From assembly GCA_018004935.1 (NCBI GenBank), contig JAGNBF010000004.1, positions 96,971 through 154,051 on the forward strand: 57,081 nucleotides of DNA, given 5' to 3'. A program made the translations under genes and the position numbers. Shown here in pieces: positions 1-57,081 of the stretch; within the stretch, counting starts at the first letter, position 1, and every line of letters begins with the position of its first letter. This DNA comes from Chloroflexota bacterium (GTDB lineage: Bacteria > Chloroflexota > Anaerolineae > Promineifilales > Promineifilaceae). Under the pieces are notes generated by a model. That model did no database searches and was not told where the DNA came from. It saw nothing but the letters and a program-made list of their open reading frames with translations.

Positions 1-1415
1 GCCCAACATGGCGCACCCGTCTCATCCATAAGGGCTTGCAGATTGGCCGCTTCTTCGGCCAGAACGGTGGCAATGTCTTCCCCATTCAAGACGATACGGT
101 CAAAGGCATTGCGGTAAATCTGGTTGATTTCACCACCCCGATCACCCAGACCCACGGGCAATAGGGCAGGTAGCGCGTCTGCCGAATTGGCCTGGGCCTC
201 AACAGCGCTCGCTTCCAGGGCAACCCCGGCGGGTAAGTTGGAGAAATCCACACCACTGACCACCGGGAAGAAGGCGAGATCGTTCAATATCATCTGCTGG
301 GTGGCGGGTTGGGTCAGATAATCAATCAGGGCGATGGCGGCTTCGGGATTGGCGGCACTGGCGGGAATAGCCAGCCCTACTACCACCGGCATGAAACCAC
401 GACCGGCTGGTCCAGCGGGGGCCGGGAAGGCCACGAAGTTATCCGGTTCGGTGTTGAAGGCGTCAATGAGGCGGGCGGTATGATCAAAGACTACCCAGAC
501 TTCACCGGCCAGCAAGGGTTCTTGCATGAATTCGTAGTTGATGGATTGGGGGTGAATGGTCGGCCATAAGGAATCACGCACCCATTCCATCATCGCGGCC
601 GCGTCCTGGCTTTGGAAGTTTGTCACCATGCCCCCCGTGAACGAAGGCCACAGATACCCTTCCAGGAAGCGTTGGAACAGACCGGCATGGGGCAAACCAC
701 AACGGGGTTCACCCGTTTCGTCCAGGATGTTCTGACACCATTGACCAAACTGCTCCCAGGTCAGGGCATTGAGGTCGGCCCCATCCGGCAAGTAGGGCAG
801 AGCGTCCACATGGGCGGCCATGATGTAAGTCGCCTGCATCCAGGGAATGTAATACAGGAAATCATCCGTCCCTAGCAGGCCCGTCTCCAGGAATGCCGGA
901 GCAAATTCCCGATCTGCGGCCAGGTCTTCGGCAATGTCAATCATATTCATCAAGGCATCCTCACGCGCCAGCGGCGGGAATGTGCCATGAAGTGCCCCTA
1001 CAACATCCACTTCCCCTTGTGTGGCTTGTTCACCTGCCAACACCAGGTCCAACAGTGGCCCTTCCTCAGAGGCGGTGAAGTCATAACCGGCCGCCATCAG
1101 AATGGCGCGGAAGGCTTCTTGCTCTTCGACCGGTGAAAACTGGGTGGAGAAGAAGACCGCTTGCGCCATCGTTTCGGCAGTGGGTTCGACCACGACTTCT
1201 TCGGTTGGCTCAGCCATCACTTCTTCGGTTGGCTCAGCCATTTCCTCTTCCGTAGGTTCTACCATCACTTCCTCGGTGGGTTCGGTGGTATTTTCGGTGG
1301 GGGTGTTGTTCGCGGCCGCGGGCGTATCTGTGGCCTCATCCGTATTTCCACCACAGGCAACCAGGAACAAAATCGCCACGAGTAACAATGCAACTAGTTT
1401 TGTCATTCTGGACAT
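1..1415 (-). CDS. ABC transporter sugar-binding lipoprotein, 3' end outside window
   Basis: The frame is open from an ATG at 1415 to the window edge (about 471 residues) with no stop, so the gene is cut at its C-terminus. A purine-rich AAGGAGAG lies just upstream of the ATG. Residues 1-22 form a lipoprotein signal (a hydrophobic run ending LVAC, lipobox Cys near residue 20). A low-complexity linker of four PTEE-type repeats follows, then a mature domain with the look of family 1 extracellular solute-binding proteins (for example GLAIPASAANPEAAIALIDYL and AFFPVVSG near the C-terminal end). The likely role is capture of a sugar or oligosaccharide outside the membrane for an ABC importer whose permeases would lie beyond position 1. 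The adjacent LacI-type regulator fits sugar control. The substrate cannot be told from sequence. Confidence 0.88.
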   Translation of the reverse strand, partial: MSRMTKLVALLLVAILFLVACGGNTDEATDTPAAANNTPTENTTEPTEEVMVEPTEEEMAEPTEEVMAEPTEEVVVEPTAETMAQAVFFSTQFSPVEEQEAFRAILMAAGYDFTASEEGPLLDLVLAGEQATQGEVDVVGALHGTFPPLAREDALMNMIDIAEDLAADREFAPAFLETGLLGTDDFLYYIPWMQATYIMAAHVDALPYLPDGADLNALTWEQFGQWCQNILDETGEPRCGLPHAGLFQRFLEGYLWPSFTGGMVTNFQSQDAAAMMEWVRDSLWPTIHPQSINYEFMQEPLLAGEVWVVFDHTARLIDAFNTEPDNFVAFPAPAGPAGRGFMPVVVGLAIPASAANPEAAIALIDYLTQPATQQMILNDLAFFPVVSGVDFSNLPAGVALEASAVEAQANSADALPALLPVGLGDRGGEINQIYRNAFDRIVLNGEDIATVLAEEAANLQALMDETGAPCW

Positions 1416-1757
1416 GATTCTTCTCTCCTTTTGTAAAATTGGAATAACTCTATACGTCAGAAACCGGGTTTTTCTCTGGTAGGGTATGAGCTGGCCTAAA
1501 CAAAAACCCGGTTTCTCCAGCGAGAGTGTTGGGTCTTGGGGATTTCGTGGGGTACGGGCAACCCTTGTGGTTGCCCCACACGGGGCAGGCACAAGGCCAG
1601 CCCGTACATATAGTGTCAACCCCCTGAATTCCCAAAGAACCAAAGTGTTTTTTGGGCCGCAAATTTCCTCAAGTGAAATTTACGGCCCAAAGGCAACGGG
1701 ACGAACGATTGGTTGGTGGTAGGGGTGGCCGAAAATAAGCCACGCCACGGGAAAAGA
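1416..1757. repeat. Intergenic repeats: 15-bp dyad, family A copy, hairpin
   Basis: No gene is visible in this 342-nt gap. A perfect 15-bp inverted pair lies at 1459-1473 and 1502-1516 (AGAAACCGGGTTTTT and its complement). A full family A repeat runs from about 1529 to 1641, starting GGGTCTTGGGGATTTCG and ending CCCCTGAATTCCCAAAGAAC. A further hairpin spans 1652-1690 (arms TTGGGCCG/CGGCCCAA extended by AAATTTC/GAAATTT). None is followed by a convincing T-run in the direction of the LacI gene that ends at 1758, so I do not call a terminator. Confidence 0.75.
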
Positions 1758-2795
1758 TCAGGCCGGGTCGGGTGTGTTGATGGGGCTACCACTAGACTCG
1801 CGCACGATAAGGGTAGGGGTTAGGAGAATGTGGGGTTCAAGCAGAGGACGATGGTTAATAATATTGATCAGCATGGCGCAAGCCTGGCGTCCGATCTCAT
1901 AAATGGGTTGGTGTACCGTCGTCAACGCGGGAGTCGTGTAAGCAGATAAAGGAATATCATCAAAACCACCAATAGCGATGTCCTTGCCTACCTGTAAGCC
2001 GCGTTGTTGTACGGTTCGCATAGCCCCAATAGCCATTAAATCATTACCGGCAATGATGGCCGTGGGTAATGGTTTTAAATCTAACAGTTGTTCCACTTTT
2101 TCGGCCCCGCCGCGTTGGGTCAGATCCCCTTCCACCACCCATTCCGGCATTACGGGTAGGCCGTTGGCGGCCATGGTCTGGTAGTAACCCTGCAAACGGT
2201 ACCGGCCAAACATAAACGTCACCGGCGGGATAATGATGGCAATGCGACGATGTCCCAGATTGATAAAATGTTGTACGAGCAGGCTCATACCGGCCTGGCT
2301 GTCCTCGTCAACATAGGGGTAATCAAATTCACATTCGGTACGACCAAAGGCGACAAAGGGACATTGTTCCTGGCTTAGGCGTTTAATGCGGGGATCATCC
2401 ACGCGGGTACGCACAATGATCAACCCATCTACCCAATCCCCTCTGGCGGCCCGTGCATAGGCCTGATGCTCGCCTTCGCTATCTGGTGCGTGTGCCGACA
2501 CCATCAAGTCATAGCGGTGCGCGGCCGCTTCGTTGCCAATACCGGCGATAAATTCACTAAAAAAAGGGTCGGAGAAACGAGGCCCGAAGGTGGGCATGAT
2601 AAAACCCAGCGTATCGGTGCGTTGTTTTTGCAGGCGTTGGGCGGTGAGGTTGGGACGGTAGCCGAGTTCGTCCGCGGCCGCGATTACTCGTTGACGGGTT
2701 TCCGCTGAGACATCACTGTAGCCCGCCAGCGCCCGCGAAGCAGTGGTCACAGAAATACCTACTTTATCGGCCACGTTTTTGAGCGTTGCAGGCAT
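1758..2795 (-). CDS. LacI-family transcriptional regulator
   Basis: The protein is 345 residues from the ATG at 2795, the start that puts the LacI-type helix-turn-helix at the very N-terminus (LKNVADKVGISVTTASRAL, then the hinge-region LGYRPN). A GGGGAAAG ribosome site precedes it. The open frame extends 46 codons further upstream, but that part covers the promoter and operators and is not coding. The rest is a periplasmic-binding-like sugar sensor fold, with typical phrases DGLIIV, AIIAGNDLMAIGAM, GGFDDIPLSAYTTPALTTVHQP and a VRESS C-terminus. It is probably a repressor released by a sugar or sugar phosphate. It sits beside a sugar-binding lipoprotein gene read in the same direction, so it likely controls that uptake locus and, from the operators in its own promoter, itself. 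Confidence 0.95.
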   Translation of the reverse strand: MPATLKNVADKVGISVTTASRALAGYSDVSAETRQRVIAAADELGYRPNLTAQRLQKQRTDTLGFIMPTFGPRFSDPFFSEFIAGIGNEAAAHRYDLMVSAHAPDSEGEHQAYARAARGDWVDGLIIVRTRVDDPRIKRLSQEQCPFVAFGRTECEFDYPYVDEDSQAGMSLLVQHFINLGHRRIAIIIPPVTFMFGRYRLQGYYQTMAANGLPVMPEWVVEGDLTQRGGAEKVEQLLDLKPLPTAIIAGNDLMAIGAMRTVQQRGLQVGKDIAIGGFDDIPLSAYTTPALTTVHQPIYEIGRQACAMLINIINHRPLLEPHILLTPTLIVRESSGSPINTPDPA

Positions 2796-2836
2796 TTTCT
2801 TTCCCCACTTGTGGTAAACTTTCTCTGAATAACCGT

Positions 2837-2891
2837 ATCCAAAACGTTTTGGATGTCTTTTCAGTGTAATCCAAAACGTTTTGGGTGTCAA
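2837..2891 (-). promoter_or_regulatory. Autoregulated promoter with two LacI-type operators
   Basis: Reading the minus strand, TTGACA at 2891-2886 is a perfect -35 box. After a 17-bp spacer, TACACT at 2868-2863 serves as -10. The spacer itself contains the palindrome CCAAAACGTTTTGG (2871-2884). A second perfect 18-bp palindrome, ATCCAAAACGTTTTGGAT, occupies 2837-2854, about +2 to +19 of the predicted transcript. The two AAAACGTTTT centres are 32 bp apart, three helical turns. A/T-flanked palindromes centred on CG are the known operator form of the LacI family, so binding here by the regulator at 1758-2795 is a strong inference. Confidence 0.85.
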
Positions 2892-2933
2892 TGAAAGAAC
2901 AACAATGGGATATACCCATAAATCGTGGGGCAC

Positions 2934-2967
2934 AGACCTGACAGGTTTCTAGAACCTGTCAGGTTTC
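2934..2967. repeat. Family B palindrome ahead of the antiporter gene
   Basis: A 12-bp perfect stem built from ACCTGACAGGTT and AACCTGTCAGGT ends about 20 bp before the antiporter ribosome site. Five further copies of this hairpin occur in the window (7113, 17926, 18304, 29494, 44515). Lying in the 5' region it could affect the transcript, but as a family repeat it may simply be an insertion. Confidence 0.8.
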
Positions 2968-2996
2968 CCACAAATTAACCTTGTAAGGAGGCTATC

Positions 2997-5003
2997 TTGG
3001 AATTTTTACACTTACCGTTAGAAGAACCCGTTCCTATTTTTACGTTAGTCCTGCTCATTATTTTATTAGTCCCTTTGGTGCTTAAAAGAATCCGGGTACC
3101 GGGTCTTATCGGCCTGGTAATTGCCGGTATGATTATCGGCCCCTATGGTCTGGCCATTCTGGAACGTGACGCCAGTATCATTTTGTTTGGCACGGTGGGG
3201 TTGTTGTACCTGATGTTTCAGGCTGGACTAGAGATTGACCTGACCGATTTCATGAAAAACCGCCATCGGAGCCTGCTCTTTGGTTTGCTATCGGCTCTGA
3301 TACCGGTCGTGAGTGGCACATTATTAGGCCGTTACATTTTGCATTTTAGTTGGGCGGCCTCGATTTTGCTTTCCAGTATGTTAGCTTCTCACACCTTACT
3401 GGCTTACCCTATTGTCAGTCGGATGGGTATTTCCCGTAATCAGGTCGTCGCCATAACGATTGGGGGCACCTTAATCGCTGATACGATTGCGCTTATCATC
3501 CTGGCTATAATCGCTGGGTCACAGAATGGGCCATTGGATACCCTGTTTTGGCTGAGATTATTGATTGCCATACCGGTGCTAGCCGTGGTTGTGGTGGGTA
3601 TTTTCCCCCGGATTGGGGCCTGGTTTTTCCGCAATGAACAGAGTGATGGTAGTGCCCAATATATATTTGTGCTGTTGGTCGTGTTCGCGGCCGCGTTCCT
3701 GGCCGAGATCGTCGGTCTGGAACCCATTCTGGGGGCCTTTCTGGCTGGCCTGGCCCTCAACCGGCTCATTCCTCACACATCACCCCTCATGAATCGGATC
3801 GAGTTTGTGGGCAATGCCCTCTTCATCCCCTTCTTTTTGATCAATGTGGGTATGTTGGTTGACTTGCAGGTTTTGTTGCAAGGGGGCAATGTCCTCATCG
3901 TTGCCGGGGCGATGATTTTTCTGGCGGTTGTTAGCAAATGGTTGGCCGCGTTTATTGTTCAACAACTGTTTCGTTATTCCGTCACAGAGCGTAACCTGGT
4001 TTTTGGTTTAAGTGCGGCCCGTGCGGCCGCGACACTGGCTATTGCCCTTGTAGGTTTTGATCTGGCCCTGTTTGATGAAGATGTCTTAAATGGTGCCGTC
4101 CTGATGATTCTTATCACTTCGTTGATCAGCACATTTGTCGTGGAAAACGCCGCCCGCAAACTGGCGATCACCGAAAAAGAGCACCGGCCCAACCTCACGG
4201 ACATACCAGAGCGAATCCTCGTTCCCATCAGCAATCCAGCGACCATTGAACAGCTCATTGACCTGGCGGTTATGGTCAAAAACCCGCAATCACCAGAGCC
4301 GCTTTATCCATTAGTGGTGGTAAAAGATGATGAAACGGCCCGGGAACGGGTTCTGTCCAGCCGCAAAACTTTGACCACAGCCTTAAAACATGCGGCCGCG
4401 AGTGACACAAACATCGAAATCGTTTCCCGAGTAGACCTCAATGTTGCCAATGGTATCCGTCGGGCCATTCAGGAGAAAGTCATTACCTGTGTCATCTTGG
4501 GCTGGAACGGCGAAGTTACTCCCAGCCGTCGCATCTTTGGTACCGTGTTAGACAACCTGCTAGACAGCACCAGCCAAATGATTCTTGTGAGCAAACTCAC
4601 CCACCCCCTTAACCTTACCCGGAAAATCGTAGCCCTCTTGCCTGCCTATGCTGAATGCGAACCCGGTTTTGGTCATTGGCTGGGAGCATTAGTGAGGCTG
4701 GTGCGCCAAACGGGGGCACCACTCCATTTTTACGGTACACCAGACTCCTTAAACGCCTTAAAGAACCTGGCTCCTACGCCCTTCTCATCCATCAAAGTTT
4801 CTTATCACGAGTTCACTGATTGGGATGATCTCCTCATCATGGGGCGGGAAATCACCCGAGACGATCTTCTCCTCATCATTTCGGCAAGAGAAGACACGCT
4901 TTCTCATATGCATCAACTCAACGACATACCCAGCAAACTGGCAAAACATTTTGCCCCCTACAGTTTCGTTATTCTTTACCCGGAACAAAACGCGATGGAG
5001 TAG
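2997..5003 (+). CDS. CPA2-type monovalent cation:proton antiporter with C-terminal stress-protein-like domain
   Basis: The 668-residue protein starts at a TTG (2997) preceded at 5 nt by a near-ideal TAAGGAGG. Residues 12-385 are a dozen or so hydrophobic helices of the Na+/H+ exchanger (KefB/NapA-like, CPA2) fold. RVPGLIGLVIAGMIIGPYGL marks the first helices, and an ion-site aspartate lies in LIADTIALI (Asp162). From about residue 395 to the end the protein is soluble and has alpha/beta spacing like universal stress proteins (ERILVPISNP start). No RCK/TrkA-N nucleotide domain is seen. It probably exchanges Na+ or K+ for H+ at the inner membrane for pH or ion homeostasis. It is transcribed alone, ahead of the stress cassette. 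Confidence 0.9.
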   Translation: MEFLHLPLEEPVPIFTLVLLIILLVPLVLKRIRVPGLIGLVIAGMIIGPYGLAILERDASIILFGTVGLLYLMFQAGLEIDLTDFMKNRHRSLLFGLLSALIPVVSGTLLGRYILHFSWAASILLSSMLASHTLLAYPIVSRMGISRNQVVAITIGGTLIADTIALIILAIIAGSQNGPLDTLFWLRLLIAIPVLAVVVVGIFPRIGAWFFRNEQSDGSAQYIFVLLVVFAAAFLAEIVGLEPILGAFLAGLALNRLIPHTSPLMNRIEFVGNALFIPFFLINVGMLVDLQVLLQGGNVLIVAGAMIFLAVVSKWLAAFIVQQLFRYSVTERNLVFGLSAARAAATLAIALVGFDLALFDEDVLNGAVLMILITSLISTFVVENAARKLAITEKEHRPNLTDIPERILVPISNPATIEQLIDLAVMVKNPQSPEPLYPLVVVKDDETARERVLSSRKTLTTALKHAAASDTNIEIVSRVDLNVANGIRRAIQEKVITCVILGWNGEVTPSRRIFGTVLDNLLDSTSQMILVSKLTHPLNLTRKIVALLPAYAECEPGFGHWLGALVRLVRQTGAPLHFYGTPDSLNALKNLAPTPFSSIKVSYHEFTDWDDLLIMGREITRDDLLLIISAREDTLSHMHQLNDIPSKLAKHFAPYSFVILYPEQNAME

Positions 5004-5482
5004 TGGCTACCACTAATTAACAATTATCCCCCAACTAGGGGATAACAATACCCCCTGACCAGCGGATGAAACCAACTGTTATTTCTGTTAGCCTTAGATA
5101 GTAGTGAGAAGACCTAAATATTTAAAAACATAGACACTGTGGTCATGAAGCGGTCTGGACGGAGGCGACTCGCAGTCAAAAGACATCAGCAACGTGCCCG
5201 GTGAAAAATAGAGTTAAAAGGCGTCTCTCTCATTAAACCAATGGGTTGGCTTATGCACAACCAGGGGAATAACCATCATACCTGGCGAAAGCAGACCCGA
5301 TGACACGGTTGCCGCTGAATGCGCACAACAGATCAGACAAATGGGTAAGTAAACACCCTAAAAAGCCATCACTGTTCCCCACCCCCCTCTATTACTGTTG
5401 ACGACGACTTATAACAGTGCCCCCAGGCGTCAACATTCACAAATTAGGGTTGTTAATCTAAATACCCTAAAAGGATCACATG
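5004..5482. other. Gene-free stretch before csbD-like gene
   Basis: This 479-nt stretch shows no open frame of note and none of the repeat families found elsewhere in the window. A short ACCCTAAAA motif occurs at about 5355 and 5464, the second just before the CsbD ribosome site, and CCCCAACTAGGGG forms a small hairpin near 5030. I see no clear terminator or known RNA. A stress promoter for the next gene is expected here but I cannot assign it. Confidence 0.5.
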
Positions 5483-5689
5483 ATGAACCAAGACATTTTT
5501 GAAGGCAAATGGAAAGAAATGAAAGGTCAGGTCAAAGAATGGTGGGGCAAACTCACCGACGACGACCTGGAACGAGTGGAAGGCAAGGCCGACCAACTTG
5601 TTGGTTTACTCCAACAGAAGTATGGCTACACCAAAGAGTACGCCGAAGAGGAAATCAACCGGCGGTTGGAAGCGGCCAAAGTCCACTAA
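5483..5689 (+). CDS. CsbD-family stress protein
   Basis: This 68-residue, highly charged, soluble protein has the full CsbD pattern: FEGKWKEMKGQVKEWWGKL, then DDLERVEGKADQLVG and a C-terminal EEINRRLE helix. I place the start at the second of two adjacent ATGs because the AAGGA ribosome site is 7 nt before it. CsbD proteins are general-stress (sigma-B type) proteins of unknown biochemical role. Here it heads a run of small membrane/stress genes, which fits the usual company of the family. A family A repeat begins 3 nt after its stop. Confidence 0.95.
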   Translation: MNQDIFEGKWKEMKGQVKEWWGKLTDDDLERVEGKADQLVGLLQQKYGYTKEYAEEEINRRLEAAKVH

Positions 5690-5692
5690 AAT

Positions 5693-5806
5693 CGTTGGGT
5701 TTTCACGATTTCGCGGGGTACAGGCAACCCTTGTGGTTGCCCCACACGGGGCAGGCACAAGGCCAGCCCGTACATCTGATGTCACTCCCCTGAATTCCCC
5801 ACAATC
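5693..5806. repeat. Family A repeat
   Basis: This full-length copy of about 114 bp begins CGTTGGGTTTTCACGATTTC, contains the inner inverted pair GGGCAACC/GGTTGCCC-type core, and ends CCCCTGAATTCCCC. It lies directly behind the CsbD stop codon. Compare copies at 1529, 7671, 17999, 20872, 27581, 27697, 29226, 44156 and 44816. Confidence 0.8.
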
Positions 5807-5884
5807 CCTCTTTCTTAATGGAGAAGAGGCACAAACTAAATTCGATTACATGACTGGCTCATGTAATTTAAAAGAGAGTCCAAG

Positions 5885-6154
5885 ATGAACTTCATTATAT
5901 GGCTTATCGTCGGCGGTCTTATCGGTTGGGTTGCCAGTATGGTCATGCGTACAAATGGACAACAGGGCCTGGTGCTCAATGTCGTTGTAGGTATTGTGGG
6001 CGCATTGGTGGCAGGTTGGTTCCTTACACCCTTGTTTGGCATCGCTACCATTAACCAGAACGACTTCAGTGTGCCCGCTTTGTTGGTGTCCCTGATGGGA
6101 GCTGTCATCCTGCTGGCCGTTGTCAATTTATTCCGCCGGATGTCCTTTCGTTGA
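5885..6154 (+). CDS. GlsB/YeaQ/YmgE-family stress membrane protein
   Basis: This 89-residue protein has three hydrophobic helices and the glycine-rich signature of the family (FIIWLIVGGLIGWVASMVM, then GIVGALVAGWFLTPLFG). Such proteins, also called transglycosylase-associated, are small inner-membrane proteins induced in stationary phase or by envelope stress; their molecular role is not established. A GAGAG purine stretch precedes the ATG. The next gene begins about 70 nt downstream and the cassette CsbD-GlsB-YggT-like-YtxH is consistently co-oriented. Confidence 0.92.
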   Translation: MNFIIWLIVGGLIGWVASMVMRTNGQQGLVLNVVVGIVGALVAGWFLTPLFGIATINQNDFSVPALLVSLMGAVILLAVVNLFRRMSFR

Positions 6155-6225
6155 CTCCGGCCTTTCATTCACGATCACCCGCGCAGTCGTTCCACACCTC
6201 TGGGCGGGTGATCAGAAGGGTTCAC

Positions 6226-6666
6226 ATGGTACCGCATCAAGTGACAGAAGTCAGAACATCCCAACGAGAATTGGACCAAAACCAACGTCTATTCACGTTT
6301 AAAGCCACCCAACTGATCTGGCTGGGTCTGGGATTACTCGAAGCCCTCATTGCCTTACGCATTGGGCTGAAGCTCATTGGGGCCAACCCCGATAGCCTGT
6401 TTGCCACCTTCATCTACAACTTCAGCGATATCTTTCTCTTCCCCTTTGCGGGGTTGATTGGTACCCCTGTCGTTGGGACTATGGTTTTAGAACTTTCTTC
6501 CATCATCGCCATGGGTGTTTATGCATTACTGGCCTGGGCACTCGAACGAATCGTGTGGATGATTTTCTACCGTCCCCGTGGGCCAGTCGTTGGCGTCACA
6601 CAAACAACAACTCGCGAACCGGATGCTGTCATACGAACGACGACCAGCGAACGGTATAACGAGTAA
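6226..6666 (+). CDS. YggT-like membrane protein
   Basis: From the ATG at 6226, with AGAAGGG 5 nt upstream, the protein is 146 residues. The open frame continues back to 6151, but that start would overlap glsB and has no ribosome site. A 35-residue polar N-terminus is followed by two long hydrophobic segments (LIWLGLGLLEALIALRIGLK and the region LELSSIIAMGVYALLAWALERI) with the IYNFSDIFLFPFAGLI loop between them, as in YggT/YlmG proteins. The tail is Thr/Arg-rich and soluble. YggT relatives act in membrane organisation and osmotic tolerance; the exact function here is unknown. Confidence 0.75.
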   Translation: MVPHQVTEVRTSQRELDQNQRLFTFKATQLIWLGLGLLEALIALRIGLKLIGANPDSLFATFIYNFSDIFLFPFAGLIGTPVVGTMVLELSSIIAMGVYALLAWALERIVWMIFYRPRGPVVGVTQTTTREPDAVIRTTTSERYNE

Positions 6667-6683
6667 ACAGAGGTAATCAGACA

Positions 6684-7055
6684 ATGAAAAATAATAACCG
6701 CAATGCTAAACACGAAGTCAACACCCTCAACCGCTTTTTAGCTGGATTGTTGTTTGTGGCCGGAACGCTGGTGGGGGGCCTGATTGGTGCGGGGGCGATG
6801 CTCCTGATGGCCCCGCAATCAGGCAAAAAGACACGCAAACAACTATGGCGGCGAGGTCAGGATATGCGTGAGCAGACCAGTGACACCATAGAAGATGGCA
6901 TGAAACAGGTCCGCACCAAAGCTCACAAGGTCTCAACCAAGATTCACAAGCAGGCCGAAGAGTTACAACAACGCGGGCAGGATGTACTTGATCATCAAAA
7001 AGAGCGTTGGGCCGCTGTGGTGGAAGCCGGAAAAACGGCCGTAAACGGCGATTGA
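6684..7055 (+). CDS. YtxH-domain stress protein
   Basis: This 123-residue protein carries one transmembrane helix near residues 18-40 (FLAGLLFVAGTLVGGLIGAG) and then the YtxH motif LLMAPQSGKKTRKQL. A charged, Lys/Gln-rich helical tail follows and probably forms a coiled coil or membrane-surface amphipathic helix. YtxH proteins are general stress proteins that accompany CsbD. The gene starts 17 nt after the YggT-like stop, with AGAGGTAAT as ribosome site, so the two are probably co-transcribed. Confidence 0.9.
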   Translation: MKNNNRNAKHEVNTLNRFLAGLLFVAGTLVGGLIGAGAMLLMAPQSGKKTRKQLWRRGQDMREQTSDTIEDGMKQVRTKAHKVSTKIHKQAEELQQRGQDVLDHQKERWAAVVEAGKTAVNGD

Positions 7056-7078
7056 TCTAAGTGATCGTTCGGAATTAA

Positions 7079-7449
7079 CTTAGGGTTCGTAAAAATATAA
7101 CTTCCCGGTTTAGACCTGACAGGTTTTCGGAAACCTGTCAGGTCTTGACGGAACTTAATCTTTTACAGGCCCTTAGCGGTTTTTAGATTGCGGCAGTCTT
7201 GAAGACTGCCGCAATCTAGCGAACTTATTCACGAACAATTACTAAGGGTTCGCTCGTAAACAACTTTGGAGTTTGCTGTGGCCGGTCTCCTGACCGCGCC
7301 ACCCAACTTAATTCCAAGTGAACCCTAAGTAGGTGTATCTTCTCAATAGCTTGGGATGCACGGGTTGGTCTCTTGACCATGACCGCTGGTGACTCGGTCA
7401 GGAGACCGGCCACAGCAAAACCCTAAGTTAAAAACGAACGATTACTTAT
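7079..7449. repeat. Intergenic repeat block: family B, 16-bp dyad, two inverted family C copies
   Basis: This gene-free stretch is built of repeats. 7079-7176 is the long form of family B, with outer sequence TAGGGTTCGTAAAAATATAA and hairpin at 7113. At 7185-7217 two 16-bp arms (AGATTGCGGCAGTCTT and complement) flank a single G. Family C copies lie at 7255-7331 and 7388-7449 in opposite orientation; their shared core is CCGGTCTCCTGACC. A Y-shaped RNA or cruciform could form from the C pair. Confidence 0.8.
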
Positions 7450-7486
7450 GACCCGTGTTACCAACCCTTCGTAAAGGAGAAATATC

Positions 7487-7645
7487 ATGTTGTGGACTAT
7501 CATCGTCATTCTTTTAATCCTGTGGTTGCTCGGCTTTTTGGGTGGGAACATCAGTCCCCGAATGCCCCGCACCGGTAATTGGATTCACATTCTGATTGTT
7601 ATCGCTGTCACACTTCTCATATTGCAACTCATTGGCGCGGTTTAG
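7487..7645 (+). CDS. 52-aa membrane protein, Lmo0937/DUF5670-like
   Basis: This short gene has a clear AAAGGAGA ribosome site 7 nt before its ATG. The 52-residue product begins MLWTIIVILLILWLLGFLGG, has a short polar loop (PRMPRTGNWIH) and ends in a second hydrophobic helix. That is the size and pattern of the Lmo0937-family small membrane proteins, common beside CsbD/GlsB/YtxH genes. Role unknown. Confidence 0.8.
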   Translation: MLWTIIVILLILWLLGFLGGNISPRMPRTGNWIHILIVIAVTLLILQLIGAV

Positions 7646-7670
7646 CTTTTGCTTGTCAGGCAGTGCCAAT

Positions 7671-7740
7671 TTTGGGTCTTTGGGATTTCAGGGGGTTGCC
7701 CCTACAGATGGTGTCAACCCCCTGAAATCCCGAAGACCCA
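7671..7740. repeat. Short family A repeat with terminal inverted repeats
   Basis: A 70-bp version of family A in which only the ends and a short centre remain. The left arm GGGTCTTTGGGATTTCAGGG pairs with the right arm CCCTGAAATCCCGAAGACCC across about 25 nt. This copy shows the family has inverted ends and an interior that can be lost, a MITE-like trait. Confidence 0.8.
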
Positions 7741-7785
7741 TGGTGTAGTAATGGATTGTAAAACAAGCCATTGGGAAAGGGCATA

Positions 7786-9060
7786 ATGATGACTTCTCCA
7801 CTGCCGCAACTGTATAACTGGACGTTCCGGCGAGTCATGTGGGCGACACTTGTTTTTGTGGCTGTCGGCGTGAGCTTCTGGCTTCTCTATCGCTTTAACC
7901 AGATCATTTTTATCCTGGCCGTAGCGATTATCCTGGGCACGATTCTCAGGCCCCCCGTAACGTGGCTCCAACAGCGGGGTATTCCTGGCGTCGTGGGGGT
8001 GATTCTTGTTTACCTCTTATTGCTGGCTCTGCTCATTGGCTTCATCTTCCTGCTGGCCCCGCTGATTGTAGAGCAAGGAACAACCATCGCGGCCGCGTTG
8101 CCTGATTATTATCAAAGCCTGCACGTCTGGCTGTATGAACACCCCAACCAATTGACCGAGAACCTGAGAGCGGTTCTCCCCCCAACCCTCTTGTTTTCCC
8201 CCTTAACCCAACAGACCGGCGCGGAGATATTGGCTTCGGCGGGTCAGGCCTTGGGTTACGTGGCCCTGACGGCGGAGACGCTTCTGACCACAATGGCTAT
8301 TCTCCTGCTGGCCTTTCATTGGACGCTGGATGGGCCGCGTGCCGTACAAACCTTGTTATTACTTCTGCCTATGAGCCAACGGGACAGCGGCCGCGAACTC
8401 GTCACCGCCATGGAAACAAAGGTCGGGGCTTATCTGATCGGTCAGGGCGTCCTTTGCCTGGTCATCGGCCTCATGGCACTCGTGGCTTATTGGCTCATTG
8501 GTCTGCCCTACGTCCTGGTACTGGCCTTTGTGGCCGGGATTATGGAAGCGATACCGTTTATTGGGCCATTCCTGGGAGCTATTCCCGCCGTCCTGGTAGC
8601 CCTCACTTTAGGCCCGGATAAATTGATCTGGGTCATTGTAGCGACCATTGTCATTCAACAGGTAGAAAACAGCATCCTGGTTCCCCGCGTCATGCGCCGG
8701 GCGGTGGGAGTGAATCCCTTCGTTTCCTTGTTGGCGATTTTTGCCTTTAGCTCTTTACTGGGCGTGGCGGGGGCACTCATGGCGATCCCGATAGCGGCCA
8801 TCATCCAGCTTTTGCTGGATCGTTTTGTTTTTCAATCGGGCGCATTAGAGTCAGGGGTGATGGTGGGGCGCGATTATGCCAGTCGGTTGCGTTATGAAGC
8901 CCAAGACCTGGCCCAAGATTTGCGTAAACAGTCGCGGCTCACGAAGGATGGAGCGGTGCAAAATGTGGGGCAGGTAGATCAGGTTATGGATGAGATTGAG
9001 GCGATTACGACGGATCTGGACAGGCTGTTGGCTCAGGCCAGAGTGGAGGAGGAGCCATGA
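7786..9060 (+). CDS. AI-2E family transporter (first of pair)
   Basis: From ATG 7786 the product is 424 residues. The frame opens at a TTG five codons earlier, but GGAAAGG is better spaced for 7786 or 7789. About eight hydrophobic helices show the family layout: a paired N-terminal hairpin, a central amphipathic region (ALPDYYQSLHVWLYEHP), and a conserved C-terminal block (GIMEAIPFIGPFLGAIPAVLVAL, NSILVPRVMRRAVGVNPF). The polar C-tail is predicted helical. Family members include the putative AI-2 exporter TqsA and several Na+(Li+)/H+ antiporters, so the substrate is uncertain. The stop overlaps the next start (ATGA at 9057-9060), indicating translational coupling. Confidence 0.9.
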   Translation: MMTSPLPQLYNWTFRRVMWATLVFVAVGVSFWLLYRFNQIIFILAVAIILGTILRPPVTWLQQRGIPGVVGVILVYLLLLALLIGFIFLLAPLIVEQGTTIAAALPDYYQSLHVWLYEHPNQLTENLRAVLPPTLLFSPLTQQTGAEILASAGQALGYVALTAETLLTTMAILLLAFHWTLDGPRAVQTLLLLLPMSQRDSGRELVTAMETKVGAYLIGQGVLCLVIGLMALVAYWLIGLPYVLVLAFVAGIMEAIPFIGPFLGAIPAVLVALTLGPDKLIWVIVATIVIQQVENSILVPRVMRRAVGVNPFVSLLAIFAFSSLLGVAGALMAIPIAAIIQLLLDRFVFQSGALESGVMVGRDYASRLRYEAQDLAQDLRKQSRLTKDGAVQNVGQVDQVMDEIEAITTDLDRLLAQARVEEEP

Positions 9061-10295
9061 CCAAACAATTGATTGGGATCGGCATGGCGATCATGACCAC
9101 CTTGCTGGCGTTGGTTTTGTTATGGCAGTTCCGCACGGTGGTGGTTTATGTGCTGGTCTCGTTGGCGTTCGCGGCCGCGGTGCGACCATTCGTTCATTAT
9201 CAGGCTACCCAAAGTCGGGTGCGCCGTCTGGCCCTCGGTGCTCTTGCCCTACTGGTACTGGGTGCTTTTTTGTCCTTACTCTTTCTGGGTATCGGTTCGG
9301 CCATCCGCGACATTCAGGAGTTGGCCGAGCAGGTATCCAACCAAAATGCGTGGCGACAACCCGCCTGGTTGCAAGGAAGCGCGTTGCAACAGTTTTTGGA
9401 TGAACGTTTACCCCCACCCAGCGAAATTTTTTCTGCCCTCATCGGCGAGCAGGGGCAACTCGTTTTACCGGCCATTTTGGGCTTCACCCAGGGTATTTTT
9501 AGCCTGTTGAGCGCGGGACTCATCATTCTGTTCCTGAGCCTTTATTGGAGTGTGGATCAAATCCATTTTGAACGACTCTGGCTGTCGTTATTGCCGCCGG
9601 GACAACGCCAGTCTATGCGGGCCATGTGGCGGGCCATCGAGCTAGATGTGGGGGCTTATGTACGCAGTGAAGTCGGGCAAAGCATTCTGGCCGCGTTGCT
9701 GTTGAGTCTGGGTTATTGGCTTTTAGGCTCCCCTTACCCCATATTATTGGCCCTGATTGGGGCATTGGCCTGGTTGATACCGGTGGTGGGGGTCATTTTG
9801 GCGGTATTGGCGCCGCTCTTGCTGGGGTTATTGACAGGGGTATCGCTGAGCCTGCTCACGGTACTTTATACGTTGATCGTTTTGGTCGTTCTGGAAAAAT
9901 GGGTAGAGCCACGCCTTGCCAATCATACCCATACCAACCCCATTTTAACCCTCATCATCCTCATGGCTCTGGCCGATGTTTACGGGGTACTAGGCATGAT
10001 TGTCGCCCCACCACTCTCGGCCGCCTGCCAAATTTTATGGAATCACCTGATCAGTCGGCGCACGGCGGCGGCTATTCTGGTGTCTGATTTACAGGAGCGT
10101 CAACAGCGGGTGTGGCACACGATTGAGGCGATGGCCGAACCACCGCGCCTGGCTGTCAGTAGCCTGGAACGGCTCACGAAGTTGCTGGCTGACGCTGAAC
10201 CGATTTTGAACGCGGCCGCGGAGCCAGAGGGCCTCTTATTGCCGGAATCTCCCCCACCCTTATCCCACCAGGCCGGTTTTCAGGAGCCGGTGTAA
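9057..10295 (+). CDS. AI-2E family transporter (second of pair)
   Basis: This 412-residue paralogue is coupled to the first copy through a 4-bp ATGA overlap. It shares the same layout: N-terminal helix pair, charged middle region ([19 protein letters not shown]), then [20 protein letters not shown] and the [19 protein letters not shown] motif typical of the family. Two unequal permeases side by side suggest a hetero-oligomer or recent divergence. The C-terminal 60 residues are soluble. Two GCGGCCGC palindromes lie inside (9171, 10212), both coding runs of alanine. Confidence 0.9.
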
Positions 10296-10320
10296 ACAAA
10301 CGGACGCGGCCGCGAACAGT

Positions 10321-10461
10321 ATATCACTTTCCCTGCATCCCCTGGGGCGGTTGGGGAAACCCGCAGAAGTTGCGGAACTGGTGATCTGGCTGAGTTCAGA
10401 GAAAGCATCCTTTGTGACAGGAGCCTATTACCCTGTAGATGGGGGCTATCTGGCGCGATGA
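10321..10461 (+). pseudogene. Remnant of a short-chain dehydrogenase (C-terminal end only)
   Basis: In frame with a TGA at 10459 the sequence reads [20 protein letters not shown] followed by [20 protein letters not shown]. That is the unmistakable C-terminal block of classical SDR oxidoreductases (GRLGKPEEVA, then S..ASFVTG..Y.VDGG). No start codon or Rossmann N-terminus exists upstream, because the AI-2E gene ends only 25 bp earlier. A GCGGCCGC palindrome at 10306 sits at the junction. It is a decayed gene whose 5' part has been deleted. The TGA lies 54 bp before the convergent AfsR-like stop. Confidence 0.85.
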
Positions 10462-10515
10462 GCGTCAACCTCTGGGGGTGGCCCGCGGCCGCAGACGGAT
10501 TCTGTTTCACCTCTT

Positions 10516-13500
10516 TCATGCTCCCGCTTTGTCAACCGCACCAACTCGCCCACAACAGGCACGAATGATTTCTGGCTCAGTCAGAGGTGGGTCAAACGGT
10601 AGGCTCTCCAGGTGGGGTAAAACCCACTGCACCTGCGCCAACGCCTGCTCCGGCTGATTCTGCCGCCAGGCCAGTTCGGCCAGACAGGCAGAAACCATGA
10701 TTTGCGCCGGTAATTGCCCTGTGGGAATGAGGTTTTGTACCTGATGGTAGATTTGTTCCGCGGCCGCGAACTCCCCCTTCTCCATCTCCACCTGCCCCAA
10801 AACCAGCAACGCCGCCGCCTCAGTCAACACATCCCCGGCCAATTGCGCCAGCAGATGCCCCTGTTGACTCAGCTCCCTGGCCCTGAATAGTTCCCCCTGG
10901 CGCAAAAGCGACAACCCCCACCCCGTAAACGTCAGACTCTGATAACGCTGATTGCCCACCCGCTGAAAAATCGTGTGCGCGGCCGCGTAGTGACTATCCG
11001 CCATTTCGTAATTCCGCCACAGATAATAAACATCCGCCAGATTCAGGTGGGCCATCCCTTCACCATCGGCATAACCAATCATCCGGCCCACACGCAAGGC
11101 AGACTCAGCCTGGGAGATCGCGGCCGCGAACTGCCCCAGCCGCCGGTACATCACCGCCAGATTCCCGGTCACAATCCCCTCAAAACGACGAAAACGGTGT
11201 TGCCGGGCCACCGCCAGAGCCTGCGTGTGATACACCAACGCCTGCTCCGGTCTGTCTTGCATCTGCTGGATAATGCCCAACCCCGCCAGACCACTCGCTT
11301 CCAGACGTGACAACCCAACCGAACGCGCCAATGCCAGGCTTTGTTCGCAAAATTGCTGACTGGCTTCCACATCCCCCTGACTCATCCGAATGGCCGCCAG
11401 CCGTTGATACCCAAACGCCGTCACAAAAACATCCCCGTATGTTTGCCCCAGGTGTAGAGCTTCCTCAGCTAAGGCAGACGCTTCCGTCAGATGGGCCAGA
11501 TGCTCATAAAAGAAGGATTGTTCCAGCGAGAGTAGACCCAACAGGCGAGCCGCGGCCGCATCGAGCGGCACACCCGGTTGGCGCAGAAGGTTAATGGCCT
11601 CATCCAGACTCTGCCGCGCTTCCCGAAACAGCCCCATCAGGCGATAAAGCAGGGTCAGGGCCTGCACCCCTTGTGTCAGAGCCGGAACCCGCCGGTTTTG
11701 CACCGCCCACTGCCAGGCGGTGCGAATGTTGGGCAAATCAGCCTGAATCGCCTGCAATCTGGCCTGATTATTCTCAATCTCGTCCTGATTCTGCTGTAAC
11801 CAGCCCAGATAATAATCACAATGACGATGAGCCACCGCCACCGCTGACGACTCCTGACGAGCCAACTGCTCCCCGGCAAACTGGCGCACCAGTTCATGCA
11901 GTTCAAACCGGTCATTCAGGGCCGGACGCAAAAGCGATTTGTTGGCCAGGGCCACCAACACGGCGATGCTGGTTCCGGTGATGGCCTGCGCGGCCGCGAC
12001 GCTGAACCCGCCCCGAAAAACGGCACAGCGGGCCAGTGTCTGGGCCTCAGCCGCCGTCAACAACTGCCAGGAATAGTCGAACACCGAGGCCAGACTGTGA
12101 TGACGCAGGTTGAGACCCCGATGGGTTGTGGTCAGATGAGCCAGGCCGAGGCTGATAGCCTGGGCAATGGCCGGGCAGGTTTGCCGTTCGGTCATCGCGG
12201 CCGCCAGCTCAATCCCCAGGGGCAATCCTTCGACGGCGCGGCAAATCCGTAGCACATCCCCCAGATTGGTTTCGTCAACCACAAAATGGGGTGAAACGCG
12301 GGCCGACCGTTCGGCAAATAGTTGCACACTACTGGCACTCATCGCGGCCGCGTCCTCACCCTCGGGAACCAGCAAACCCTGTAACCGCATCACCCACTCC
12401 GCCGGGGCAGAGAGCCGCTCCCGCGAGGCCACCAGAACAGCAACATGTTCGGCCTGTTCGAGCAGGGTCAGGATGAATGGCGTCCCGGCAATAAGGTGTT
12501 CAAAGTTGTCTAGCACCAGCAACAACTTCTGTGCCCGAAGTCGCTGGATGAGTTGTTGCGTGGGTAAGGTGGGGCCATGAAACTGAAAACCCAACAGGTC
12601 AGCAATGGCGCGGGCCAGACTGTCGGCGGCCGCGGCCGCGTCCTGAGTTCCGGGAATGCCTGCCAGGGCCACAAACCAGACGCCATCCGGGAATGAGGGC
12701 AAAACCTGGCGTGCGGCCGCGAGGGCCAGGCGCGTTTTGCCAATACCCCCTTCCCCCATGAGCGTCACCAGAGGGTAAGCCGGGTCACGGAGCAAGGCCG
12801 TCAGGCGGGCCAGCTCCACTTCTCGCCCGAAGAAGGGGGTCAAAGAGCGAGGCAAAGCGTAACGAGCCGGAGCCGTGACAGTTTCTGGCGCGGCCGCGAG
12901 CTGGTTGGCTCTAATTTGTTGCACCAACAATTCAGTCTGGGCCGTGGGCGCAACACCGAACTCATCGGCCAGAATTTTGCGGCAGGTGGCGTACTGTTCT
13001 AACGCGGCCGCACGTTGCCCGGTTTGCGCCAAAAGGAGCATCCGCTGGCGATGGGCACTCTCCCGCCACGGCTCCAACTGCAAAAGATGGCGCGTCAGGT
13101 CCAAACCGGCCCGCCAGGCCTGTTGCGCTATTTTCTGCTCGACCAGAGTATCCAGGTTCTGCACCGCCAGCTCGTGCCAATGCTCCCGCTGGATCACCAC
13201 CCAATCCTCAAACAACGGCGCGTGGGGAATATGAAAATCGGCCAGAAACTCCCCCTGGTACAAAGCCAGAGCCATTTCCAGCGGCGGCGTTTCGGCCTGG
13301 AGAGCGGTTTGGAACGCGGCCACATCTAAAAAATGGGGTTGCGCCTGATTAAAAGCCAGGGTCTGTCGGGTGATGAGGAGATGATCCGGCAAACGTTTAC
13401 GCAATTCCGGCAGGAGATCGCGCAGGTTTTTGAGAGCGGTCTGGGTAGGCACTTCCGACCAGAACAACGAAGCCAGCCATTCCCGGTCGTGAGTTTTGCC

Positions 13501-13617
13501 CGTCACAGCCAGGTAAAAAAGGATAGCCTGGGCTTTTTTAGGCAAACCGGGCGCCAGGTTCGACCCGGCCCGCTCAATTTTGGGGAAGCCAAACAGGTGG
13601 AGAGATAACTTGTTCAT
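10516..13617 (-). CDS. SARP/AfsR-like regulator: BTAD, NB-ARC ATPase and TPR repeats
   Basis: This is a 1033-residue regulator. Residues 1-95 hold an OmpR-like winged helix of the SARP type (LFGFPKIERAG, DREWLASLFWSEVPTQTALKNLRD). Residues 100-245 form the bacterial transcriptional activator domain. An STAND ATPase follows, with Walker A GEGGIGKT at 288-295, Walker B LLLVLDNFEHL at 365-375 and a GLPLGIELAAA motif. From about 610 to the end, helical TPR units carry the A.A......A....G...... spacing. Family members integrate a ligand or partner protein with ATP binding to activate promoters. Twelve GCGGCCGC palindromes fall inside the gene, the densest cluster in the window, most coding AAA in loops between TPR helices. 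A small divergent gene starts 107 nt away. Confidence 0.93.
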   Translation of the reverse strand: MNKLSLHLFGFPKIERAGSNLAPGLPKKAQAILFYLAVTGKTHDREWLASLFWSEVPTQTALKNLRDLLPELRKRLPDHLLITRQTLAFNQAQPHFLDVAAFQTALQAETPPLEMALALYQGEFLADFHIPHAPLFEDWVVIQREHWHELAVQNLDTLVEQKIAQQAWRAGLDLTRHLLQLEPWRESAHRQRMLLLAQTGQRAAALEQYATCRKILADEFGVAPTAQTELLVQQIRANQLAAAPETVTAPARYALPRSLTPFFGREVELARLTALLRDPAYPLVTLMGEGGIGKTRLALAAARQVLPSFPDGVWFVALAGIPGTQDAAAAADSLARAIADLLGFQFHGPTLPTQQLIQRLRAQKLLLVLDNFEHLIAGTPFILTLLEQAEHVAVLVASRERLSAPAEWVMRLQGLLVPEGEDAAAMSASSVQLFAERSARVSPHFVVDETNLGDVLRICRAVEGLPLGIELAAAMTERQTCPAIAQAISLGLAHLTTTHRGLNLRHHSLASVFDYSWQLLTAAEAQTLARCAVFRGGFSVAAAQAITGTSIAVLVALANKSLLRPALNDRFELHELVRQFAGEQLARQESSAVAVAHRHCDYYLGWLQQNQDEIENNQARLQAIQADLPNIRTAWQWAVQNRRVPALTQGVQALTLLYRLMGLFREARQSLDEAINLLRQPGVPLDAAAARLLGLLSLEQSFFYEHLAHLTEASALAEEALHLGQTYGDVFVTAFGYQRLAAIRMSQGDVEASQQFCEQSLALARSVGLSRLEASGLAGLGIIQQMQDRPEQALVYHTQALAVARQHRFRRFEGIVTGNLAVMYRRLGQFAAAISQAESALRVGRMIGYADGEGMAHLNLADVYYLWRNYEMADSHYAAAHTIFQRVGNQRYQSLTFTGWGLSLLRQGELFRARELSQQGHLLAQLAGDVLTEAAALLVLGQVEMEKGEFAAAEQIYHQVQNLIPTGQLPAQIMVSACLAELAWRQNQPEQALAQVQWVLPHLESLPFDPPLTEPEIIRACCGRVGAVDKAGA

Positions 13618-13723
13618 GGCAGGATTTTTTCCGACGTTCGCGGCCGCGATTTCCGCTCTTCTATCGGCGTTTCCCGGCTATTGTACCTGAACGAACCTGA
13701 CGCTGGAAAACCAGGCCCCAATC

Positions 13724-13951
13724 ATGAACAAACCTCAAAATTCTCTCGCTGATTTATATCGTGTTTTCATCATTCGCTGTTGGAACGAAGCCGATCCACA
13801 CCATCCCTCGCGCTATTTGCTGGAAATCCCCCGCACCGGAGAGCGGTATGGTTTTGTTACGGCAGAACAACTTATTGGGGCATTGCGGCCGCAACTTAAC
13901 TTACCACCCCTAGGAGTTCCCCATGAGCCTACAGCGCACCAAGAGGAATGA
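13724..13951 (+). CDS. Conserved-looking 75-aa protein of unknown function
   Basis: I do not recognise a named family. The product reads FIIRCWNEADPHHPSRYLLE followed by PRTGERYGFVTAEQLIGALR, a compact pattern with a beta-strand start, a W/E/D middle and a helix end. It ends in a charged tail. No strong ribosome site is visible. It is divergent from the AfsR-like regulator across 106 bp that includes a GCGGCCGC at 13640, and could be its target or partner. Coding is supported by a protein-like composition and the lack of overlap with any larger gene. Confidence 0.6.
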   Translation: MNKPQNSLADLYRVFIIRCWNEADPHHPSRYLLEIPRTGERYGFVTAEQLIGALRPQLNLPPLGVPHEPTAHQEE

Positions 13952-13957
13952 AAATCT

Positions 13958-14014
13958 GTAGGACGATTTACAAAATCGTCCACTGGGCGATTTGCCAAAT
14001 CGCCCTACATTTTC
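13958..14014. repeat. Family E double hairpin
   Basis: Two adjacent hairpins, GGACGATTT/AAATCGTCC and GGGCGATTT/AAATCGCCC, are flanked by TGTAGG and CCTACA. The right end runs into TTTTCGTAGGAG, so the ribosome site of the following secreted-protein gene is formed at the edge of the element. Related E sequences lie upstream of several genes at 28.3, 30.3, 32.6, 38.2 and 44.7 kb. Confidence 0.75.
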
Positions 14015-14027
14015 GTAGGAGAAAAAA

Positions 14028-17000
14028 ATGAGAAACAACCGACCCATCCTTTTCCTGATCGCTCTGCTAACCGGGCTGGCGCTGACATTATTCCTGACTA
14101 CCACAGGAATTTCCTTCGCCGCCTGGGATACAGGGTTTGATCCCAATGCCTCCCTCACCTACAACCCCACCAGCCTCAACGAGACCATCACCCTGGGGGG
14201 TGTTGTTACCCACACCCTGACCCTACAAGCCAGCGGAGCCGACCCGGCCACGGTGACACTCCAGCCCTACACCACCCTGCTGGATCGGGTCTATGGCGTG
14301 TATGCCACCGCCACCGACCCCCGCCTGGCCCGTTTTCAGCGTAACAACCCTGGCACACTGTCCGACATGGGCCTCTTTGCTAACGGTTCTGTGGGTGGCG
14401 ACTTTGCCGGAGATGATTTCAGCCAGGTATACGCCATCGCCAACAACGACCCCTTTAATTCGACCGATGACACCCTGGTTGCCATTGATACCACCACCGG
14501 CATCACCACCACCCTCGGCCCACTGGGGGATCCCACCGGGTTTGAATCATTCGGGGCGATGTCCTATGACCCGGTGACACAACAGATGTACGCCGTCAGT
14601 AGTTATGTGGACTTTTTTGGCACCGGCGGTAACACCCTCTACACCGTTGATCTGACCACTGGCGCGGCCGCGGCCATCGGCACACTCACCTCCCCCGTGC
14701 CCCGCCAGGTTGACGCCATATCCTTTGATGGTTCCGGCACACTGTATGGCGAAGATTTGTGGACGCAAGAGCTGGTGACAATTGATGTTGATGCCCTGAC
14801 CATTAACACCGTCGCCGCCACCGATGTCTGGCCGGAGTTCAACAGCGGCATGGACTGGGACCCGGCCACCAACCAGATGTACCTTAGCATCTGGCGCACC
14901 GCCGAGGGCGGCGAACTCCGCACCATTGACCTGACCACCGGGCAGACCACGCTGGTCGGCGGCCTGGGTACAACCGTTCCCGGCACACCCCTGGAAATTG
15001 GTTTTACCTGGATCGCCTTCGCTTCGGCGGAAGCCCCCTGGCTCAGTATAACCCCCGACCAGGTAACGGTTCCCGCCAACGGCTCGGCCAACGTAGACAT
15101 CGTTTTGAACACCCATCCGCTCTACCAGACGGGGAGTTACGCCGGATTTATCGCTTTTAATGGCCTGTTTGATAACAATGTGCCTTCCATGCCCATCACC
15201 ATGCAGGTCAATTGTGCCACCTGCGGCGTGTTGCAGGGCAGTTTCACGGATGCCTGGACGAGTCTGCCGCTGGAAGCACAGTTGCATATCACCAGCAATG
15301 CCGGTATGGATATTCACCTGCCGCGTCAGGCCAGTTATAGCGCAACCGTACCAGCGGGTAGTTACACCCTGGTGGCCAGTGCGCCCGGTTATCTGGATGA
15401 AACGAGTGGCGCCGTAGTGACAAATGGCGGCACGACGACACAAAATCTGGCTCTGACACCGAAAGCCGGGTTGTTGGCAGTGAACGCGGCCGCGATCAAC
15501 GTCACCACCCCCATCGGCCCCATCATCACCCGTACCCTCACCGTCTCCAACACCGGGACCATCCCCCTCACCTTCACCGTACGCCTCGACAACCTGGATG
15601 TGCCCGTCGCCATGCAAAACGCCACCCTGTCCGCCATTCAAGGGGAAGCAGTGCGCTCACCGGAAGATGTCGTACCCATTCTGGCTTACGGCATCAACCA
15701 CCCCGGCACGGTGGGGGGTGAACTGGCCTGGTTCAACCTGAGCAACCCGGGCACACTTCTCTCCGCCAACCTCTTTCACGATCATGGCTCACTGGGCGGC
15801 GGCGACTTCTGGGGCGACGACTTTACCACCCTCTACGGCTTTGAAGAGAGCCGCCTCATCGCCCTGGATACGGCCACCGGGGCCAAACAATATGTGGGCG
15901 CGTTACCGCTCATATCCACCTACTCCGCTTATGATGGCATGGCCTATGATGCGACCACCGGCACAATGTACCTGGCCTACGATTACGACTGTTTCACCAC
16001 ACCTTATGTGTTGTACACGGTGGACGTGACGACCGCGGCCGCGACCGCCGTAGGCGACATCACCGGGAGCATCGGCTGTCTGGGTGACATCGCCGTAGAC
16101 GACAGCGGCCATCTGTACGGCATTGACATAGACAACAACACCCTCGTCCAGATTGACACCACCACTGCGGCCGCGACTGTGATCGGCGGGGTAGGCTTCG
16201 ATATTCCCACTTTTGAGCAGGGGTTAGCCTGGGATTCCGCCACCGACCAGATGTACCTGACAGTTGTAGATGTGAGTGGCTTCCCCTTCATTCAAAAACT
16301 GTACCGGGTCAACCTGTTCACCGGAGAAGCCATCTATCTCAATGATATTGGCACGGTGACACCCGGAGTCGGGCTGGGTTATGTGGCCGGGCTGGGCTTG
16401 CAGGCAGAAGTGATCGAATGGGCGCAATTCCCGACGGAGATGATGACCATTCCCGCCGGAGCATCCGCCACGTTGGACCTGGTGTTTGACACGCGGAGCA
16501 TCTACCGCACCGGTGATTACACCTCCGACTTGATCTTTGAAGGGACGTTTATCAACCCGGTGAACGATGTGCCGGTGGCTCTGCACCTGAGTTGCGCCAC
16601 ATGCGGCACACTGACCGGGGCCATTACGGCCGATGGCAATGGGGACCCGCTCCCGGCGAACCTGCATATTACCGGGCCGGGTGGTTTTGCCGTGAACCTG
16701 TCAGGCAAGGCCAGTTATGATCTGACGGTGCGACCGGGCAGTTATACCATCCAGGTAGAGCGGGCCGGGTATGCCAGCGAAAGTGCGACGGTTCAGGTCG
16801 CGGCCGCGGGCACAACCACCGCTAACTTCGCCCTCACCGCCGAAATCCCGGTCATTATCCTGAATCCGGCCACGATGGAGCAGTATATTTTGCCGGGCAC
16901 GGTTGTGACCCGTACCTTCCAAATTTCCAATACGGGACTGGGTAATTTGCCCTTTACCATTCGGGATGAAGATTTGGACGCGGCCGCGACACCCCCCGCT

Positions 17001-17888
17001 CTCACCTCTTGCGGCACCCCCGATGCCTTTGGCTACGCCTGTATTGATTCCAACACCACCGGCGGCCCCACCTACAACTGGGTAGACATCAGCACCACCG
17101 GCACAAGTTTGGGGCTAGACGGAGCCAACGATTATTACGGTATGCTCGAACTACCCTTCGCCTTCAACTACTACGGCACAACCTACGACGAAATCGCCAT
17201 CAGCTCCTACGGCCAGATTTACTTTGAAGATCGCCCCGCTGACCCCGATTTCGGCGGGAACCAGCCCATTCCCAGCACGATCAGCGGCAATGGGGTGCAG
17301 ACATACATCGCCCCATATTGGGGGAACCTGAACTACGACCTGTTCAACAACCCCCAATCCTTCTACGAGGTGCAGGGTATCGCCCCCCACCGGCGGCTAA
17401 TCATTCAGTGGAACAACATCACCGCCAATTGGGCCAACGCCATCACCTTCCAGGTCATTCTGTTTGAGGATTCGGGCAACATCCTGATGCAGTACCAGAC
17501 CCTCAACAGTGATACGGGCGACCAGGCGACAATAGGTATTCAGGGTAATGAGACGACAGGGCTGGAATATGGTTACAACGAACCGGTGCTTGCCGACAAT
17601 CTGGCGGTCTGTTTTGTCCACCCCGGTTCGACCAACTACACCTGTGCGCTGGATGTCCCGGATGCCAGTTGGTTGACAGAGACGCCGGGATCGGGCGTCG
17701 CGGCCGCGAACAGCCAGGTCACGATCAGCGTTGTTTTTGACGCCACCGGCCTCACCCTGGGTGATTACCAGGCCGAAATCTACCTCGGCGGCCCGGACAA
17801 CCCGCCCTACGTGATCCCGATCACCCTGCATGTGGTAGACGAGTTACCCCCTACCCTGTTGTATCTGCCGATTATCCATCGTCATTAA
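14028..17888 (+). CDS. Large secreted surface protein with duplicated propeller/anchor modules
   Basis: This 1286-residue protein has a Sec signal (RPILFLIALLTGLALTLFL, cleavage near FAA-W). It consists of two tandem modules plus a C-terminal domain. Each module contains YncE-like propeller strands (for example FDGSGTLYGEDLWTQELVTI and VDDSGHLYGIDIDNNTLVQI), an Ig-like sheet with DIVLNTHPLYQTGSYAGFI or DLVFDTRSIYRTGDYTSDLI, a conserved CATCG motif, and a carboxypeptidase-regulatory-like fold (YSATVPAGSYTLVASAPGY; YDLTVRPGSYTIQVERAGY). The C-terminal domain resembles choice-of-anchor/lectin-like folds (SSYGQIYFEDRP). The protein ends LLYLPIIHRH, close to the YLPLI tails I know from many Chloroflexota exported proteins. 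The likely role is cell-surface binding or adhesion. The ribosome site is GTAGGAG. Confidence 0.85.
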   Translation: MRNNRPILFLIALLTGLALTLFLTTTGISFAAWDTGFDPNASLTYNPTSLNETITLGGVVTHTLTLQASGADPATVTLQPYTTLLDRVYGVYATATDPRLARFQRNNPGTLSDMGLFANGSVGGDFAGDDFSQVYAIANNDPFNSTDDTLVAIDTTTGITTTLGPLGDPTGFESFGAMSYDPVTQQMYAVSSYVDFFGTGGNTLYTVDLTTGAAAAIGTLTSPVPRQVDAISFDGSGTLYGEDLWTQELVTIDVDALTINTVAATDVWPEFNSGMDWDPATNQMYLSIWRTAEGGELRTIDLTTGQTTLVGGLGTTVPGTPLEIGFTWIAFASAEAPWLSITPDQVTVPANGSANVDIVLNTHPLYQTGSYAGFIAFNGLFDNNVPSMPITMQVNCATCGVLQGSFTDAWTSLPLEAQLHITSNAGMDIHLPRQASYSATVPAGSYTLVASAPGYLDETSGAVVTNGGTTTQNLALTPKAGLLAVNAAAINVTTPIGPIITRTLTVSNTGTIPLTFTVRLDNLDVPVAMQNATLSAIQGEAVRSPEDVVPILAYGINHPGTVGGELAWFNLSNPGTLLSANLFHDHGSLGGGDFWGDDFTTLYGFEESRLIALDTATGAKQYVGALPLISTYSAYDGMAYDATTGTMYLAYDYDCFTTPYVLYTVDVTTAAATAVGDITGSIGCLGDIAVDDSGHLYGIDIDNNTLVQIDTTTAAATVIGGVGFDIPTFEQGLAWDSATDQMYLTVVDVSGFPFIQKLYRVNLFTGEAIYLNDIGTVTPGVGLGYVAGLGLQAEVIEWAQFPTEMMTIPAGASATLDLVFDTRSIYRTGDYTSDLIFEGTFINPVNDVPVALHLSCATCGTLTGAITADGNGDPLPANLHITGPGGFAVNLSGKASYDLTVRPGSYTIQVERAGYASESATVQVAAAGTTTANFALTAEIPVIILNPATMEQYILPGTVVTRTFQISNTGLGNLPFTIRDEDLDAAATPPALTSCGTPDAFGYACIDSNTTGGPTYNWVDISTTGTSLGLDGANDYYGMLELPFAFNYYGTTYDEIAISSYGQIYFEDRPADPDFGGNQPIPSTISGNGVQTYIAPYWGNLNYDLFNNPQSFYEVQGIAPHRRLIIQWNNITANWANAITFQVILFEDSGNILMQYQTLNSDTGDQATIGIQGNETTGLEYGYNEPVLADNLAVCFVHPGSTNYTCALDVPDASWLTETPGSGVAAANSQVTISVVFDATGLTLGDYQAEIYLGGPDNPPYVIPITLHVVDELPPTLLYLPIIHRH

Positions 17889-17892
17889 TACC

Positions 17893-18608
17893 TCAGGGTT
17901 CGTAAAAATATAACTTCCCGCTTTAGACCTGACAGGTTTCCGAAAACCTGTCAGGTCTTGACGGAACTTAATCTTTTACAGGCCATCACAAGTTCATAGG
18001 ACTTGGGAATTTCGAGGGGTACGGGCAACCCTTGTGGTTGCCCCACACTGGGCAGGCACAAGGCCAGCCCCCTACAGTAGGTACTCGTTCTACGCTCTGC
18101 GTGGAACGCTCCCTACGACGCTCTGCGTCGCGTATCACAGATAAGGGTAGAGACGCAAAATTTTGCGTCTCTACGTCTTTGGGGCATGTAAGACCTGGCG
18201 CGACTGAGAACGCACAGCCTGGAAAGGCTGTGCTACATCCACCAACAGCGGCTTTTTTTGATAGTGCCGCCTTTAGGGTCTGTAAAAGATTAAGTTCTGT
18301 CAAGACCTGACAGGTTTTCGGAAACCTGTCAGGTCTAAACCGGGAAGTTATATTTTTACGAACCCTTAGGGCCTGAGCAATCGTCCGAAAATAATCTGGG
18401 TGGCCCGGTCACAGCAAATCGCTAAATTAATTGCCAGCAATTCTCAGTTTGAACGATAACCGTTCCGTTAATACGCCCGGCGGTCAAACCGCCGGGCTAA
18501 AAATTAAGACAGCAGGCCAACGGCCTTCGTGACCATAGCCCGGCCCGTTTTACGGCCGGACGGTCTCGACATTTTTAGATGTTCAGGCAAATGGAGAATG
18601 GCTGAAAG
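17893..18608. repeat. Gene-free repeat block bounded by inverted family B copies
   Basis: Family B long copies at about 17893-17985 and 18276-18368 face each other (CAGGGTTCGTAAAAATATAA on the left, its complement on the right), enclosing about 290 bp. The interior has a partial family A copy (17999-18075) and CTCTGCGT-rich short repeats (18085-18135). Beyond lie a degenerate family C copy (about 18390-18425) and a hairpin at 18475-18497 (GCCCGGCGG / CCGCCGGGC). I see no gene. The facing B copies give the stretch the look of a composite non-autonomous element. Confidence 0.75.
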
Positions 18609-20738
18609 TTATGAAGGAAAGGGCAGGGTGAAGTAGAAAATACTCCCCTGCTCTGGCTCACTTTCTACCCAGATTTTGCCGCCGTGGGCTTCTACAACCA
18701 GGCGGCAAAAGGTCAATCCCAGGCCTGTACCCTTGCGGATGGGTTGGCCGCTCTGATTGGTGACCTGGACAAATTTGTCGAATATGCGACTTTGGAAGGC
18801 GAGGGGGACGCCTTCACCATCATCGGCGACACTGATAAGGATTTGCCCGGGCTGGCGGTGGGCCATCAGGGTAATGTGACCACCGGAGTGAGTGTATTTC
18901 AGCGCGTTACCGATCAGGTTATCTAAAACTCGCTCCAGCAAAGCGATATCAGTGGAGATGATAGGCAGTCGCCCATTGGCCTGGACAGCGATTCTTTTGT
19001 TGTCAGACTCGACAAGGGGGGTATATGCGGCCGCGCGGTTTTGCAGTAACTCCATAATATCGGTAGGGGTGTAATGTGGTTGTAACCGGCCTGCTTCCAG
19101 GCGTGTCACATCCAACAGGTCATTGATCATCGTGACCAAACGGTCGGCGGCGACCCGTGCACTGTTTAAAAAACGATGTCGGGACTCTAATCGCTCGGGT
19201 TCATTACCCACCTTTTGCAACCAATCCAACCCCATGATGACTGTTGTCAGGGGGTTTCGCAAATCATGCACAATCATATTCGTCAGTTCATCACGGGCTA
19301 GTTCGGCGGCGTGCAGGTGCGTATTCGCCTCAGCCAGTTCGTTGGTGCGGTTACTGATAACCTGATCGGCCCGACGAATGATGATCAATGAGGAGAGGAA
19401 GAGTAATCCCATCGAAGCCATGCCGATGAAAAGCCCTTGTAATCGGGCACGGGTGACGGTGGGATTGAGTTCGGGGACAGGTTGTTGCAGGAGTAAAACA
19501 CCTACCGGATCCGTCAACCCCTCAACCAGGAGAGGTACGTAGGTACGCAAATGCGGTCCGGGGGTCAGGGTGTGTTCGGTGTGGGTTTCCTCATCGGCAA
19601 AATTGATGACGGCGACATCTGCCTGCCCCACCAAGGCCTGATTGATGAGATCCGCTTCTGCGGGGGTGAGGGGCATGGAGCGGTTTTCTAGCAGGGATTG
19701 ACCGTCGCCATCATAAATATTGACGTATTCTACGGTGAGGCCAGTTAATTGTTGCCAGATGATCTGGTTAAGATCAACAGCGCCGTCTGCGGCCGCACGC
19801 AAACTCTCTTCCGTTACTGGCTCTGGTAAATCATGGATGACCGCCATTGCCAGATTTTCCCCAGATTGTCGCACTTGAGCTTCGAGTGAACGTACCAACT
19901 CTCGTTCCACAAATTGGGAAAACAGGTGCGAGGCCAGGAGAGCTACCGCCGCTGTGATAATAAGGCTGGTCAGGGCAAAATAGGGTGTAAGCCGGAACTG
20001 GCGTAGATTTTCATAACGTTGCACCATCACCCAAGTAGCCAGGAAGACTCCCAACAACAGTTCAATGTGGTACAGCCACCAGGAGATATGCCACAGCGTA
20101 AACAGGTGCAGGCTCAACGTGCCATAAAGTTGCCAGGCGGCAATTAACGTCATCACCCCATCCAAGGGTTCGCTCTGTTGCCACCACCGGCGACCTAACC
20201 GAATGAGCGCCATAGCCCAGGCCATGAGGGTCGAAATAAAGGCCAGGCGAAAATGGAATGGTGAGACATTTTCATCTATGGCGGTGAGCCAGTGGGGCAC
20301 GAAAATAACAATGAGAATAAAAAGCGTGATGCCACCGAAGAGGAATCTGTTCAGCCAGCGAACTTGCGGGGGATCAGGATCGAAAGAGGCGGCTAGAAAA
20401 ATAAGGCCGCCGACAAAGAGGGTGAGCCAGGAAGCCCAACGAATGCCCGGATTGTTGGTAAAAATGATGGCTCCTGGGGTCAGGACGCCATGAATGAAGA
20501 AGATACTACCCATGGCGGCAAAGGCGGTGGGAAGAAGGCGAAAACGGGGCAACCCCTGTTGATGGATGGTATTAACGATAAAAAGGGAAGTGACCGCGGC
20601 CGCGAAGGTGAAAAAAGTGACAATATAAAAATGGAACAATGGCTGATGGATCGCTACGTCCAGTTCCGGGAACAAGGCTAATATTGCCAAAAAAATGGCT
20701 GGTCCCACCAGACTCACAATAATCAGAATTCGTCTCAT
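18609..20738 (-). CDS. Membrane sensor histidine kinase
   Basis: This 709-residue kinase has an N-terminal set of about seven membrane helices (residues 1-245). A further helix (LTSLIITAAVALLASHLF), an extracytoplasmic sensor region of about 140 residues, and a last helix (GLFIGMASMGLLFLSSLIII) follow. The transmitter has a HisKA box MIVHDLRNPLTTVIMGL with His491, N-box LDNLIGNALKYT, G1 VADDGEGVP, G2 GTGLGLTFCRLVVEAHGGKI. All catalytic motifs are intact. It presumably phosphorylates a regulator in response to an external or membrane signal. No partner is adjacent; the nearest regulator gene is the OmpR-type one at 24.1 kb. A Y.NIYDGDGQSLLEN strand suggests a dCache-like sensor. Confidence 0.93.
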   Translation of the reverse strand: MRRILIIVSLVGPAIFLAILALFPELDVAIHQPLFHFYIVTFFTFAAAVTSLFIVNTIHQQGLPRFRLLPTAFAAMGSIFFIHGVLTPGAIIFTNNPGIRWASWLTLFVGGLIFLAASFDPDPPQVRWLNRFLFGGITLFILIVIFVPHWLTAIDENVSPFHFRLAFISTLMAWAMALIRLGRRWWQQSEPLDGVMTLIAAWQLYGTLSLHLFTLWHISWWLYHIELLLGVFLATWVMVQRYENLRQFRLTPYFALTSLIITAAVALLASHLFSQFVERELVRSLEAQVRQSGENLAMAVIHDLPEPVTEESLRAAADGAVDLNQIIWQQLTGLTVEYVNIYDGDGQSLLENRSMPLTPAEADLINQALVGQADVAVINFADEETHTEHTLTPGPHLRTYVPLLVEGLTDPVGVLLLQQPVPELNPTVTRARLQGLFIGMASMGLLFLSSLIIIRRADQVISNRTNELAEANTHLHAAELARDELTNMIVHDLRNPLTTVIMGLDWLQKVGNEPERLESRHRFLNSARVAADRLVTMINDLLDVTRLEAGRLQPHYTPTDIMELLQNRAAAYTPLVESDNKRIAVQANGRLPIISTDIALLERVLDNLIGNALKYTHSGGHITLMAHRQPGQILISVADDGEGVPLAFQSRIFDKFVQVTNQSGQPIRKGTGLGLTFCRLVVEAHGGKIWVESEPEQGSIFYFTLPFPS

Positions 20739-20782
20739 AAATCTGTGCCTACAATCAGTACATTAAGTGGGGGTCTAAAAAT

Positions 20783-21540
20783 AACCTGGGTAGCGCGGTC
20801 AGGAGACCGGCCACAGCAAACTCAAAAGTTATTTGCAAGCGAACCCTAAGTACAGCGTAAACAAAATATTGACTCTTTAGGAATTCCGGGGGGGGTGACA
20901 CCAGATACACGGGTTGGACTTGCACCTGCCAGTGTGGGGCAACCACAAGGGTTGCCCGTACCCCGCGAAATCTTCCAGAACCAAAATTTTTTTGTAAGGA
21001 TACTGCCCCTCACCCCCGGCCCCTCTTCCATTTCGGGAAAGGGGAGTTGGTTCCCTCTCCCTGGGGAGAGGGTTAGAATGAGGGACTGAATAGTTATACT
21101 TACCACGGTCATAAAATGCCATTTTGTTGGCGGCAACTGCTGAGTAAGCCTGGGCAGAAGACCCATCCCCCTACCCCTTCCCAAAGGGACGGGGGGAAAC
21201 CAATGGTGCGGTTTGGTGGGCGGACGCCCGCCAAACCGCACCAGAAATAGTTCCCCGCCCCTGGGGGCGGGGTTAGGGGTGGGGGCCGCCTCGGACAAAC
21301 CGATCATGAGACCGAGCACAAAAACATGGCCCCATTCCCCTCATGATGATCAAGGGTGTGGCGATTATTAAATGACCTGAACCACTTGAGTTGAGAGTTC
21401 AGAGCCAGAGCCAGAGCCAGAGCTAGAGCTAGAGCGGGAGCTAGAGCGGGAGCTAGAGCTAGAGGGTTTTCCAGAGTAATTTCCTCTCGCTCTCTCCTCT
21501 CGCTCTAAACTCCAGGAACCACCACTCTCTGGGAAAATGT
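20783..21540. repeat. Repeat block: families C, A, D, and an AGAGCY minisatellite (F)
   Basis: The whole interval between the two kinases is repeats. Family C is at 20783-20853, a reversed family A at 20872-20982, a G/C-rich stretch at 21004-21070, and family D at 21150-21290 with stem-loop 21205-21242 (GGTGCGGTTTGGTGGGCGGA then its complement). A minisatellite at about 21405-21466 repeats AGAGCC, AGAGCT and AGCGGG units. The related, non-expanded copy of its frame (family F) is at 44583-44665 in opposite orientation. No gene or clear promoter is visible in about 870 bp. Confidence 0.8.
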
Positions 21541-21605
21541 CAGATTATGCCCTTTGGCAGTATAGAAACCAAAAAGGGGTTGTATACCAATAATCGAGGG
21601 ATTTT

Positions 21606-23915
21606 TCAGGGGTGCAAGTGGCGCGACACCAATTTGAGGAGATCTTCCATTTCAAAAGGTTTGGTTAGATAGGCGGCCCCGAGTGAGTCTAGATGGGAAC
21701 GCGTCGCGTTGTTGACGGTATCACCGGTGGTAAAGACGATGTGGTGGGTCATATCAGGGAAGCGTTGAGTCACCGCGTGATAAAAATCAGTACCGCTCAT
21801 GCCCGGCATTCGTAAATCACATAAGATCAGATTGTAGTGTGTTGCCGACAACCGGGCTAATCCCATCTCGCCATCATGGGCAATGTCTACGTTGTATCCT
21901 TGCCGACGCAGAATGCGGGCAAGAATGAGGCTGATACTCTGCTCGTCATCAATGATAAGGATGGAGTTGGTGCCATTCGCGGCCGCGGACACCGTTTGTC
22001 GTGCCTCTATTTCCGGCTCCGTCGTGGCCCAAGTCAGCAACGGCAATTCTACAATGAAGGTTGCCTCTTTATCTGGCCCATTTTCTACCCAGATGTGACC
22101 CCCGTGTTCTGTAACAATGCCATGACACACCGATAACCCCAAACCAGTGCCTTCGCCAGGCGCTTTGGTGGTAAAAAAGGGGTCAAAGATGCGCCGTTTA
22201 ATGGCGGCGGGAATACCCGGCCCATTATCTTGCACAAAAATACGTATACAAGGTTCACCCACGGCAAAATAGTGGCTAACACCATATTCCGAGGTGATCG
22301 CCAGATGGCCCCCGCCCTGGGCGCTATACATGGCCTGTAGGGCGTTATGAATCAGGTTAACCAACACCTGTTGTAACTGATGGGGATCGGCCATTGTGAG
22401 AGGCAAATCAGATAATTGGAGAAATAGGCTGACATTATGCGTGCGTAATTCATAATCCAGAAGTTCTATCGTGCTTTTGATGACCTGGTTTATCTGAGTG
22501 GGAACGCGCTCCGGCGGCCGCTGACGAGCAAAATCGAGCAAACTACGCACAACATGACCGGCACGGCGTGCCTGAATCTCAATTTGCTCCAGGTCGCGCT
22601 CAATTTCTTCGCTTACCCCCTTTTTTTGTAATAGTTGCGCATACAGAATCGTTGCCGCCAGGGGATTATTTAGCTCATGGGCAACACCTGACAGCAATTC
22701 ACCAATGGCCGCCAGTTTTTCGCTTTGCACCAGCCGATCTTTGGCTTTCTGCAATTGGCCAAGCAATTGTTGTAGTTCATCATTCCGTTTCTGCAATTGG
22801 GCCTGCATTTTTTTCTGTTCGGTAATATCTTGTTTTACGCCCAGGAAATGGGTGATCTGTCCTTGTGTATCCACAATAGGAGAAATGGAGGCCGTCTCCC
22901 AAAACATTTCGCCATTTTTCTTGCGGTTATGAAATTCACCCTGCCATATTTGACCGGCGGTGATGGTTTGCCACATTTGGGTGTAAGCCCCTGAGGGAGT
23001 TTGGCCTGATTGGAGAAAACGAGGGTTTTGCCCCAACACCTCATCCGGGTGATAACCAGTGACATGGGTAAATGTGGAGTTGATATACTCAATGCGGCCG
23101 CGGACATCCGTAATCATAATAGACGCCGGGCTTTGTTCCACCGCCTGTGACAATTGACGTAAAAAAACCTCAGTCCTTTTCTTATTGACCAACCGCCACA
23201 TCGTTTCCATAACCAGCGTCAACTGCCGTACATCATCTTCCGTGTATGGTTCTTCCTTATTCCCTACACCAGCCAGCAGAACTATTTTGCCATTGTCCAC
23301 AAGGGGAATATTCATATGCCGTTTAATGATCACATGACCCACTGGATACCCTTTTTTATGAGGCAACGACAACTCATAATCATTCGTAATGATGGGGCGG
23401 CGTTGCCGTACCGCTTCTCCCCACAGACCTGTATTCGCGACCAGGTATTCTGTTTGTGGTTTAGCAATCTGACACTGAGCCATTACATGCTGCGACCAGG
23501 CGTATAATGACAAGACAGTTTCGTCTTCATTCATAAAATAAATATAACCAATCTGACTATCGGTAATGCGTACACTGGCTTCCAAAGCAAAATCTTTAAG
23601 ACTGTCTTCTGGTTCATTGATCATTTGTGACAGTTGGTACAACGTCTGCAACCGCATCTGGCTTAGTTCCAACAATTTTTGATTAGCCCTAAAGTTTTCT
23701 TCTATTTGTTCATGCCGGACAATTTCCTCTTGCAAATAAGCCTGACTCAGCCCCAGGTCAGTGGGATGAAAGGGAGCATTGTCTACCGTGACTCCAAAAG
23801 GTTGAGGTTCTCGGGGCGCGGCAGGCAATACCCGGTGATTCTCCTCGGTTATGACTACCATATCTGGCCTTGACACCGTCGTTATTTCCGTATCTGTCTC
23901 TTGAACGGATTGCAT
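21606..23915 (-). CDS. Hybrid histidine kinase: GAF-PAS-HisKA-HATPase-REC
   Basis: This soluble 769-residue hybrid kinase has no membrane helix. Domains in order: a helical lead to residue 85, a GAF domain (about 95-245), a PAS/PAC pair (250-370, ending GVKQDITEQKKMQ), a HisKA box GELLSGVAHELNNPLAATIL with His413, N-box around Asn524, G1 QDNGPGIP, G2 GEGTGLGLSVCHGI, then a C-terminal receiver (650-769) with Asp700, TT around 729 and Lys752 all present. A cytosolic signal sensor that can pass phosphate internally is expected. The C-terminal receiver suggests a further phosphotransfer step or feedback control. The two neighbouring kinase/regulator genes have the same orientation. Confidence 0.94.
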   Translation of the reverse strand: MQSVQETDTEITTVSRPDMVVITEENHRVLPAAPREPQPFGVTVDNAPFHPTDLGLSQAYLQEEIVRHEQIEENFRANQKLLELSQMRLQTLYQLSQMINEPEDSLKDFALEASVRITDSQIGYIYFMNEDETVLSLYAWSQHVMAQCQIAKPQTEYLVANTGLWGEAVRQRRPIITNDYELSLPHKKGYPVGHVIIKRHMNIPLVDNGKIVLLAGVGNKEEPYTEDDVRQLTLVMETMWRLVNKKRTEVFLRQLSQAVEQSPASIMITDVRGRIEYINSTFTHVTGYHPDEVLGQNPRFLQSGQTPSGAYTQMWQTITAGQIWQGEFHNRKKNGEMFWETASISPIVDTQGQITHFLGVKQDITEQKKMQAQLQKRNDELQQLLGQLQKAKDRLVQSEKLAAIGELLSGVAHELNNPLAATILYAQLLQKKGVSEEIERDLEQIEIQARRAGHVVRSLLDFARQRPPERVPTQINQVIKSTIELLDYELRTHNVSLFLQLSDLPLTMADPHQLQQVLVNLIHNALQAMYSAQGGGHLAITSEYGVSHYFAVGEPCIRIFVQDNGPGIPAAIKRRIFDPFFTTKAPGEGTGLGLSVCHGIVTEHGGHIWVENGPDKEATFIVELPLLTWATTEPEIEARQTVSAAANGTNSILIIDDEQSISLILARILRRQGYNVDIAHDGEMGLARLSATHYNLILCDLRMPGMSGTDFYHAVTQRFPDMTHHIVFTTGDTVNNATRSHLDSLGAAYLTKPFEMEDLLKLVSRHLHP

Positions 23916-23989
23916 TCCGCTAACTCCTGGTCAGATCCATAACAAAATGGAAGAGACTCATCCGATTTTGTCCAAGACCTGTATAGATA

Positions 23990-24070
23990 CAAAAGTATCT
24001 CCTCAATAAAACGCGGTGCCGTTGGTTGAGCCTATCGAAACCAACGGCCTTCGACAGGCTCAGACCTTGA
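23990..24070. repeat. Family G inverted repeat
   Basis: TTGAGCCTATCGAAACCAAC and TTCGACAGGCTCAGACCTTG face each other around CGGCC, just beyond the OmpR-type regulator's stop. Related copies with the core GCTTGTCGAAG / CTTCGACAAGC occur at 27930, 29325, 47504 and 52045. As a hairpin it could end transcription of the regulator, but no T-run follows. Confidence 0.7.
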
Positions 24071-24075
24071 GAGCC

Positions 24076-24885
24076 TTAGTTGTTACCCTTGGCAGGCAAT
24101 TTGGCTTCCCCAATCCACATATAACCTTTATAGCGCACTGTTTTGATGTAATGAGATTGGGCGGGGTCTGGTTCTAATTTGCGGCGTAAATTATGAATGT
24201 GATATTTGATGATTTCGCGGGCCGCCTCATGTTCACTGTTATAGTTGAGGGCACAACGAACAAGTTGTTGGGGTGTCATTACCTGGGCCGCATTTTTTAT
24301 CAGACAAAGCAGGAGATCAAACTCAGCGGTTGTCAATTCAAGGAGTTGATCGTCACGGGTGACAGTATGATGATAGGTATCTATCACCAAAGGGGCTTTA
24401 TCAGCCAGGCAGGAGTTCGTTTTTGCTGGCGGAGGTGTGGGTTTTGTCTCCAACTGGTTGAGTATCAGCCGCAGTTGGTCTATCTGACTGACAATTTGGC
24501 GTTGCTGTAAGAGTTGGCGCCGATGTGCCAGGCCCGCCTCTACGCGCTGGCGAATGGTGTTTGGCTCGGTTGGTTTAAACAGGTAATCAAAGGCCCCCAG
24601 GCGCAGGGCCTGGATAGCGGTTTCCAGGGAACCATTGGCGGTGAGAATAAGAACAACCATATCCGGATCTTTTTCGCGGACGGCTTGAAATACAGTCAGC
24701 CCATGAATTGGTTCCATGTGTAGGTCTAACAAGATAAGATCATAGGTATTGGTAGCAAGTTTATGAAGCGCTTCGCGGCCGCTAACGGCAACATCAATCG
24801 TATACCCTTCACGCTGTAACGTACGCTCCAGGACAAAACAAACATCGGCTTCATCATCAACCAGTAAAATCTGGGGGGCACTCAT
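24076..24885 (-). CDS. OmpR/PhoB-type response regulator
   Basis: I start at ATG 24885 (269 residues), which puts the receiver at the N-terminus (PQILLVDDEADVCFVLERTL). The 74 codons upstream in the same frame overlap the end of the preceding kinase gene and are not protein-like. The receiver has acidic pair DD, phospho-acceptor Asp54 (LILLDLHM), switch Thr82 and Lys104 (LFKP). A linker with a QQRQIVSQIDQLRLILNQLE coiled segment leads to a winged-helix DNA-binding domain (LTTAEFDLLLCLIKNAAQVM, YHIHNLRRKLEPD, IKTVRYKGYMW). It lies 109 nt after the damaged kinase gene at 24995-27490, its probable partner. Confidence 0.94.
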   Translation of the reverse strand: MSAPQILLVDDEADVCFVLERTLQREGYTIDVAVSGREALHKLATNTYDLILLDLHMEPIHGLTVFQAVREKDPDMVVLILTANGSLETAIQALRLGAFDYLFKPTEPNTIRQRVEAGLAHRRQLLQQRQIVSQIDQLRLILNQLETKPTPPPAKTNSCLADKAPLVIDTYHHTVTRDDQLLELTTAEFDLLLCLIKNAAQVMTPQQLVRCALNYNSEHEAAREIIKYHIHNLRRKLEPDPAQSHYIKTVRYKGYMWIGEAKLPAKGNN

Positions 24886-24994
24886 CTCTTTTTTTTTCCC
24901 TTCGTGCGTGTCTGAGAAAACAACGTCCCAATGCCATCCTGACGCTTCCGTCAAACCTTCAGGGTCTGGACTGAAGCCATTCCAGAGTGATGCG

Positions 24995-27490
24995 TTAGTG
25001 CCGCGTTGTCGGCAACGCAATCGTAAACAAAACCTGTCCATTCTGAGGCGTGATATGCAGGGATCCACCATGAGCTTGCACAATATCATGACAAAACGAC
25101 AGACCAAAACTGGCTTCGGTCATGGTTTCGCCTGGGGCCAGGTGAAAAGATGGAAGCGGTAAATGAGCCGCTGGCGTAATAAACTGCACCTGAATGAAAT
25201 CAGGCAACCCTTTGGTCACCAGCCATATTTCCCCTCCCTGACTGCCCAAGGCGTCGCTCAGATTAAGGGCAATGCTGAGAAAAACTAGATGAAGTTGGTT
25301 GGCAACACCAAAAACGAGGGGGAGATGGGTCGCCAGGCGGGTTCGAACCGCTACATTTTGCCGACTGATGGCCTTATGCACCACGATCAATATTTCCTGT
25401 AAAAGATGGGTGATATTGACCCATTCTGGGGCATTGTTATGAGGTCGGTAAATTTCCTTCATGCGATTGACCAATTGGACAACCCGGTTACTTTGTTCCA
25501 GGGTAAGTTGGATGTATTCGCGTAAAGAAGGGATGTCGTTTAAGTCTTCCAGGGCCAATGTCATTGCCCCTTTGATGGCCTGCATAGGGTTATTGATCTC
25601 ATGAGAAAGGCTGGCCGTTAAGCGGCCTACGGTGGCCAGGCGTTCAGTTTGAATCACCTGCTGGTGGAGGCGTTCCCGTTCATCTATAAGGGCGACGGTA
25701 CGGGCATACAGATGGGCATTGCCAATGGCTACGGCAATCATTTCGACGGCGGTCGTTAGTAATTTTAGATCGTTGACATCAAAGTCATTGCCCAGTTTAT
25801 TGATGAGGCTCAAAGCGCCAATGGAGATGCCATGGTAGATCATGGGAATGGCAATGATGTTACGTAGGTTAAGGTCAAATAGTTTGAAGAGGCGGTTATG
25901 GTCGTATGGTTCTGAGGGTGCGGGGTTGTTGCTGATCCGTGACTGGCCCTGGAGTACTGCTTCACCAATAAAGCAATCATCTGTCGAAAGGGTGATATTG
26001 GGTAGTCGTTCTACGCCATAGGTGGTCACAAGTTCAAGTTCATTGCTGTCATTGACGAGCCAAAGCATCCCTACTTCTACCTGGCATAGCCGGGTAGCCC
26101 AGCCCATGGCATGGTTGAGGCAGACCTGTAGGTCTAGCCCGGAAGCAAGTTGTTGGCTCATCTCGTAGAGGACATATTGTTGGCGGGCAAAATCACGCAG
26201 TTCTTTGACTAGTTGGGCATTGGTAATGGCGGAAGTAACCAGGCGGGCAATGCCTTCTAAGAGTATTTGTTGGGCGATGGAAAAGGGGTTTTGTGCCGGG
26301 GCGTAAACGGCCAATACGCCGATGAGATCATGGTGATAAAGGGGAACGGCGAGTAATTGATAGGCTCCGTTACCCGCTATAAGGTCATAAGAGGGGTCCA
26401 ACGTCGCGGCCGCACTGCTGACATTCAGCGTTTTATTGTGTTTGGCAACCCAACCAATCAGCCCCGCTCCCACAGGCCGCTTCGCCACCGGATAATGAGT
26501 GAACGAGGTGGTCAATTCTGAGACCAACGACAGGGTCCGGTTTTCCGTGTCTAAAAGCCAGATTTCCCCTCTGGTGGTTTGCAAGATGGTAGCCACATGC
26601 TCCAACGTCAGGGCCAGGATGTTATTCAAGTCTAGTTGTTCGTTAATAATCTTCGCCACCAGAATCATGAAAGCAGTTTGGGTGGCATAAGATTGAACTT
26701 CATCGTGCAAGTCGGCGATTTCTAGCAAATAGGCTACAAATTTGCCCAGCAAGGTGAGGCGCGTTTCTTCTGGGGTTGTCAGCACAGGGGATTGTTCATA
26801 CCCTATGGCTAACACACCCTTAAGTCGTTGGGCGGTGGCCAGAGGAATTAACAGGACGGGTTGAGGAGGGTTGCCCAGGTAGACGATCTGGTTATGCGGC
26901 AATATGGGGTTTTGGCTGAGATAGGCGGAAAGGGCATCATCGGGGGTTGCGGCCGCGGTTGGGGCGTCGTTTTGTCGGTTCCTTTGTTGATCACTCTCCA
27001 ACCAAAGCGTAGCTTTGCGCCCCAGCATCGTTTCTACCAGAGGTGCCAGATTTTTATAGAGCCAGGACCAGGAAAGGACACCCTGATCCACTTGCTGAAG
27101 TGCCGTCAGGAAAAAAGTATCCTGGTTCATAACCGGCTGTACATAAGGTGACAACCGGTTTTTTACTTCCTGGGCAACAAATGGCCGAAAAATATAATCC
27201 GTAGCCCCTGCCGCCAACACAAGTTCACGCTGATGGGGGTGAGTCAGGATAGTTATAATAGGCAGATCTGCCGTCGTCTAGTTTTGCTTAAGAGAGTGAC
27301 ATTGTTCTGTCAGGTTGTTGTCATCTGCCGCTTCTAAAAGAATAAGAGCCGGTAACTCCGTTTTTGGACATAGATAATTGACCACCTGGGCTACTTTATC
27401 AATACATATCCAGCCAACAGTGGCAGGCAAAAAAGGTGCTAATTGTTGGGCGGTCTGCTGATGTTCGCCAACAAATAGTAATTGCGTCAT
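24995..27490 (-). pseudogene. Pseudoreceiver-GAF-GAF-GAF-histidine kinase split by in-frame TAG
   Basis: One frame runs from ATG 27490 to the stop at 24995, broken only by TAG at 27278-27280. Before it are 70 residues of a receiver domain (TQLLFVGEHQQTAQQL, ALILLEAADD). After it the same receiver continues (DLPIITILTHPHQRELVLAA, DYIFRPF). The downstream part, about 741 residues if restarted, has three GAF-like domains and an H-box LTASLSHEINNPMQAIKGAM. The ATPase domain is weak: the N-box is present (FLSIALNLSDAL), G2 reads FGLSFCHDIVQAHGG, and the DxGxG G1 box is not recognisable. The receiver is degenerate even without the stop (E for the acceptor D, R for K). A point mutation, readthrough or sequencing error can all explain the TAG. 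Confidence 0.85.
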
Positions 27491-28545
27491 GGAACCTCAC
27501 CGAATAATTGATCGTTGTTAGCAAGTTGTCGGAGGGCAAATGCTTACTGTATGTCAAAGCAATACAACACCAGGAAAGTTGGTTCTTTGGGAATTCAGGG
27601 GGTTGACACCATATGTACAGGCTGGCCTTGTGCCTGTCCCGTGTGGGGCAACCACAAGGGTTGCCCGTACCCCACAAAATCCCCAAAGAACTTATTGGCT
27701 CTTTCGGAATTCGTGGGGTGCGGCTAGATGTAGGGGCTGGCCTTGTGCCTGCCCCGCCGAGGGCAACCACAAGGGTTGCCCCTACAGATGGTGTCAACCC
27801 CCTGAAATCCCAAAGACCCAACTTATTTTCTTCCTCTCAACCGAAATGAAACACACCCCTTAGCAATTTGCTATGGCCGGTCTCCTGACCGCGCCACCCA
27901 GGTTAGTTTTGGACGATTACTAAGCCGTTGCCTGAGCTTGTCGAAGGCAACACGAGGCTTCGACAAGCTCAGCCCTCGAGAGCATTAGGAGTTACCCTAA
28001 ACTTATACAGGCCATATGCTTTATTGAAGTAGCGTTTGCTAAGGGCACCAAAACAGGTTTTGCCCCAATAGATTAGGTTAAGGAGAGAATTTTGACCAGT
28101 GACAAATGTAATGAAAACGAAACAATTCACTGGATGGGTGGCAATAATTCGGTGGGGGATGATGTGGGGGTAAGCGTTCAGTTATCCCGCCCCCAGGGGC
28201 GGGGAGTTTTTTAAGGCGGGCAAAATCGGGGGTAAAACCCCCGATTTTGCCCGCCGAGTGGGTTCCCCTGGTTAATCATTCAACAATTCACGAATTCACC
28301 CTTTACCAAATCGCCCTACAAATTTTCATTCCATTTAGTGAGCGCCCGCTCATGGGGAACTTGGTGCGGCCGCAGGCCCATGGGGAACTCCTACGATTTC
28401 CGGCGGGAAGGGGGAAACACCAAAAGTGCCGGTTATCGAGCGCGGCCGCGCTCGATAACCGGCACAGGAGAAAGTTCCCCGCCCTGGGGGGCGGGGTTAG
28501 GGGTGGGGGAAACCCTATTACCTGACTAAAAGGGCAAAGCCGTGT
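27491..28545. repeat. 1-kb gene-free mosaic of families A, C, G, E and D
   Basis: Two family A copies lie head to tail (27581-27690 and 27697-27820). Family C follows at 27861-27926 and G at 27930-27990. 28150-28262 is a family D copy with a perfect 18-bp stem (28215-28255; GGCGGGCAAAATCGGGGG arm). 28262-28345 has E-type AATCGCCCTACAAATTTTCA sequence. 28400-28530 is another D copy whose 40-bp stem-loop (28426-28465) is a perfect palindrome with GCGGCCGC exactly at its centre. No gene is seen. 27991-28150 looks unique but has no convincing frame. Confidence 0.8.
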
Positions 28546-29025
28546 TTATTCGATAAGCGCGAATTTAATGGTGCAGGTTTGGGTTTGCGGTTCCCAGTCG
28601 CGCCCCAAAAGACGATGACGGGTTCCCAGGCGTTTGCGCATCGCGGCCGCGCCAATATTCATAGGCAAACAGGCAAAAGGCTGTACCCCTTCCGCTTCCA
28701 GCCAGCAGGTGGCCTCACGCAAGAAACAGTTTTGACAGGCCAGACTCACCCGCCCATCTTCTTGTACCTCTACTTGCCCTTCACTCATTGTCCCGACTTC
28801 ATCACGTAAAACATGTACCAGGTTTAAGAGAATAGCTTCCGGGCTATCCCCTTCAATTTTCAGCCCGTTCTCTTTTTCCATGGTGGTCAGGATACGTTCA
28901 CCAACAGAGTGCACCGTCGCAAAGGATGATTCGCCGAATAAATCCCACAAACCTTTGATCATGCCATACATGCCGATATTGAAGACTTTCAACAGACGTT
29001 CGCGTTTTTCTGCTTCCGTCGCCAT
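28546..29025 (-). CDS. Cysteine-containing protein of the MglA/Roadblock cluster
   Basis: This 159-residue protein starts at ATG 29025 with a strong GGAGGAA ribosome site. The open frame reaches 20 codons further but without one. I do not recognise a named family with certainty. It has a helical N-terminus (RERLLKVFNIGMYGMIKGLW), a middle with FATVHSVGERILTTMEKENG, and a C-terminal part with four cysteines (CQNCFLREATC, FACLP) and a final beta strand (CTIKFALIE). The layout recalls V4R or methanogen-output-like small-molecule sensor domains, which often accompany Roadblock proteins. It is the last gene of the cluster and may be its signal-binding member; this is inference. Confidence 0.8.
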   Translation of the reverse strand: MATEAEKRERLLKVFNIGMYGMIKGLWDLFGESSFATVHSVGERILTTMEKENGLKIEGDSPEAILLNLVHVLRDEVGTMSEGQVEVQEDGRVSLACQNCFLREATCWLEAEGVQPFACLPMNIGAAAMRKRLGTRHRLLGRDWEPQTQTCTIKFALIE

Positions 29026-29600
29026 GATAGATTCCTCCAGGGCGGTCATTGGTGTAGTGGGCTGGGGGTTATTGATAGAAAGCATTATTTTTAAGCCTCC
29101 GGTTATTCGATGGCTGGTCTAACTGACTGAAACATAATCCCATCATTAGACACATACACCAATAAACCAATAATTTCTGCTTGAGTTTCAGGGTTTCGCG
29201 GGCAACGATAGACCTCAAGATAATAATTTTGGGTAAGGGCTGGCCTTGTGCCCGCCCCGTCAAGGGCAATCACAGGGTTGCCCCTACAGCCAAAATCTTT
29301 TGGTTGTAACGACTAACTCCCTCAAGGGTTGAACTTGTCGAAGCCCGTTTGCCTTCCACAAACTCAGCCCTCGGGAGTTTTAGGGTTCGCTCAAAATTAA
29401 GTCAGGTGGCGCGGTCAGGAGACCGGGCACAGCAAACTCAAAAGTTATTTGCGGGCGAACCCTTAGTAATCGTCCAAGAATAAGTTCCGCGCAGACCTGA
29501 CAGGTTTCCGAAAACCTGTCAGGTCTAAACCGGGAAGTTATTTTTAGATGTTCACTTAGTCGTTACTTTTGGTGCCATAATTTCCCAAGACCCTTCTGCT
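29026..29600. repeat. Gene-free repeats: families A, G, C and B
   Basis: A partial family A (29226-29298), a G copy (about 29325-29380), a C copy (29382-29475, GTGGCGCGGTCAGGAGACCG core) and a B copy (29463-29560, hairpin at 29494) run into each other. C and B share the joining sequence CCCTTAGTAATCGTCC, which recurs at 44480-44500, so C and B have been copied there as one unit. No gene is seen. Confidence 0.75.
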
Positions 29601-29978
29601 TTAGAGAATAGATCGCAGTTTACTGGCAATACTCCGGGTTTCGGCAAATGCCATTCCCAGGTTGACATTGGCACTGGTAAGGCCAATAAACAGCGTGTCG
29701 GAGTTAAGCGGATGGATGATGATATTGCCGTTATCCCCCTGAATGAGGGTCTGGTTGAAGTTACCTCGTTGGAGTTGTTGCACACTCCGTTTGCTCAACC
29801 CTTGTACCGCCGCGGCCGCGCCGCCCACCATCGTTTCATCCAGCCCTTTATAGGGCAGGTTGGCCGAATAGACCAACCCATCCACCCCTACCACTGCCAC
29901 CCCTTCAATATCTGATGATTCACTGAGTAATTCGGTGAGCATATCTGCTAAAAGTTCACTCTTCTTTTTGGTAGCCAT
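29601..29978 (-). CDS. Roadblock/LC7-domain protein
   Basis: This 125-residue protein is a single Roadblock/LC7 domain: helix KSELLADMLTELLSESSDIE, strand GVAVVGVDGLVYSANLP, and a central GGAAAAVQGLSKRSVQQL helix. It then has the strand pair NIIIHPLNSDTLFIGLTSAN and a last helix SIASKLRSIL. In MglA/MglB systems such proteins act as GTPase regulators or scaffold partners. It overlaps the DUF4388 gene upstream by 31 bp in another frame, so the two are translated together. A GCGGCCGC at 29812 codes the AAAA run in the middle helix. Confidence 0.93.
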   Translation of the reverse strand: MATKKKSELLADMLTELLSESSDIEGVAVVGVDGLVYSANLPYKGLDETMVGGAAAAVQGLSKRSVQQLQRGNFNQTLIQGDNGNIIIHPLNSDTLFIGLTSANVNLGMAFAETRSIASKLRSIL

Positions 29979-30322
29979 TTTTTTTGTTCCTTGTTGCTTT
30001 GAACAGGGACAAGTTGCCCCTCGTCCAGGCGACGTGCGCCTTCTAATAACAGACCAGGCCAGCTTTGCCGAATGGAGATGCGCGGGGGTTCAATCCCTGT
30101 CTCCAGGCTAAATTCGCCTTCAACCCAGGCCAATGTCTGGTAAACCACTTCCTCACCCTGATGCCCATTCGCGGCCGCGTGCACAATCTGCCCTTCTTTA
30201 AAATAAAGCTCGGCCTGTTGTCCTTGACTATTCAGCATCAGATGCGCCGTTTTCTGATCCTGACAATAACTCTGGATCAGATCGGCAACGGACATATCGT
30301 GTAAATTTCCGCGTAGTGCCAT
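29948..30322 (-). CDS. DUF4388 (PatA/FrzS-like) domain protein
   Basis: From ATG 30322, with AGGAG 7 nt before it, the product is 124 residues. It opens with the DUF4388 pattern ALRGNLHDMSVADLIQSYCQ, then TAHLMLNSQGQQAELYFKEG, QIVHAAANGHQGEEVVYQTL and WVEGEFSLE. The domain is found in proteins that pair with gliding or polarity GTPases and with receivers in several phyla. The C-terminal 35 residues (SNKEQKKWLPKRRVNF end) are basic. Its 3' end overlaps the Roadblock gene by 31 bp. Upstream lies the E-type repeat block at 30328. Confidence 0.9.
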   Translation of the reverse strand: MALRGNLHDMSVADLIQSYCQDQKTAHLMLNSQGQQAELYFKEGQIVHAAANGHQGEEVVYQTLAWVEGEFSLETGIEPPRISIRQSWPGLLLEGARRLDEGQLVPVQSNKEQKKWLPKRRVNF

Positions 30323-30327
30323 AAACA

Positions 30328-30700
30328 ACTCCTACAAAAATGTAGGGCGATTTGGTAAAGGGTGTATTTCATTTCAGTTGAGAGGAAGAAAATAATGAAT
30401 CGGTGAATTTGTGAATTGTTGAATGATTAACGGGGAAGGCGTCTACCGCTTCATTAACCATTCAATAATTCAACTGTTCAACAATTAATTATTCAACTCA
30501 TTTGAAGCGCACCCTTTGGTAAATCGCCCAGTGGACGATTTAAAAAATCGTCCTACAGATTTTCATCCCTCTTGGTGCGCCGTAGGCCCATGGGGAACTC
30601 CTACGAAAATAAATTTGCGTGTTTGCGAGTAACAAGTAAGAACACCCACTCGCCCACTCGCCTACTCGCCTACTCGCCACTCGCCACTCGCTGTTTTCCT
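30328..30700. repeat. Duplicated intergenic block, copy 1
   Basis: This 370-bp stretch recurs, diverged, at 32570-32920. In order both carry CTCCT..GTAGGGCGATTT, then GTTGAGAGGAAGAAAATAAT, tandem GAATCGGTGAAT-type units, CGTCTACCGCTTCATTAAC, then CAATTAATTATTCAACTCA. The distal end in both has CATGGGGAACTCCT and an ACTCGCC-rich minisatellite (30645-30690). Each copy sits directly upstream of a gene of the MglA/Roadblock cluster and supplies its AGGAG ribosome site. Confidence 0.8.
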
Positions 30701-30740
30701 TCCACCTGGTGCACCCCACTCAGGGAAAGCAACCCTATCG

Positions 30741-31139
30741 TTATAGTTTCCACACCTGTTTTATCTCACCAATAGCTTTATTGGTCAGGCGGCGGTAACT
30801 CTGCTCCCGTCCGGGAACCAATACGGCCAGGATCATTTCATAACCATTGGCCGAAAAAGGGCGACAAATGAGCCGTTGGCCTTTGGCATCATTCAGCGTA
30901 ATTTCATCCGTAGGGGCCAGGCCTAACTGTTGGTGGACCTGGATGGCGGTTTTCTGCACCAAAGCCACCACTGCCGATTGATATTCCGCCGTTTCTCCGG
31001 GGGCCGTCGCGGCCGCGATCAAAAACCCATGTTTATCCGCCAGTAACGACAAGAGAAACTGGCCGGTCGTATTCATTTCTGTTAAGAGATCGGCCAGCCG
31101 TGCCGAGCCGGATTTCGTATTCGTCATCGTTACAGTCAC
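30741..31139 (-). CDS. Roadblock/LC7-like protein
   Basis: A GTG at 31139 preceded at about 7 nt by GGGGAGGA is the best start (132 residues); ATG 31127 is possible. The product is again one Roadblock-like domain: SARLADLLTEMNTTGQFLLS, strand GFLIAAATAPGE, a helix QSAVVALVQKTAIQVHQQL, strand pair RLICRPFSANGYEMILAVLV, and final helix YRRLTNKAIGEIKQVW. It differs from its neighbour at 29.6 kb enough to suggest a distinct partner. It lies between the DUF4388 gene and the GTPase. A GCGGCCGC (31009) codes IAAAT near the first turn. Confidence 0.85.
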   Translation of the reverse strand: MTVTMTNTKSGSARLADLLTEMNTTGQFLLSLLADKHGFLIAAATAPGETAEYQSAVVALVQKTAIQVHQQLGLAPTDEITLNDAKGQRLICRPFSANGYEMILAVLVPGREQSYRRLTNKAIGEIKQVWKL

Positions 31140-31280
31140 AGTTTTATTCCTCCCCAAAATTGAGCCAAGGGTTGGCTACGGCATGAGCGATGACCAGATT
31201 GTCATTCATAACACACCATTCACCCTTATCTTTCCATTGCCCACTGATCATTTTTTCCGCTTCTCTGGTTCACATCTCCC

Positions 31281-31892
31281 TCACAGAGCCGCCCCATTAC
31301 TCGCCTGACCCATTTCCTGCTGTACCTGATGAATAACCGCTTTCGTAATGGCCTTAAGCGATTCCAAAACACCCTGACCTTTAATCGCGGCCGCGGCCAT
31401 TACCGGCATCTGGTTCACGCGTAACAGGTTTTGCAACACCGCCATCGGCAACGCCCCCGGCAAATCCTGCTTATTAAACTGCACCACCAACGGAAAATGC
31501 GGCAAAGCAATCCCAAACGACGCCAGATGCTGTTCCATCTTCTCCCACGATTCCCGGTTCGCCCTCAATCGCGCCGGTAACGAGTCCGCCACAAAAACCA
31601 CCCCATCCGCGCCGCGCAACACCACCCGGCGACTGGCCTCATAATACGCCTGCCCCGGAACCGTATACAGTTGAATCTGGGGCGTCAGCCCAGCAATCTT
31701 ACCCAATTCCAATTGCAAAAAATCAAAATACAACGTTCGATCCTCATGTGTCTTCAGCGATACCAGATCACTGCGCCGCTTGGGGTCTACCGAACGATGA
31801 ATCTGCTCCAGATTCGTCGTCTTGCCACTCAAGGCTGGGCCATAATAGACAATCTTCAAATTCAATTTACGTAACTGCCAATTGATATGCAT
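31281..31892 (-). CDS. MglA-like small Ras-superfamily GTPase
   Basis: This 203-residue GTPase starts at ATG 31892 (an in-frame GTG lies 9 nt upstream). The P-loop is GPALSGKTTN, the MglA-type switch II region is LYTVPGQAYYEASRRVVLRG, and the base-recognition motif is FNKQD, with ADGVVFVADS between them. The TVPGQ in place of the eukaryotic DTAGQ is the known MglA signature. MglA proteins set cell polarity and drive gliding or pilus reversal together with Roadblock proteins (MglB). Here four Roadblock-type products surround it, so it is the likely hub of the cluster. It is co-directional with its neighbours, about 130 bp from each. Confidence 0.93.
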   Translation of the reverse strand: MHINWQLRKLNLKIVYYGPALSGKTTNLEQIHRSVDPKRRSDLVSLKTHEDRTLYFDFLQLELGKIAGLTPQIQLYTVPGQAYYEASRRVVLRGADGVVFVADSLPARLRANRESWEKMEQHLASFGIALPHFPLVVQFNKQDLPGALPMAVLQNLLRVNQMPVMAAAAIKGQGVLESLKAITKAVIHQVQQEMGQASNGAAL

Positions 31893-32021
31893 TATTGTCA
31901 CCCACCCCAGGGCTTAATACTTGCCCCACAATAACTTCCCCATTTGCGGTGGCCCTCGGCAAAGATCAGATATGGCGGCCACTATGGCCCTACCCCTGGC
32001 TACCAGGCAGAACCGTTTTGC

Positions 32022-32564
32022 TTACCCTTCTGCCTCCCACATCGCCTCCAACGCATCACCAAACAGATCCGCCAAGGATTCATCCCCCGTATCATCCACC
32101 GGCAACGGCCTAACAGGCAGATCTGACACTGGGACATCCATCTGTTCTGCCAGTTGCCGTACCGCCTGTTGCATCTGCAACCGCACCCATCCGAGGGGCA
32201 CTTCATGGGCCACCTGCGCCAACACCACCAAATGATGTCCCGCTTCGGAAATAACGGTGTGACTGGTCTGACCCTCACGTAGTATCAACTGATAATCCTG
32301 ATACTCCCCCGTCAGCCGGGCAATCTCCTGGCTGGCGGCCAGGTCTCCGGCCATCAACGAACTGAGGGCCACCAGATTAATATTCTCGTGATCCCCTTTC
32401 GCACAAATAATTTGCCCGGCCACATCGCTCAACAAGATAAACCGTGCAGGTAAACGGTTCAACAAATCAGCGATAATCTGCTGTAAAGCCTGCTCCTGTA
32501 CCGGAAAAATAGCAATACCACTACGAAGCTGATAACCGGCACCAGAAGGAATTGTTTTTGTCAT
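32022..32564 (-). CDS. Roadblock-like protein with acidic tail
   Basis: Starting at ATG 32564 (AGGAG 6 nt upstream; the frame runs 12 codons further without a site), the protein has 180 residues. Residues 15-130 form a Roadblock-like domain: ALQQIIADLLNRLPARFILL, SDVAGQIICAKGD, a helix LSSLMAGDLAASQEIARL, and strands YQLILREGQTSHTVISEAGH and HLVVLAQVA. A 45-residue acidic tail ends SLADLFGDALEAMWEAEG, a potential docking helix; the fused protein at 33025 ends with a similar FDLELDRLFGE. The shared tail suggests a common binding partner. Confidence 0.85.
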   Translation of the reverse strand: MTKTIPSGAGYQLRSGIAIFPVQEQALQQIIADLLNRLPARFILLSDVAGQIICAKGDHENINLVALSSLMAGDLAASQEIARLTGEYQDYQLILREGQTSHTVISEAGHHLVVLAQVAHEVPLGWVRLQMQQAVRQLAEQMDVPVSDLPVRPLPVDDTGDESLADLFGDALEAMWEAEG

Positions 32565-32569
32565 AGGAA

Positions 32570-32920
32570 GCTCCTGCGAAGATGTAGGGCGATTTGACAA
32601 ACGCCCAGTGGACGATTTACCAAAGGATGTGTTTCATTTCGGTTGAGAGGAAGAAAATAATGAATCGGTGAATCGGTGAATTGGTGAATGATTAACGAGA
32701 GGAGCGTCTACCGCTTCATTAACAGTTCAACAGTTCAACAGTTCAACAATTAATTATTCAACTCATTTGAAACACACCCTTTACCAAATCGTCCTACAAG
32801 TTTTCATTCCTCTTGGTAAGTACCCACTCATGGGGAACTCCTGTGCAAATATGTTTGCAAGTATACGAGTCGCAAGTGAACGCCACTCGCCCACTCGGCC
32901 ACTCGCCACTCGCGAAAAAC
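32570..32920. repeat. Duplicated intergenic block, copy 2
   Basis: This is the second copy of the block at 30328-30700, with the same order of motifs (GTAGGGCGATTT, GTTGAGAGGAAGAAAATAAT, GAATCGGTGAAT units, CAATTAATTATTCAACTCA, CATGGGGAACTCCT, ACTCGCC minisatellite at about 32880-32915). The copies differ by scattered substitutions and small indels, so the duplication is not fresh. Part of it recurs in inverse sense at 56865-56940. Confidence 0.8.
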
Positions 32921-33024
32921 AACCCCAGATGTAGACCAACCTTTCAGGCGGTTCACGTTCAGCTAAAACGGCAAACACCAATCAAACCAGATTGAAAATT
33001 GCTGTATCTACATCCGTTGATGGG

Positions 33025-33903
33025 CTATTCACCAAACAGGCGATCCAGTTCCAGATCAAACGCCTCATCTACCTTTTCATCCATAAACAGACCTGAGGGG
33101 GTAGCAAAATCTGTTTCACCCAATGTTTCGCGTAAGGCCAGAGCGGCCTGGTGAGCGTAATACCACACCGAGCCAATCCGACTGCTATAGGCCTGGCGAT
33201 CCACAATCAAAGTAAGCAAAATTTGCTCACCGATGTTGATGGCATACAGGCACTCTCTTTTGCTTTCCCGATAAGCCAGGTGAATGGCATCCGGATCATC
33301 ATCGAGCACCCGCCCCACTTCTTGCAGGGTGGCCATTCCACCCCCCAATAACGAAGCCATCTCCTCTGTATTTAGCCCGGTCAAATCTCCGGTCCGGGCG
33401 ATAAGGCGGCCTCGGGCATCTGTCAGCACAATACAGCGTGCGCCAACATCTTCACGCAGGTGGGTGAGAGCGGCCAGAGCCTCACGGTAACGGTTGTCTG
33501 ACAAAATCAGCAACCCTGGCTGGCTGACGGCCACATCCCCTACCGCTTCTTGTATCACCTGACGAAAGGCTGTAATTTCCAACGGTTTCGCCAGATAGCG
33601 ATAGGCTTGTAACCGTTTAGCCTGAGATTCAAGGGTATTACTGCCATAGGCGGTCATCAAAATTACCCGTGTCTCTGGCCGAATTTTGCTCACTGCATCC
33701 AGGAGTTCCAGGCCATCCATGCCTGCCATCTTATAATCTGTCACTACCACATCAAAGGGTTGTCGGCGCAAGAGAGTAATGGCGGCCAGACCATCCGCAA
33801 CTGTGGTTACCTGGTATTCCGGCCCTAGTTTCTGCAAACTATTTTTTAGGACCGTACGAATACTTTCTTCGTCATCAACAATAAGGATTCGTTTTTTGTT
33901 CAT
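33025..33903 (-). CDS. Response regulator fused to a Roadblock domain
   Basis: From ATG 33903 the product is 292 residues; the 26 upstream codons are not protein-like. Residues 1-125 are a canonical receiver (RILIVDDEESIRTVLKNSL, Asp56 in VVVTDYKM, Thr84, Lys106 in YLAKPLE). Residues 130-265 form a Roadblock-like domain (CIVLTDARGRLIARTGDLTG, MASLLGGGMATLQEVGRVL, AYRESKRECLYAINIGEQIL). The tail EAFDLELDRLFGE matches that of the Roadblock protein at 32022. It probably links a phosphorelay to the MglA-like GTPase, as FrzS or RomR do in other phyla by different architectures. It is the first gene of the cluster. Confidence 0.93.
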   Translation of the reverse strand: MNKKRILIVDDEESIRTVLKNSLQKLGPEYQVTTVADGLAAITLLRRQPFDVVVTDYKMAGMDGLELLDAVSKIRPETRVILMTAYGSNTLESQAKRLQAYRYLAKPLEITAFRQVIQEAVGDVAVSQPGLLILSDNRYREALAALTHLREDVGARCIVLTDARGRLIARTGDLTGLNTEEMASLLGGGMATLQEVGRVLDDDPDAIHLAYRESKRECLYAINIGEQILLTLIVDRQAYSSRIGSVWYYAHQAALALRETLGETDFATPSGLFMDEKVDEAFDLELDRLFGE

Positions 33904-34029
33904 GGTTAACCAGGGTATGCGGCAATCAGTGAAGCAGAAAAGAGTGTTGGCTGATGCCAACATTGAATTCGACGAGACCAAAAAGGGTTACGGATTTCTC
34001 CTTTACCATATGGTGGATCATAGTCTGGT

Positions 34030-34423
34030 ATTGGTGAGGATGGGGTTAGGGATGGTTAGGAAAGGTTGGGCGATTCGCGGCCGCAAACCCATTCTCCTAC
34101 AATCCCCGGCAGGACGAAAAAACCCAACGGCGCGATTTGGGGGGCGAGGGAAAAATACCATAAGTGCCGGTTTTCCAGCGCACCGACGCGCTCGAAAACC
34201 GGCACTAAAAAAAATCCCCGCCCCTGGGGGCGAGGAACAATTTACGGCTCGGTTTGGCGAACAGACGCCCACCAAACCGAGCCGTTGAGTTTCTCCCCTT
34301 CCCTCTGGAAAAGGGACGAGGGAAGGGTCTTCCGTCCAGGCTTACCCAATCTGTTGCCGCCAACAAAATGTCACTTTATGACCGTGGTAAGTATAATTCT
34401 CCTTCCTTATCTCCATTCAACTC
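34030..34423. repeat. Two family D units and flanks
   Basis: 34164-34205 is a stem-loop with arms GTGCCGGTTTTC / GAAAACCGGCAC, followed by CCCCGCCCCTGGGGGCGAGG. A second stem-loop at 34246-34283 (GGCTCGGTTTGG arms) leads into TCTCCCCTTCCCTCTGG. The stretch 34335-34400 (CTTACCCAATCTGTTGCCGC onward) has near relatives, reversed, at 21100-21150. A GCGGCCGC lies at 34077. No gene is seen. Confidence 0.75.
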
Positions 34424-36253
34424 TTATTCCATCGGTGCGACGGCATAACCTGCATCCGCCCAGGCGGTGAAGCCACCCTTCAGGCTAAGGACATCCGTGT
34501 AACCATATGTCCAGAGAATCGTCATCGCCAGGGTAGAGCGGTGACCACTACCACAATAAATCACGATAGGCGCATTCAGGTCTTGGGGCCAATCAGCCTT
34601 CAATTCAATGAATTGTGCCAGGGGAATGGCGACAATATTTTCGGCCTCAATCACCCCTTTTTCAGCAATTTCTTCGGCGGTGCGCACATCAATGAGGATC
34701 AGGTCTGGGTTTTCGACCAGTTTGGTGTTCAAATCATCAGCGGAAATGCCACCGTATCCTTCGGGAATGGCCGCCAGCATGGTGTTGAAGGTTTCTACCA
34801 GGGCAGGATCGGGCGCGGCCGCGTTCAAGGGTTCCGCAACCGGCAATTCCGTACCCGTGACCACAGGATAACCTGCATCCACCCATCCCGTAAAACTATT
34901 CTCCTTCAGCGCCAGAACATTTTCCCAACCCAGCCCTTCCAAAGCCGCCACCGCGATGGTGCAACGCCAGCCACTGGCGCAGTAAGCCACAATGGGGGTA
35001 TCAAAGCTGGGCAATAAATCCAGGTGCGCCGCCACTTCGCGAATAGGAATATGGACTGCGCCTTCAAGCCAACCATTTTCGAGCAATTCTTCCGGTTGAC
35101 GAACATCCAGCAAGAAAGGCGCATTTTCTTCCACAATCAACACATTCAGAGCTTCAATGCCAATAGCATTATAAGCTTCCATTCCGGTCAGGAAAGTGGT
35201 GAAAACCGTATCCAGATCCGGAGCGGGCGGCACGCCACCAACGGTCGTATAACCCGCCTTCAGCCATTCGGTGTACCCACCCTTCATGCTCAAAACATCG
35301 GTATAACCATACGCCCAGAGCATTGTCATAGCTATCGTGGAACGGTGGCCGCTACCACAATAAACAACAATGGGGGCATCCAGATCAGTGGGCCATTCAG
35401 CCTGCCGCTCAACAATTTCCTTAATGGGAATAAAGAGAACATTGGGAGCATCAATATACCCATTCGTTTCCACTTCTTCCGCTGTGCGCACGTCAATCAG
35501 AATCAACTCCGGGTTTTCGGCGATTTTCAGGTTAAGATCATCAACGGAAATACCACCATACCCCTCAGGAATAGCAGTGAAAACGGTATCCCAATAAGAA
35601 ACCGCCGCCGGATCCGGGGTTGCGGCATCCATCTCCACCGGGGCAGGCAGTTCCCCAGTTTCCACCGCGTAACCAGCTTCCACCCAACCGGTGAAGCTAT
35701 TTTCCTTCAGCCCCATCACGTTTTCCCAGCCCAACGATTCCAGGCCGGTCAGGGCGATAGTACAACGCCAACCACTGCCGCAATAACTAACAATCGTCGT
35801 ATCAAAACTTGGCAGGAGGTTGACATTGTCTGCCAACTCCCGAATCGGAATGTGGACGGCACCGGGTATCCAACCTTTTTCTTCCAATTCCGATGCTTCA
35901 CGTACATCCAAAATAAACGGTGCAGGGTCTTCGACCAGCATGGCGTTGAACGCTTCCAGTCCAATAGCGTTGTAGCCTTCCATATCAGACAGGAAAACCT
36001 CGAAAGAGGCGTCCAGCTCTTCACTGGTAAATTCATCAACAACGGGTTCCGCTGTGGGTTCCACCACCTCCGGTACTGCTGTAGGTTCAACTTCCTCCAC
36101 GTCGGCAACGTCCTCGACTTCCTCGACTTCCTCAACGACGGCGGTAGGTTCTTCAACCACAGGGTCATTGTTTGCGGTGCCCGTCTGGCTACAGGCGGCC
36201 AACATCAGGCTAAATATAACGAGCAAAAGGAGTAAATAGGAACGGGGTTTCAT
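34424..36253 (-). CDS. Lipoprotein with four rhodanese domains (A-B-A-B)
   Basis: Start at ATG 36253, 8 nt after GAGG (an upstream GTG is possible); 609 residues. A lipoprotein signal (YLLLLLVIFSLMLAAC) is followed by an acidic Val/Glu/Pro linker of about 50 residues. Four rhodanese domains of about 125 residues follow, each with the conserved Asp-Val-Arg (LDVREASE, IDVRTAEEV, LDVRQPEEL, IDVRTAEEI) and a catalytic-cysteine loop: CGSGWR, CGSGHR, CASGWR, CGSGHR. Domains 1 and 3 resemble each other closely, as do 2 and 4, so a two-domain unit was duplicated. All four Cys residues are present. Exported rhodaneses move sulfane sulfur between thiosulfate, polysulfide and acceptors. It lies next to a multiheme cytochrome, which fits periplasmic or surface sulfur chemistry. 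Confidence 0.94.
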   Translation of the reverse strand: MKPRSYLLLLLVIFSLMLAACSQTGTANNDPVVEEPTAVVEEVEEVEDVADVEEVEPTAVPEVVEPTAEPVVDEFTSEELDASFEVFLSDMEGYNAIGLEAFNAMLVEDPAPFILDVREASELEEKGWIPGAVHIPIRELADNVNLLPSFDTTIVSYCGSGWRCTIALTGLESLGWENVMGLKENSFTGWVEAGYAVETGELPAPVEMDAATPDPAAVSYWDTVFTAIPEGYGGISVDDLNLKIAENPELILIDVRTAEEVETNGYIDAPNVLFIPIKEIVERQAEWPTDLDAPIVVYCGSGHRSTIAMTMLWAYGYTDVLSMKGGYTEWLKAGYTTVGGVPPAPDLDTVFTTFLTGMEAYNAIGIEALNVLIVEENAPFLLDVRQPEELLENGWLEGAVHIPIREVAAHLDLLPSFDTPIVAYCASGWRCTIAVAALEGLGWENVLALKENSFTGWVDAGYPVVTGTELPVAEPLNAAAPDPALVETFNTMLAAIPEGYGGISADDLNTKLVENPDLILIDVRTAEEIAEKGVIEAENIVAIPLAQFIELKADWPQDLNAPIVIYCGSGHRSTLAMTILWTYGYTDVLSLKGGFTAWADAGYAVAPME

Positions 36254-36349
36254 TTTCTTCACCTCAAAAAACTTGCATCTTGTCAGACAAAATGCGCATC
36301 TGTTTTGGCGATGGTGTCAGTTATAGTTGTCAAGAATAAGATTTTGTTT

Positions 36350-36399
36350 GTAGTGACCGCTTTAGCGGGCTAGCGTCAGCCCGCTAAAGCGGTCACTAC
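36350..36399. other. 50-bp perfect hairpin between cytochrome and rhodanese genes
   Basis: Two 22-bp arms starting GTAGTGACCGCTTTAGCGGG flank a 6-nt loop. It lies in the 203-nt gap between two co-directional genes. There is no T-run on either side, so a processing or stability site, or an inserted palindrome, is more likely than an intrinsic terminator. Confidence 0.8.
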
Positions 36400-36456
36400 G
36401 AACTAGAACTCCAAATGATTTTCTGAACATCTATAGTAAACCGGCACCATCTAAAT

Positions 36457-37998
36457 TTAAGGAGTTGTCTCCAAAGTAACAGTGGTAGTCATCGTGTTGG
36501 TAATGGCCATCGTACTGCTGATCGTGTTAGTGATGATGAGTGGTGGGATGATGTCCACAATCACCGCCAAATTGGCTTCGACTTCTTCAGGTTTCACTTT
36601 ATCAATCGTCAAGAACAGATCAGCATTACCGTGGCAGGCATTACACGTTTCTGCCTGCGGGGTAATCCGTTGAATGTTATGCGGTGTCGTGTATTTCCAC
36701 GTCGGCAAGGCATTAAAGAAAGTCAGCAGGTCGGCACCGTAAAAGCTAAAGCTTTCTGGGGATACGGGGATATGCCGGACTGGGACATATTGGTAGGGGC
36801 GGTCATAACTACGGATAGGGTTCAGGCCAATATAAAAGCCCTGGTAACTGGCATCGGTGGCGAAGTACGGGTTGCCCGTTGTTTCGCTGAGGGCGACATG
36901 GCAGTTATCACAATTTGTATAGGCAATAGAATGACACACCTGGCAAGACAGATCACCGCCGTGGGCCTGGTGCATTTCATACCCATCCTGGCCGAGAGCC
37001 GCTGAAACGTGGCATGTCTCACAGCGGGGCTGTTGCACACCCGCATAACGATGATCGGCGGGGGGAACCGCGGCCGCGTCCGGGCTGGTGTGGCAGGTTT
37101 GACATTCCGCCGGTTGACCATGCATCTCGTGGCCGCTATGACAATCCACACAGTTCATCCGCCCCATACGCAGGTGAACATCGGCCATTAAACCCTCATG
37201 TTTACCCAGATATTCATTGCCCACCCGGCTCCCATGACAGGCGGTACAGTTCCGCGTCATCGAAGGTGTTTCATTAAACATGTGCCCATCAATAAATCCA
37301 CCCCCCACCAGGGCGGGCTGACTCACATGACATTCGCCACAGGTTGCATGGCAACTATCACAATGGTTGCCAAACATTTCGCTGATGGCATCGTGCGCGG
37401 CCGCGTCCGTCATGTCATATCGTGGTTCCAGCACCGTCCAATAACCCGCCAGATTATTGTGCAAACTATATTGATTCATCTCCACCACATCGGGATGGCA
37501 CTCCCCACACGCCGCTTCCGGGTCATCACTGGGGTTGGCAATTAAACCGGTGTGCGCTGTCTCCTTATCCGGGGATTGCACCCCATCATGACAATCAATA
37601 CAGGCAATTTGCCCATGAACCGTCTCGGGGTAACTTTCCCCATTCACCAAAACCTTCGCCCATGCCTCCAACGGAGGCACCTCTCCGCCTCAACCCTCTC
37701 CCGAGCTTTCACTTTCTACCACGACCTCCGGGGCGGCCGTGTCAATCAGGCGCTGTTTGTCTAGATGACAGGTCAGGCACTCATCCACAGGTAACGGTTC
37801 GGGCGTCGTCACGGCCACCAATAACATATCATCTGACTCAGTTTGTGTATCTGTGACCAGGGTTGTGTCATCCTCTATAACCGGGGCCAGAATATCGCCT
37901 GAGGTATCCACCGCCACGGGCGTATTGCAAGCCACCAGCACCAATATCAAGACCACACTTATCCATAACATGCCTGTTTTTCGGGCTAACCGGATCAT
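36457..37998 (-). pseudogene. Multiheme c-type cytochrome lipoprotein (12 CXXCH) split by in-frame TGA
   Basis: One frame extends from ATG 37998 (AAGGA 8 nt upstream) to the stop at 36457, interrupted only by TGA at 37690-37692. The N-terminal part has a lipoprotein signal (LVLVAC) and one heme site (CLTCH). The rest carries eleven more: CIDCH, CGECH, CDSCH, CGECH, CTACH, CVDCH, CQTCH, CETCH, CQVCH, CDNCH and CNACH. It ends in a Thr-rich tail. A GTG four codons after the TGA, with GGCGGAGAG before it, could restart translation, but that product would have no export signal and hemes could not be attached. Either the gene is inactivated, the TGA is read through, or the read is wrong. Role if active: surface or periplasmic electron transfer, beside the rhodanese lipoprotein. 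Confidence 0.85.
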
Positions 37999-38030
37999 TG
38001 TCATCTTCCTTCGTGAAAAATTTCACTAAA

Positions 38031-38127
38031 AGTATAGACAAATCCATAGTAAGATCAATGCACATCACAGGTTTTGCTTATAGGTTTTGCCTATAAAAGA
38101 GCATAGGTAAAACCTATAGCCAAAACT
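38031..38127 (-). promoter_or_regulatory. Cytochrome promoter with LysR-type operator dyads
   Basis: On the minus strand TTGATC (38058-38053), a 16-bp spacer and TATACT (38036-38031) form a good promoter for the cytochrome gene. Upstream lies the dyad TTATAGG-N5-CCTATAA (38078-38096), which contains a T-N11-A, and a second dyad ATAGGT-AAA-ACCTAT (38103-38117). GGTTTTGC-TATA half-sites recur as direct repeats at 38070 and 38083 and in reverse after 38103. Dyad centres fall near -63 and -86, the classic place for LysR activators. The divergent LysR-family gene starts at 38525. Confidence 0.75.
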
Positions 38128-38213
38128 ATCCACCCTGTTGTCTTTGCTATTCCGTTTGTTAAAATATTCACAAAGGGTTTGTTCTTTAACGGACACCTAC
38201 CTGATCACGATGA

Positions 38214-38486
38214 CATTCAGGGGCGTGGTTAAAAAGTCGGCAAACGATACTTACCATTTTGTAGGGCGATTTTATTGTTCATTAAATTTTTAATCGGGTA
38301 ACGCATTCATTGACCCCATCCCCTGGGGCATTTTTCGGGGCGAATGCCCCGAAAAATGCCCCTTAGAAAAGTTCCCCGCCCCTGGGGGCGGGGTTAGAGG
38401 TGGGGGGGGATTCCATTACCTGATTAATTTTTTAAACGACAATAAAATCGCCCTACAAATCTGTAAAGCTGACCTGAACCATGCCC
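38214..38486. mobile_element. Family D element inserted in a family E repeat
   Basis: The outer parts (GGCGTGGTT..AAAGTCGGCAA and GTAAAGCTGACCTGAACCAT) match the uninterrupted E copy at 44686-44800. Between them, 38277-38440 is a D element. Its ends are imperfect inverted repeats (GTTCATTAAATTTTTAATCG and the complement of ATTACCTGATTAATTTTTTA). Inside is the stem-loop 38325-38362 (GGGGCATTTTTC arms) followed by CCCCGCCCCTGGGGGCGGGG. This is a filled site against an empty site in the same genome. It carries no open frame and lies between the LysR gene and its presumed operators. Confidence 0.75.
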
Positions 38487-38524
38487 ATCCAGGTAATTTT
38501 GAACGCCCTTGAAGGATGGATGGG

Positions 38525-39466
38525 ATGTTAGACACCCACCAACTCAATGTTTTTTTGATCGCCGCAGAAACACGCAACTTCACGGAGGCGGCCCAAAAGT
38601 TGCATATGAGCCAGCCCAGTGTCAGCCAGCATATCCAATCATTGGAGCAACAGTTCGGGCTGACACTTTTTAATCGGGCGGGGCGGCATTTGGAATTAAC
38701 CGATGCCGGAATCGCCCTGGTGCCCCTGGCGCGTGAGATGGTAGGGCGTTCGGTGCAGATCAAAGAAACGATGGAATCGTTAAAAGGGGATGTCTATGGG
38801 CATATGCTTGTCGGTTGCAGTACGACTCCTGGCAAATATGTCCTGCCTCAATTGTTAGCCGAATATCACCGCCACTACCCTCGCGTCCGTGTAACCTGCC
38901 AGGTAGCCCCGCAAAAAACGACATTACAAATGCTCTGCGATGGCGAAGTGCATTTTGCCCTTGCCAGCGACTATCTGATCACCTGCAAAGATGTGGAATT
39001 CCGTCAATTCATGACCGACCCCGTTGTTTTGATATGCCCATTAGACCACCCCTGGGCCACGCGGCCGCATATCGAGCCAGAAGAATTGCGGGAAGCAGAT
39101 TTTATTGTACGAGAAGAAAACTCCGGGACACGTAACGCCGTGCGCACCGCCCTGGGAAGCCACGGCATTGCCGAAGATGAATTAAACGTCTTGCTCACCC
39201 TGGGCAGTTCGGAAGCCATTGCCATCGCCATCCAGGAAGGCATTGGCGTCGGGTTTGTTTCCAGCATGGTATACACCCGCCTGGTGGAAAATCGCGTGGC
39301 GACTGTGCCCATCCGGGGAATAAACATTGAACGCAAAATTTATTTTGGCCGCAACATACGTATACCGGCCAGTGCCGCTCAGGCGGCTTTTTGGGGGTAT
39401 CTAGACACACAGAATATTTTTCTGCCCGATGAATCCCCGTTACAAACCATCTTTGAACTTGTTTGA
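38525..39466 (+). CDS. LysR-family transcriptional regulator
   Basis: ATG 38525 gives 313 residues and is better placed behind GAAGGATGG than the in-frame ATG at 38516. Residues 1-60 are the LysR winged helix (LDTHQLNVFLIAAETRNFTE, MSQPSVSQHIQSLEQQFG, LTDAG). A periplasmic-binding-like effector domain follows (LVGCSTTPGKYVLPQLLAEY; FIVREENSGTRNAVRTAL, the usual S/GTR effector-binding loop; EAIAIAIQEGIGVGFVS). The overall pattern is that of the CysB/CbbR/YeiE-like group, which often respond to sulfur compounds or carbon intermediates. It is divergent from the cytochrome-rhodanese genes and leads into the NrfD-type operon, which starts 13 nt after its stop, so it probably controls both. Confidence 0.94.
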   Translation: MLDTHQLNVFLIAAETRNFTEAAQKLHMSQPSVSQHIQSLEQQFGLTLFNRAGRHLELTDAGIALVPLAREMVGRSVQIKETMESLKGDVYGHMLVGCSTTPGKYVLPQLLAEYHRHYPRVRVTCQVAPQKTTLQMLCDGEVHFALASDYLITCKDVEFRQFMTDPVVLICPLDHPWATRPHIEPEELREADFIVREENSGTRNAVRTALGSHGIAEDELNVLLTLGSSEAIAIAIQEGIGVGFVSSMVYTRLVENRVATVPIRGINIERKIYFGRNIRIPASAAQAAFWGYLDTQNIFLPDESPLQTIFELV

Positions 39467-39479
39467 TGGAAATAGCGCA

Positions 39480-40517
39480 ATGAAAAAAATCCTCGCCTCT
39501 TCCGGCTTAATCGCCTTTTTGATCCTATCGCTGGGATTTGTCTGGGGATGGAACCCCGCCTCTGTGCAGGCGGCCCCCCCCCACCAGGAAGCTACTCCTG
39601 TACCAGAGGATCCTCATGAGGGTCAAAAAGGGAAAGATTGCCAGGAATGCCACCTTGATATTGCCAACAACTGGTCAGCCAGTCCTCATGCCCACGCCTT
39701 TGATGATCCTACCTTCCAAGAGCGCTGGACGGGTTTAGGGCAAAAGGGTGAATGCCTGGCCTGCCATACCACCAATTATCAGCACGCGACCGGCGAATAT
39801 GAAACCGAAGGGGTAACGTGTGAAGCCTGCCATGACCAGGTAGACGCAGAACATCCCCCGGCCATCGTCGCCATCCAGGCAGACACAGATTATTGCGGTT
39901 CCTGCCACACGACGACCCTGGGGGAGTGGCGGCTGACGGGACATGCCAGTGAAGACATTGGCTGTATGGATTGTCACGATCCCCATAGTCAGGGGGCACT
40001 TTTTGAGGTAGCTGATGAGATGTGCATAAACTGCCACGAAGACACAATGGGTGATTATCTGGAAGATTTGCACATCGAAAAAGGGATAGGCTGTGTGGAC
40101 TGCCACGCGTTGGTCATTCCACCTGAGGAAATACCCGAAGATGGGCTTGTCCCCACCGGCCACGCATTTACGATCACCCCGGCCACTTGCATTGCCTGTC
40201 ATACCGATACGCTACATGCGGGATTTTCTCTGCCTGGTTATGAAAATGGGGCCAAAGCGGCCGCGAACGAAACCCCCGCTGATACAACCATCGAACCAAC
40301 CCCAGTAGCCGCCAGTGAGTCTCCTGCCGAGCCAACGGGGAGCACACCCGAACAGCAGGTTCAAGCTCTGGAAGCCGCCCTCGCCAACCGCAATGTGACG
40401 ATGATTTTTCAAGGGGGCGTGGTCGGATTAATTTTGGGGGGAACAACGGCCTGGTTTGTCGCCAACAACCTTCGTAGTGCCCGTCGGGAGAATGAACATG
40501 AGTCAGTTACAAACTAA
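39480..40517 (+). CDS. Octaheme c-type cytochrome, membrane-anchored
   Basis: From ATG 39480 the protein has 345 residues; the frame opens 17 codons earlier inside the LysR gene. A Sec signal (SSGLIAFLILSLGFVWGW) is followed by eight CXXCH sites: CQECH, CLACH, CEACH, CGSCH, CMDCH, CINCH, CVDCH, CIACH, with extra histidines for axial ligation. A Pro/Thr/Glu linker carries a GCGGCCGC (40257). A C-terminal helix (IFQGGVVGLILGGTTAWFV) anchors it, with a short cytoplasmic tail. Its 3' end overlaps the ferredoxin gene by 20 bp. The heme spacing is like that of c554/NrfB-like electron-transfer cytochromes rather than a catalytic nitrite reductase. It likely takes electrons from the NrfD/ferredoxin pair. 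Confidence 0.94.
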   Translation: MKKILASSGLIAFLILSLGFVWGWNPASVQAAPPHQEATPVPEDPHEGQKGKDCQECHLDIANNWSASPHAHAFDDPTFQERWTGLGQKGECLACHTTNYQHATGEYETEGVTCEACHDQVDAEHPPAIVAIQADTDYCGSCHTTTLGEWRLTGHASEDIGCMDCHDPHSQGALFEVADEMCINCHEDTMGDYLEDLHIEKGIGCVDCHALVIPPEEIPEDGLVPTGHAFTITPATCIACHTDTLHAGFSLPGYENGAKAAANETPADTTIEPTPVAASESPAEPTGSTPEQQVQALEAALANRNVTMIFQGGVVGLILGGTTAWFVANNLRSARRENEHESVTN

Positions 40518-41307
40518 AACAACGCTCCTGACGCGGCGCGATCTGCTCAAGATTATGGGAGCAACCAGCGTCAGTGTGTTATTTACCCAACTCTTTTCTT
40601 CTGGCCCACTCTCCGCCGATGCGGTTCAGGGCTTACATCGTGAGTCGGATGCCAGTGCCATGCATGAATGGCATATGGTTATTGACCTGGAAAAGTGTAT
40701 TGGCTGTCAGTATTGCCTGTGGGCCTGCCAGGCAACCAACGATGTAACAGATGAGGCAATGCGCTGGAACGTTGGTTTCCCCGAACGCACGGAAGGGGGA
40801 ACTGATTTTTTTATGACCCGCCCTTGCCTTCATTGTCAGGAAGCTCCCTGTGTGCGGGTATGCCCGGTTGGGGCCACCTGGATCCGTGAAGATGGTATCG
40901 TGGCGATGGATTATGATCGTTGTATTGGCTGTCGGTATTGTGAAGTGGCCTGTCCTTATGATGTACGCCGCTTTAATTGGGGCGCGTCAGAAGCAGAAAA
41001 TGTTTATCAGCCCCTCTGGGGTGAGGCTGAGGTAGAACCCCGCCCACGGGGGGTTGTAGAAAAATGCACCTTTTGCAGTCACCGGATTGATCGCGGTTTG
41101 GCGCAGGGTCTCATGCCCGGCGTGCATCCCCAAGCGACACCGGCTTGTGTGAATGTTTGCCCGGTGGGGGCGCGTGTGTTTGGCGATATTAACGATGCCG
41201 AAAGTCCGGTTGCCCAATATCTGGCCCAACATGATACGTTCCGCCTGCGTGAAGATCTCGGCACAGAACCGAAAGTTCATTATGTGCGCCCGGAGAAACA
41301 AAGCTGA
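40498..41307 (+). CDS. Tat-exported four-cluster [4Fe-4S] ferredoxin subunit (NrfC/PsrB/HybA-like)
   Basis: I start at ATG 40498, 7 nt after CGGGAG; the product has 269 residues. The N-terminus has a twin-arginine motif (LLTRRDLLKIMG) and a short hydrophobic stretch. Four cysteine groups follow as in DmsB/PsrB/NrfC: CIGCQYCLWACQ, CLHCQEAPCVRVCPVGATW, CIGCRYCEVACPYDVRRFNW, and the split last group CTFCSHRID with PACVNVCPVGARVFGD. The Tat signal places it outside the cytoplasmic membrane. It would carry electrons between the NrfD quinone site and the octaheme cytochrome. The next gene follows with 1 nt between stop and start. Confidence 0.95.
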   Translation: MSQLQTKTTLLTRRDLLKIMGATSVSVLFTQLFSSGPLSADAVQGLHRESDASAMHEWHMVIDLEKCIGCQYCLWACQATNDVTDEAMRWNVGFPERTEGGTDFFMTRPCLHCQEAPCVRVCPVGATWIREDGIVAMDYDRCIGCRYCEVACPYDVRRFNWGASEAENVYQPLWGEAEVEPRPRGVVEKCTFCSHRIDRGLAQGLMPGVHPQATPACVNVCPVGARVFGDINDAESPVAQYLAQHDTFRLREDLGTEPKVHYVRPEKQS

Positions 41308-41308
41308 T

Positions 41309-42535
41309 ATGGCACCTTCAATACCCCCCCGTCGCCAAATGGTTCCCTTGTTGTACCTTTGGGTCATTTTATTGCTTGTGCTCATTGCCATCGGAGCCGT
41401 CGGCGTGTATCAAACGCTGTGGTATGGCCTCGAAGTCACTAACCTGACGGATCGTGTGCCCTGGGGGTTGTGGATCACCCATGATTTGTCGGCCATCGCC
41501 TTGGGGGCGGGTGCCTTCACGTTTTCAGCGGTGGTGTACCTGTTTCGTCTAAAGCGTTTTGAACCGCTGGCTCGGGCGGCGGTGTTTGTGGGGTTTTTGG
41601 GGTATACCTCGGCTATGCTGGCTCTGGCTATGGATATTGGCCGCCCTGACCGATTCTGGCATCCTCTGGTTTATTGGAATGTGCATTCCGTGTTGTGGGA
41701 GATTACCTGGTGTGTGGTGCTGTATTCCACTGTTTTAATCATCGAGTTTTTGCCCATTTTGTTTGAGAGTCGGTTTTTTATCCGCTGGCCCCGATTACGC
41801 CAATTGGGGCACACCTTGCATAAGTTGACCCCGGTAATGGCGGCGATTGGTATGGGGTTATCTCTGTTACACCAATCGTCGTTAGGGGCAACGTATGGGG
41901 TGTTGTCCAGCCGCTCTATCTGGTTTAAACCTTCTCTGCCGGTGATGTTTATTTTGTCAGCGATTGCGGGGGGGGTGTCGCTCACCCTTCTGGTGACTTT
42001 GGTAACGGAAAGACTCAAACGACAGGAGTTGATCAGTCGCTCCCTTTATCGTGATGTGGCCCGTTTCATCGCTTTTGTGCTGTTGGCTTATCTGTATCTG
42101 AAGTTGTGGGATTGGGCGGCAACTTCGTATTACAGTCACCCTTCGGGTACGGCTGACGTTTTGCAACGGCTGGAGTTGACGACACCCTTTAATCAATCGT
42201 TTTGGCTGTTGGAAGTGTTATTGGGTATTGTGGTTCCGGTGTTTATCTTGTTGTCGAAAAATCTGAAAGCGCGGGACCGTTATGTGTGGGTGGCTCTGGT
42301 TCTGGTGATTATAGGGGTGGTGGTCAATCGGTGGAATGTAACGTTGTCGGGGTTGGTCGCGCCACCGCAATGGTCTCCGGGGGTATTGGGGAATGTGGTC
42401 GCGGCCGCGTACCTGCCTTCCTGGGTCGAGATTGCCGTTTCGTTGGGTGTGTTGGGGTATGGATTACTGGGGTTTACTCTGGGGTTTAAGTACCTGCCCA
42501 TCTACCTGACCCCCCACAACAACCCCACTGATTAA
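41309..42535 (+). CDS. NrfD/HybB-type membrane quinone oxidoreductase subunit
   Basis: Start at ATG 41309, directly after the ferredoxin stop (TGATATG), with GGAG before it; 408 residues. The open frame reaches 41153 but that part overlaps the ferredoxin gene. About ten membrane helices carry the polysulfide-reductase NrfD pattern: VPWGLWITHDLSAIALGAGA in helix 2, DIGRPDRFWHPLVYWNVHSV, and MGLSLLHQSSLGATYGVL with the conserved histidine. The closest layout is HybB. It would oxidise menaquinol (or reduce the quinone) and pass electrons to the ferredoxin. No molybdopterin or hydrogenase catalytic subunit is in the window, so the terminal acceptor is probably reached through the octaheme protein. 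Confidence 0.93.
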   Translation: MAPSIPPRRQMVPLLYLWVILLLVLIAIGAVGVYQTLWYGLEVTNLTDRVPWGLWITHDLSAIALGAGAFTFSAVVYLFRLKRFEPLARAAVFVGFLGYTSAMLALAMDIGRPDRFWHPLVYWNVHSVLWEITWCVVLYSTVLIIEFLPILFESRFFIRWPRLRQLGHTLHKLTPVMAAIGMGLSLLHQSSLGATYGVLSSRSIWFKPSLPVMFILSAIAGGVSLTLLVTLVTERLKRQELISRSLYRDVARFIAFVLLAYLYLKLWDWAATSYYSHPSGTADVLQRLELTTPFNQSFWLLEVLLGIVVPVFILLSKNLKARDRYVWVALVLVIIGVVVNRWNVTLSGLVAPPQWSPGVLGNVVAAAYLPSWVEIAVSLGVLGYGLLGFTLGFKYLPIYLTPHNNPTD

Positions 42536-42549
42536 TGGCGGATAGCACT

Positions 42550-42638
42550 TTTAGGATTTGCTCGCAAATAACTTTTGCGTTTGCTGTGGCGGGTCTCCTG
42601 ACCGCACCACCTAACTTATTTTTAGACGCTCGCTAAGG
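42550..42638. repeat. Family C repeat
   Basis: A single C copy (GTTTGCTGTGGCGGGTCTCC core, with a G for C change) has outer arms that pair loosely (GCTCGCAAATAACTT with its partner at the right end). It fills the space between two convergent genes. Confidence 0.75.
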
Positions 42639-42645
42639 ATTAAGG

Positions 42646-44028
42646 CTATTTCGCGGCCGCGAGCAACCCCCGAGCCGCCTCACCAATCGCTTCCCCCAGT
42701 GTGGGATAAGGGAAGACCGCATCCTGTAGTGCTTGAATGGGCAGACCTGCTTTCATCGCCAGTACCAACACGGCTATTAATTCCCCCGCTCTATCGGCCA
42801 GGATGTGTCCACCCAGAAGAAGGTCATCTTCACCCACAAGTAATTTAATGAGACCAACCTCTTGCCGCATGATAATCGCCCGGCTAGAACGCTCCAGCCC
42901 ATGCCGGGCTACGCGGTAGGGAATACCTGCTTGCTGTAATTGCGCTTCCGTTTGCCCCACGTGGGCCAGCGCCGGATCGGTGTAGCTTACCCAGGGAATG
43001 GGACCAGGGGCAAAGGGTTTGGGCGCGGCCGCGAATACGTTTTGGGCAATATGCTCTCCCTGCCGCCAGGCAACATGCGTAAACGGATAATCCGTAACCA
43101 CATCACCCGCCGCCCAAATATGGGGTACGCTCGTCCGCAACATTTCATTCACCTTAATATGATCCTCTTCTATCTCCACCCCTGCCGCTTCTAAATTAAG
43201 CCCCTCAATAGCCGGATGGCGTCCAGTCGCTACCAAGATTTCATCCACCAAAATCTCTTTTTCGTATTCATTCTCATATTGCAAAACAAGTTGTCTGGCT
43301 TCCTTATGCCGTTTTGTCCGCACTACCTGAGTATTGGTTTCCACAGAAATACCCTCTTCCCTTAAGGAATGGGCCAGCATATCGGTCAACTCTGGTTCAT
43401 CCTGAGGCAAAATGTGCATTTCGCTCTCAATAAGATGCACCGCCACACCAAAACGATGCATCATCTGGGCAAATTCGACCCCCACCGAGCCACCCCCCAC
43501 AACAGCCAATCGGCCAGGAAGCGACGCCTGATAGAGAAGTTTTTTATTGGTCACAAACCCAGTTTCGGCCAGACCAGGAATCGCCGGAATCGTTGGTTCA
43601 CTTCCGGTGGCGATGACAATTTGTTCCGCCGCTAATGTTTCATCATTGACAATCACTTCATGCGGGGAAGCGAACGACGCTTCACCCCAGAATAAGGCAA
43701 TTTCGGCTTCTTCCATCATTGTTTGGGCTTCCTCTTTGGTGTAACCACGGACAGTGTGAATAACATCTTTCATATGGGTTTGCAGTTTATTCCAGTCGGC
43801 GGGGTTGGCAGAGAGACCAAGGCCATAACATTCACCATGTTGGGCCTGGTACAGCAGTTGGGCACTATAAAGCAATGCTTTGGTCGGGTCACAACCATAG
43901 TTCAGGCAAGTTCCCCCTAAAGTGTCTCGTTCAATCAAAGCTACCCGATACCCCAAACGGTTCGCGGTGTCAGCACATTTACTTCCTGCCGCCCCCCCGC
44001 CAATAATTAAAATATCAAACTGTTTCAT
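42646..44028 (-). CDS. MerA/Lpd-like FAD-dependent disulfide oxidoreductase
   Basis: ATG 44028 gives 460 residues; the upstream frame crosses a family C repeat and is not coding. FAD site (ILIIGGGAAGSKCADTANRL), redox-active disulfide (GGTCLNYGCDPTKAL), NAD(P) site (AVVGGGSVGVEFAQMMHRFG), second FAD motif (HIWAAGDVV), and C-terminal dimer domain. In dihydrolipoamide dehydrogenases the last domain has HAHPT with the catalytic His. Here the segment is FPYPTLGEAI, with Tyr in its place, as in mercuric reductases. The C-terminal vicinal Cys pair and the N-terminal HMA domain of MerA are absent. It is therefore a thiol/metal-type reductase of unknown substrate. Two GCGGCCGC sites (42653, 43025) code its Ala-rich turns. 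Confidence 0.9.
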   Translation of the reverse strand: MKQFDILIIGGGAAGSKCADTANRLGYRVALIERDTLGGTCLNYGCDPTKALLYSAQLLYQAQHGECYGLGLSANPADWNKLQTHMKDVIHTVRGYTKEEAQTMMEEAEIALFWGEASFASPHEVIVNDETLAAEQIVIATGSEPTIPAIPGLAETGFVTNKKLLYQASLPGRLAVVGGGSVGVEFAQMMHRFGVAVHLIESEMHILPQDEPELTDMLAHSLREEGISVETNTQVVRTKRHKEARQLVLQYENEYEKEILVDEILVATGRHPAIEGLNLEAAGVEIEEDHIKVNEMLRTSVPHIWAAGDVVTDYPFTHVAWRQGEHIAQNVFAAAPKPFAPGPIPWVSYTDPALAHVGQTEAQLQQAGIPYRVARHGLERSSRAIIMRQEVGLIKLLVGEDDLLLGGHILADRAGELIAVLVLAMKAGLPIQALQDAVFPYPTLGEAIGEAARGLLAAAK

Positions 44029-44049
44029 AGCGGCATATCCTTTAAATGC

Positions 44050-44930
44050 TAAATAATCGTTCGGAAATAAGATAGGTGGCTCGGTCAGGAGACCGGCCAC
44101 AGCAAACTGCTAAGTTAAAAACGAACGATTACTAAGGATTAACGATTAAATAACGGGTCTTGGGGAATTCAGGGAGTTGACCCTATATGTATAGGGTGAT
44201 TCGTTTCAGCCAATAGGGCAACTCATCCCCATTCTGCCCTAAAGGAGCTATAGACCTTATGGGGTAATACCCTACCATGTGGTGTGGAAAGGCTGTATTT
44301 TTAGGGGCTGTATAGTCACAAGCGGTAAACAAAACTGCGATGTTTTCGGGAAAAGGGTATACTTGGTTTCATTGTCACGCTGGTGCCTCAGACGTGTTAG
44401 CTTAGTAATCGTTCGTTTTTAACTTAGCAGTTTGCTGTGGCCGGTCTCCTGACCGTGCACTCAACTTAATTTTGAGCGCACCCTTAGTAATCGTCCAAAA
44501 ATAAGTTCCGCACAGACCTGACAGGTTTTCGGAAACCTGTCAGGTCTAAATCGGGAAGTTATTTTTAGATGTTCACTTAGTACTGGAGTTTAGAGCGAGA
44601 GGGGAGAGCGAGAGGAAATTACTCGGGAAAACCCTCTAGCTTTGGCTCTGAACTCTAAACTCAAGTTAGTAATTACGGCGTGGTTCAAAAGTCGGCAACC
44701 GGTGCTTAACACTTTGTAGGGCGATTTGGTAAATCGCCCACGAGACGATTTACCAAATCGTCCTACAAATTTGTAAAGCTGACCTGAACCATGCCGTAAT
44801 TACCATAAACTTATCGGGTCTTCGGGATTTCGTAGGGTACGGGCAACCCTCGTGGTTGCCCCGTGTGGGGCAACCACAAGGCCAGCCCGTACATATAGGG
44901 TCAACCCCGTGAATTCCCAAGAGTCAACTT
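44050..44930. repeat. 0.9-kb gene-free mosaic of families C, A, B, F and E
   Basis: In order: C (44050-44137), partial A (44156-44200), a unique part (44200-44400) with an 18-nt GGGTAATACCCTACCATG motif and no frame, C (44404-44495), B (44480-44580, hairpin at 44515), F (44583-44665), E uninterrupted (44686-44800, double hairpin 44716-44766), and A (44816-44930). The last A copy abuts the start of the antirepressor-like gene. No gene or T-run terminator is visible. Confidence 0.8.
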
Positions 44931-44940
44931 ATCCTTGGCC

Positions 44941-45777
44941 ATGAACGAAGAACAAAACGCTTTGCTCCCTACCGAACAGCGGCACATCGTTTTTTATGAT
45001 GACGAATTGACGGCCGTAATCGTCGCCAGCGAACGAGGCCAGACAGTCTACATTCCCATTCGCCCCCTCTGTGAGCGATTGGGTGTTGATTGGTCCGCCC
45101 AAAGACAGCGCATCAATCGCGATCCGGTGCTGTCAGAAAGTTTGATGTCTGTGGTTGTTACAACCACAGACATGGATGCCCAAAGTAAACGTCCACGCAC
45201 CAGCATTATGTCTTGCCTGCCATTGAATTATCTGAACGGCTGGCTTTTTGGCATTAATGCCAACCGGGTAAATCCCGATTTGCGGGATAAATTGATTCGC
45301 TACCAACGAGAATGTCATGAAATTTTAGCGGCCGCGTTCCTACCTTCGGCTCCCCTCACCGAAACCTATGCCACCAACATGGCGATGCAATCGTTACAAC
45401 AGGTCAAAGAAATGGCCACAGCCATCATCAAACTGGCCGATGAGCAGATGACCCTGACCACCCGGATAGACAAAGCGGCGGTGATTGTGGGGGAACATGG
45501 GCGGCGGCTTACCTCATTGGAACAACAATTGGCTCCCCGGCAAGCCATCACCGAAGAACAAGCGGCCGATATTGCCGAAAAGGTCAAAGCATTGGCTTTG
45601 CAACTGACGGAAAACGATGGCTCGAAAAACCATTTTCAGGGCATCTTTGCCGAGTTATACCGCCGTTTTCGGGTTTCTAGTTACAAAAGCATCCGGCAGG
45701 CGCAATATCACCTGGTATTAGATTTTTTGGATGAATGGGCCGACGCGGCCGCGAAAAGCCGCACCTCTCAGCCCTAA
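44941..45777 (+). CDS. Phage antirepressor-like protein (P22 AR-N domain)
   Basis: From ATG 44941 the protein has 278 residues; a TTG 6 nt upstream is also in frame and no clear ribosome site exists. The N-terminal 120 residues match the phage antirepressor N-terminal domain (IVFYDDELTAVIV, VYIPIRPLCERLGVDWSAQR, RINRDPVLSE, CLPLNYLNGWLFGINANRV, YQRECHEIL). A predicted coiled region (residues 145-210) and a helical C-terminal domain (FAELYRRFRVSSYKSIRQAQ) follow. In phages such proteins block repressors; chromosomal copies are mostly of unknown function. It stands alone here with no other phage gene. GCGGCCGC occurs twice (45329, 45745). Confidence 0.85.
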   Translation: MNEEQNALLPTEQRHIVFYDDELTAVIVASERGQTVYIPIRPLCERLGVDWSAQRQRINRDPVLSESLMSVVVTTTDMDAQSKRPRTSIMSCLPLNYLNGWLFGINANRVNPDLRDKLIRYQRECHEILAAAFLPSAPLTETYATNMAMQSLQQVKEMATAIIKLADEQMTLTTRIDKAAVIVGEHGRRLTSLEQQLAPRQAITEEQAADIAEKVKALALQLTENDGSKNHFQGIFAELYRRFRVSSYKSIRQAQYHLVLDFLDEWADAAAKSRTSQP

Positions 45778-45782
45778 CCTGC

Positions 45783-46085
45783 TTTTGTTCATTAAATTTT
45801 TAATCGGGTAACGCATTCATTGACCCCATCCCCCCTGCCCATTCCCGAGGGAAGGGGGGAATTCCAATGGGGCATTTTCCGGGGCGAATGCCCCGGAAAA
45901 TGCCCCTTAGAAAAGTTCCCCGCCCCCGGGGCAGGGTTAGGGGTGGGGGAAACCCTATTACCTGACTGTTTTTTAAACCAACAAAGGGGGAGAAACCCAA
46001 CGGCGCGGTTTGGCGGGCGTCTGCCCGCCAAACCGCGCCAGAAAAAATTCCCCGCCCCCGGGGCGGGGTTAGGGGTGAGGGTATG
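45783..46085. repeat. Two family D elements in tandem
   Basis: The first starts GTTCATTAAATTTTTAATCG, has stem-loop 45869-45906 (GGGGCATTTTCC arms) and GC-rich box 45916-45950, and ends ATTACCTGACTGTTTTTTAA. The second has stem-loop 46002-46039 (GGCGCGGTTTGGC arms) and the same GC box at 46050-46080. The left 40 bp are identical to the left end of the D element at 38277, though the flanking sequences differ. Confidence 0.8.
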
Positions 46086-46163
46086 CCCGACGCGGCGATA
46101 AAGTAACAGGGTGAAAAAAATCGCAGATTGTGCCCGTTGCCGGGATAGCTCTCAACCGCAGAT

Positions 46164-47321
46164 CTATAACTCGCTCACTTTCTGCTGACTGGTGGTGTAA
46201 CGACTTTGCAAAAAACTCACCAGAATAGTGGCACTGAAGACAATAATGCCATAGAGAAAAAAGAGGCCGCGGCCGCGTAAACTCTCCAACAACGCCCCCC
46301 CCATAAAACCGCCTACCGCGGCCCCAATACCACCCACCATCACCCCAAAAAGCCCCTGCGCCGTCGTGCGTAAACTGGCAGGTGCATGCTCATCCGCATA
46401 TGCTACCCCTGCCATCCACATCGCCGGAAAGGTCAATCCATTAAATAATTGCAAAATCAAGATATGATTGGCCGAATGAGACAAAGCAAATAACATAAGA
46501 CGCAACCCCGTGATCAACATGGCCAACCGGAGCAATCCATAAGGTTTGAACCGCCGGAGCAGATAATAGCCAAAAAACAGTACCGGGATTTCGGAGAACG
46601 TGCCAAAAGTCAACACCAACCCCATCGTAGCTTCATTGGCCCGTAACTCCTGCAAATATGGGAAAAGGTAGTTATTCGTGGCCGACATCGCCACCCCCCC
46701 CATAAAGGCCAGGGCCAGAAAAAAATACCATTGCCAGTTTACCAACAGGGCACGAAACCCCGCCCTGGCCGATTCACCCACCGGGGAGTGACCATGCACC
46801 AGCTTTTGACTAACCACCAACGCCAAAAGTAAAAGGACAGCCCCACCCCAAAAGCTCACCCTCAGCCCAAAATTTTGCACCAAAAAACCGGCCAAAGGCG
46901 CAAGCAGGCCAAACCCAATTGTCCCCCCTACCCGAACCTGACCATACAACTCTTTTTTATCTGCCAGCATGAACATCGTAGCACTATCGGCAAAAGAGGT
47001 GAGAGGCGCATAAAAGATGCTAAAAAGCAACGCCAGCAACAACACCGGCAAGAAACTAGTTGCCAGAGACAGGCCTACCAGGGCCAACGCTCCCCCCAAA
47101 ATAATAAAACCCATCACCAGCCGATGTCGTCTCATCGTATCCGCCCACCCTGTCCAGAGAGGGGTGGTGAGTAAGGTAATAAGGGGGGTTAACCCTACCA
47201 ATAAACCAATTTGGGGGCCAGTAAAATCAAGTTCCTGATAATAGAGCACCAGGAAAGGAGCAGTAAAAGCCAGGGTGGCAAAGATCAAAAAGCTGAAAGT
47301 GAACGGCCAGATTGTTATCAT
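46164..47321 (-). CDS. Major facilitator superfamily transporter
   Basis: From ATG 47321 the protein has 385 residues and about twelve membrane helices, starting ITIWPFTFSFLIFATLAFTA. Between helices 2 and 3 is the MFS motif-A remnant GWADTMRRHRLVMG. The mirror position after helix 8 reads YLLRRFKPYGLLR. The overall pattern (GLLVGLTPLITLLTTPLWTG; NGLTFPAMWMAGVAYADEHA) is close to the MFS_1-like/LacY-type group of sugar or nucleoside symporters. The frame extends 31 codons upstream across an inverted repeat and is not coding there. Substrate unknown. It is divergent from the DDAH-like gene. Confidence 0.88.
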   Translation of the reverse strand: MITIWPFTFSFLIFATLAFTAPFLVLYYQELDFTGPQIGLLVGLTPLITLLTTPLWTGWADTMRRHRLVMGFIILGGALALVGLSLATSFLPVLLLALLFSIFYAPLTSFADSATMFMLADKKELYGQVRVGGTIGFGLLAPLAGFLVQNFGLRVSFWGGAVLLLLALVVSQKLVHGHSPVGESARAGFRALLVNWQWYFFLALAFMGGVAMSATNNYLFPYLQELRANEATMGLVLTFGTFSEIPVLFFGYYLLRRFKPYGLLRLAMLITGLRLMLFALSHSANHILILQLFNGLTFPAMWMAGVAYADEHAPASLRTTAQGLFGVMVGGIGAAVGGFMGGALLESLRGRGLFFLYGIIVFSATILVSFLQSRYTTSQQKVSEL

Positions 47322-47624
47322 TCTAATCTCATGATGGTAACTTATGGTTGTTAAACAACACATGTAAATCTTCAGTCCCTCTAGAGAAGTTGAACTTTTT
47401 GCCCGACTAAACAACGTATTACCAGAGAAAAGTTCAACTTCTTGACGGTGAATGGGAACACAACATATTGTTTAACCCTATGGGGGCAATAATGTGTGAT
47501 AAAGTTGGCTGAGCCTGTCGAAATCAACGGCCTGCGATAAGCTCAGGCTTCGTTTGCCCAAAATATTGAGAAGACACCTATGGGGCATAATTGAGATAAT
47601 ACCTTTTGTTGTTGGAGGAGAAAA
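47322..47624. promoter_or_regulatory. Divergent intergenic region with nested dyads
   Basis: This 303-bp region between MFS and DDAH-like genes has a perfect 14-bp inverted pair GAAGTTGAACTTTT / AAAAGTTCAACTTC (47386-47441). A wider loose pair, GGTTGTTAAACAACAC with its partner near 47460-47476, lies outside it. A family G copy lies at 47504-47552. The DDAH-like gene has a clear GGAGGAG ribosome site. The dyads could be a shared operator; no known motif is recognised. Confidence 0.5.
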
Positions 47625-48488
47625 ATGCGCCACAAAACGTATGGCAGTCAAAGTATGGTCACCCCTTTGCAGACGGTTTTAATGCGGCCGCCGGATCATT
47701 CATTTGGTCAGGCAGATCCACAAAAATGGCATTACACGGGCCAACCCGATCTGGTCGTGGCCCAACAAGAACACGCCGCTTTGGTTCAAATTGTGCGCCA
47801 GGGGGGGGCCGAAGTGATTTATCACGACATCCCCCTACCCGACCATGCCGATGCCCTGTTCGTCCACGATCCGGCTCTAATGACGGATCAGGGAGCGATT
47901 ATTTTGCAGATGGGCAAAACATTGCGGCAAGGGGAAGAAGCGGCTCAAGCGGCCGCGTTCAAAAAATTAGGCATCCCCATCCATTACACCTTACATGGCA
48001 CAGCCCGCGCCGAAGCAGGTGATTTGCTCTGGGTGGATGAGCAGACGCTCGCAGTTGGGTTGGGTTTCCGCACCAACAAAGAGGGCTTGCACCAGTTGCA
48101 AGAGGCGTTGCCAGATGTACAGGTGATACCCGTACACCTGCCTTATTACACTGGCCCAGAGGCGTGTTTACACCTGATGTCGTTCATCAGTCTGGTAGAT
48201 CATGATCTAGCCGTAGTGTATTTACCGTTAATACCCGTGCCCTTTTACCACTATTTGCAGGAGCGCGGGATGCGCTGGGTAGAAGTGCCCGCATCAGAGT
48301 TCATGACAATGGGGCCGAATGTATTAGCCTTAGCACCAGGTCAATGTGTGATGCTAGAGAATAACCCCATTACACAACATCGTCTAGAAGAAGCCGGTTG
48401 CCAGGTATTTACCTACAAAGGGAATGAAATTTCACTCAAAGCCGAAGGAGGCGCAACCTGCCTGACACGGCCTATTCTGCGCTTATAA
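47625..48488 (+). CDS. Dimethylarginine dimethylaminohydrolase/amidinotransferase-superfamily enzyme
   Basis: This 287-residue protein starts at ATG 47625 behind TTGGAGGAG. It has the pentein pattern: substrate-guanidine acidic motif (ADALFVHDPALM), ARAEAGDLLWVDEQTLAVG with Glu130, catalytic His183 in CLHLMSFISLVD, and the catalytic Cys279 in GGATCLTRP near the C-terminus. DDAH and arginine deiminase use this triad to release an amine or ammonia from a guanidino group and form citrulline. The length fits DDAH rather than arginine deiminase (about 400 residues). The stand-alone gene has no arginine-pathway neighbour, so methylarginine or another guanidine may be the substrate. Confidence 0.9.
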   Translation: MRHKTYGSQSMVTPLQTVLMRPPDHSFGQADPQKWHYTGQPDLVVAQQEHAALVQIVRQGGAEVIYHDIPLPDHADALFVHDPALMTDQGAIILQMGKTLRQGEEAAQAAAFKKLGIPIHYTLHGTARAEAGDLLWVDEQTLAVGLGFRTNKEGLHQLQEALPDVQVIPVHLPYYTGPEACLHLMSFISLVDHDLAVVYLPLIPVPFYHYLQERGMRWVEVPASEFMTMGPNVLALAPGQCVMLENNPITQHRLEEAGCQVFTYKGNEISLKAEGGATCLTRPILRL

Positions 48489-48497
48489 GGGTTATAG

Positions 48498-48837
48498 AAT
48501 GTGGGCACAACCCCAGCCCGGCAAACAAGAAAACACACACCAATCTGGGCCGTTTTTCGTGGGCGTTTGCCCACGAAAAACGGCCCCTAAACAATTCCCC
48601 GCCCCTGGGGGCGGGGTTAGGGGTGGGGGAACACCCAAATATACAAAAATCAATTGGGGCCGTTTTTTACCATTCAGAATGTGGGCACAACCCCAGCCCA
48701 GCAAACAAGAAAACACACACCAATCTGGGCCGTTTTTCGTGGGCGTTTGCCCACGAAAAACGGCCCCTAAACAATTCCCCGCCCCTGGGGGCGGGGTTAG
48801 GGGTGGGGGAACACCCAAATATATAATCACCCTGATA
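48498..48837. repeat. Tandem duplication of a family D unit, period 180 bp
   Basis: Two copies of about 160 bp, almost identical, begin GAATGTGGGCACAACCCCAG at 48497 and 48677. Each has a 40-nt stem-loop (48547-48586, 48727-48766; arms GGGCCGTTTTTCGTGGGC) and then CCCCGCCCCTGGGGGCGGGG. The near identity points to a recent event. It lies between the DDAH-like stop and the SulP promoter. Confidence 0.9.
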
Positions 48838-48844
48838 TAGAGTA

Positions 48845-48873
48845 TTGCCTTGTCCTACTGATAGGCATAAAAT
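48845..48873 (+). promoter_or_regulatory. Probable sigma-70 promoter of the SulP gene
   Basis: TTGCCT at 48845-48850, a 17-bp spacer and TAAAAT at 48868-48873 match the consensus at 4 and 5 of 6 positions. Transcription would begin near 48880, about 40 nt before a strong intrinsic terminator at 48921-48946, leaving a leader of about 110 nt before the SulP start. Confidence 0.55.
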
Positions 48874-48920
48874 GATAGAAAAGACGACCCGACAGGTGCC
48901 CAATTTTTGTAAATGAGACA

Positions 48921-48946
48921 ACATGCCTCCGGCATGTTTTTTTTTT
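48921..48946 (+). terminator. Intrinsic terminator or attenuator ahead of the SulP gene
   Basis: A hairpin with 7-bp stem ACATGCC / GGCATGT and loop TCC runs straight into ten T residues (48937-48946). It lies 43 bp upstream of the SulP start. It may end transcripts from the DDAH-like gene, or, with the promoter at 48845, act as an attenuator. Confidence 0.85.
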
Positions 48947-48989
48947 GGACAACGTGCCGGACGCCAAAAAATATTAAGAGGTATCTAAC

Positions 48990-51677
48990 ATGATTCAAGA
49001 TTGGTTGGGCATGTGGCGGAGAGAATTCGCCGGTTACAACAAAACAACATTACAAAAAGATTTATTGGCAGGCGTAACAGTGGCGGCAGTAGCCCTCCCC
49101 CTGGCCCTGGCCTTTGGCGTAGCATCAGGTGCAGACGCGGCCGCGGGGCTGGTAACAGCCGTCATCTCTGGCGTCATCATCGGACTACTCGGGGGCGGGC
49201 CTTACCAAATCTCCGGTCCCACCGGAGCCATGTCAGCCGTACTGATCGTCCTCGTCAGCCGCTACGGCCTGGAGGGCATGTGGCTCGCTTCCCTCATAGC
49301 CGCCATTATGCTCATCCTCCTGGGCCTTTTTCGTTTAGGCCGCGTCGTCGCCCTCATCCCTGGTCCCGTTATCTCCGGCTTTACCAGCGGCATCGCCATC
49401 ATTATCGCCCTGGGACAACTCGACAACTTCCTCGGTATCAAAACCCCCGCCGCCGAAAGTGTCATCGCCAAAATGCGTTATTACCTCGAAAACGGCATCA
49501 CCCCCAACCCCCAGGCCATAATCCTGGCAGTTTTAGTAATGGCAACAATGATCCTCTGGCCCCGGTTTAAATTCGGACAACGGGTGCCTGGCTCCCTCGT
49601 CGGTATCATCCTGGCTACCCTGGTGGTTGTCATAACCCAGTGGGAAGTACCCGTCATCGGCACCATTCCCCGCACCATTTTGTTAGAGAATCGGCTCAGT
49701 CTCAGCCACATTCCCTGGGCCAATCTGAGCGATTTAATTGTACCCGCCATGTCCATCGCCGCTCTGGGGGCCATTGAAAGCCTCTTATGTGGTGCTGTAG
49801 CCGGGAATATGACCGGCGTCCGCCTCAACAACAACATAGAACTGATTGCTCAGGGTGTAGGCAATTTAATAATTCCCCTATTAGGAGGTGTGCCAGCAAC
49901 AGCCGCCATCGCTCGTACCAGTGTTAACATCAAAAGCGGCGGCGTAACCCGTCTGGTTCCGATTCTCCATGGTGTTGTCTTATTACTGGCGGCCCTTTTA
50001 TTGGCTGGCATCATCGGTCAGGTACCACTGGCGGCATTAGCTGGGGTACTACTTGTAACAGCCTGGCGCATGAACGAATGGCAAACCGTACAGTTTTTCT
50101 TCAGCCACCGCCTGAAACATGCCATCATCGCCTTCCTGATTACCCTAATCGCCACCGTCGTATTAGATCTAACCCAGGCTATTTTGATCGGTTTTGGCAT
50201 AAGCACCTTGATTTTTATGGCACAGATGAGCGAACTACAAATAGCCCGCCGACCGGTTGAAGTAGAACGCTTAACCGATGTCGGTCAGCCATTTTTCGAT
50301 CCCGGTAACAATGTCGCCGTCTATTATCTGAGTGGGCCACTCTTTTTTGCCGCGGCCCGTCGCCTGCTGGAGTTTGTAGAAAGCCATGATGGGCCAGAAG
50401 CCACCCTGATTTTATCCATTCGCGGTGTCCCTCTCATAGATGCCACTGGTGTAGAAGTGATCCGGGAGCTACTCCACCGGCAACGACACGCAGGCGGCGA
50501 CATCATCCTCACATCTATGGATGACCGTGTACGTATTCTCTTGGAACGTACCGGTTTGCTGGATGAGGTAGGTGTCGATCACGTCTTTTGGAGCGCAGAC
50601 AAAGCCATTACTTCATTGGGAGTAACCGCCGCCATGGCCGAAAAAGAGTCCGCAACCGCCGGGGCGACTCCCTCTGTGATACAAACCTTGATGATTGCTC
50701 CCTTTGCCGAGAAAATGGAAAAAGCCGCCACACCACATTATCAAGATCCTCTCGATCAACCCGTGCATGAGGTCATGCGCTCTGATGTAGCTACGGTTTC
50801 CGCAGACACACCCATGGCGGAGATTATGACCCTGCTTTTACAAAAGGGGTACCGTAGCCTGCCAGTGGTAGCTGAAAATGGTCGCCCCCTTGGCATCATT
50901 ACCGACGGTGACTTATTGCACCGGGCTGGCCTCAGTATACGCCTCGATAGACCGTCAGCCATGTCGGCAACTGAGTGGCAACAGCAATTAGCCGACTTAC
51001 TCAAACAAAAGGCGACCGCCGCCAACTTAATGACGGCTCCCGTCATCACCATTCAATCTACGGCTCCACTCCATCAGGCCATCCAAACGATGACCACAAA
51101 ACACCTTAAACGGCTACCAGTTGTAACAGAAAATGGCCGTCTCGTCGGTTGGGTGAGCCGGGTAGACATCCTGCGCACTTTAGAGCACCACCATCACCCG
51201 ATCACCAAAGCAATGCCAGAAACAACCCATACCGGCGCTACTATCGCCGACCTGATGTATCAGGATACCCCTACCGTAACCCCACAGGCATCCTTAGAAG
51301 AAGTATTGCAGGTGCTGGAGAAAAACCGCCGCCGCCGCGCTGTCGTCGTAGATAATACCGGGCGCGTCGTAGGTATCATCAGTGATGGGGACTTACTACA
51401 GCGTACCCAAAAAGAAACTCATCCCGATCTTTTGACACGTTTACGGGGACTTGTGACTGGCCCATCAACAAACAGGGTCACGTTACCACAAGCCACCGAA
51501 AAAGCAGTTGACCTGATGACGACCCCGGTTATTACGGTATCTGTGAATACCACACCGGCTGAAGCGCTACGGCTAATGCTTCAACATGGAATAAAGCGGT
51601 TACCTGTGGTGGATGAAAATGGTTGTTTGCTCGGCTTGTTAGGACGAGATAGCCTGTTGCATAGTTTTATAGCCTGA
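48990..51677 (+). CDS. SulP-family anion transporter with STAS and four CBS domains
   Basis: This 895-residue fusion has three parts. Residues 1-420 are the SulP membrane domain (DLLAGVTVAAVALPLALAFG, GPYQISGPTGAMSAVL, IPGPVISGFTSGIAIIIALGQ). Residues 430-545 are a STAS domain (VAVYYLSGPLFFAAARRLLE; VPLIDATGVEVIRELL with the conserved DxTG). Four CBS domains follow in two Bateman pairs; each has the typical MxxDV.TV and GxxxD.DLL patterns (for example VHEVMRSDVATVSADTPMAE, IADLMYQDTPTVTPQASLEE). SulP members carry sulfate or bicarbonate, and BicA-like proteins are sodium-bicarbonate symporters. The CBS array suggests control by adenine nucleotides, an unusual addition. Only one GCGGCCGC falls in this long gene (49137). 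The ribosome site is AAGAGG. Confidence 0.95.
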   Translation: MIQDWLGMWRREFAGYNKTTLQKDLLAGVTVAAVALPLALAFGVASGADAAAGLVTAVISGVIIGLLGGGPYQISGPTGAMSAVLIVLVSRYGLEGMWLASLIAAIMLILLGLFRLGRVVALIPGPVISGFTSGIAIIIALGQLDNFLGIKTPAAESVIAKMRYYLENGITPNPQAIILAVLVMATMILWPRFKFGQRVPGSLVGIILATLVVVITQWEVPVIGTIPRTILLENRLSLSHIPWANLSDLIVPAMSIAALGAIESLLCGAVAGNMTGVRLNNNIELIAQGVGNLIIPLLGGVPATAAIARTSVNIKSGGVTRLVPILHGVVLLLAALLLAGIIGQVPLAALAGVLLVTAWRMNEWQTVQFFFSHRLKHAIIAFLITLIATVVLDLTQAILIGFGISTLIFMAQMSELQIARRPVEVERLTDVGQPFFDPGNNVAVYYLSGPLFFAAARRLLEFVESHDGPEATLILSIRGVPLIDATGVEVIRELLHRQRHAGGDIILTSMDDRVRILLERTGLLDEVGVDHVFWSADKAITSLGVTAAMAEKESATAGATPSVIQTLMIAPFAEKMEKAATPHYQDPLDQPVHEVMRSDVATVSADTPMAEIMTLLLQKGYRSLPVVAENGRPLGIITDGDLLHRAGLSIRLDRPSAMSATEWQQQLADLLKQKATAANLMTAPVITIQSTAPLHQAIQTMTTKHLKRLPVVTENGRLVGWVSRVDILRTLEHHHHPITKAMPETTHTGATIADLMYQDTPTVTPQASLEEVLQVLEKNRRRRAVVVDNTGRVVGIISDGDLLQRTQKETHPDLLTRLRGLVTGPSTNRVTLPQATEKAVDLMTTPVITVSVNTTPAEALRLMLQHGIKRLPVVDENGCLLGLLGRDSLLHSFIA

Positions 51678-52107
51678 TCGTTACGACTAAGGAACGAGAA
51701 TTAAATAAGTTACAGGGGTCTGAAGACGAGCACCTCATGACAAAAGTCAGACTGACGATTTGATGACAACTGTCACCCTCGGTTTGTCGCCGAACCCCCC
51801 ACCCCTAACCCCGCCCCAGGGCGGGGAACTTTTCTAGGCGCGGTTTTTCGGGGCCTTCGTCCCGAAAAACCGCGCCCGGGTCCCCCCCTTCCCTCTGGAA
51901 TCGTAGGGGGATGGGTCTGCCAACGAAATCTACGCAGGGTTTAGGGTTCGCTCAAAATTAAGTTGGGTGGCACGGTCAGGAGACCGGCCACAGCAAATGT
52001 TCAAGTTATTTAATCTTAATATCTATCTTGGTGGTGTACGGCTCCGCCTGAGCTTGTCGAAGGCAGAGCCGGGCTTCGACATACTCAGCCCTCGAAAAGG
52101 TGTATCG
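51678..52107. repeat. Gene-free stretch: TGAC dyads, families D, C, G
   Basis: Two dyads of the form TGAC-N4-GTCA lie at 51738-51749 and 51764-51775, 26 bp apart. A reversed D element follows (51798-51911; stem-loop 51837-51876, arms GGCGCGGTTTTTCGGG). Then come C (51942-52012) and a degenerate G (52045-52100, TGAGCTTGTCGAAGGC core). The HemW-like gene ends at 52108 from the other strand. No gene is seen. Confidence 0.75.
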
Positions 52108-53502
52108 TTACAATGGTTCATTCTTTGCAGGTATATGCGAAATATTTGAAGCTGTGAGTCCCGCCAGGGTTTTCACCATATTGCCCGCAAACCAGGCACC
52201 ATTAGCTGTCAGACAAAAGCCTTCCTTTTCTCGTGACGCTTCAATGAACTGGTGCTGTTGCCAATGAGCCAGTAGATTGGTCTCCCCCATAGGAATTGTC
52301 TGGAAAACCGCCGCTATATGTGAAGGAATCGTCCCGGAAAGGATTGCTGTGGTCAGGGGTAATAGGGCCGTTTCCTGAGATGTGCGCCATAACCCGCCTT
52401 GCAAACCCGGTTGCCCATCTCTGCAAGTGCGCATATAGGCCGCATAGGGAGGATGGCGGAAATGGTAATCACCTAAAACACCATCGGCTATTGTGCCCAA
52501 CGCCAGACAATCTTCCCTTCGAGTAGGAAATGTAAAATAGAGGTTTTTGTCTCGGGTATCTGCCCAGTGATTAAACAGGTTATGCTGAAACCCATATCTT
52601 TGGAGAAGAGCCGCGCCTGCCTGAAATAAGCAGTAGCTGTCCAGATGGCTTCGTTGTGCCAGCCCTTGGGCTTCTGCCCAGCGACGGTTTTGCGGATAAA
52701 TAAGTAGTTCATACAGGGAAAAGCCATTGACGCCTAGTGCGATCAGTGTTTCCAGATCAGCTATAAAACCGGTTGCCGTTTGTGAGGGTAAGCCACACAC
52801 CATATCTACAGAAACCACCCACCCCAACGCCACCATTGCGGCAATGGTGTGTAATACGGTTTTTACGGGTTGACGCCGCCCAATTTTTTGGCGCACTGAT
52901 TCTTCCAAACTTTGCACGCCCAGGTGTAAACGACGATAACCTATTTGGTGCAAGGTATGGATCATCTCTGGTGTTAACCCTTGCACCGTGGATTCTAAGG
53001 CCCATTCGGTTTTGGGGGTGATGTGGAAATGGGTGCGGCAACAGGTGGTGAGTTGGGTCAACGCGGCCGCGCTCAGAAAGGTGGGCGTGCCTCCACCCCA
53101 ATGCACAGTAGAAACGGGCCGTTGGTTTAAATTACCTTGTTGGCTCCACAATTGGATCTCCTCACACAAACGATCTACATAGTTTTGGCACTGTTGGGTC
53201 TGATGGGATCTCAATTTGAAGGAGTAACAATCGCAAAAGTGGCATTTACTGGTACAAAAGGGAACGTGCAAATAGAGGCAGAAAGGGTTGTTGGTGTCGT
53301 AGTGGGACAGATAATGGCGCAGATGGTGCCAGGCATCGGGGCCTAATTGATCTAAGGGGCGCCGCCCCCACAGTGGGAGCGGCAACAACCAATGATCTAC
53401 ATGGTAAGTGGGGGCAAGGGCTTGCCATTGTGCCCGGATGCTCTCAGTATTGATGGATGGGGGGAATTGCCGCAAATAAGCGGTTAAAGCGGCTTCGCTC
53501 AT
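52108..53502 (-). CDS. HemW-like radical SAM protein
   Basis: Start at ATG 53502, which overlaps the preceding gene's stop by ATGA; 464 residues. The frame opens 67 codons earlier inside that gene. After an 80-residue lead comes YLHVPFCTSKCHFCDCYSFK with the radical SAM cysteines 83, 87, 90, then the HemW/CPO motifs VHWGGGTPTFL, RLHLGVQSLEE, VSVDMVCGLPSQT and a C-terminal helical region. True HemW is about 380 residues and starts with this strand; the N-terminal lead and longer middle make it a relative, perhaps of the HutW/STM4012 type. Its place as last gene after two SPASM proteins and a PqqD-like protein suggests it finishes or feeds their product, not heme synthesis. Confidence 0.9.
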   Translation of the reverse strand: MSEAALTAYLRQFPPSINTESIRAQWQALAPTYHVDHWLLPLPLWGRRPLDQLGPDAWHHLRHYLSHYDTNNPFCLYLHVPFCTSKCHFCDCYSFKLRSHQTQQCQNYVDRLCEEIQLWSQQGNLNQRPVSTVHWGGGTPTFLSAAALTQLTTCCRTHFHITPKTEWALESTVQGLTPEMIHTLHQIGYRRLHLGVQSLEESVRQKIGRRQPVKTVLHTIAAMVALGWVVSVDMVCGLPSQTATGFIADLETLIALGVNGFSLYELLIYPQNRRWAEAQGLAQRSHLDSYCLFQAGAALLQRYGFQHNLFNHWADTRDKNLYFTFPTRREDCLALGTIADGVLGDYHFRHPPYAAYMRTCRDGQPGLQGGLWRTSQETALLPLTTAILSGTIPSHIAAVFQTIPMGETNLLAHWQQHQFIEASREKEGFCLTANGAWFAGNMVKTLAGLTASNISHIPAKNEPL

Positions 53503-54947
53503 AACGGGAGCACCTCTCGCCCTATGATTATTCCTGCGTTTATCTGATCTCGAACCTGGGCAGTTATTTGATCCAGGCGGGCCTGGGTCAATGTTTTTTG
53601 CAGTTGACAGCGAAAAGCTGGTATGCCCGCGGCCGCGTCGTCCAAAGGACAAACTTCTGGGCATCCCCGTACACAATGATATTGGTTGAAACAATCCCGG
53701 CACTGCTCCGGCAGAGGGAAAAGAACCTGGCGTAAATAGTCAATCTGTCGCTTATCTAATAGGAAAGGATATTCGCCAGGATCCGAACAAAGCCTAGAAC
53801 TTACGGGGCTACTCGAGCCGGTCTCCTGACCGTACTCGCTATGGCTCTGTGGGCACACCGGCCACAACGCGTAAGTCCTAAGCTGAACACCGGCGGCTTT
53901 GGCCTGCTCCGCCTGGGTAATTTTGAAGCAAGCGGTGGCGGTATCACCCGGTATCAGGTTCAAAACCTGACGAAACAGATGACAGTAAGGACCGTGAATC
54001 TCGTTCACACGGCTCCCAGAGTATTGCCAGCGCAAACCATATTGTTGGGCTACCTGTTGGGCGGCCAAAAAGGCAATAACAAATTCCTCGGCATCGTGAA
54101 GGGTCATGGAGGGTGTAGCCCGCCCTACCCCATAAACGGGTTCCACATGAATGGCGGCGGGTTTGAGAATCTGGCAGAGATAGTGGGCGATTTCTGACTG
54201 CCGGGCAACGGATTGAGGGGTGATAGTGACACGGACATGAAAGGGGATGCCCTGTTCACGCCAGATACGGGCACTGTTTTCCACATAAGGGGCGCTGTTT
54301 TGGCCCCCCCACAAGGGACGTTGCCGGGCCTGAATATCGGGTGGGCCATCACAAGATAAACCGAGTAGATCAAATTTTTCGGCCAGGAAGCGAGCCGTAG
54401 CCGAGGGGAAGACGCCATTGGTCGCCAGGTAACGGAACAAAGGCACATGGGCTTGTTGGGCAACCGCCTCCACCTCATGTAACACCTGGGCCAGGTAAGG
54501 CTGATCCAGGGCTGGTTCTCCACCTCCATGACAAACCAGGGTCATACCGCTGGCCTGGTGTTGACAGTTGGCGGCAACCAGCGCGGCCGCGTCCCGGATT
54601 GTGCGTAAATTTAGACGCGGTGACGACAAGGGCGAGGGTTTCGCGTAACAATAGGGGCAAAAAAGATTACACTGATTATGCAGATAGAGCGTCAGGCAAA
54701 CAGGAGCAAAGGGAGTCGTTTGCAGAGCATCCCAGCGACGCCGGACAGTCTGAGCCTGTTGGTACAGGTTAAGGGCCTCTGGATGGGTGAGTTGGGCATC
54801 CAACAGGCTGGCAGTGAAGCGGGTGGCTTCTGGGGCAGGCACAACAACCAGATACCCCGGTGTATAGAACAAACTATAAGTCAAGTGCTCCTGGCGAAAA
54901 ATCGCGGCCGCATGTGGGGATATGTGGATGGGAAGCCAGTCTGTCAT
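53499..54947 (-). CDS. Radical SAM/SPASM maturase 1
   Basis: This 482-residue protein has radical SAM cysteines 93, 97 and 100 in LHNQCNLFCPYCYAK. The barrel shows VCHGGGEPALDQPYLAQVL, LATNGVF, LGLSCDGPPDIQARQRPLW and VRVTITPQSV. A SPASM-type C-terminal domain has CRDCFNQYHCVRGCPEVC and later Cys for auxiliary 4Fe-4S clusters. Such enzymes modify side chains of ribosomal peptides or protein residues. The start at 54947 has no ribosome site; it overlaps the stop of a 19-codon frame (ATGA), so it may depend on coupling. An 86-bp palindromic insert in frame (53795-53880) codes about 28 residues just before the SPASM region. Confidence 0.93.
   Translation of the reverse strand: MTDWLPIHISPHAAAIFRQEHLTYSLFYTPGYLVVVPAPEATRFTASLLDAQLTHPEALNLYQQAQTVRRRWDALQTTPFAPVCLTLYLHNQCNLFCPYCYAKPSPLSSPRLNLRTIRDAAALVAANCQHQASGMTLVCHGGGEPALDQPYLAQVLHEVEAVAQQAHVPLFRYLATNGVFPSATARFLAEKFDLLGLSCDGPPDIQARQRPLWGGQNSAPYVENSARIWREQGIPFHVRVTITPQSVARQSEIAHYLCQILKPAAIHVEPVYGVGRATPSMTLHDAEEFVIAFLAAQQVAQQYGLRWQYSGSRVNEIHGPYCHLFRQVLNLIPGDTATACFKITQAEQAKAAGVQLRTYALWPVCPQSHSEYGQETGSSSPVSSRLCSDPGEYPFLLDKRQIDYLRQVLFPLPEQCRDCFNQYHCVRGCPEVCPLDDAAAGIPAFRCQLQKTLTQARLDQITAQVRDQINAGIIIGREVLPL
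53795..53880. repeat. Palindromic repeat inserted in frame inside the radical SAM gene
   Basis: The segment starts TAGAACTTACG and ends CGTAAGTCCTA, imperfect inverted ends. It contains GCCGGTCTCCTGACCG (53817-53832), a 16-nt match to family C copies elsewhere. It codes a low-complexity stretch (SEYGQETGSSSPVSSRL) unlike radical SAM proteins, and keeps the frame open. Confidence 0.65.
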
Positions 54948-55003
54948 GGGTCGTTGGAGTGGGAACGAGAGGGGAAATGTAGGCTCTCATCCGCACACAT
55001 CAT
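54944..55003 (-). CDS. Possible 19-residue leader or precursor peptide
   Basis: Between the PqqD-like and radical SAM 1 genes a short frame starts at ATG 55003, with AAGGG 8 nt upstream. It reads MMCADESLHFPSRSHSNDP and ends TGA, which overlaps the radical SAM start as ATGA. The next gene has no ribosome site of its own, so this frame is probably translated at least for coupling. PqqA and other short precursors of radical SAM maturases are of similar length and place, but no precursor motif is recognised. It could be only a coupling peptide. Confidence 0.4.
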   Translation of the reverse strand: MMCADESLHFPSRSHSNDP

Positions 55004-55015
55004 TCCGATTGCCCT

Positions 55016-55477
55016 TTACCGGGGCACACAGATACGCAATTGCACCAGATGCAAGAATAAGTCACGGGTAAAGGCAAAGGCTTGTTCTTCCGGCCAATCC
55101 AGGGCGGCGGCAAGTTGGGTGGCGGCGGTACCGATGTCGTGATAACCATTGAACAGATTAAAGGTGTGCGTCGCGGCCGCAGAAAGGCCAAATAGCCCGA
55201 CGGGTTCCTTTTGGGGGGAAACACGGCCCCATACCTGGCCCTTATCCACGGTAATGACACAGCCAGGAACAATAACAGGCACGATTTGCGCCAGAAGATC
55301 ATCCGTGGCCGCACCCAAATCAGCCAACTTAAAGCCGGGAATCCCTCTGGCCTCATCCTCATTCACCTGAAGTTCCGTCTGGAGCAGGCCAAAAAAATCA
55401 CGCCGAGACAGGCGGAAAGACAGATCGCGCCGGGGAATGTTGGGAATAGCAGTAAGTTCATTGGGGGGTGTAGTCAT
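55016..55477 (-). CDS. PqqD-like (RiPP recognition element) protein
   Basis: This 153-residue protein is unlikely to be an enzyme. The N-terminal 80 residues (IPNIPRRDLSFRLSRRDFFG) show no known motif. The C-terminal 65 have the winged-helix PqqD/RRE pattern: VGLFGLSAAATHTFNLFNGY, then DIGTAATQLAAALDWPEEQA and FTRDLFLHLVQLRICVP. PqqD-like domains bind leader peptides and present them to radical SAM maturases. It lies 18 nt after radical SAM/SPASM 2 and before the short frame and radical SAM 1, in one operon. A GCGGCCGC (55173) codes SAAAT in the first helix of the domain. Confidence 0.75.
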   Translation of the reverse strand: MTTPPNELTAIPNIPRRDLSFRLSRRDFFGLLQTELQVNEDEARGIPGFKLADLGAATDDLLAQIVPVIVPGCVITVDKGQVWGRVSPQKEPVGLFGLSAAATHTFNLFNGYHDIGTAATQLAAALDWPEEQAFAFTRDLFLHLVQLRICVPR

Positions 55478-55495
55478 CGTAATACGCTTTTAGAG

Positions 55496-56830
55496 TTACG
55501 CGGCCGCGTTCCGTCGCCATACCCCCTGCCCTTCCGCAATCACCTGCAACAACCGTTGCCGGGTAATTGTCTGATTCAGCAAACAACGGGGACCACGTAA
55601 CAAATGCCCGCCCGGCCGGTTCTGCAATGACCGGGTATAACAATCACCAGCACAAGACCAATAACAAAAACAATCCCGGCACTGCTGACGACGCTCAACC
55701 ATCAGGGTATGCAAATGATGACGCGCCGCTTCATTGAGTGTCACAACCCCATCATCCAGACGGCCAATCGCCGAAAGGCTCGCCAACGGATGAGTCGGAT
55801 CGGTGACTTCATAACAGGCTACCAGGGTGCCGCGTGGGCTGATGATGAGAGCATCATAGGGGGCCAGGCAAAACGTGGGCGTGATCGTTCCCAGGCGTGC
55901 TCCAGAATACATCAGACGCCGCCCCGCCGCCTGGGCAATATCCCAGGCGGCCATAAACGCTTCGGCAAAGGCCAGACAATCACTTTCGGCCGGGACGCCA
56001 TGACCACCACGTTGCGTATTAAAACTCGGCTCCACCTGTAGGCTACGACAACCGGTATGTGCACAAATGAAGCGTACCCCTTCCACAAACGCGGCCCAGG
56101 GAGCAGTCGCCGTCATCCGCATTCCATAAGGAAAATGATGGCTGTCTAATTCTGCAATGTTGGCCCGAATGAGGCTGGCCGAACCCTGACCAGAAGTGAA
56201 AGGGCGTTGCCGATCTTGGGTTTCCGGAGTGCCATCCCAGGAAAGGGTCAGGCCGTCTATGTGCTCCAAAATCCACTCTCGTTGCCGGGGCGACCAGACA
56301 CCATTGGAAGTGAGGGTGATGCGGGCAGAAAGGGGCTTTTGTCGGGCGTAGGCAGTGCACTCTTGGAGAACCTGCCAGGCAAAGGTAGGTTCTCCCCCTC
56401 CGTGAAAAGAGATTTCAAATTGTGTTTTGCGTAAGGCCTGGGCCTGTTCACAAACAATGTCAATGGCGGCACAGCCCTGTTGTACGGTCAACGTTTCGGG
56501 GGGAAATTCGCCCGCGGCCGCGTAACAATAGGTACAACGGAGTTGGCACTGATTGGTCAGAAGCAAAACCGCCATGGTAGGCCGAAACAATGTAGCCTGA
56601 TCCCCTGGAGCCGGGGGATCAGGCTCCAAAAAACCAATCTCCGCCAGAAAATCCCATGCCTGAGGCGAACTCTGATGCCATACATCCGCCAGGTGACTGG
56701 CTTGCGCTACCTGCTGGGCCAGAGTCGCCATGGCCCGGTTGCCCACAAAAGCCAACCCAGCCAGGGGCCGAAAAATGATGAATTTATCGGCATTCGCCTG
56801 TTCATCTACGGGAATGATATGTAAATCCAT
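55496..56830 (-). CDS. Radical SAM/SPASM maturase 2
   Basis: First gene of the operon in view, 444 residues, with AAGAAGG 4-5 nt before ATG 56830. A 75-residue N-terminal domain (FIIFRPLAGLAFVGNRAMAT ... FLAEIGFLEPD) may be an RRE-like wing fused to the enzyme. Radical SAM cysteines 95, 99, 102 lie in LTNQCQLRCTYCYAAAG. The barrel shows ISFHGGGEPTFAWQVLQEC, LTSNGVW and LTLSWDGTPETQDRQRPF. The SPASM part reads CRDCFCYWSCAGDCYTRSL. It shares strand order and several motifs with the second enzyme, so the two are distant paralogues that probably act on one substrate. Two GCGGCCGC sites code Ala runs (55500, 56514). Confidence 0.93.
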   Translation of the reverse strand: MDLHIIPVDEQANADKFIIFRPLAGLAFVGNRAMATLAQQVAQASHLADVWHQSSPQAWDFLAEIGFLEPDPPAPGDQATLFRPTMAVLLLTNQCQLRCTYCYAAAGEFPPETLTVQQGCAAIDIVCEQAQALRKTQFEISFHGGGEPTFAWQVLQECTAYARQKPLSARITLTSNGVWSPRQREWILEHIDGLTLSWDGTPETQDRQRPFTSGQGSASLIRANIAELDSHHFPYGMRMTATAPWAAFVEGVRFICAHTGCRSLQVEPSFNTQRGGHGVPAESDCLAFAEAFMAAWDIAQAAGRRLMYSGARLGTITPTFCLAPYDALIISPRGTLVACYEVTDPTHPLASLSAIGRLDDGVVTLNEAARHHLHTLMVERRQQCRDCFCYWSCAGDCYTRSLQNRPGGHLLRGPRCLLNQTITRQRLLQVIAEGQGVWRRNAAA

Positions 56831-56864
56831 ACGACCTTCTTAGTCATTATGATTTAGCAAAGGG

Positions 56865-57081
56865 TGTGTTTCAAAGGAGTTGAATAATTAATTGTTGAAC
56901 TGTTGAACTGTTCATGAAGCGGTAGACGCTCTAGGGTGATTGCCTACGTGGAGTTCCCACACCCCCAACCCCACCCCCCGGGGGCGGGGAGCTTTTCTAA
57001 GGGGCATTTTTCCGGGGCGAATGCCCCAAAAAATGCCCCATTGGAATTCCCCCCCTTCCCAAGGGAATCGGCAGGGGGGGT
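56865..57081. repeat. Family E/D repeats upstream of the radical SAM operon
   Basis: 56865-56940 is a reversed part of the duplicated block at 30.3/32.6 kb (TTGAATAATTAATTGTTGAA, GAAGCGGTAGACG). 56958-57081 is a reversed family D copy with stem-loop 57001-57039 (GGGGCATTTTT arms), cut by the window end. An operon promoter and any upstream precursor gene would lie here or beyond; none is seen. Confidence 0.75.

Follow-up and report, generated by a model that had tools for sequence, protein, structure and literature searches.

Stem pairing in a dispersed bacterial hairpin family probably reflects template switching in MITE-like carriers

The draft genome of a Chloroflexota bacterium (GCA_018004935.1) contains a short intergenic hairpin repeat, here called family D, that keeps the pairing of its stem rather than the sequence. 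This pairing is probably a result of how the hairpin mutates, by template switching within the MITE-like elements that carry it, and not of selection. The reading is supported by an excess of paired changes, a stem rate similar to that of the flanks, loop orientations close to 50:50 in more than one hairpin family, loops that flip in place, a dependence on loop size, and the MITE termini found around the module. Covariation between stem arms is normally taken to prove that an RNA or DNA structure is under selection. The many natural, dispersed copies of family D combine strong covariation with no sign of selection and with loops in nearly equal orientations.

Layout and copy number of family D

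The family D module has three hairpins, with a left and a right G/C box on either side of a central hairpin that is variable. The right box is TTCCCCGCCCCTGGGGGCGGGGTTAGGGGTGGGGG or a sequence near it, and the variable hairpin lies 7-9 nt upstream. Further upstream there is usually a left box (CCCCTTCCC..GGGAAGGGGGGAA type). With a 30-base frame box and at most three mismatches, 512 copies are detected in the 7.98-Mb draft (229 contigs), 253 on one strand and 259 on the other, while the reversed pattern gives no match genome-wide. None of 58 relatives, taken from the bacterium's own family, order and class, carries the box at up to three mismatches. A longer box, required to match exactly, does not occur among the matches listed in a scan with one genome per species, the bacterium's own being left out, and the exact box is likewise absent from viral contigs. 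By PolA, the nearest named genomes are Chloroflexota/Anaerolineae MAGs.

Hairpin statistics were drawn from 2.60 Mb, about one third of the genome. This sequence has 249 boxes, 207 of which have a recognisable hairpin (pairing score of at least 12) directly 5' of them, at the expected place. Among the 207, 160 are perfect, 39 have one mismatch and 8 have two; the share of perfect stems is, if anything, overestimated, since the score partly excludes multi-mismatch hairpins, and about 10 of the 42 rejected boxes have a hairpin that can be recognised despite several mismatches or indels. There are 133 distinct stems, mostly of 15-21 bp with loops mostly of 2-4 nt, and related stem classes include GGGGCATTTTTCGGGGC, CGGCGCGGTTTGGCGAGCG, GGCGCGGTTTTTCGGGGC, GAGCCGTTTTTCGCGGGC, GTGTCATTTTTCGCGGGC and GTGCCGGTTATCGAGCGCG. 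At some boxes one arm has been lost, apparently through slippage from one short direct repeat (for example AAACC) to another. Arm loss of this kind is also expected at hairpins that block replication.

Copies in the window

The window is the stretch of 57,081 nucleotides that was analysed (contig JAGNBF010000004.1, positions 96,971 to 154,051). All of the at least eleven copies listed in a sequence-only reading of the window are found. The same reading described every stem as fully paired, which applies to most of them; the hairpins at 34246 and 57001 are imperfect and those at 21204 and 34163 have one mismatch each.

The hairpin TGGTGCGGTTTGGTGGGCG (21204..21243, plus strand, loop GA) is followed by the right box TTCCCCGCCCCTGGGGGCGGGGTTAGGGGTGGGGG at 21251..21285 (plus). 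Both lie in a type-3 MITE-like element (see below) at 21098..21561 on the plus strand, which is TA-flanked; both of its ends, ACTTACCACGGTC ... GACAGT, are found, with flanks AT/AT. On the minus strand, a divergent right box with 7 substitutions from the consensus (28177..28206) accompanies GGCGGGCAAAATCGGGGGT, a perfect 19-bp stem with a 3-nt loop (28215..28255). It is followed on the plus strand by the perfect hairpin GTGCCGGTTATCGAGCGCG (28426..28465) and its right box (28475..28509). The hairpins AGTGCCGGTTTTC... (34163..34206, plus) and GGCTCGGTTTGG... (34246..34283, minus), the inner part of the latter now being unpaired, have a common right box at 34214..34236 (plus).

Four perfect hairpins follow on the plus strand, each with its right box: GGGGCATTTTTCGGGGC (38325..38362, loop GAAT; box 38372..38406), GGGGCATTTTCCGGGGC (45869..45906, loop GAAT; box 45916..45949), GGCGCGGTTTGGCGGGC (46002..46039, loop GTCT; box 46048..46080) and GGGCCGTTTTTCGTGGGC (48547..48586, loop GTTT; box 48595..48629). 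The first of these is enclosed by a type-2 element, TTGTTC ... CGACAA (38274..38441, plus), which itself lies between the 17-bp arms TGTAGGGCGATTTTA and TAAAATCGCCCTACA of another hairpin repeat. The last is repeated in tandem by a 180-bp duplication, whose second copy has its hairpin at 48727..48766 and its right box at 48775..48809, both on the plus strand. The remaining copies are on the minus strand: a right box at 51801..51828 with the perfect 16-bp stem GGCGCGGTTTTTCGGG (51837..51876), and the hairpin GGGGCATTTTT... with an interrupted stem (57001..57039).

When folded as DNA, the 11 window hairpins (all except the tandem duplicate at 48727) are equalled by none of 200 shuffles, with z between -4.3 and -8.8. 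The window also contains a paired T-A to C-G change, seen when GGGGCATTTTTCGGGGC at 38325 is compared with GGGGCATTTTCCGGGGC at 45869, in which both arms are altered.

Paired changes in the stems

When the hairpins are aligned by their midpoints, Watson-Crick pairs make up 96.4% of the stem cells, versus 64% (maximum 66.6%) when the 3' letters are shuffled, which is far more than chance would give. This value, the diversity of the stems and the paired changes agree with the earlier proposal that it is pairing, not sequence, which is kept.

Events were read from paralogous copies within one draft assembly. A minimum spanning tree was built on the flanks only, and links of at most 5% divergence were kept, which gave 52 edges. 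In this tree both arms have changed at 11 stem pairs, and 11 out of 11 are complementary, whereas 0.5 would be expected under independent arms. The excess over independent mutation is about 20-fold (Poisson p about 1e-11); single-arm changes are undercounted here because the pairing-score cut-off drops multi-mismatch hairpins, and gene conversion among copies could spread paired variants. Symmetric flank positions, taken as a control, show 0 double and 48 single changes. The change per site is 2.65% in the stems and 2.07% in the flanks. Since the stem rate is about that of the flanks, pairing is not maintained by purifying selection. The double changes also exceed the mutation supply, and an excess of this kind can come from a copying process but not from selection. 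The sequence-only reading had left the choice between selection and a copy mechanism; the copy mechanism is now favoured, and selection as the main cause is not, given the similar rates of change in stems and flanks.

Loop inversion

Scored by the orientation of the frame, the short loops of family D occur both ways in similar numbers: ATTC 29 and GAAT 27, GA 22 and TC 17, AGAC 12 and GTCT 10, CTTC 8 and GAAG 8. Pooled, the two orientations stand at 71 to 62, and the binomial p is 0.5-1 for the loop classes. Four 183-bp elements (loci L078, L095, L100 and L109) are identical but for the loop, which is TTC in two and GAA in two, and each has its own, different 10-bp target duplication. One loop is also flipped in each of two tandem arrays (L050 7186/7370/7554 and L095 7305/7433/7560). 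The L095 array also has an outer C-A mismatch whose orientation is unchanged where the loop flips, indicating that the breakpoints of the exchange are inside the stem. On the flank tree, the loop has flipped on 4 of the 6 edges at 0.5% flank divergence.

A second, unrelated hairpin family, AGACCTGACAGGTTT, has 78 matches in three different frames, with loops in both orientations. The ratios are 15:9 and 6:12 for TCGG/CCGA and 7:4 for TAG/CTA. In the window, hairpins of this family with TCGG or CCGA loops are at 7112-7145, 17925-17958, 18303-18336, 29493-29526 and 44514-44547. AT-rich hairpin families with 9-nt loops show no flipping. Over all families, with inversions in those other than D counted by flank orientation, loops of 2-4 nt are inverted in 28 cases and the same in 68, and loops of at least 5 nt in 0 and 29, respectively (Fisher p 3e-4).

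This genome has about 3.5 times the density of perfect hairpins (arms of 14 bp or more) that is seen in 80 loci of other genomes chosen via PolA (15.8 versus 4.5 per 100 kb). A hairpin repeat with a non-flipping 9-nt loop, TGTAGGGCGATTTGGTAAATCG, is found in the window at 44706-44776, 30515-30562 and 13967-14014, and an arm related to it, GTGTAGGGCGATTT, is present in a relative (L171).

Carrier elements

The D module is carried by small non-autonomous MITE-like elements that have been amplified in this lineage. They have the terminal inverted repeats and target-site duplication by which MITEs are recognised, and the termini around the module are of at least three kinds. Type 1 is 183 bp long, with the terminal inverted repeat YAGGGCGATTGCATAYTC and 10-bp target duplications; a duplication of at least 10 bp is seen for 15 of 35 terminal repeat pairs (control, 1 of 2000). 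Type-1 termini also occur in 13 of the 58 relatives, without a D box at up to three mismatches, which implies that this type of MITE predates the module. Pairs of these termini at constant spacing were noted in two relatives, at 184 bp in G022 (for example C95:15980-16163) and at 130 bp in G013 (for example C1:4892-5021).

Type-2 elements (TTGTTC...CGACAA, about 200 bp) are situated inside the loops of other hairpins, whose sequences are unrelated, and a perfect inverted repeat of 7 bp or more flanks 19 of 31 (control, 2 of 3000). Further sites are at L139:18236, L049:15097 and L125:10549, and the insertion pattern is structure-directed. Type 3 is TA-flanked with the ends ACTTACC...GACAGT, and the flanks are AT/AT in 27 of 30 cases. 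Insertion of type 2 into hairpin loops is a possible route by which one module entered three sets of termini.

Transposase and SbcCD searches

A transposase acting on hairpins, of the IS200/IS605 or TnpA-REP type, had been suggested from the sequence alone. This is not borne out: no RAYT or IS200/IS605 system is found in the genome (96.6% complete), and the termini with their target duplications resemble those of DDE transposons. The sole Y1_Tnp match in the genome, of 31 bits, is degenerate, with HVQ where HUH is expected, and falls within a 388-aa protein. This protein is encoded at L104:2561-3727, upstream of polA, and on visual inspection its N-terminal region resembles a receiver domain. 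The two DDE families searched, DDE_Tnp_1 (PF01609) and DDE_Tnp_1_assoc (PF13808), have no match in the genome, and the Y1_Tnp, PF01609 and PF13808 searches link no transposase to type 1, 2 or 3 termini.

SbcD (TIGR00619) is not found in this genome, though it is found in 33 of the 39 genomes searched. SbcC is present (C49:31672-34635), and no metallophosphatase domain is detected in the readable part of its contig, which excludes the contig end near SbcC. Another genome, G005, is likewise without SbcD and with SbcC. Because of this genome and of the unread end of C49, the loss of SbcD is treated as a lead.

Mechanism and alternative explanations

The replication fork probably stalls at the hairpin, which has 17-19 bp and a short loop. 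The nascent strand would then switch template and copy one arm from the other, replication template switching being the presumed enzymatic route. Through arm copying, a mutation in one arm would either gain its complement in the other or be erased, and an intermolecular switch there and back would leave the loop inverted. Arm homogenisation, spacer inversion and a preference for short spacers have been described for template-switch mutation in inverted repeats (PMC8604942, PMC8794818). Family D has the corresponding quasipalindrome features, namely complementary changes in both arms, inversion of the spacer with the arms unchanged and dependence on a short spacer. The combination of the three is the published signature, hence our preference for replication template switching, which would explain why pairing is kept rather than sequence.

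Selection on an RNA structure (a terminator, a processing signal or a small RNA), with mismatches purged or compensated, would equally produce strong pairing, covariation and stable hairpins. It is nonetheless very improbable, as the stem rate is not lower than the flank rate and the loops invert freely. Nor is G-U, which an RNA under selection would tolerate on its transcribed strand, in excess. The stem mismatches comprise 24 G-T, 28 A-C and 3 transversions on the frame strand, without a bias of G-T over A-C, and 10 GT and 8 AC on the presumed transcribed strand, as assigned from neighbouring genes called as crude open reading frames. In addition, an Rfam search of the window gives no match, the stem sequence is not succeeded by a T-run, and gaps between convergent genes are not enriched in hairpins (33 of 163, against a background of 142 of 896). 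Selection could also act on the DNA hairpin during transposition, such that, as in REPINs, a copy must form a good hairpin to be mobilised. The copies are indeed mobile, as judged from their 10-bp duplications, and the authors of the REPIN work interpret compensatory changes as selection for hairpin-forming ability (PMC3116915). However, such selection only removes mutations and cannot give a roughly 20-fold excess of double changes at a flank-level stem rate. Loop inversion is not among its predictions, some copies have a hairpin that is deleted or broken, and no RAYT or IS200/IS605 transposase is found in the genome. We therefore consider it improbable, if less so than selection on RNA.

The speed of inversion, on 4 of 6 edges at so small a flank divergence, might be attributed to a dedicated enzyme (an invertase or a cruciform nuclease) that cuts and re-ligates the hairpin, flipping it and enforcing perfect arms. 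There is little to recommend this idea: the stems are too diverse for a site-specific recombinase, the L095 flip occurred inside the stem with the outer mismatch unmoved, and an unrelated hairpin family is affected as well. An assembly artefact, in which a wrong loop orientation or stem variant was chosen for this metagenome-assembled genome, is suggested by its 229 contigs, several of which end at or near a D copy, and by the poor assembly of near-identical repeats in general. Yet arms of 17-19 bp are shorter than the usual k-mers, so that orientation is resolvable; the balance is repeated across stem classes and in the second family but is absent from longer-loop families of the same assembly; and mis-joins cannot yield 133 distinct, complementary stems. 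An artefact thus seems most unlikely. The two outcomes named earlier as fatal to the idea, stems that are only fixed recurring variants or assembly artefacts, do not describe family D as judged from the assembly rather than from reads.

Template switching remains our preferred explanation, and it has a broader, more doubtful extension. If flips are fast, several hundred loci may be standing mixtures of the two orientations in the population, owing to unusually frequent template switching at hairpins (perhaps because the SbcD nuclease subunit was lost). The compensatory changes of REPINs and of other repeat families might likewise be a mutational by-product and not the outcome of selection on structure.

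Relation to known repeats

The sequence-only reading knew of no family described in this way. The REPINs of Pseudomonas fluorescens (REP doublets; Bertels and Rainey 2011, PMC3116915) nevertheless provide a precedent, since that report already describes conserved ends, a less conserved yet pairing spacer and common compensatory changes. Like REPINs, family D occurs as hundreds of short intergenic copies per genome, with left and right G/C boxes, inverted, around a variable paired stem. It differs from REPINs in that its boxes are not REP heads with a tyrosine transposase to match, and its copies lie within MITE-like elements with target duplications. As no RAYT is found, family D does not count as a REPIN if the term is taken strictly. 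Near-50:50 loop inversion, seen in family D, does not appear for REPINs in the portion of PMC3116915 that was consulted. What is new in family D is that loop inversion has reached saturation and that selection was put to the test, the kind itself being known through REPINs. Family D puts in question the selective reading of REPINs and similar hairpin repeats. It also offers a practical test of mutational versus functional covariation: loop inversion, equal GT and AC mismatches, and a stem rate equal to the flank rate.

Known template switches are scattered single loci, such as 10 spacer inversions in yeast genes and cases in rRNA and microRNA genes (PMC8604942, PMC8794818), whereas family D is one dispersed family with its loop orientation near equilibrium. 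It appears to behave as a group of quasipalindromes that often undergo template switching and have MITEs as their carriers. The carriers are similar to other bacterial MITEs in being short, intergenic and without coding capacity, with terminal inverted repeats and a 10-bp or TA duplication, but differ in that the same internal triple-hairpin module is found in three unrelated sets of termini. They do not match IS200/IS605 elements, which make no target duplication and have subterminal hairpins read by TnpA: type 1 duplicates 10 bp, and an intact TnpA domain was not found. Type-2 elements resemble IS1397, ISKpn1 and ISPpu9, which target REP palindromes (PMC1525189), in inserting into palindromic repeats; unlike these, they are non-autonomous and enter hairpins of many differing sequences.

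Palindromic repeats of organelles are, like family D, dispersed hairpin elements that are often nested. The short palindromic repeats of Volvox have the loop TAAA or its complement TTTA (PMC2670323), and the RHE of sponge mitochondria show complementary substitutions between stem types in Vaceletia (PMC2800124). These repeats differ from family D in being organellar and of other sequences, and their loop orientation is not treated as inversion in the portions of the two reports that were consulted. A D-box-like stretch, CCCCCCGCCCCTGGCGGGCGGGGATTAGGGGGGTGGGGG, is present in a Trichlorobacter MAG (L235:7270-7320), which suggests that intergenic repeats with this G/C box motif are a type of wider distribution.

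Follow-up and report, generated by a model that had tools for sequence, protein, structure and literature searches.

A rare and apparently unnamed radical SAM cassette associated with a Tat-exported protein bearing a cysteine-rich C-terminal tail

Radical SAM enzymes take part in several described maturation systems. CteB is a thioether-forming maturase, and the substrates of the SCIFF/CteB system are peptides of about 45 residues with six cysteines. In the His-Xaa-Ser system (HxsABCD), two radical SAM enzymes act on a larger protein that bears repeats. That system has been named as such (PMC9062424). PapB, which acts in the PapA/PapB ranthipeptide system, accepts Cys-Xn-Asp/Glu pairs with n from 0 to 6 (PMC9413430), and the Cys-Asp/Glu thioethers formed by QhpD are introduced into a protein subunit destined for export, while this subunit is still in the cytoplasm and not yet translocated (PMC7876137).

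We investigated an operon in a window of 57,081 nucleotides (the whole stretch of DNA that was analysed, from a Chloroflexota genome). Its four ORFs, all on the minus strand, encode the radical SAM/SPASM enzyme rS1 (55496-56830, 444 aa), a PqqD-like stand-alone RRE (RiPP recognition element; 55016-55477, 153 aa), a second radical SAM/SPASM enzyme, rS2 (53499-54947, 482 aa), and a HemN/HutW-like radical SAM protein (52108-53502, 464 aa). Gaps of 18 bp and 68 bp separate rS1 from the PqqD-like gene and the latter from rS2, while rS2 and the HemN-like gene share an ATGA overlap that holds the start codon of the second; a longer ORF reaching 53703 begins inside rS2, and the ATG at 53502 is backed by the relatives. 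The initial annotation had placed the four genes in one operon, linked by ATGA overlaps or short gaps, and had recognised two radical SAM/SPASM enzymes among them; both statements hold, with one such overlap and two short gaps. In independent genomes the same four genes are again found together, mostly in this order, and they diverge in step, with a pairwise-identity correlation of 0.89-0.96. Therefore, their grouping is not due to chance. We consider it probable that these genes make up the distal half of a cassette that matures a protein exported by Tat, whose C-terminal tail is rich in cysteine.

The rS1 protein presents a CxxxCxxC motif at residue 95, GGGEP at 144 and SPASM cysteines at 321-416, and rS2 presents CxxxCxxC at 93, GGGEP at 141 and a C-terminal CRDCFNQYHCVRGCPEVC...C. 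Both proteins have the CxxxCxxC core and the C-terminal cysteine set expected of SPASM enzymes, these cysteines being invariant in 12 and 10 homologues, respectively. The solved structure closest to rS1 is CteB (5wgg, E 8.5e-37), and the predicted rS1 model aligns with it from residue 1 onwards with a Z of 29.3 over 403 residues, that is, over its whole length and including the N-terminal RRE-like domain formed by residues 1 to about 66. The identity of rS2 is 39-56% to its Chloroflexota cassette homologues and 26% to the Lentisphaerae copy. An in-frame insert of ~35 codons (53775-53895), an imperfect inverted repeat, is missing from nine homologues of rS2; an 84% identical copy lies on contig C57 of the same genome (C57:8583-8667), and the insert shares a 16-17 bp core with repeats elsewhere in the window.

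We then compared the genes with the described families. All curated NCBIfam scores of the four window genes, and of the cassette members in the relatives, were below the cut-off. PQQ, mycofactocin and GeoRSP had been named as the matches that would refute the claim that no named RiPP class fits, and this claim withstood the comparison. For PQQ, only rB, a short radical SAM enzyme of the complete cassette, matched PqqE (TIGR02109), with 23 bits against a cut-off of 381, and no PqqABC were present in the loci. The best mycofactocin MftC (TIGR03962) scores, obtained in the relatives, were 35-41 bits against 265, with no MftA-like peptide seen, and GeoRSP (TIGR04303) reached at most about 24 bits against 400. 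The top NCBIfam neighbours were the PapB, SCIFF and QhpD maturases, all thioether-forming. PapB (NF047865), the top neighbour of rS1 and rS2, gave 105 and 62 bits with them, respectively, against a cut-off of 340; PapA/PapB shares with the cassette the SPASM fold and, for most precursors, short repeats with Cys and Asp/Glu, but in the cassette more than one RRE and several radical SAM enzymes stand against a single candidate substrate, which is a multidomain protein exported by Tat and no small peptide. The SCIFF maturase model (TIGR03974) gave 94 bits against 425, and the neighbouring substrate is no SCIFF peptide. The nearest precedent is QhpC/QhpD, in which a leader-bearing subunit is cross-linked in the cytoplasm and then exported (PMC7876137). 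However, QhpD (TIGR03906) gave 79 bits against 453, no qhp structural genes or qhpABCEFG homologues accompany the cassette, and Tat takes the place of the Qhp route, in which QhpE removes the leader and QhpF exports. The HxsB model gave 40, 31 and 66 bits against 370, so that membership of HxsABCD is not met, and the repeats of the cassette are CxC-based, not HxS. A literature search for the substrate anatomy of the precursor found no match; it covered open-access texts only, so a paywalled description is not excluded. By inference, the cassette works like a radical SAM RiPP pathway, and differs from one in its substrate and export route.

The PqqD-like protein, which carries an N-terminal extension of about 45 aa, matched no Pfam or NCBIfam model. 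A search of the RRE profile against PDB sequences gave PqqD 3g2b at an E of 0.27, and, since this was too weak on its own, fold comparison was used. The AlphaFold model (mean pLDDT 82, built from 11 sequences) resembles the lasso B1 RRE 6jx3 (Z 10.8), TbiB1 5v1u (9.7), the PbtF RRE 8t19 (8.9) and PqqD 5sxy (8.8) and 3g2b (8.4). Independent RREs and PqqD are thus among its top nine matches (Z 8.4-10.8), and the winged-helix arrangement of an RRE, three strands and then three helices, is present. Another top match, 8hkr, is a methyltransferase domain and not an RRE; therefore, the fold alone is no proof of peptide binding. Foldseek alone gave no match to the model at E < 0.001. Judged from this predicted fold, the protein is an RRE, and the earlier assignment as PqqD-like stands despite the absence of a family match; its peptide binding is inferred only. 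The bona fide PqqD proteins of the same genome (on contigs C2 and C218) belong to separate loci outside the cassette. Near the N-terminus of the RRE protein (55390-55420), and in its relatives, there is an invariant [FLY].[SDT]RR.[FL] motif that resembles the Tat motif of the precursor, with no hydrophobic stretch behind it; mimicry and chance are both possible.

As the contig ends at 57081, the proximal half of the cassette and the precursor are absent from the window. In the relatives, the full cassette runs rA, PqqD-A, rB and precursor, then rS1, RRE, rS2 and HemN-like gene, where rA is a SPASM enzyme and PqqD-A a protein of about 95-115 aa with weak PqqD matches; some relatives add a U32-like domain between rB and the precursor. 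The window operon is the distal half of this larger conserved cassette. A look beyond 57081, suggested by the initial annotation, also located the missing half in the same genome, on the minus strand of C57 (locus L023): rA (C57:3116-4528), PqqD-A (C57:2835-3119), rB (C57:1825-2838) and the precursor (C57:437-1315). A dispersed repeat at the contig end (56968-57079) overlaps C57:1-112 with 98.2% identity over 112 bp (blastn), and the orientation is such that the C57 precursor comes to lie upstream of rS1, about 570 bp away. The join is not proven, because the matching stretch is a dispersed repeat, of which a further copy, 91% identical, lies at 45821-45931. The window operon likely adjoins C57; this rests on the repeat overlap and on synteny in the relatives, not on continuous sequence. 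The assembly break is probably due to such dispersed repeats.

Repeats of this kind were also seen at other positions. Within 48499-48840, a GC-rich repeat is present in tandem, its two copies lying 180 bp apart; it is of the type also seen at 51800-51900 and 56950-57081. In the whole window there are 72 occurrences of the octamer palindrome GCGGCCGC, where 1.4-2.4 are expected under Markov models; C57 has 15 of them in 9.6 kb, but the 11-19 kb loci of the relatives have only 0-2. We take this palindrome to resemble the cyanobacterial HIP1 pattern, here in a Chloroflexota genome.

A Tat protein with a Cys-rich tail is found within the cassette at every examined locus that reaches this point. 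It was analysed in 15 loci (the genome's own, L014-L018, L020-L022, L027-L029, L042, L043 and L055), two of which are cut by contig ends, leaving 13 complete precursors. Where a conserved short precursor had been anticipated, a conserved candidate does adjoin the operon, but it is a protein of the Tat-exported type with about 240-510 aa and no short peptide. All 13 complete precursors carry the N-terminal motif P.[VIL][FY][AT][VL], with its first residue exactly 16 residues ahead of the RR of the Tat signal (RRxF). Behind the h-region, most present a lipobox Cys; it is not clear in four of the 13 (L014, L018 and L055, and L029, where it is only doubtful). The middle of the protein is variable, with SH3_3, N_BRCA1_IG or WD40 repeats. 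The cysteines are concentrated in the tail, with 5-16 in the last 130 residues compared to 0-3 in the body, and no Pfam or NCBIfam model covers this tail. It usually consists of IPPGAVCVCNCV followed by CTCDTV-type hexamers and ends in HYW[YH]PN (HYWYPC in L042). In one tail repeat of L028, Asp is replaced by Glu, a pair also accepted by PapB (PMC9413430). The CTCDTV-type repeats are present in most precursors and few or absent in L016, L017 and L027; therefore, Cys-Asp cross-links cannot be the whole story.

Two cases depart from this arrangement. Between the HYWYPC precursor and rS1 of L042 (L042:2164-2303), a second tail fragment, TCDTVHYWYPN-stop, is present in another frame and looks like a leftover duplication. 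In the other case, genome G307, the cassette is divided between two contigs (L027 and L043) and there are two precursors, one WD40 and one Ig-like; the one in L027 is flanked by rS2 and the HemN-like gene.

The gene system is well supported. The presence of SPASM enzymes with a PqqD-like protein had been taken to imply modification of peptide or protein side chains, and the RRE fold, the CteB-like rS1 and the adjoining conserved candidate substrate agree with this, the chemistry being inferred. Thioether formation is inferred from the kinship to the PapB, SCIFF/CteB and QhpD maturases and from the Cys-Asp/Glu repeats; the most likely course is thioether cross-linking, possibly with methylation, of the tail in the cytoplasm before Tat export. 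The conserved n-region of the Tat signal of the precursor would be bound by both stand-alone RREs and by the N-terminal RRE-like parts of the SPASM enzymes; its motif, at a fixed distance from the RR, would act as the leader. Thioethers from tail cysteines to nearby Asp, Glu or Thr carbons would then be formed by the SPASM enzymes, and the partner of rS2, the HemN/HutW-like protein, may carry out an additional modification, perhaps a C-methylation. Tat is a route for folded proteins (PMC10924467), and the folded, modified protein would leave by it. Signal peptidase (signal peptidase II for the lipobox-bearing majority) would take off the signal peptide and, with it, the leader. A dedicated protease or exporter would then be unnecessary, and the modified tail would be exposed on the outside of the membrane, carried by a spacer domain. 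No conserved protease, exporter or immunity gene was found in the cassette loci examined; for protease and exporter this negative evidence is compatible with leader loss by signal peptidase. That the n-region of the Tat signal doubles as a RiPP leader and signal peptidase as leader peptidase, with a Cys-rich tail that carries several cross-links, is finished in the cytoplasm and is shown on a surface lipoprotein, and with five radical SAM enzymes (four SPASM-type and one HemN-like paired with rS2) serving one substrate, is a hypothesis to which we give an even chance.

Two other fates of the tail have to be weighed. In a conventional RiPP pathway, the Cys-rich tail would be modified, cleaved after export and released as a signal, metallophore or bacteriocin, the SH3, Ig or WD40 part being a carrier. 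RREs with SPASM enzymes are the usual RiPP set, and the tail is a compact C-terminal Cys-rich core of RiPP size; we nevertheless regard this as unlikely, considering the lack of the three conserved accessory genes named above, the large folded domain that makes up the body, the terminal HYW[YH]PN as the most conserved residues, and the lipobox of most precursors, which points to anchoring. Alternatively, the tail could hold a redox-active protein-derived cofactor, for example formed from the Tyr, Trp or His of HYW[YH]PN, and the protein could be an extracellular electron carrier or sensor. The near invariance of this hexapeptide in three phyla would suit such a role, as would the QhpD-type precedent, where a cross-linked subunit holds a quinone cofactor (PMC7876137), but no conserved partner dehydrogenase adjoins the cassette and there is no direct evidence, and we hold this, too, to be improbable.

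Cross-linking of a displayed tail remains the reading we prefer, and the HemN-like protein bears on it. This protein presents CxxxCxxC at 83 and GGGTP at 136; it shares these two motifs and the HemN-like fold with ChuW/HutW and other HemN-like proteins. Its nearest curated family is ChuW/HutW (TIGR04107; 228 bits, cut-off 400 not met), followed by HemN (145 bits, cut-off 325) and HemW (TIGR00539; about 128 bits, cut-off 205 not met); the solved relatives include HemN 1olt (E 1.7e-38) and the methyltransferase NocN (E 2.3e-25). It had been described as HemW-like: a HemN-type radical SAM protein it is, but one nearer to HutW and HemN. Housekeeping HemW is ruled out as its identity, the true HemW of the genome (311 bits) being encoded on contig C46. 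In an Acidobacteriota MAG, an rS2-type enzyme is fused to a HemN-like enzyme (L055:5834-8551, 905 aa), and the same fusion is found in a Lentisphaerae MAG as a 949-residue open frame (L056); a single shared ancestral fusion is possible. These fusions tie the HemN-like gene to a peptide-modifying partner and not to heme metabolism. Unlike ChuW/HutW, this HemN-like protein also always lies in a peptide-maturation cassette. It could still be supposed that it acts on a tetrapyrrole, and that the tail cysteines receive heme or another cofactor in covalent linkage in place of peptide cross-links, given that ChuW/HutW degrades heme and that QhpD, with which rS1 and rA also score, comes from an enzyme that bears heme and quinone. 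This appears quite unlikely, as the tail has CxC repeats and no CxxCH, the cassette shows no recurrent heme lyase or cytochrome gene, the HemN-like protein is joined in two genomes to a SPASM enzyme of the peptide type, and methyltransferases of peptides and natural products, such as NocN, also have HemN-like folds.

The cassette was found in Chloroflexota, in one Lentisphaerae MAG and in one Acidobacteriota MAG, the source genomes being mostly MAGs. We searched 396 Anaerolineae genomes for HYW[YH]PN-stop with a degenerate pattern of 21 bases and found it in nine (reversed control, 0 matches): it occurs in 8/8 genomes with the PqqD-like protein of the window and in 1/388 without it (Fisher p = 6e-16, an optimistic value, as related genomes are treated as independent). 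The sole exception, G240, carries rA, PqqD-A, rB, the precursor and rS1. In the phylum of the Lentisphaerae MAG, the pattern is present in one of 289 genomes, namely the MAG itself, and in the Acidobacteriota MAG with an rS1 homologue (L019) it lies on another contig, beside rB-U32 and the 905-aa fusion. The cassette is rare and patchy in its distribution. That the Tat protein is not the substrate and the cassette modifies a protein encoded elsewhere is very improbable: SPASM maturases can act on distantly encoded substrates and the window genome's own precursor is on another contig, but the Tat protein and the cassette co-occur perfectly and are adjacent, and each genome has one HYWYPN protein, except G307, with two, each beside part of the cassette.

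The next rS1-like matches in the phylum (G441 and G500, about 1e-78) belong to another system, without the cassette and without the Tat protein. They are orphan SPASM enzymes of small complete Chloroflexota genomes (L049 in G441, L048 in G500), and in L048 only, a 48-aa Lys/Pro-rich ORF lies upstream.

Taken with the Tat protein as its substrate, this rare and apparently unnamed cassette seems to employ up to five radical SAM enzymes and two leader-binding proteins to rework the Cys-rich tail of an exported protein. So far, the known targets of radical SAM/RRE chemistry have mainly been small peptides that are secreted, along with a few subunits of enzymes; here the target appears to be a large exported protein of modular build, in which the tail is kept and the body is swapped (SH3, Ig-like, WD40). 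If this is true, the cassette would represent a new substrate class for this chemistry and would offer a direct test of whether Tat serves the export of radical SAM products. It would also provide a case of a HemN/HutW-like enzyme acting on a peptide alongside a SPASM enzyme, and a tag-like tail with a fixed recognition motif, movable between proteins.
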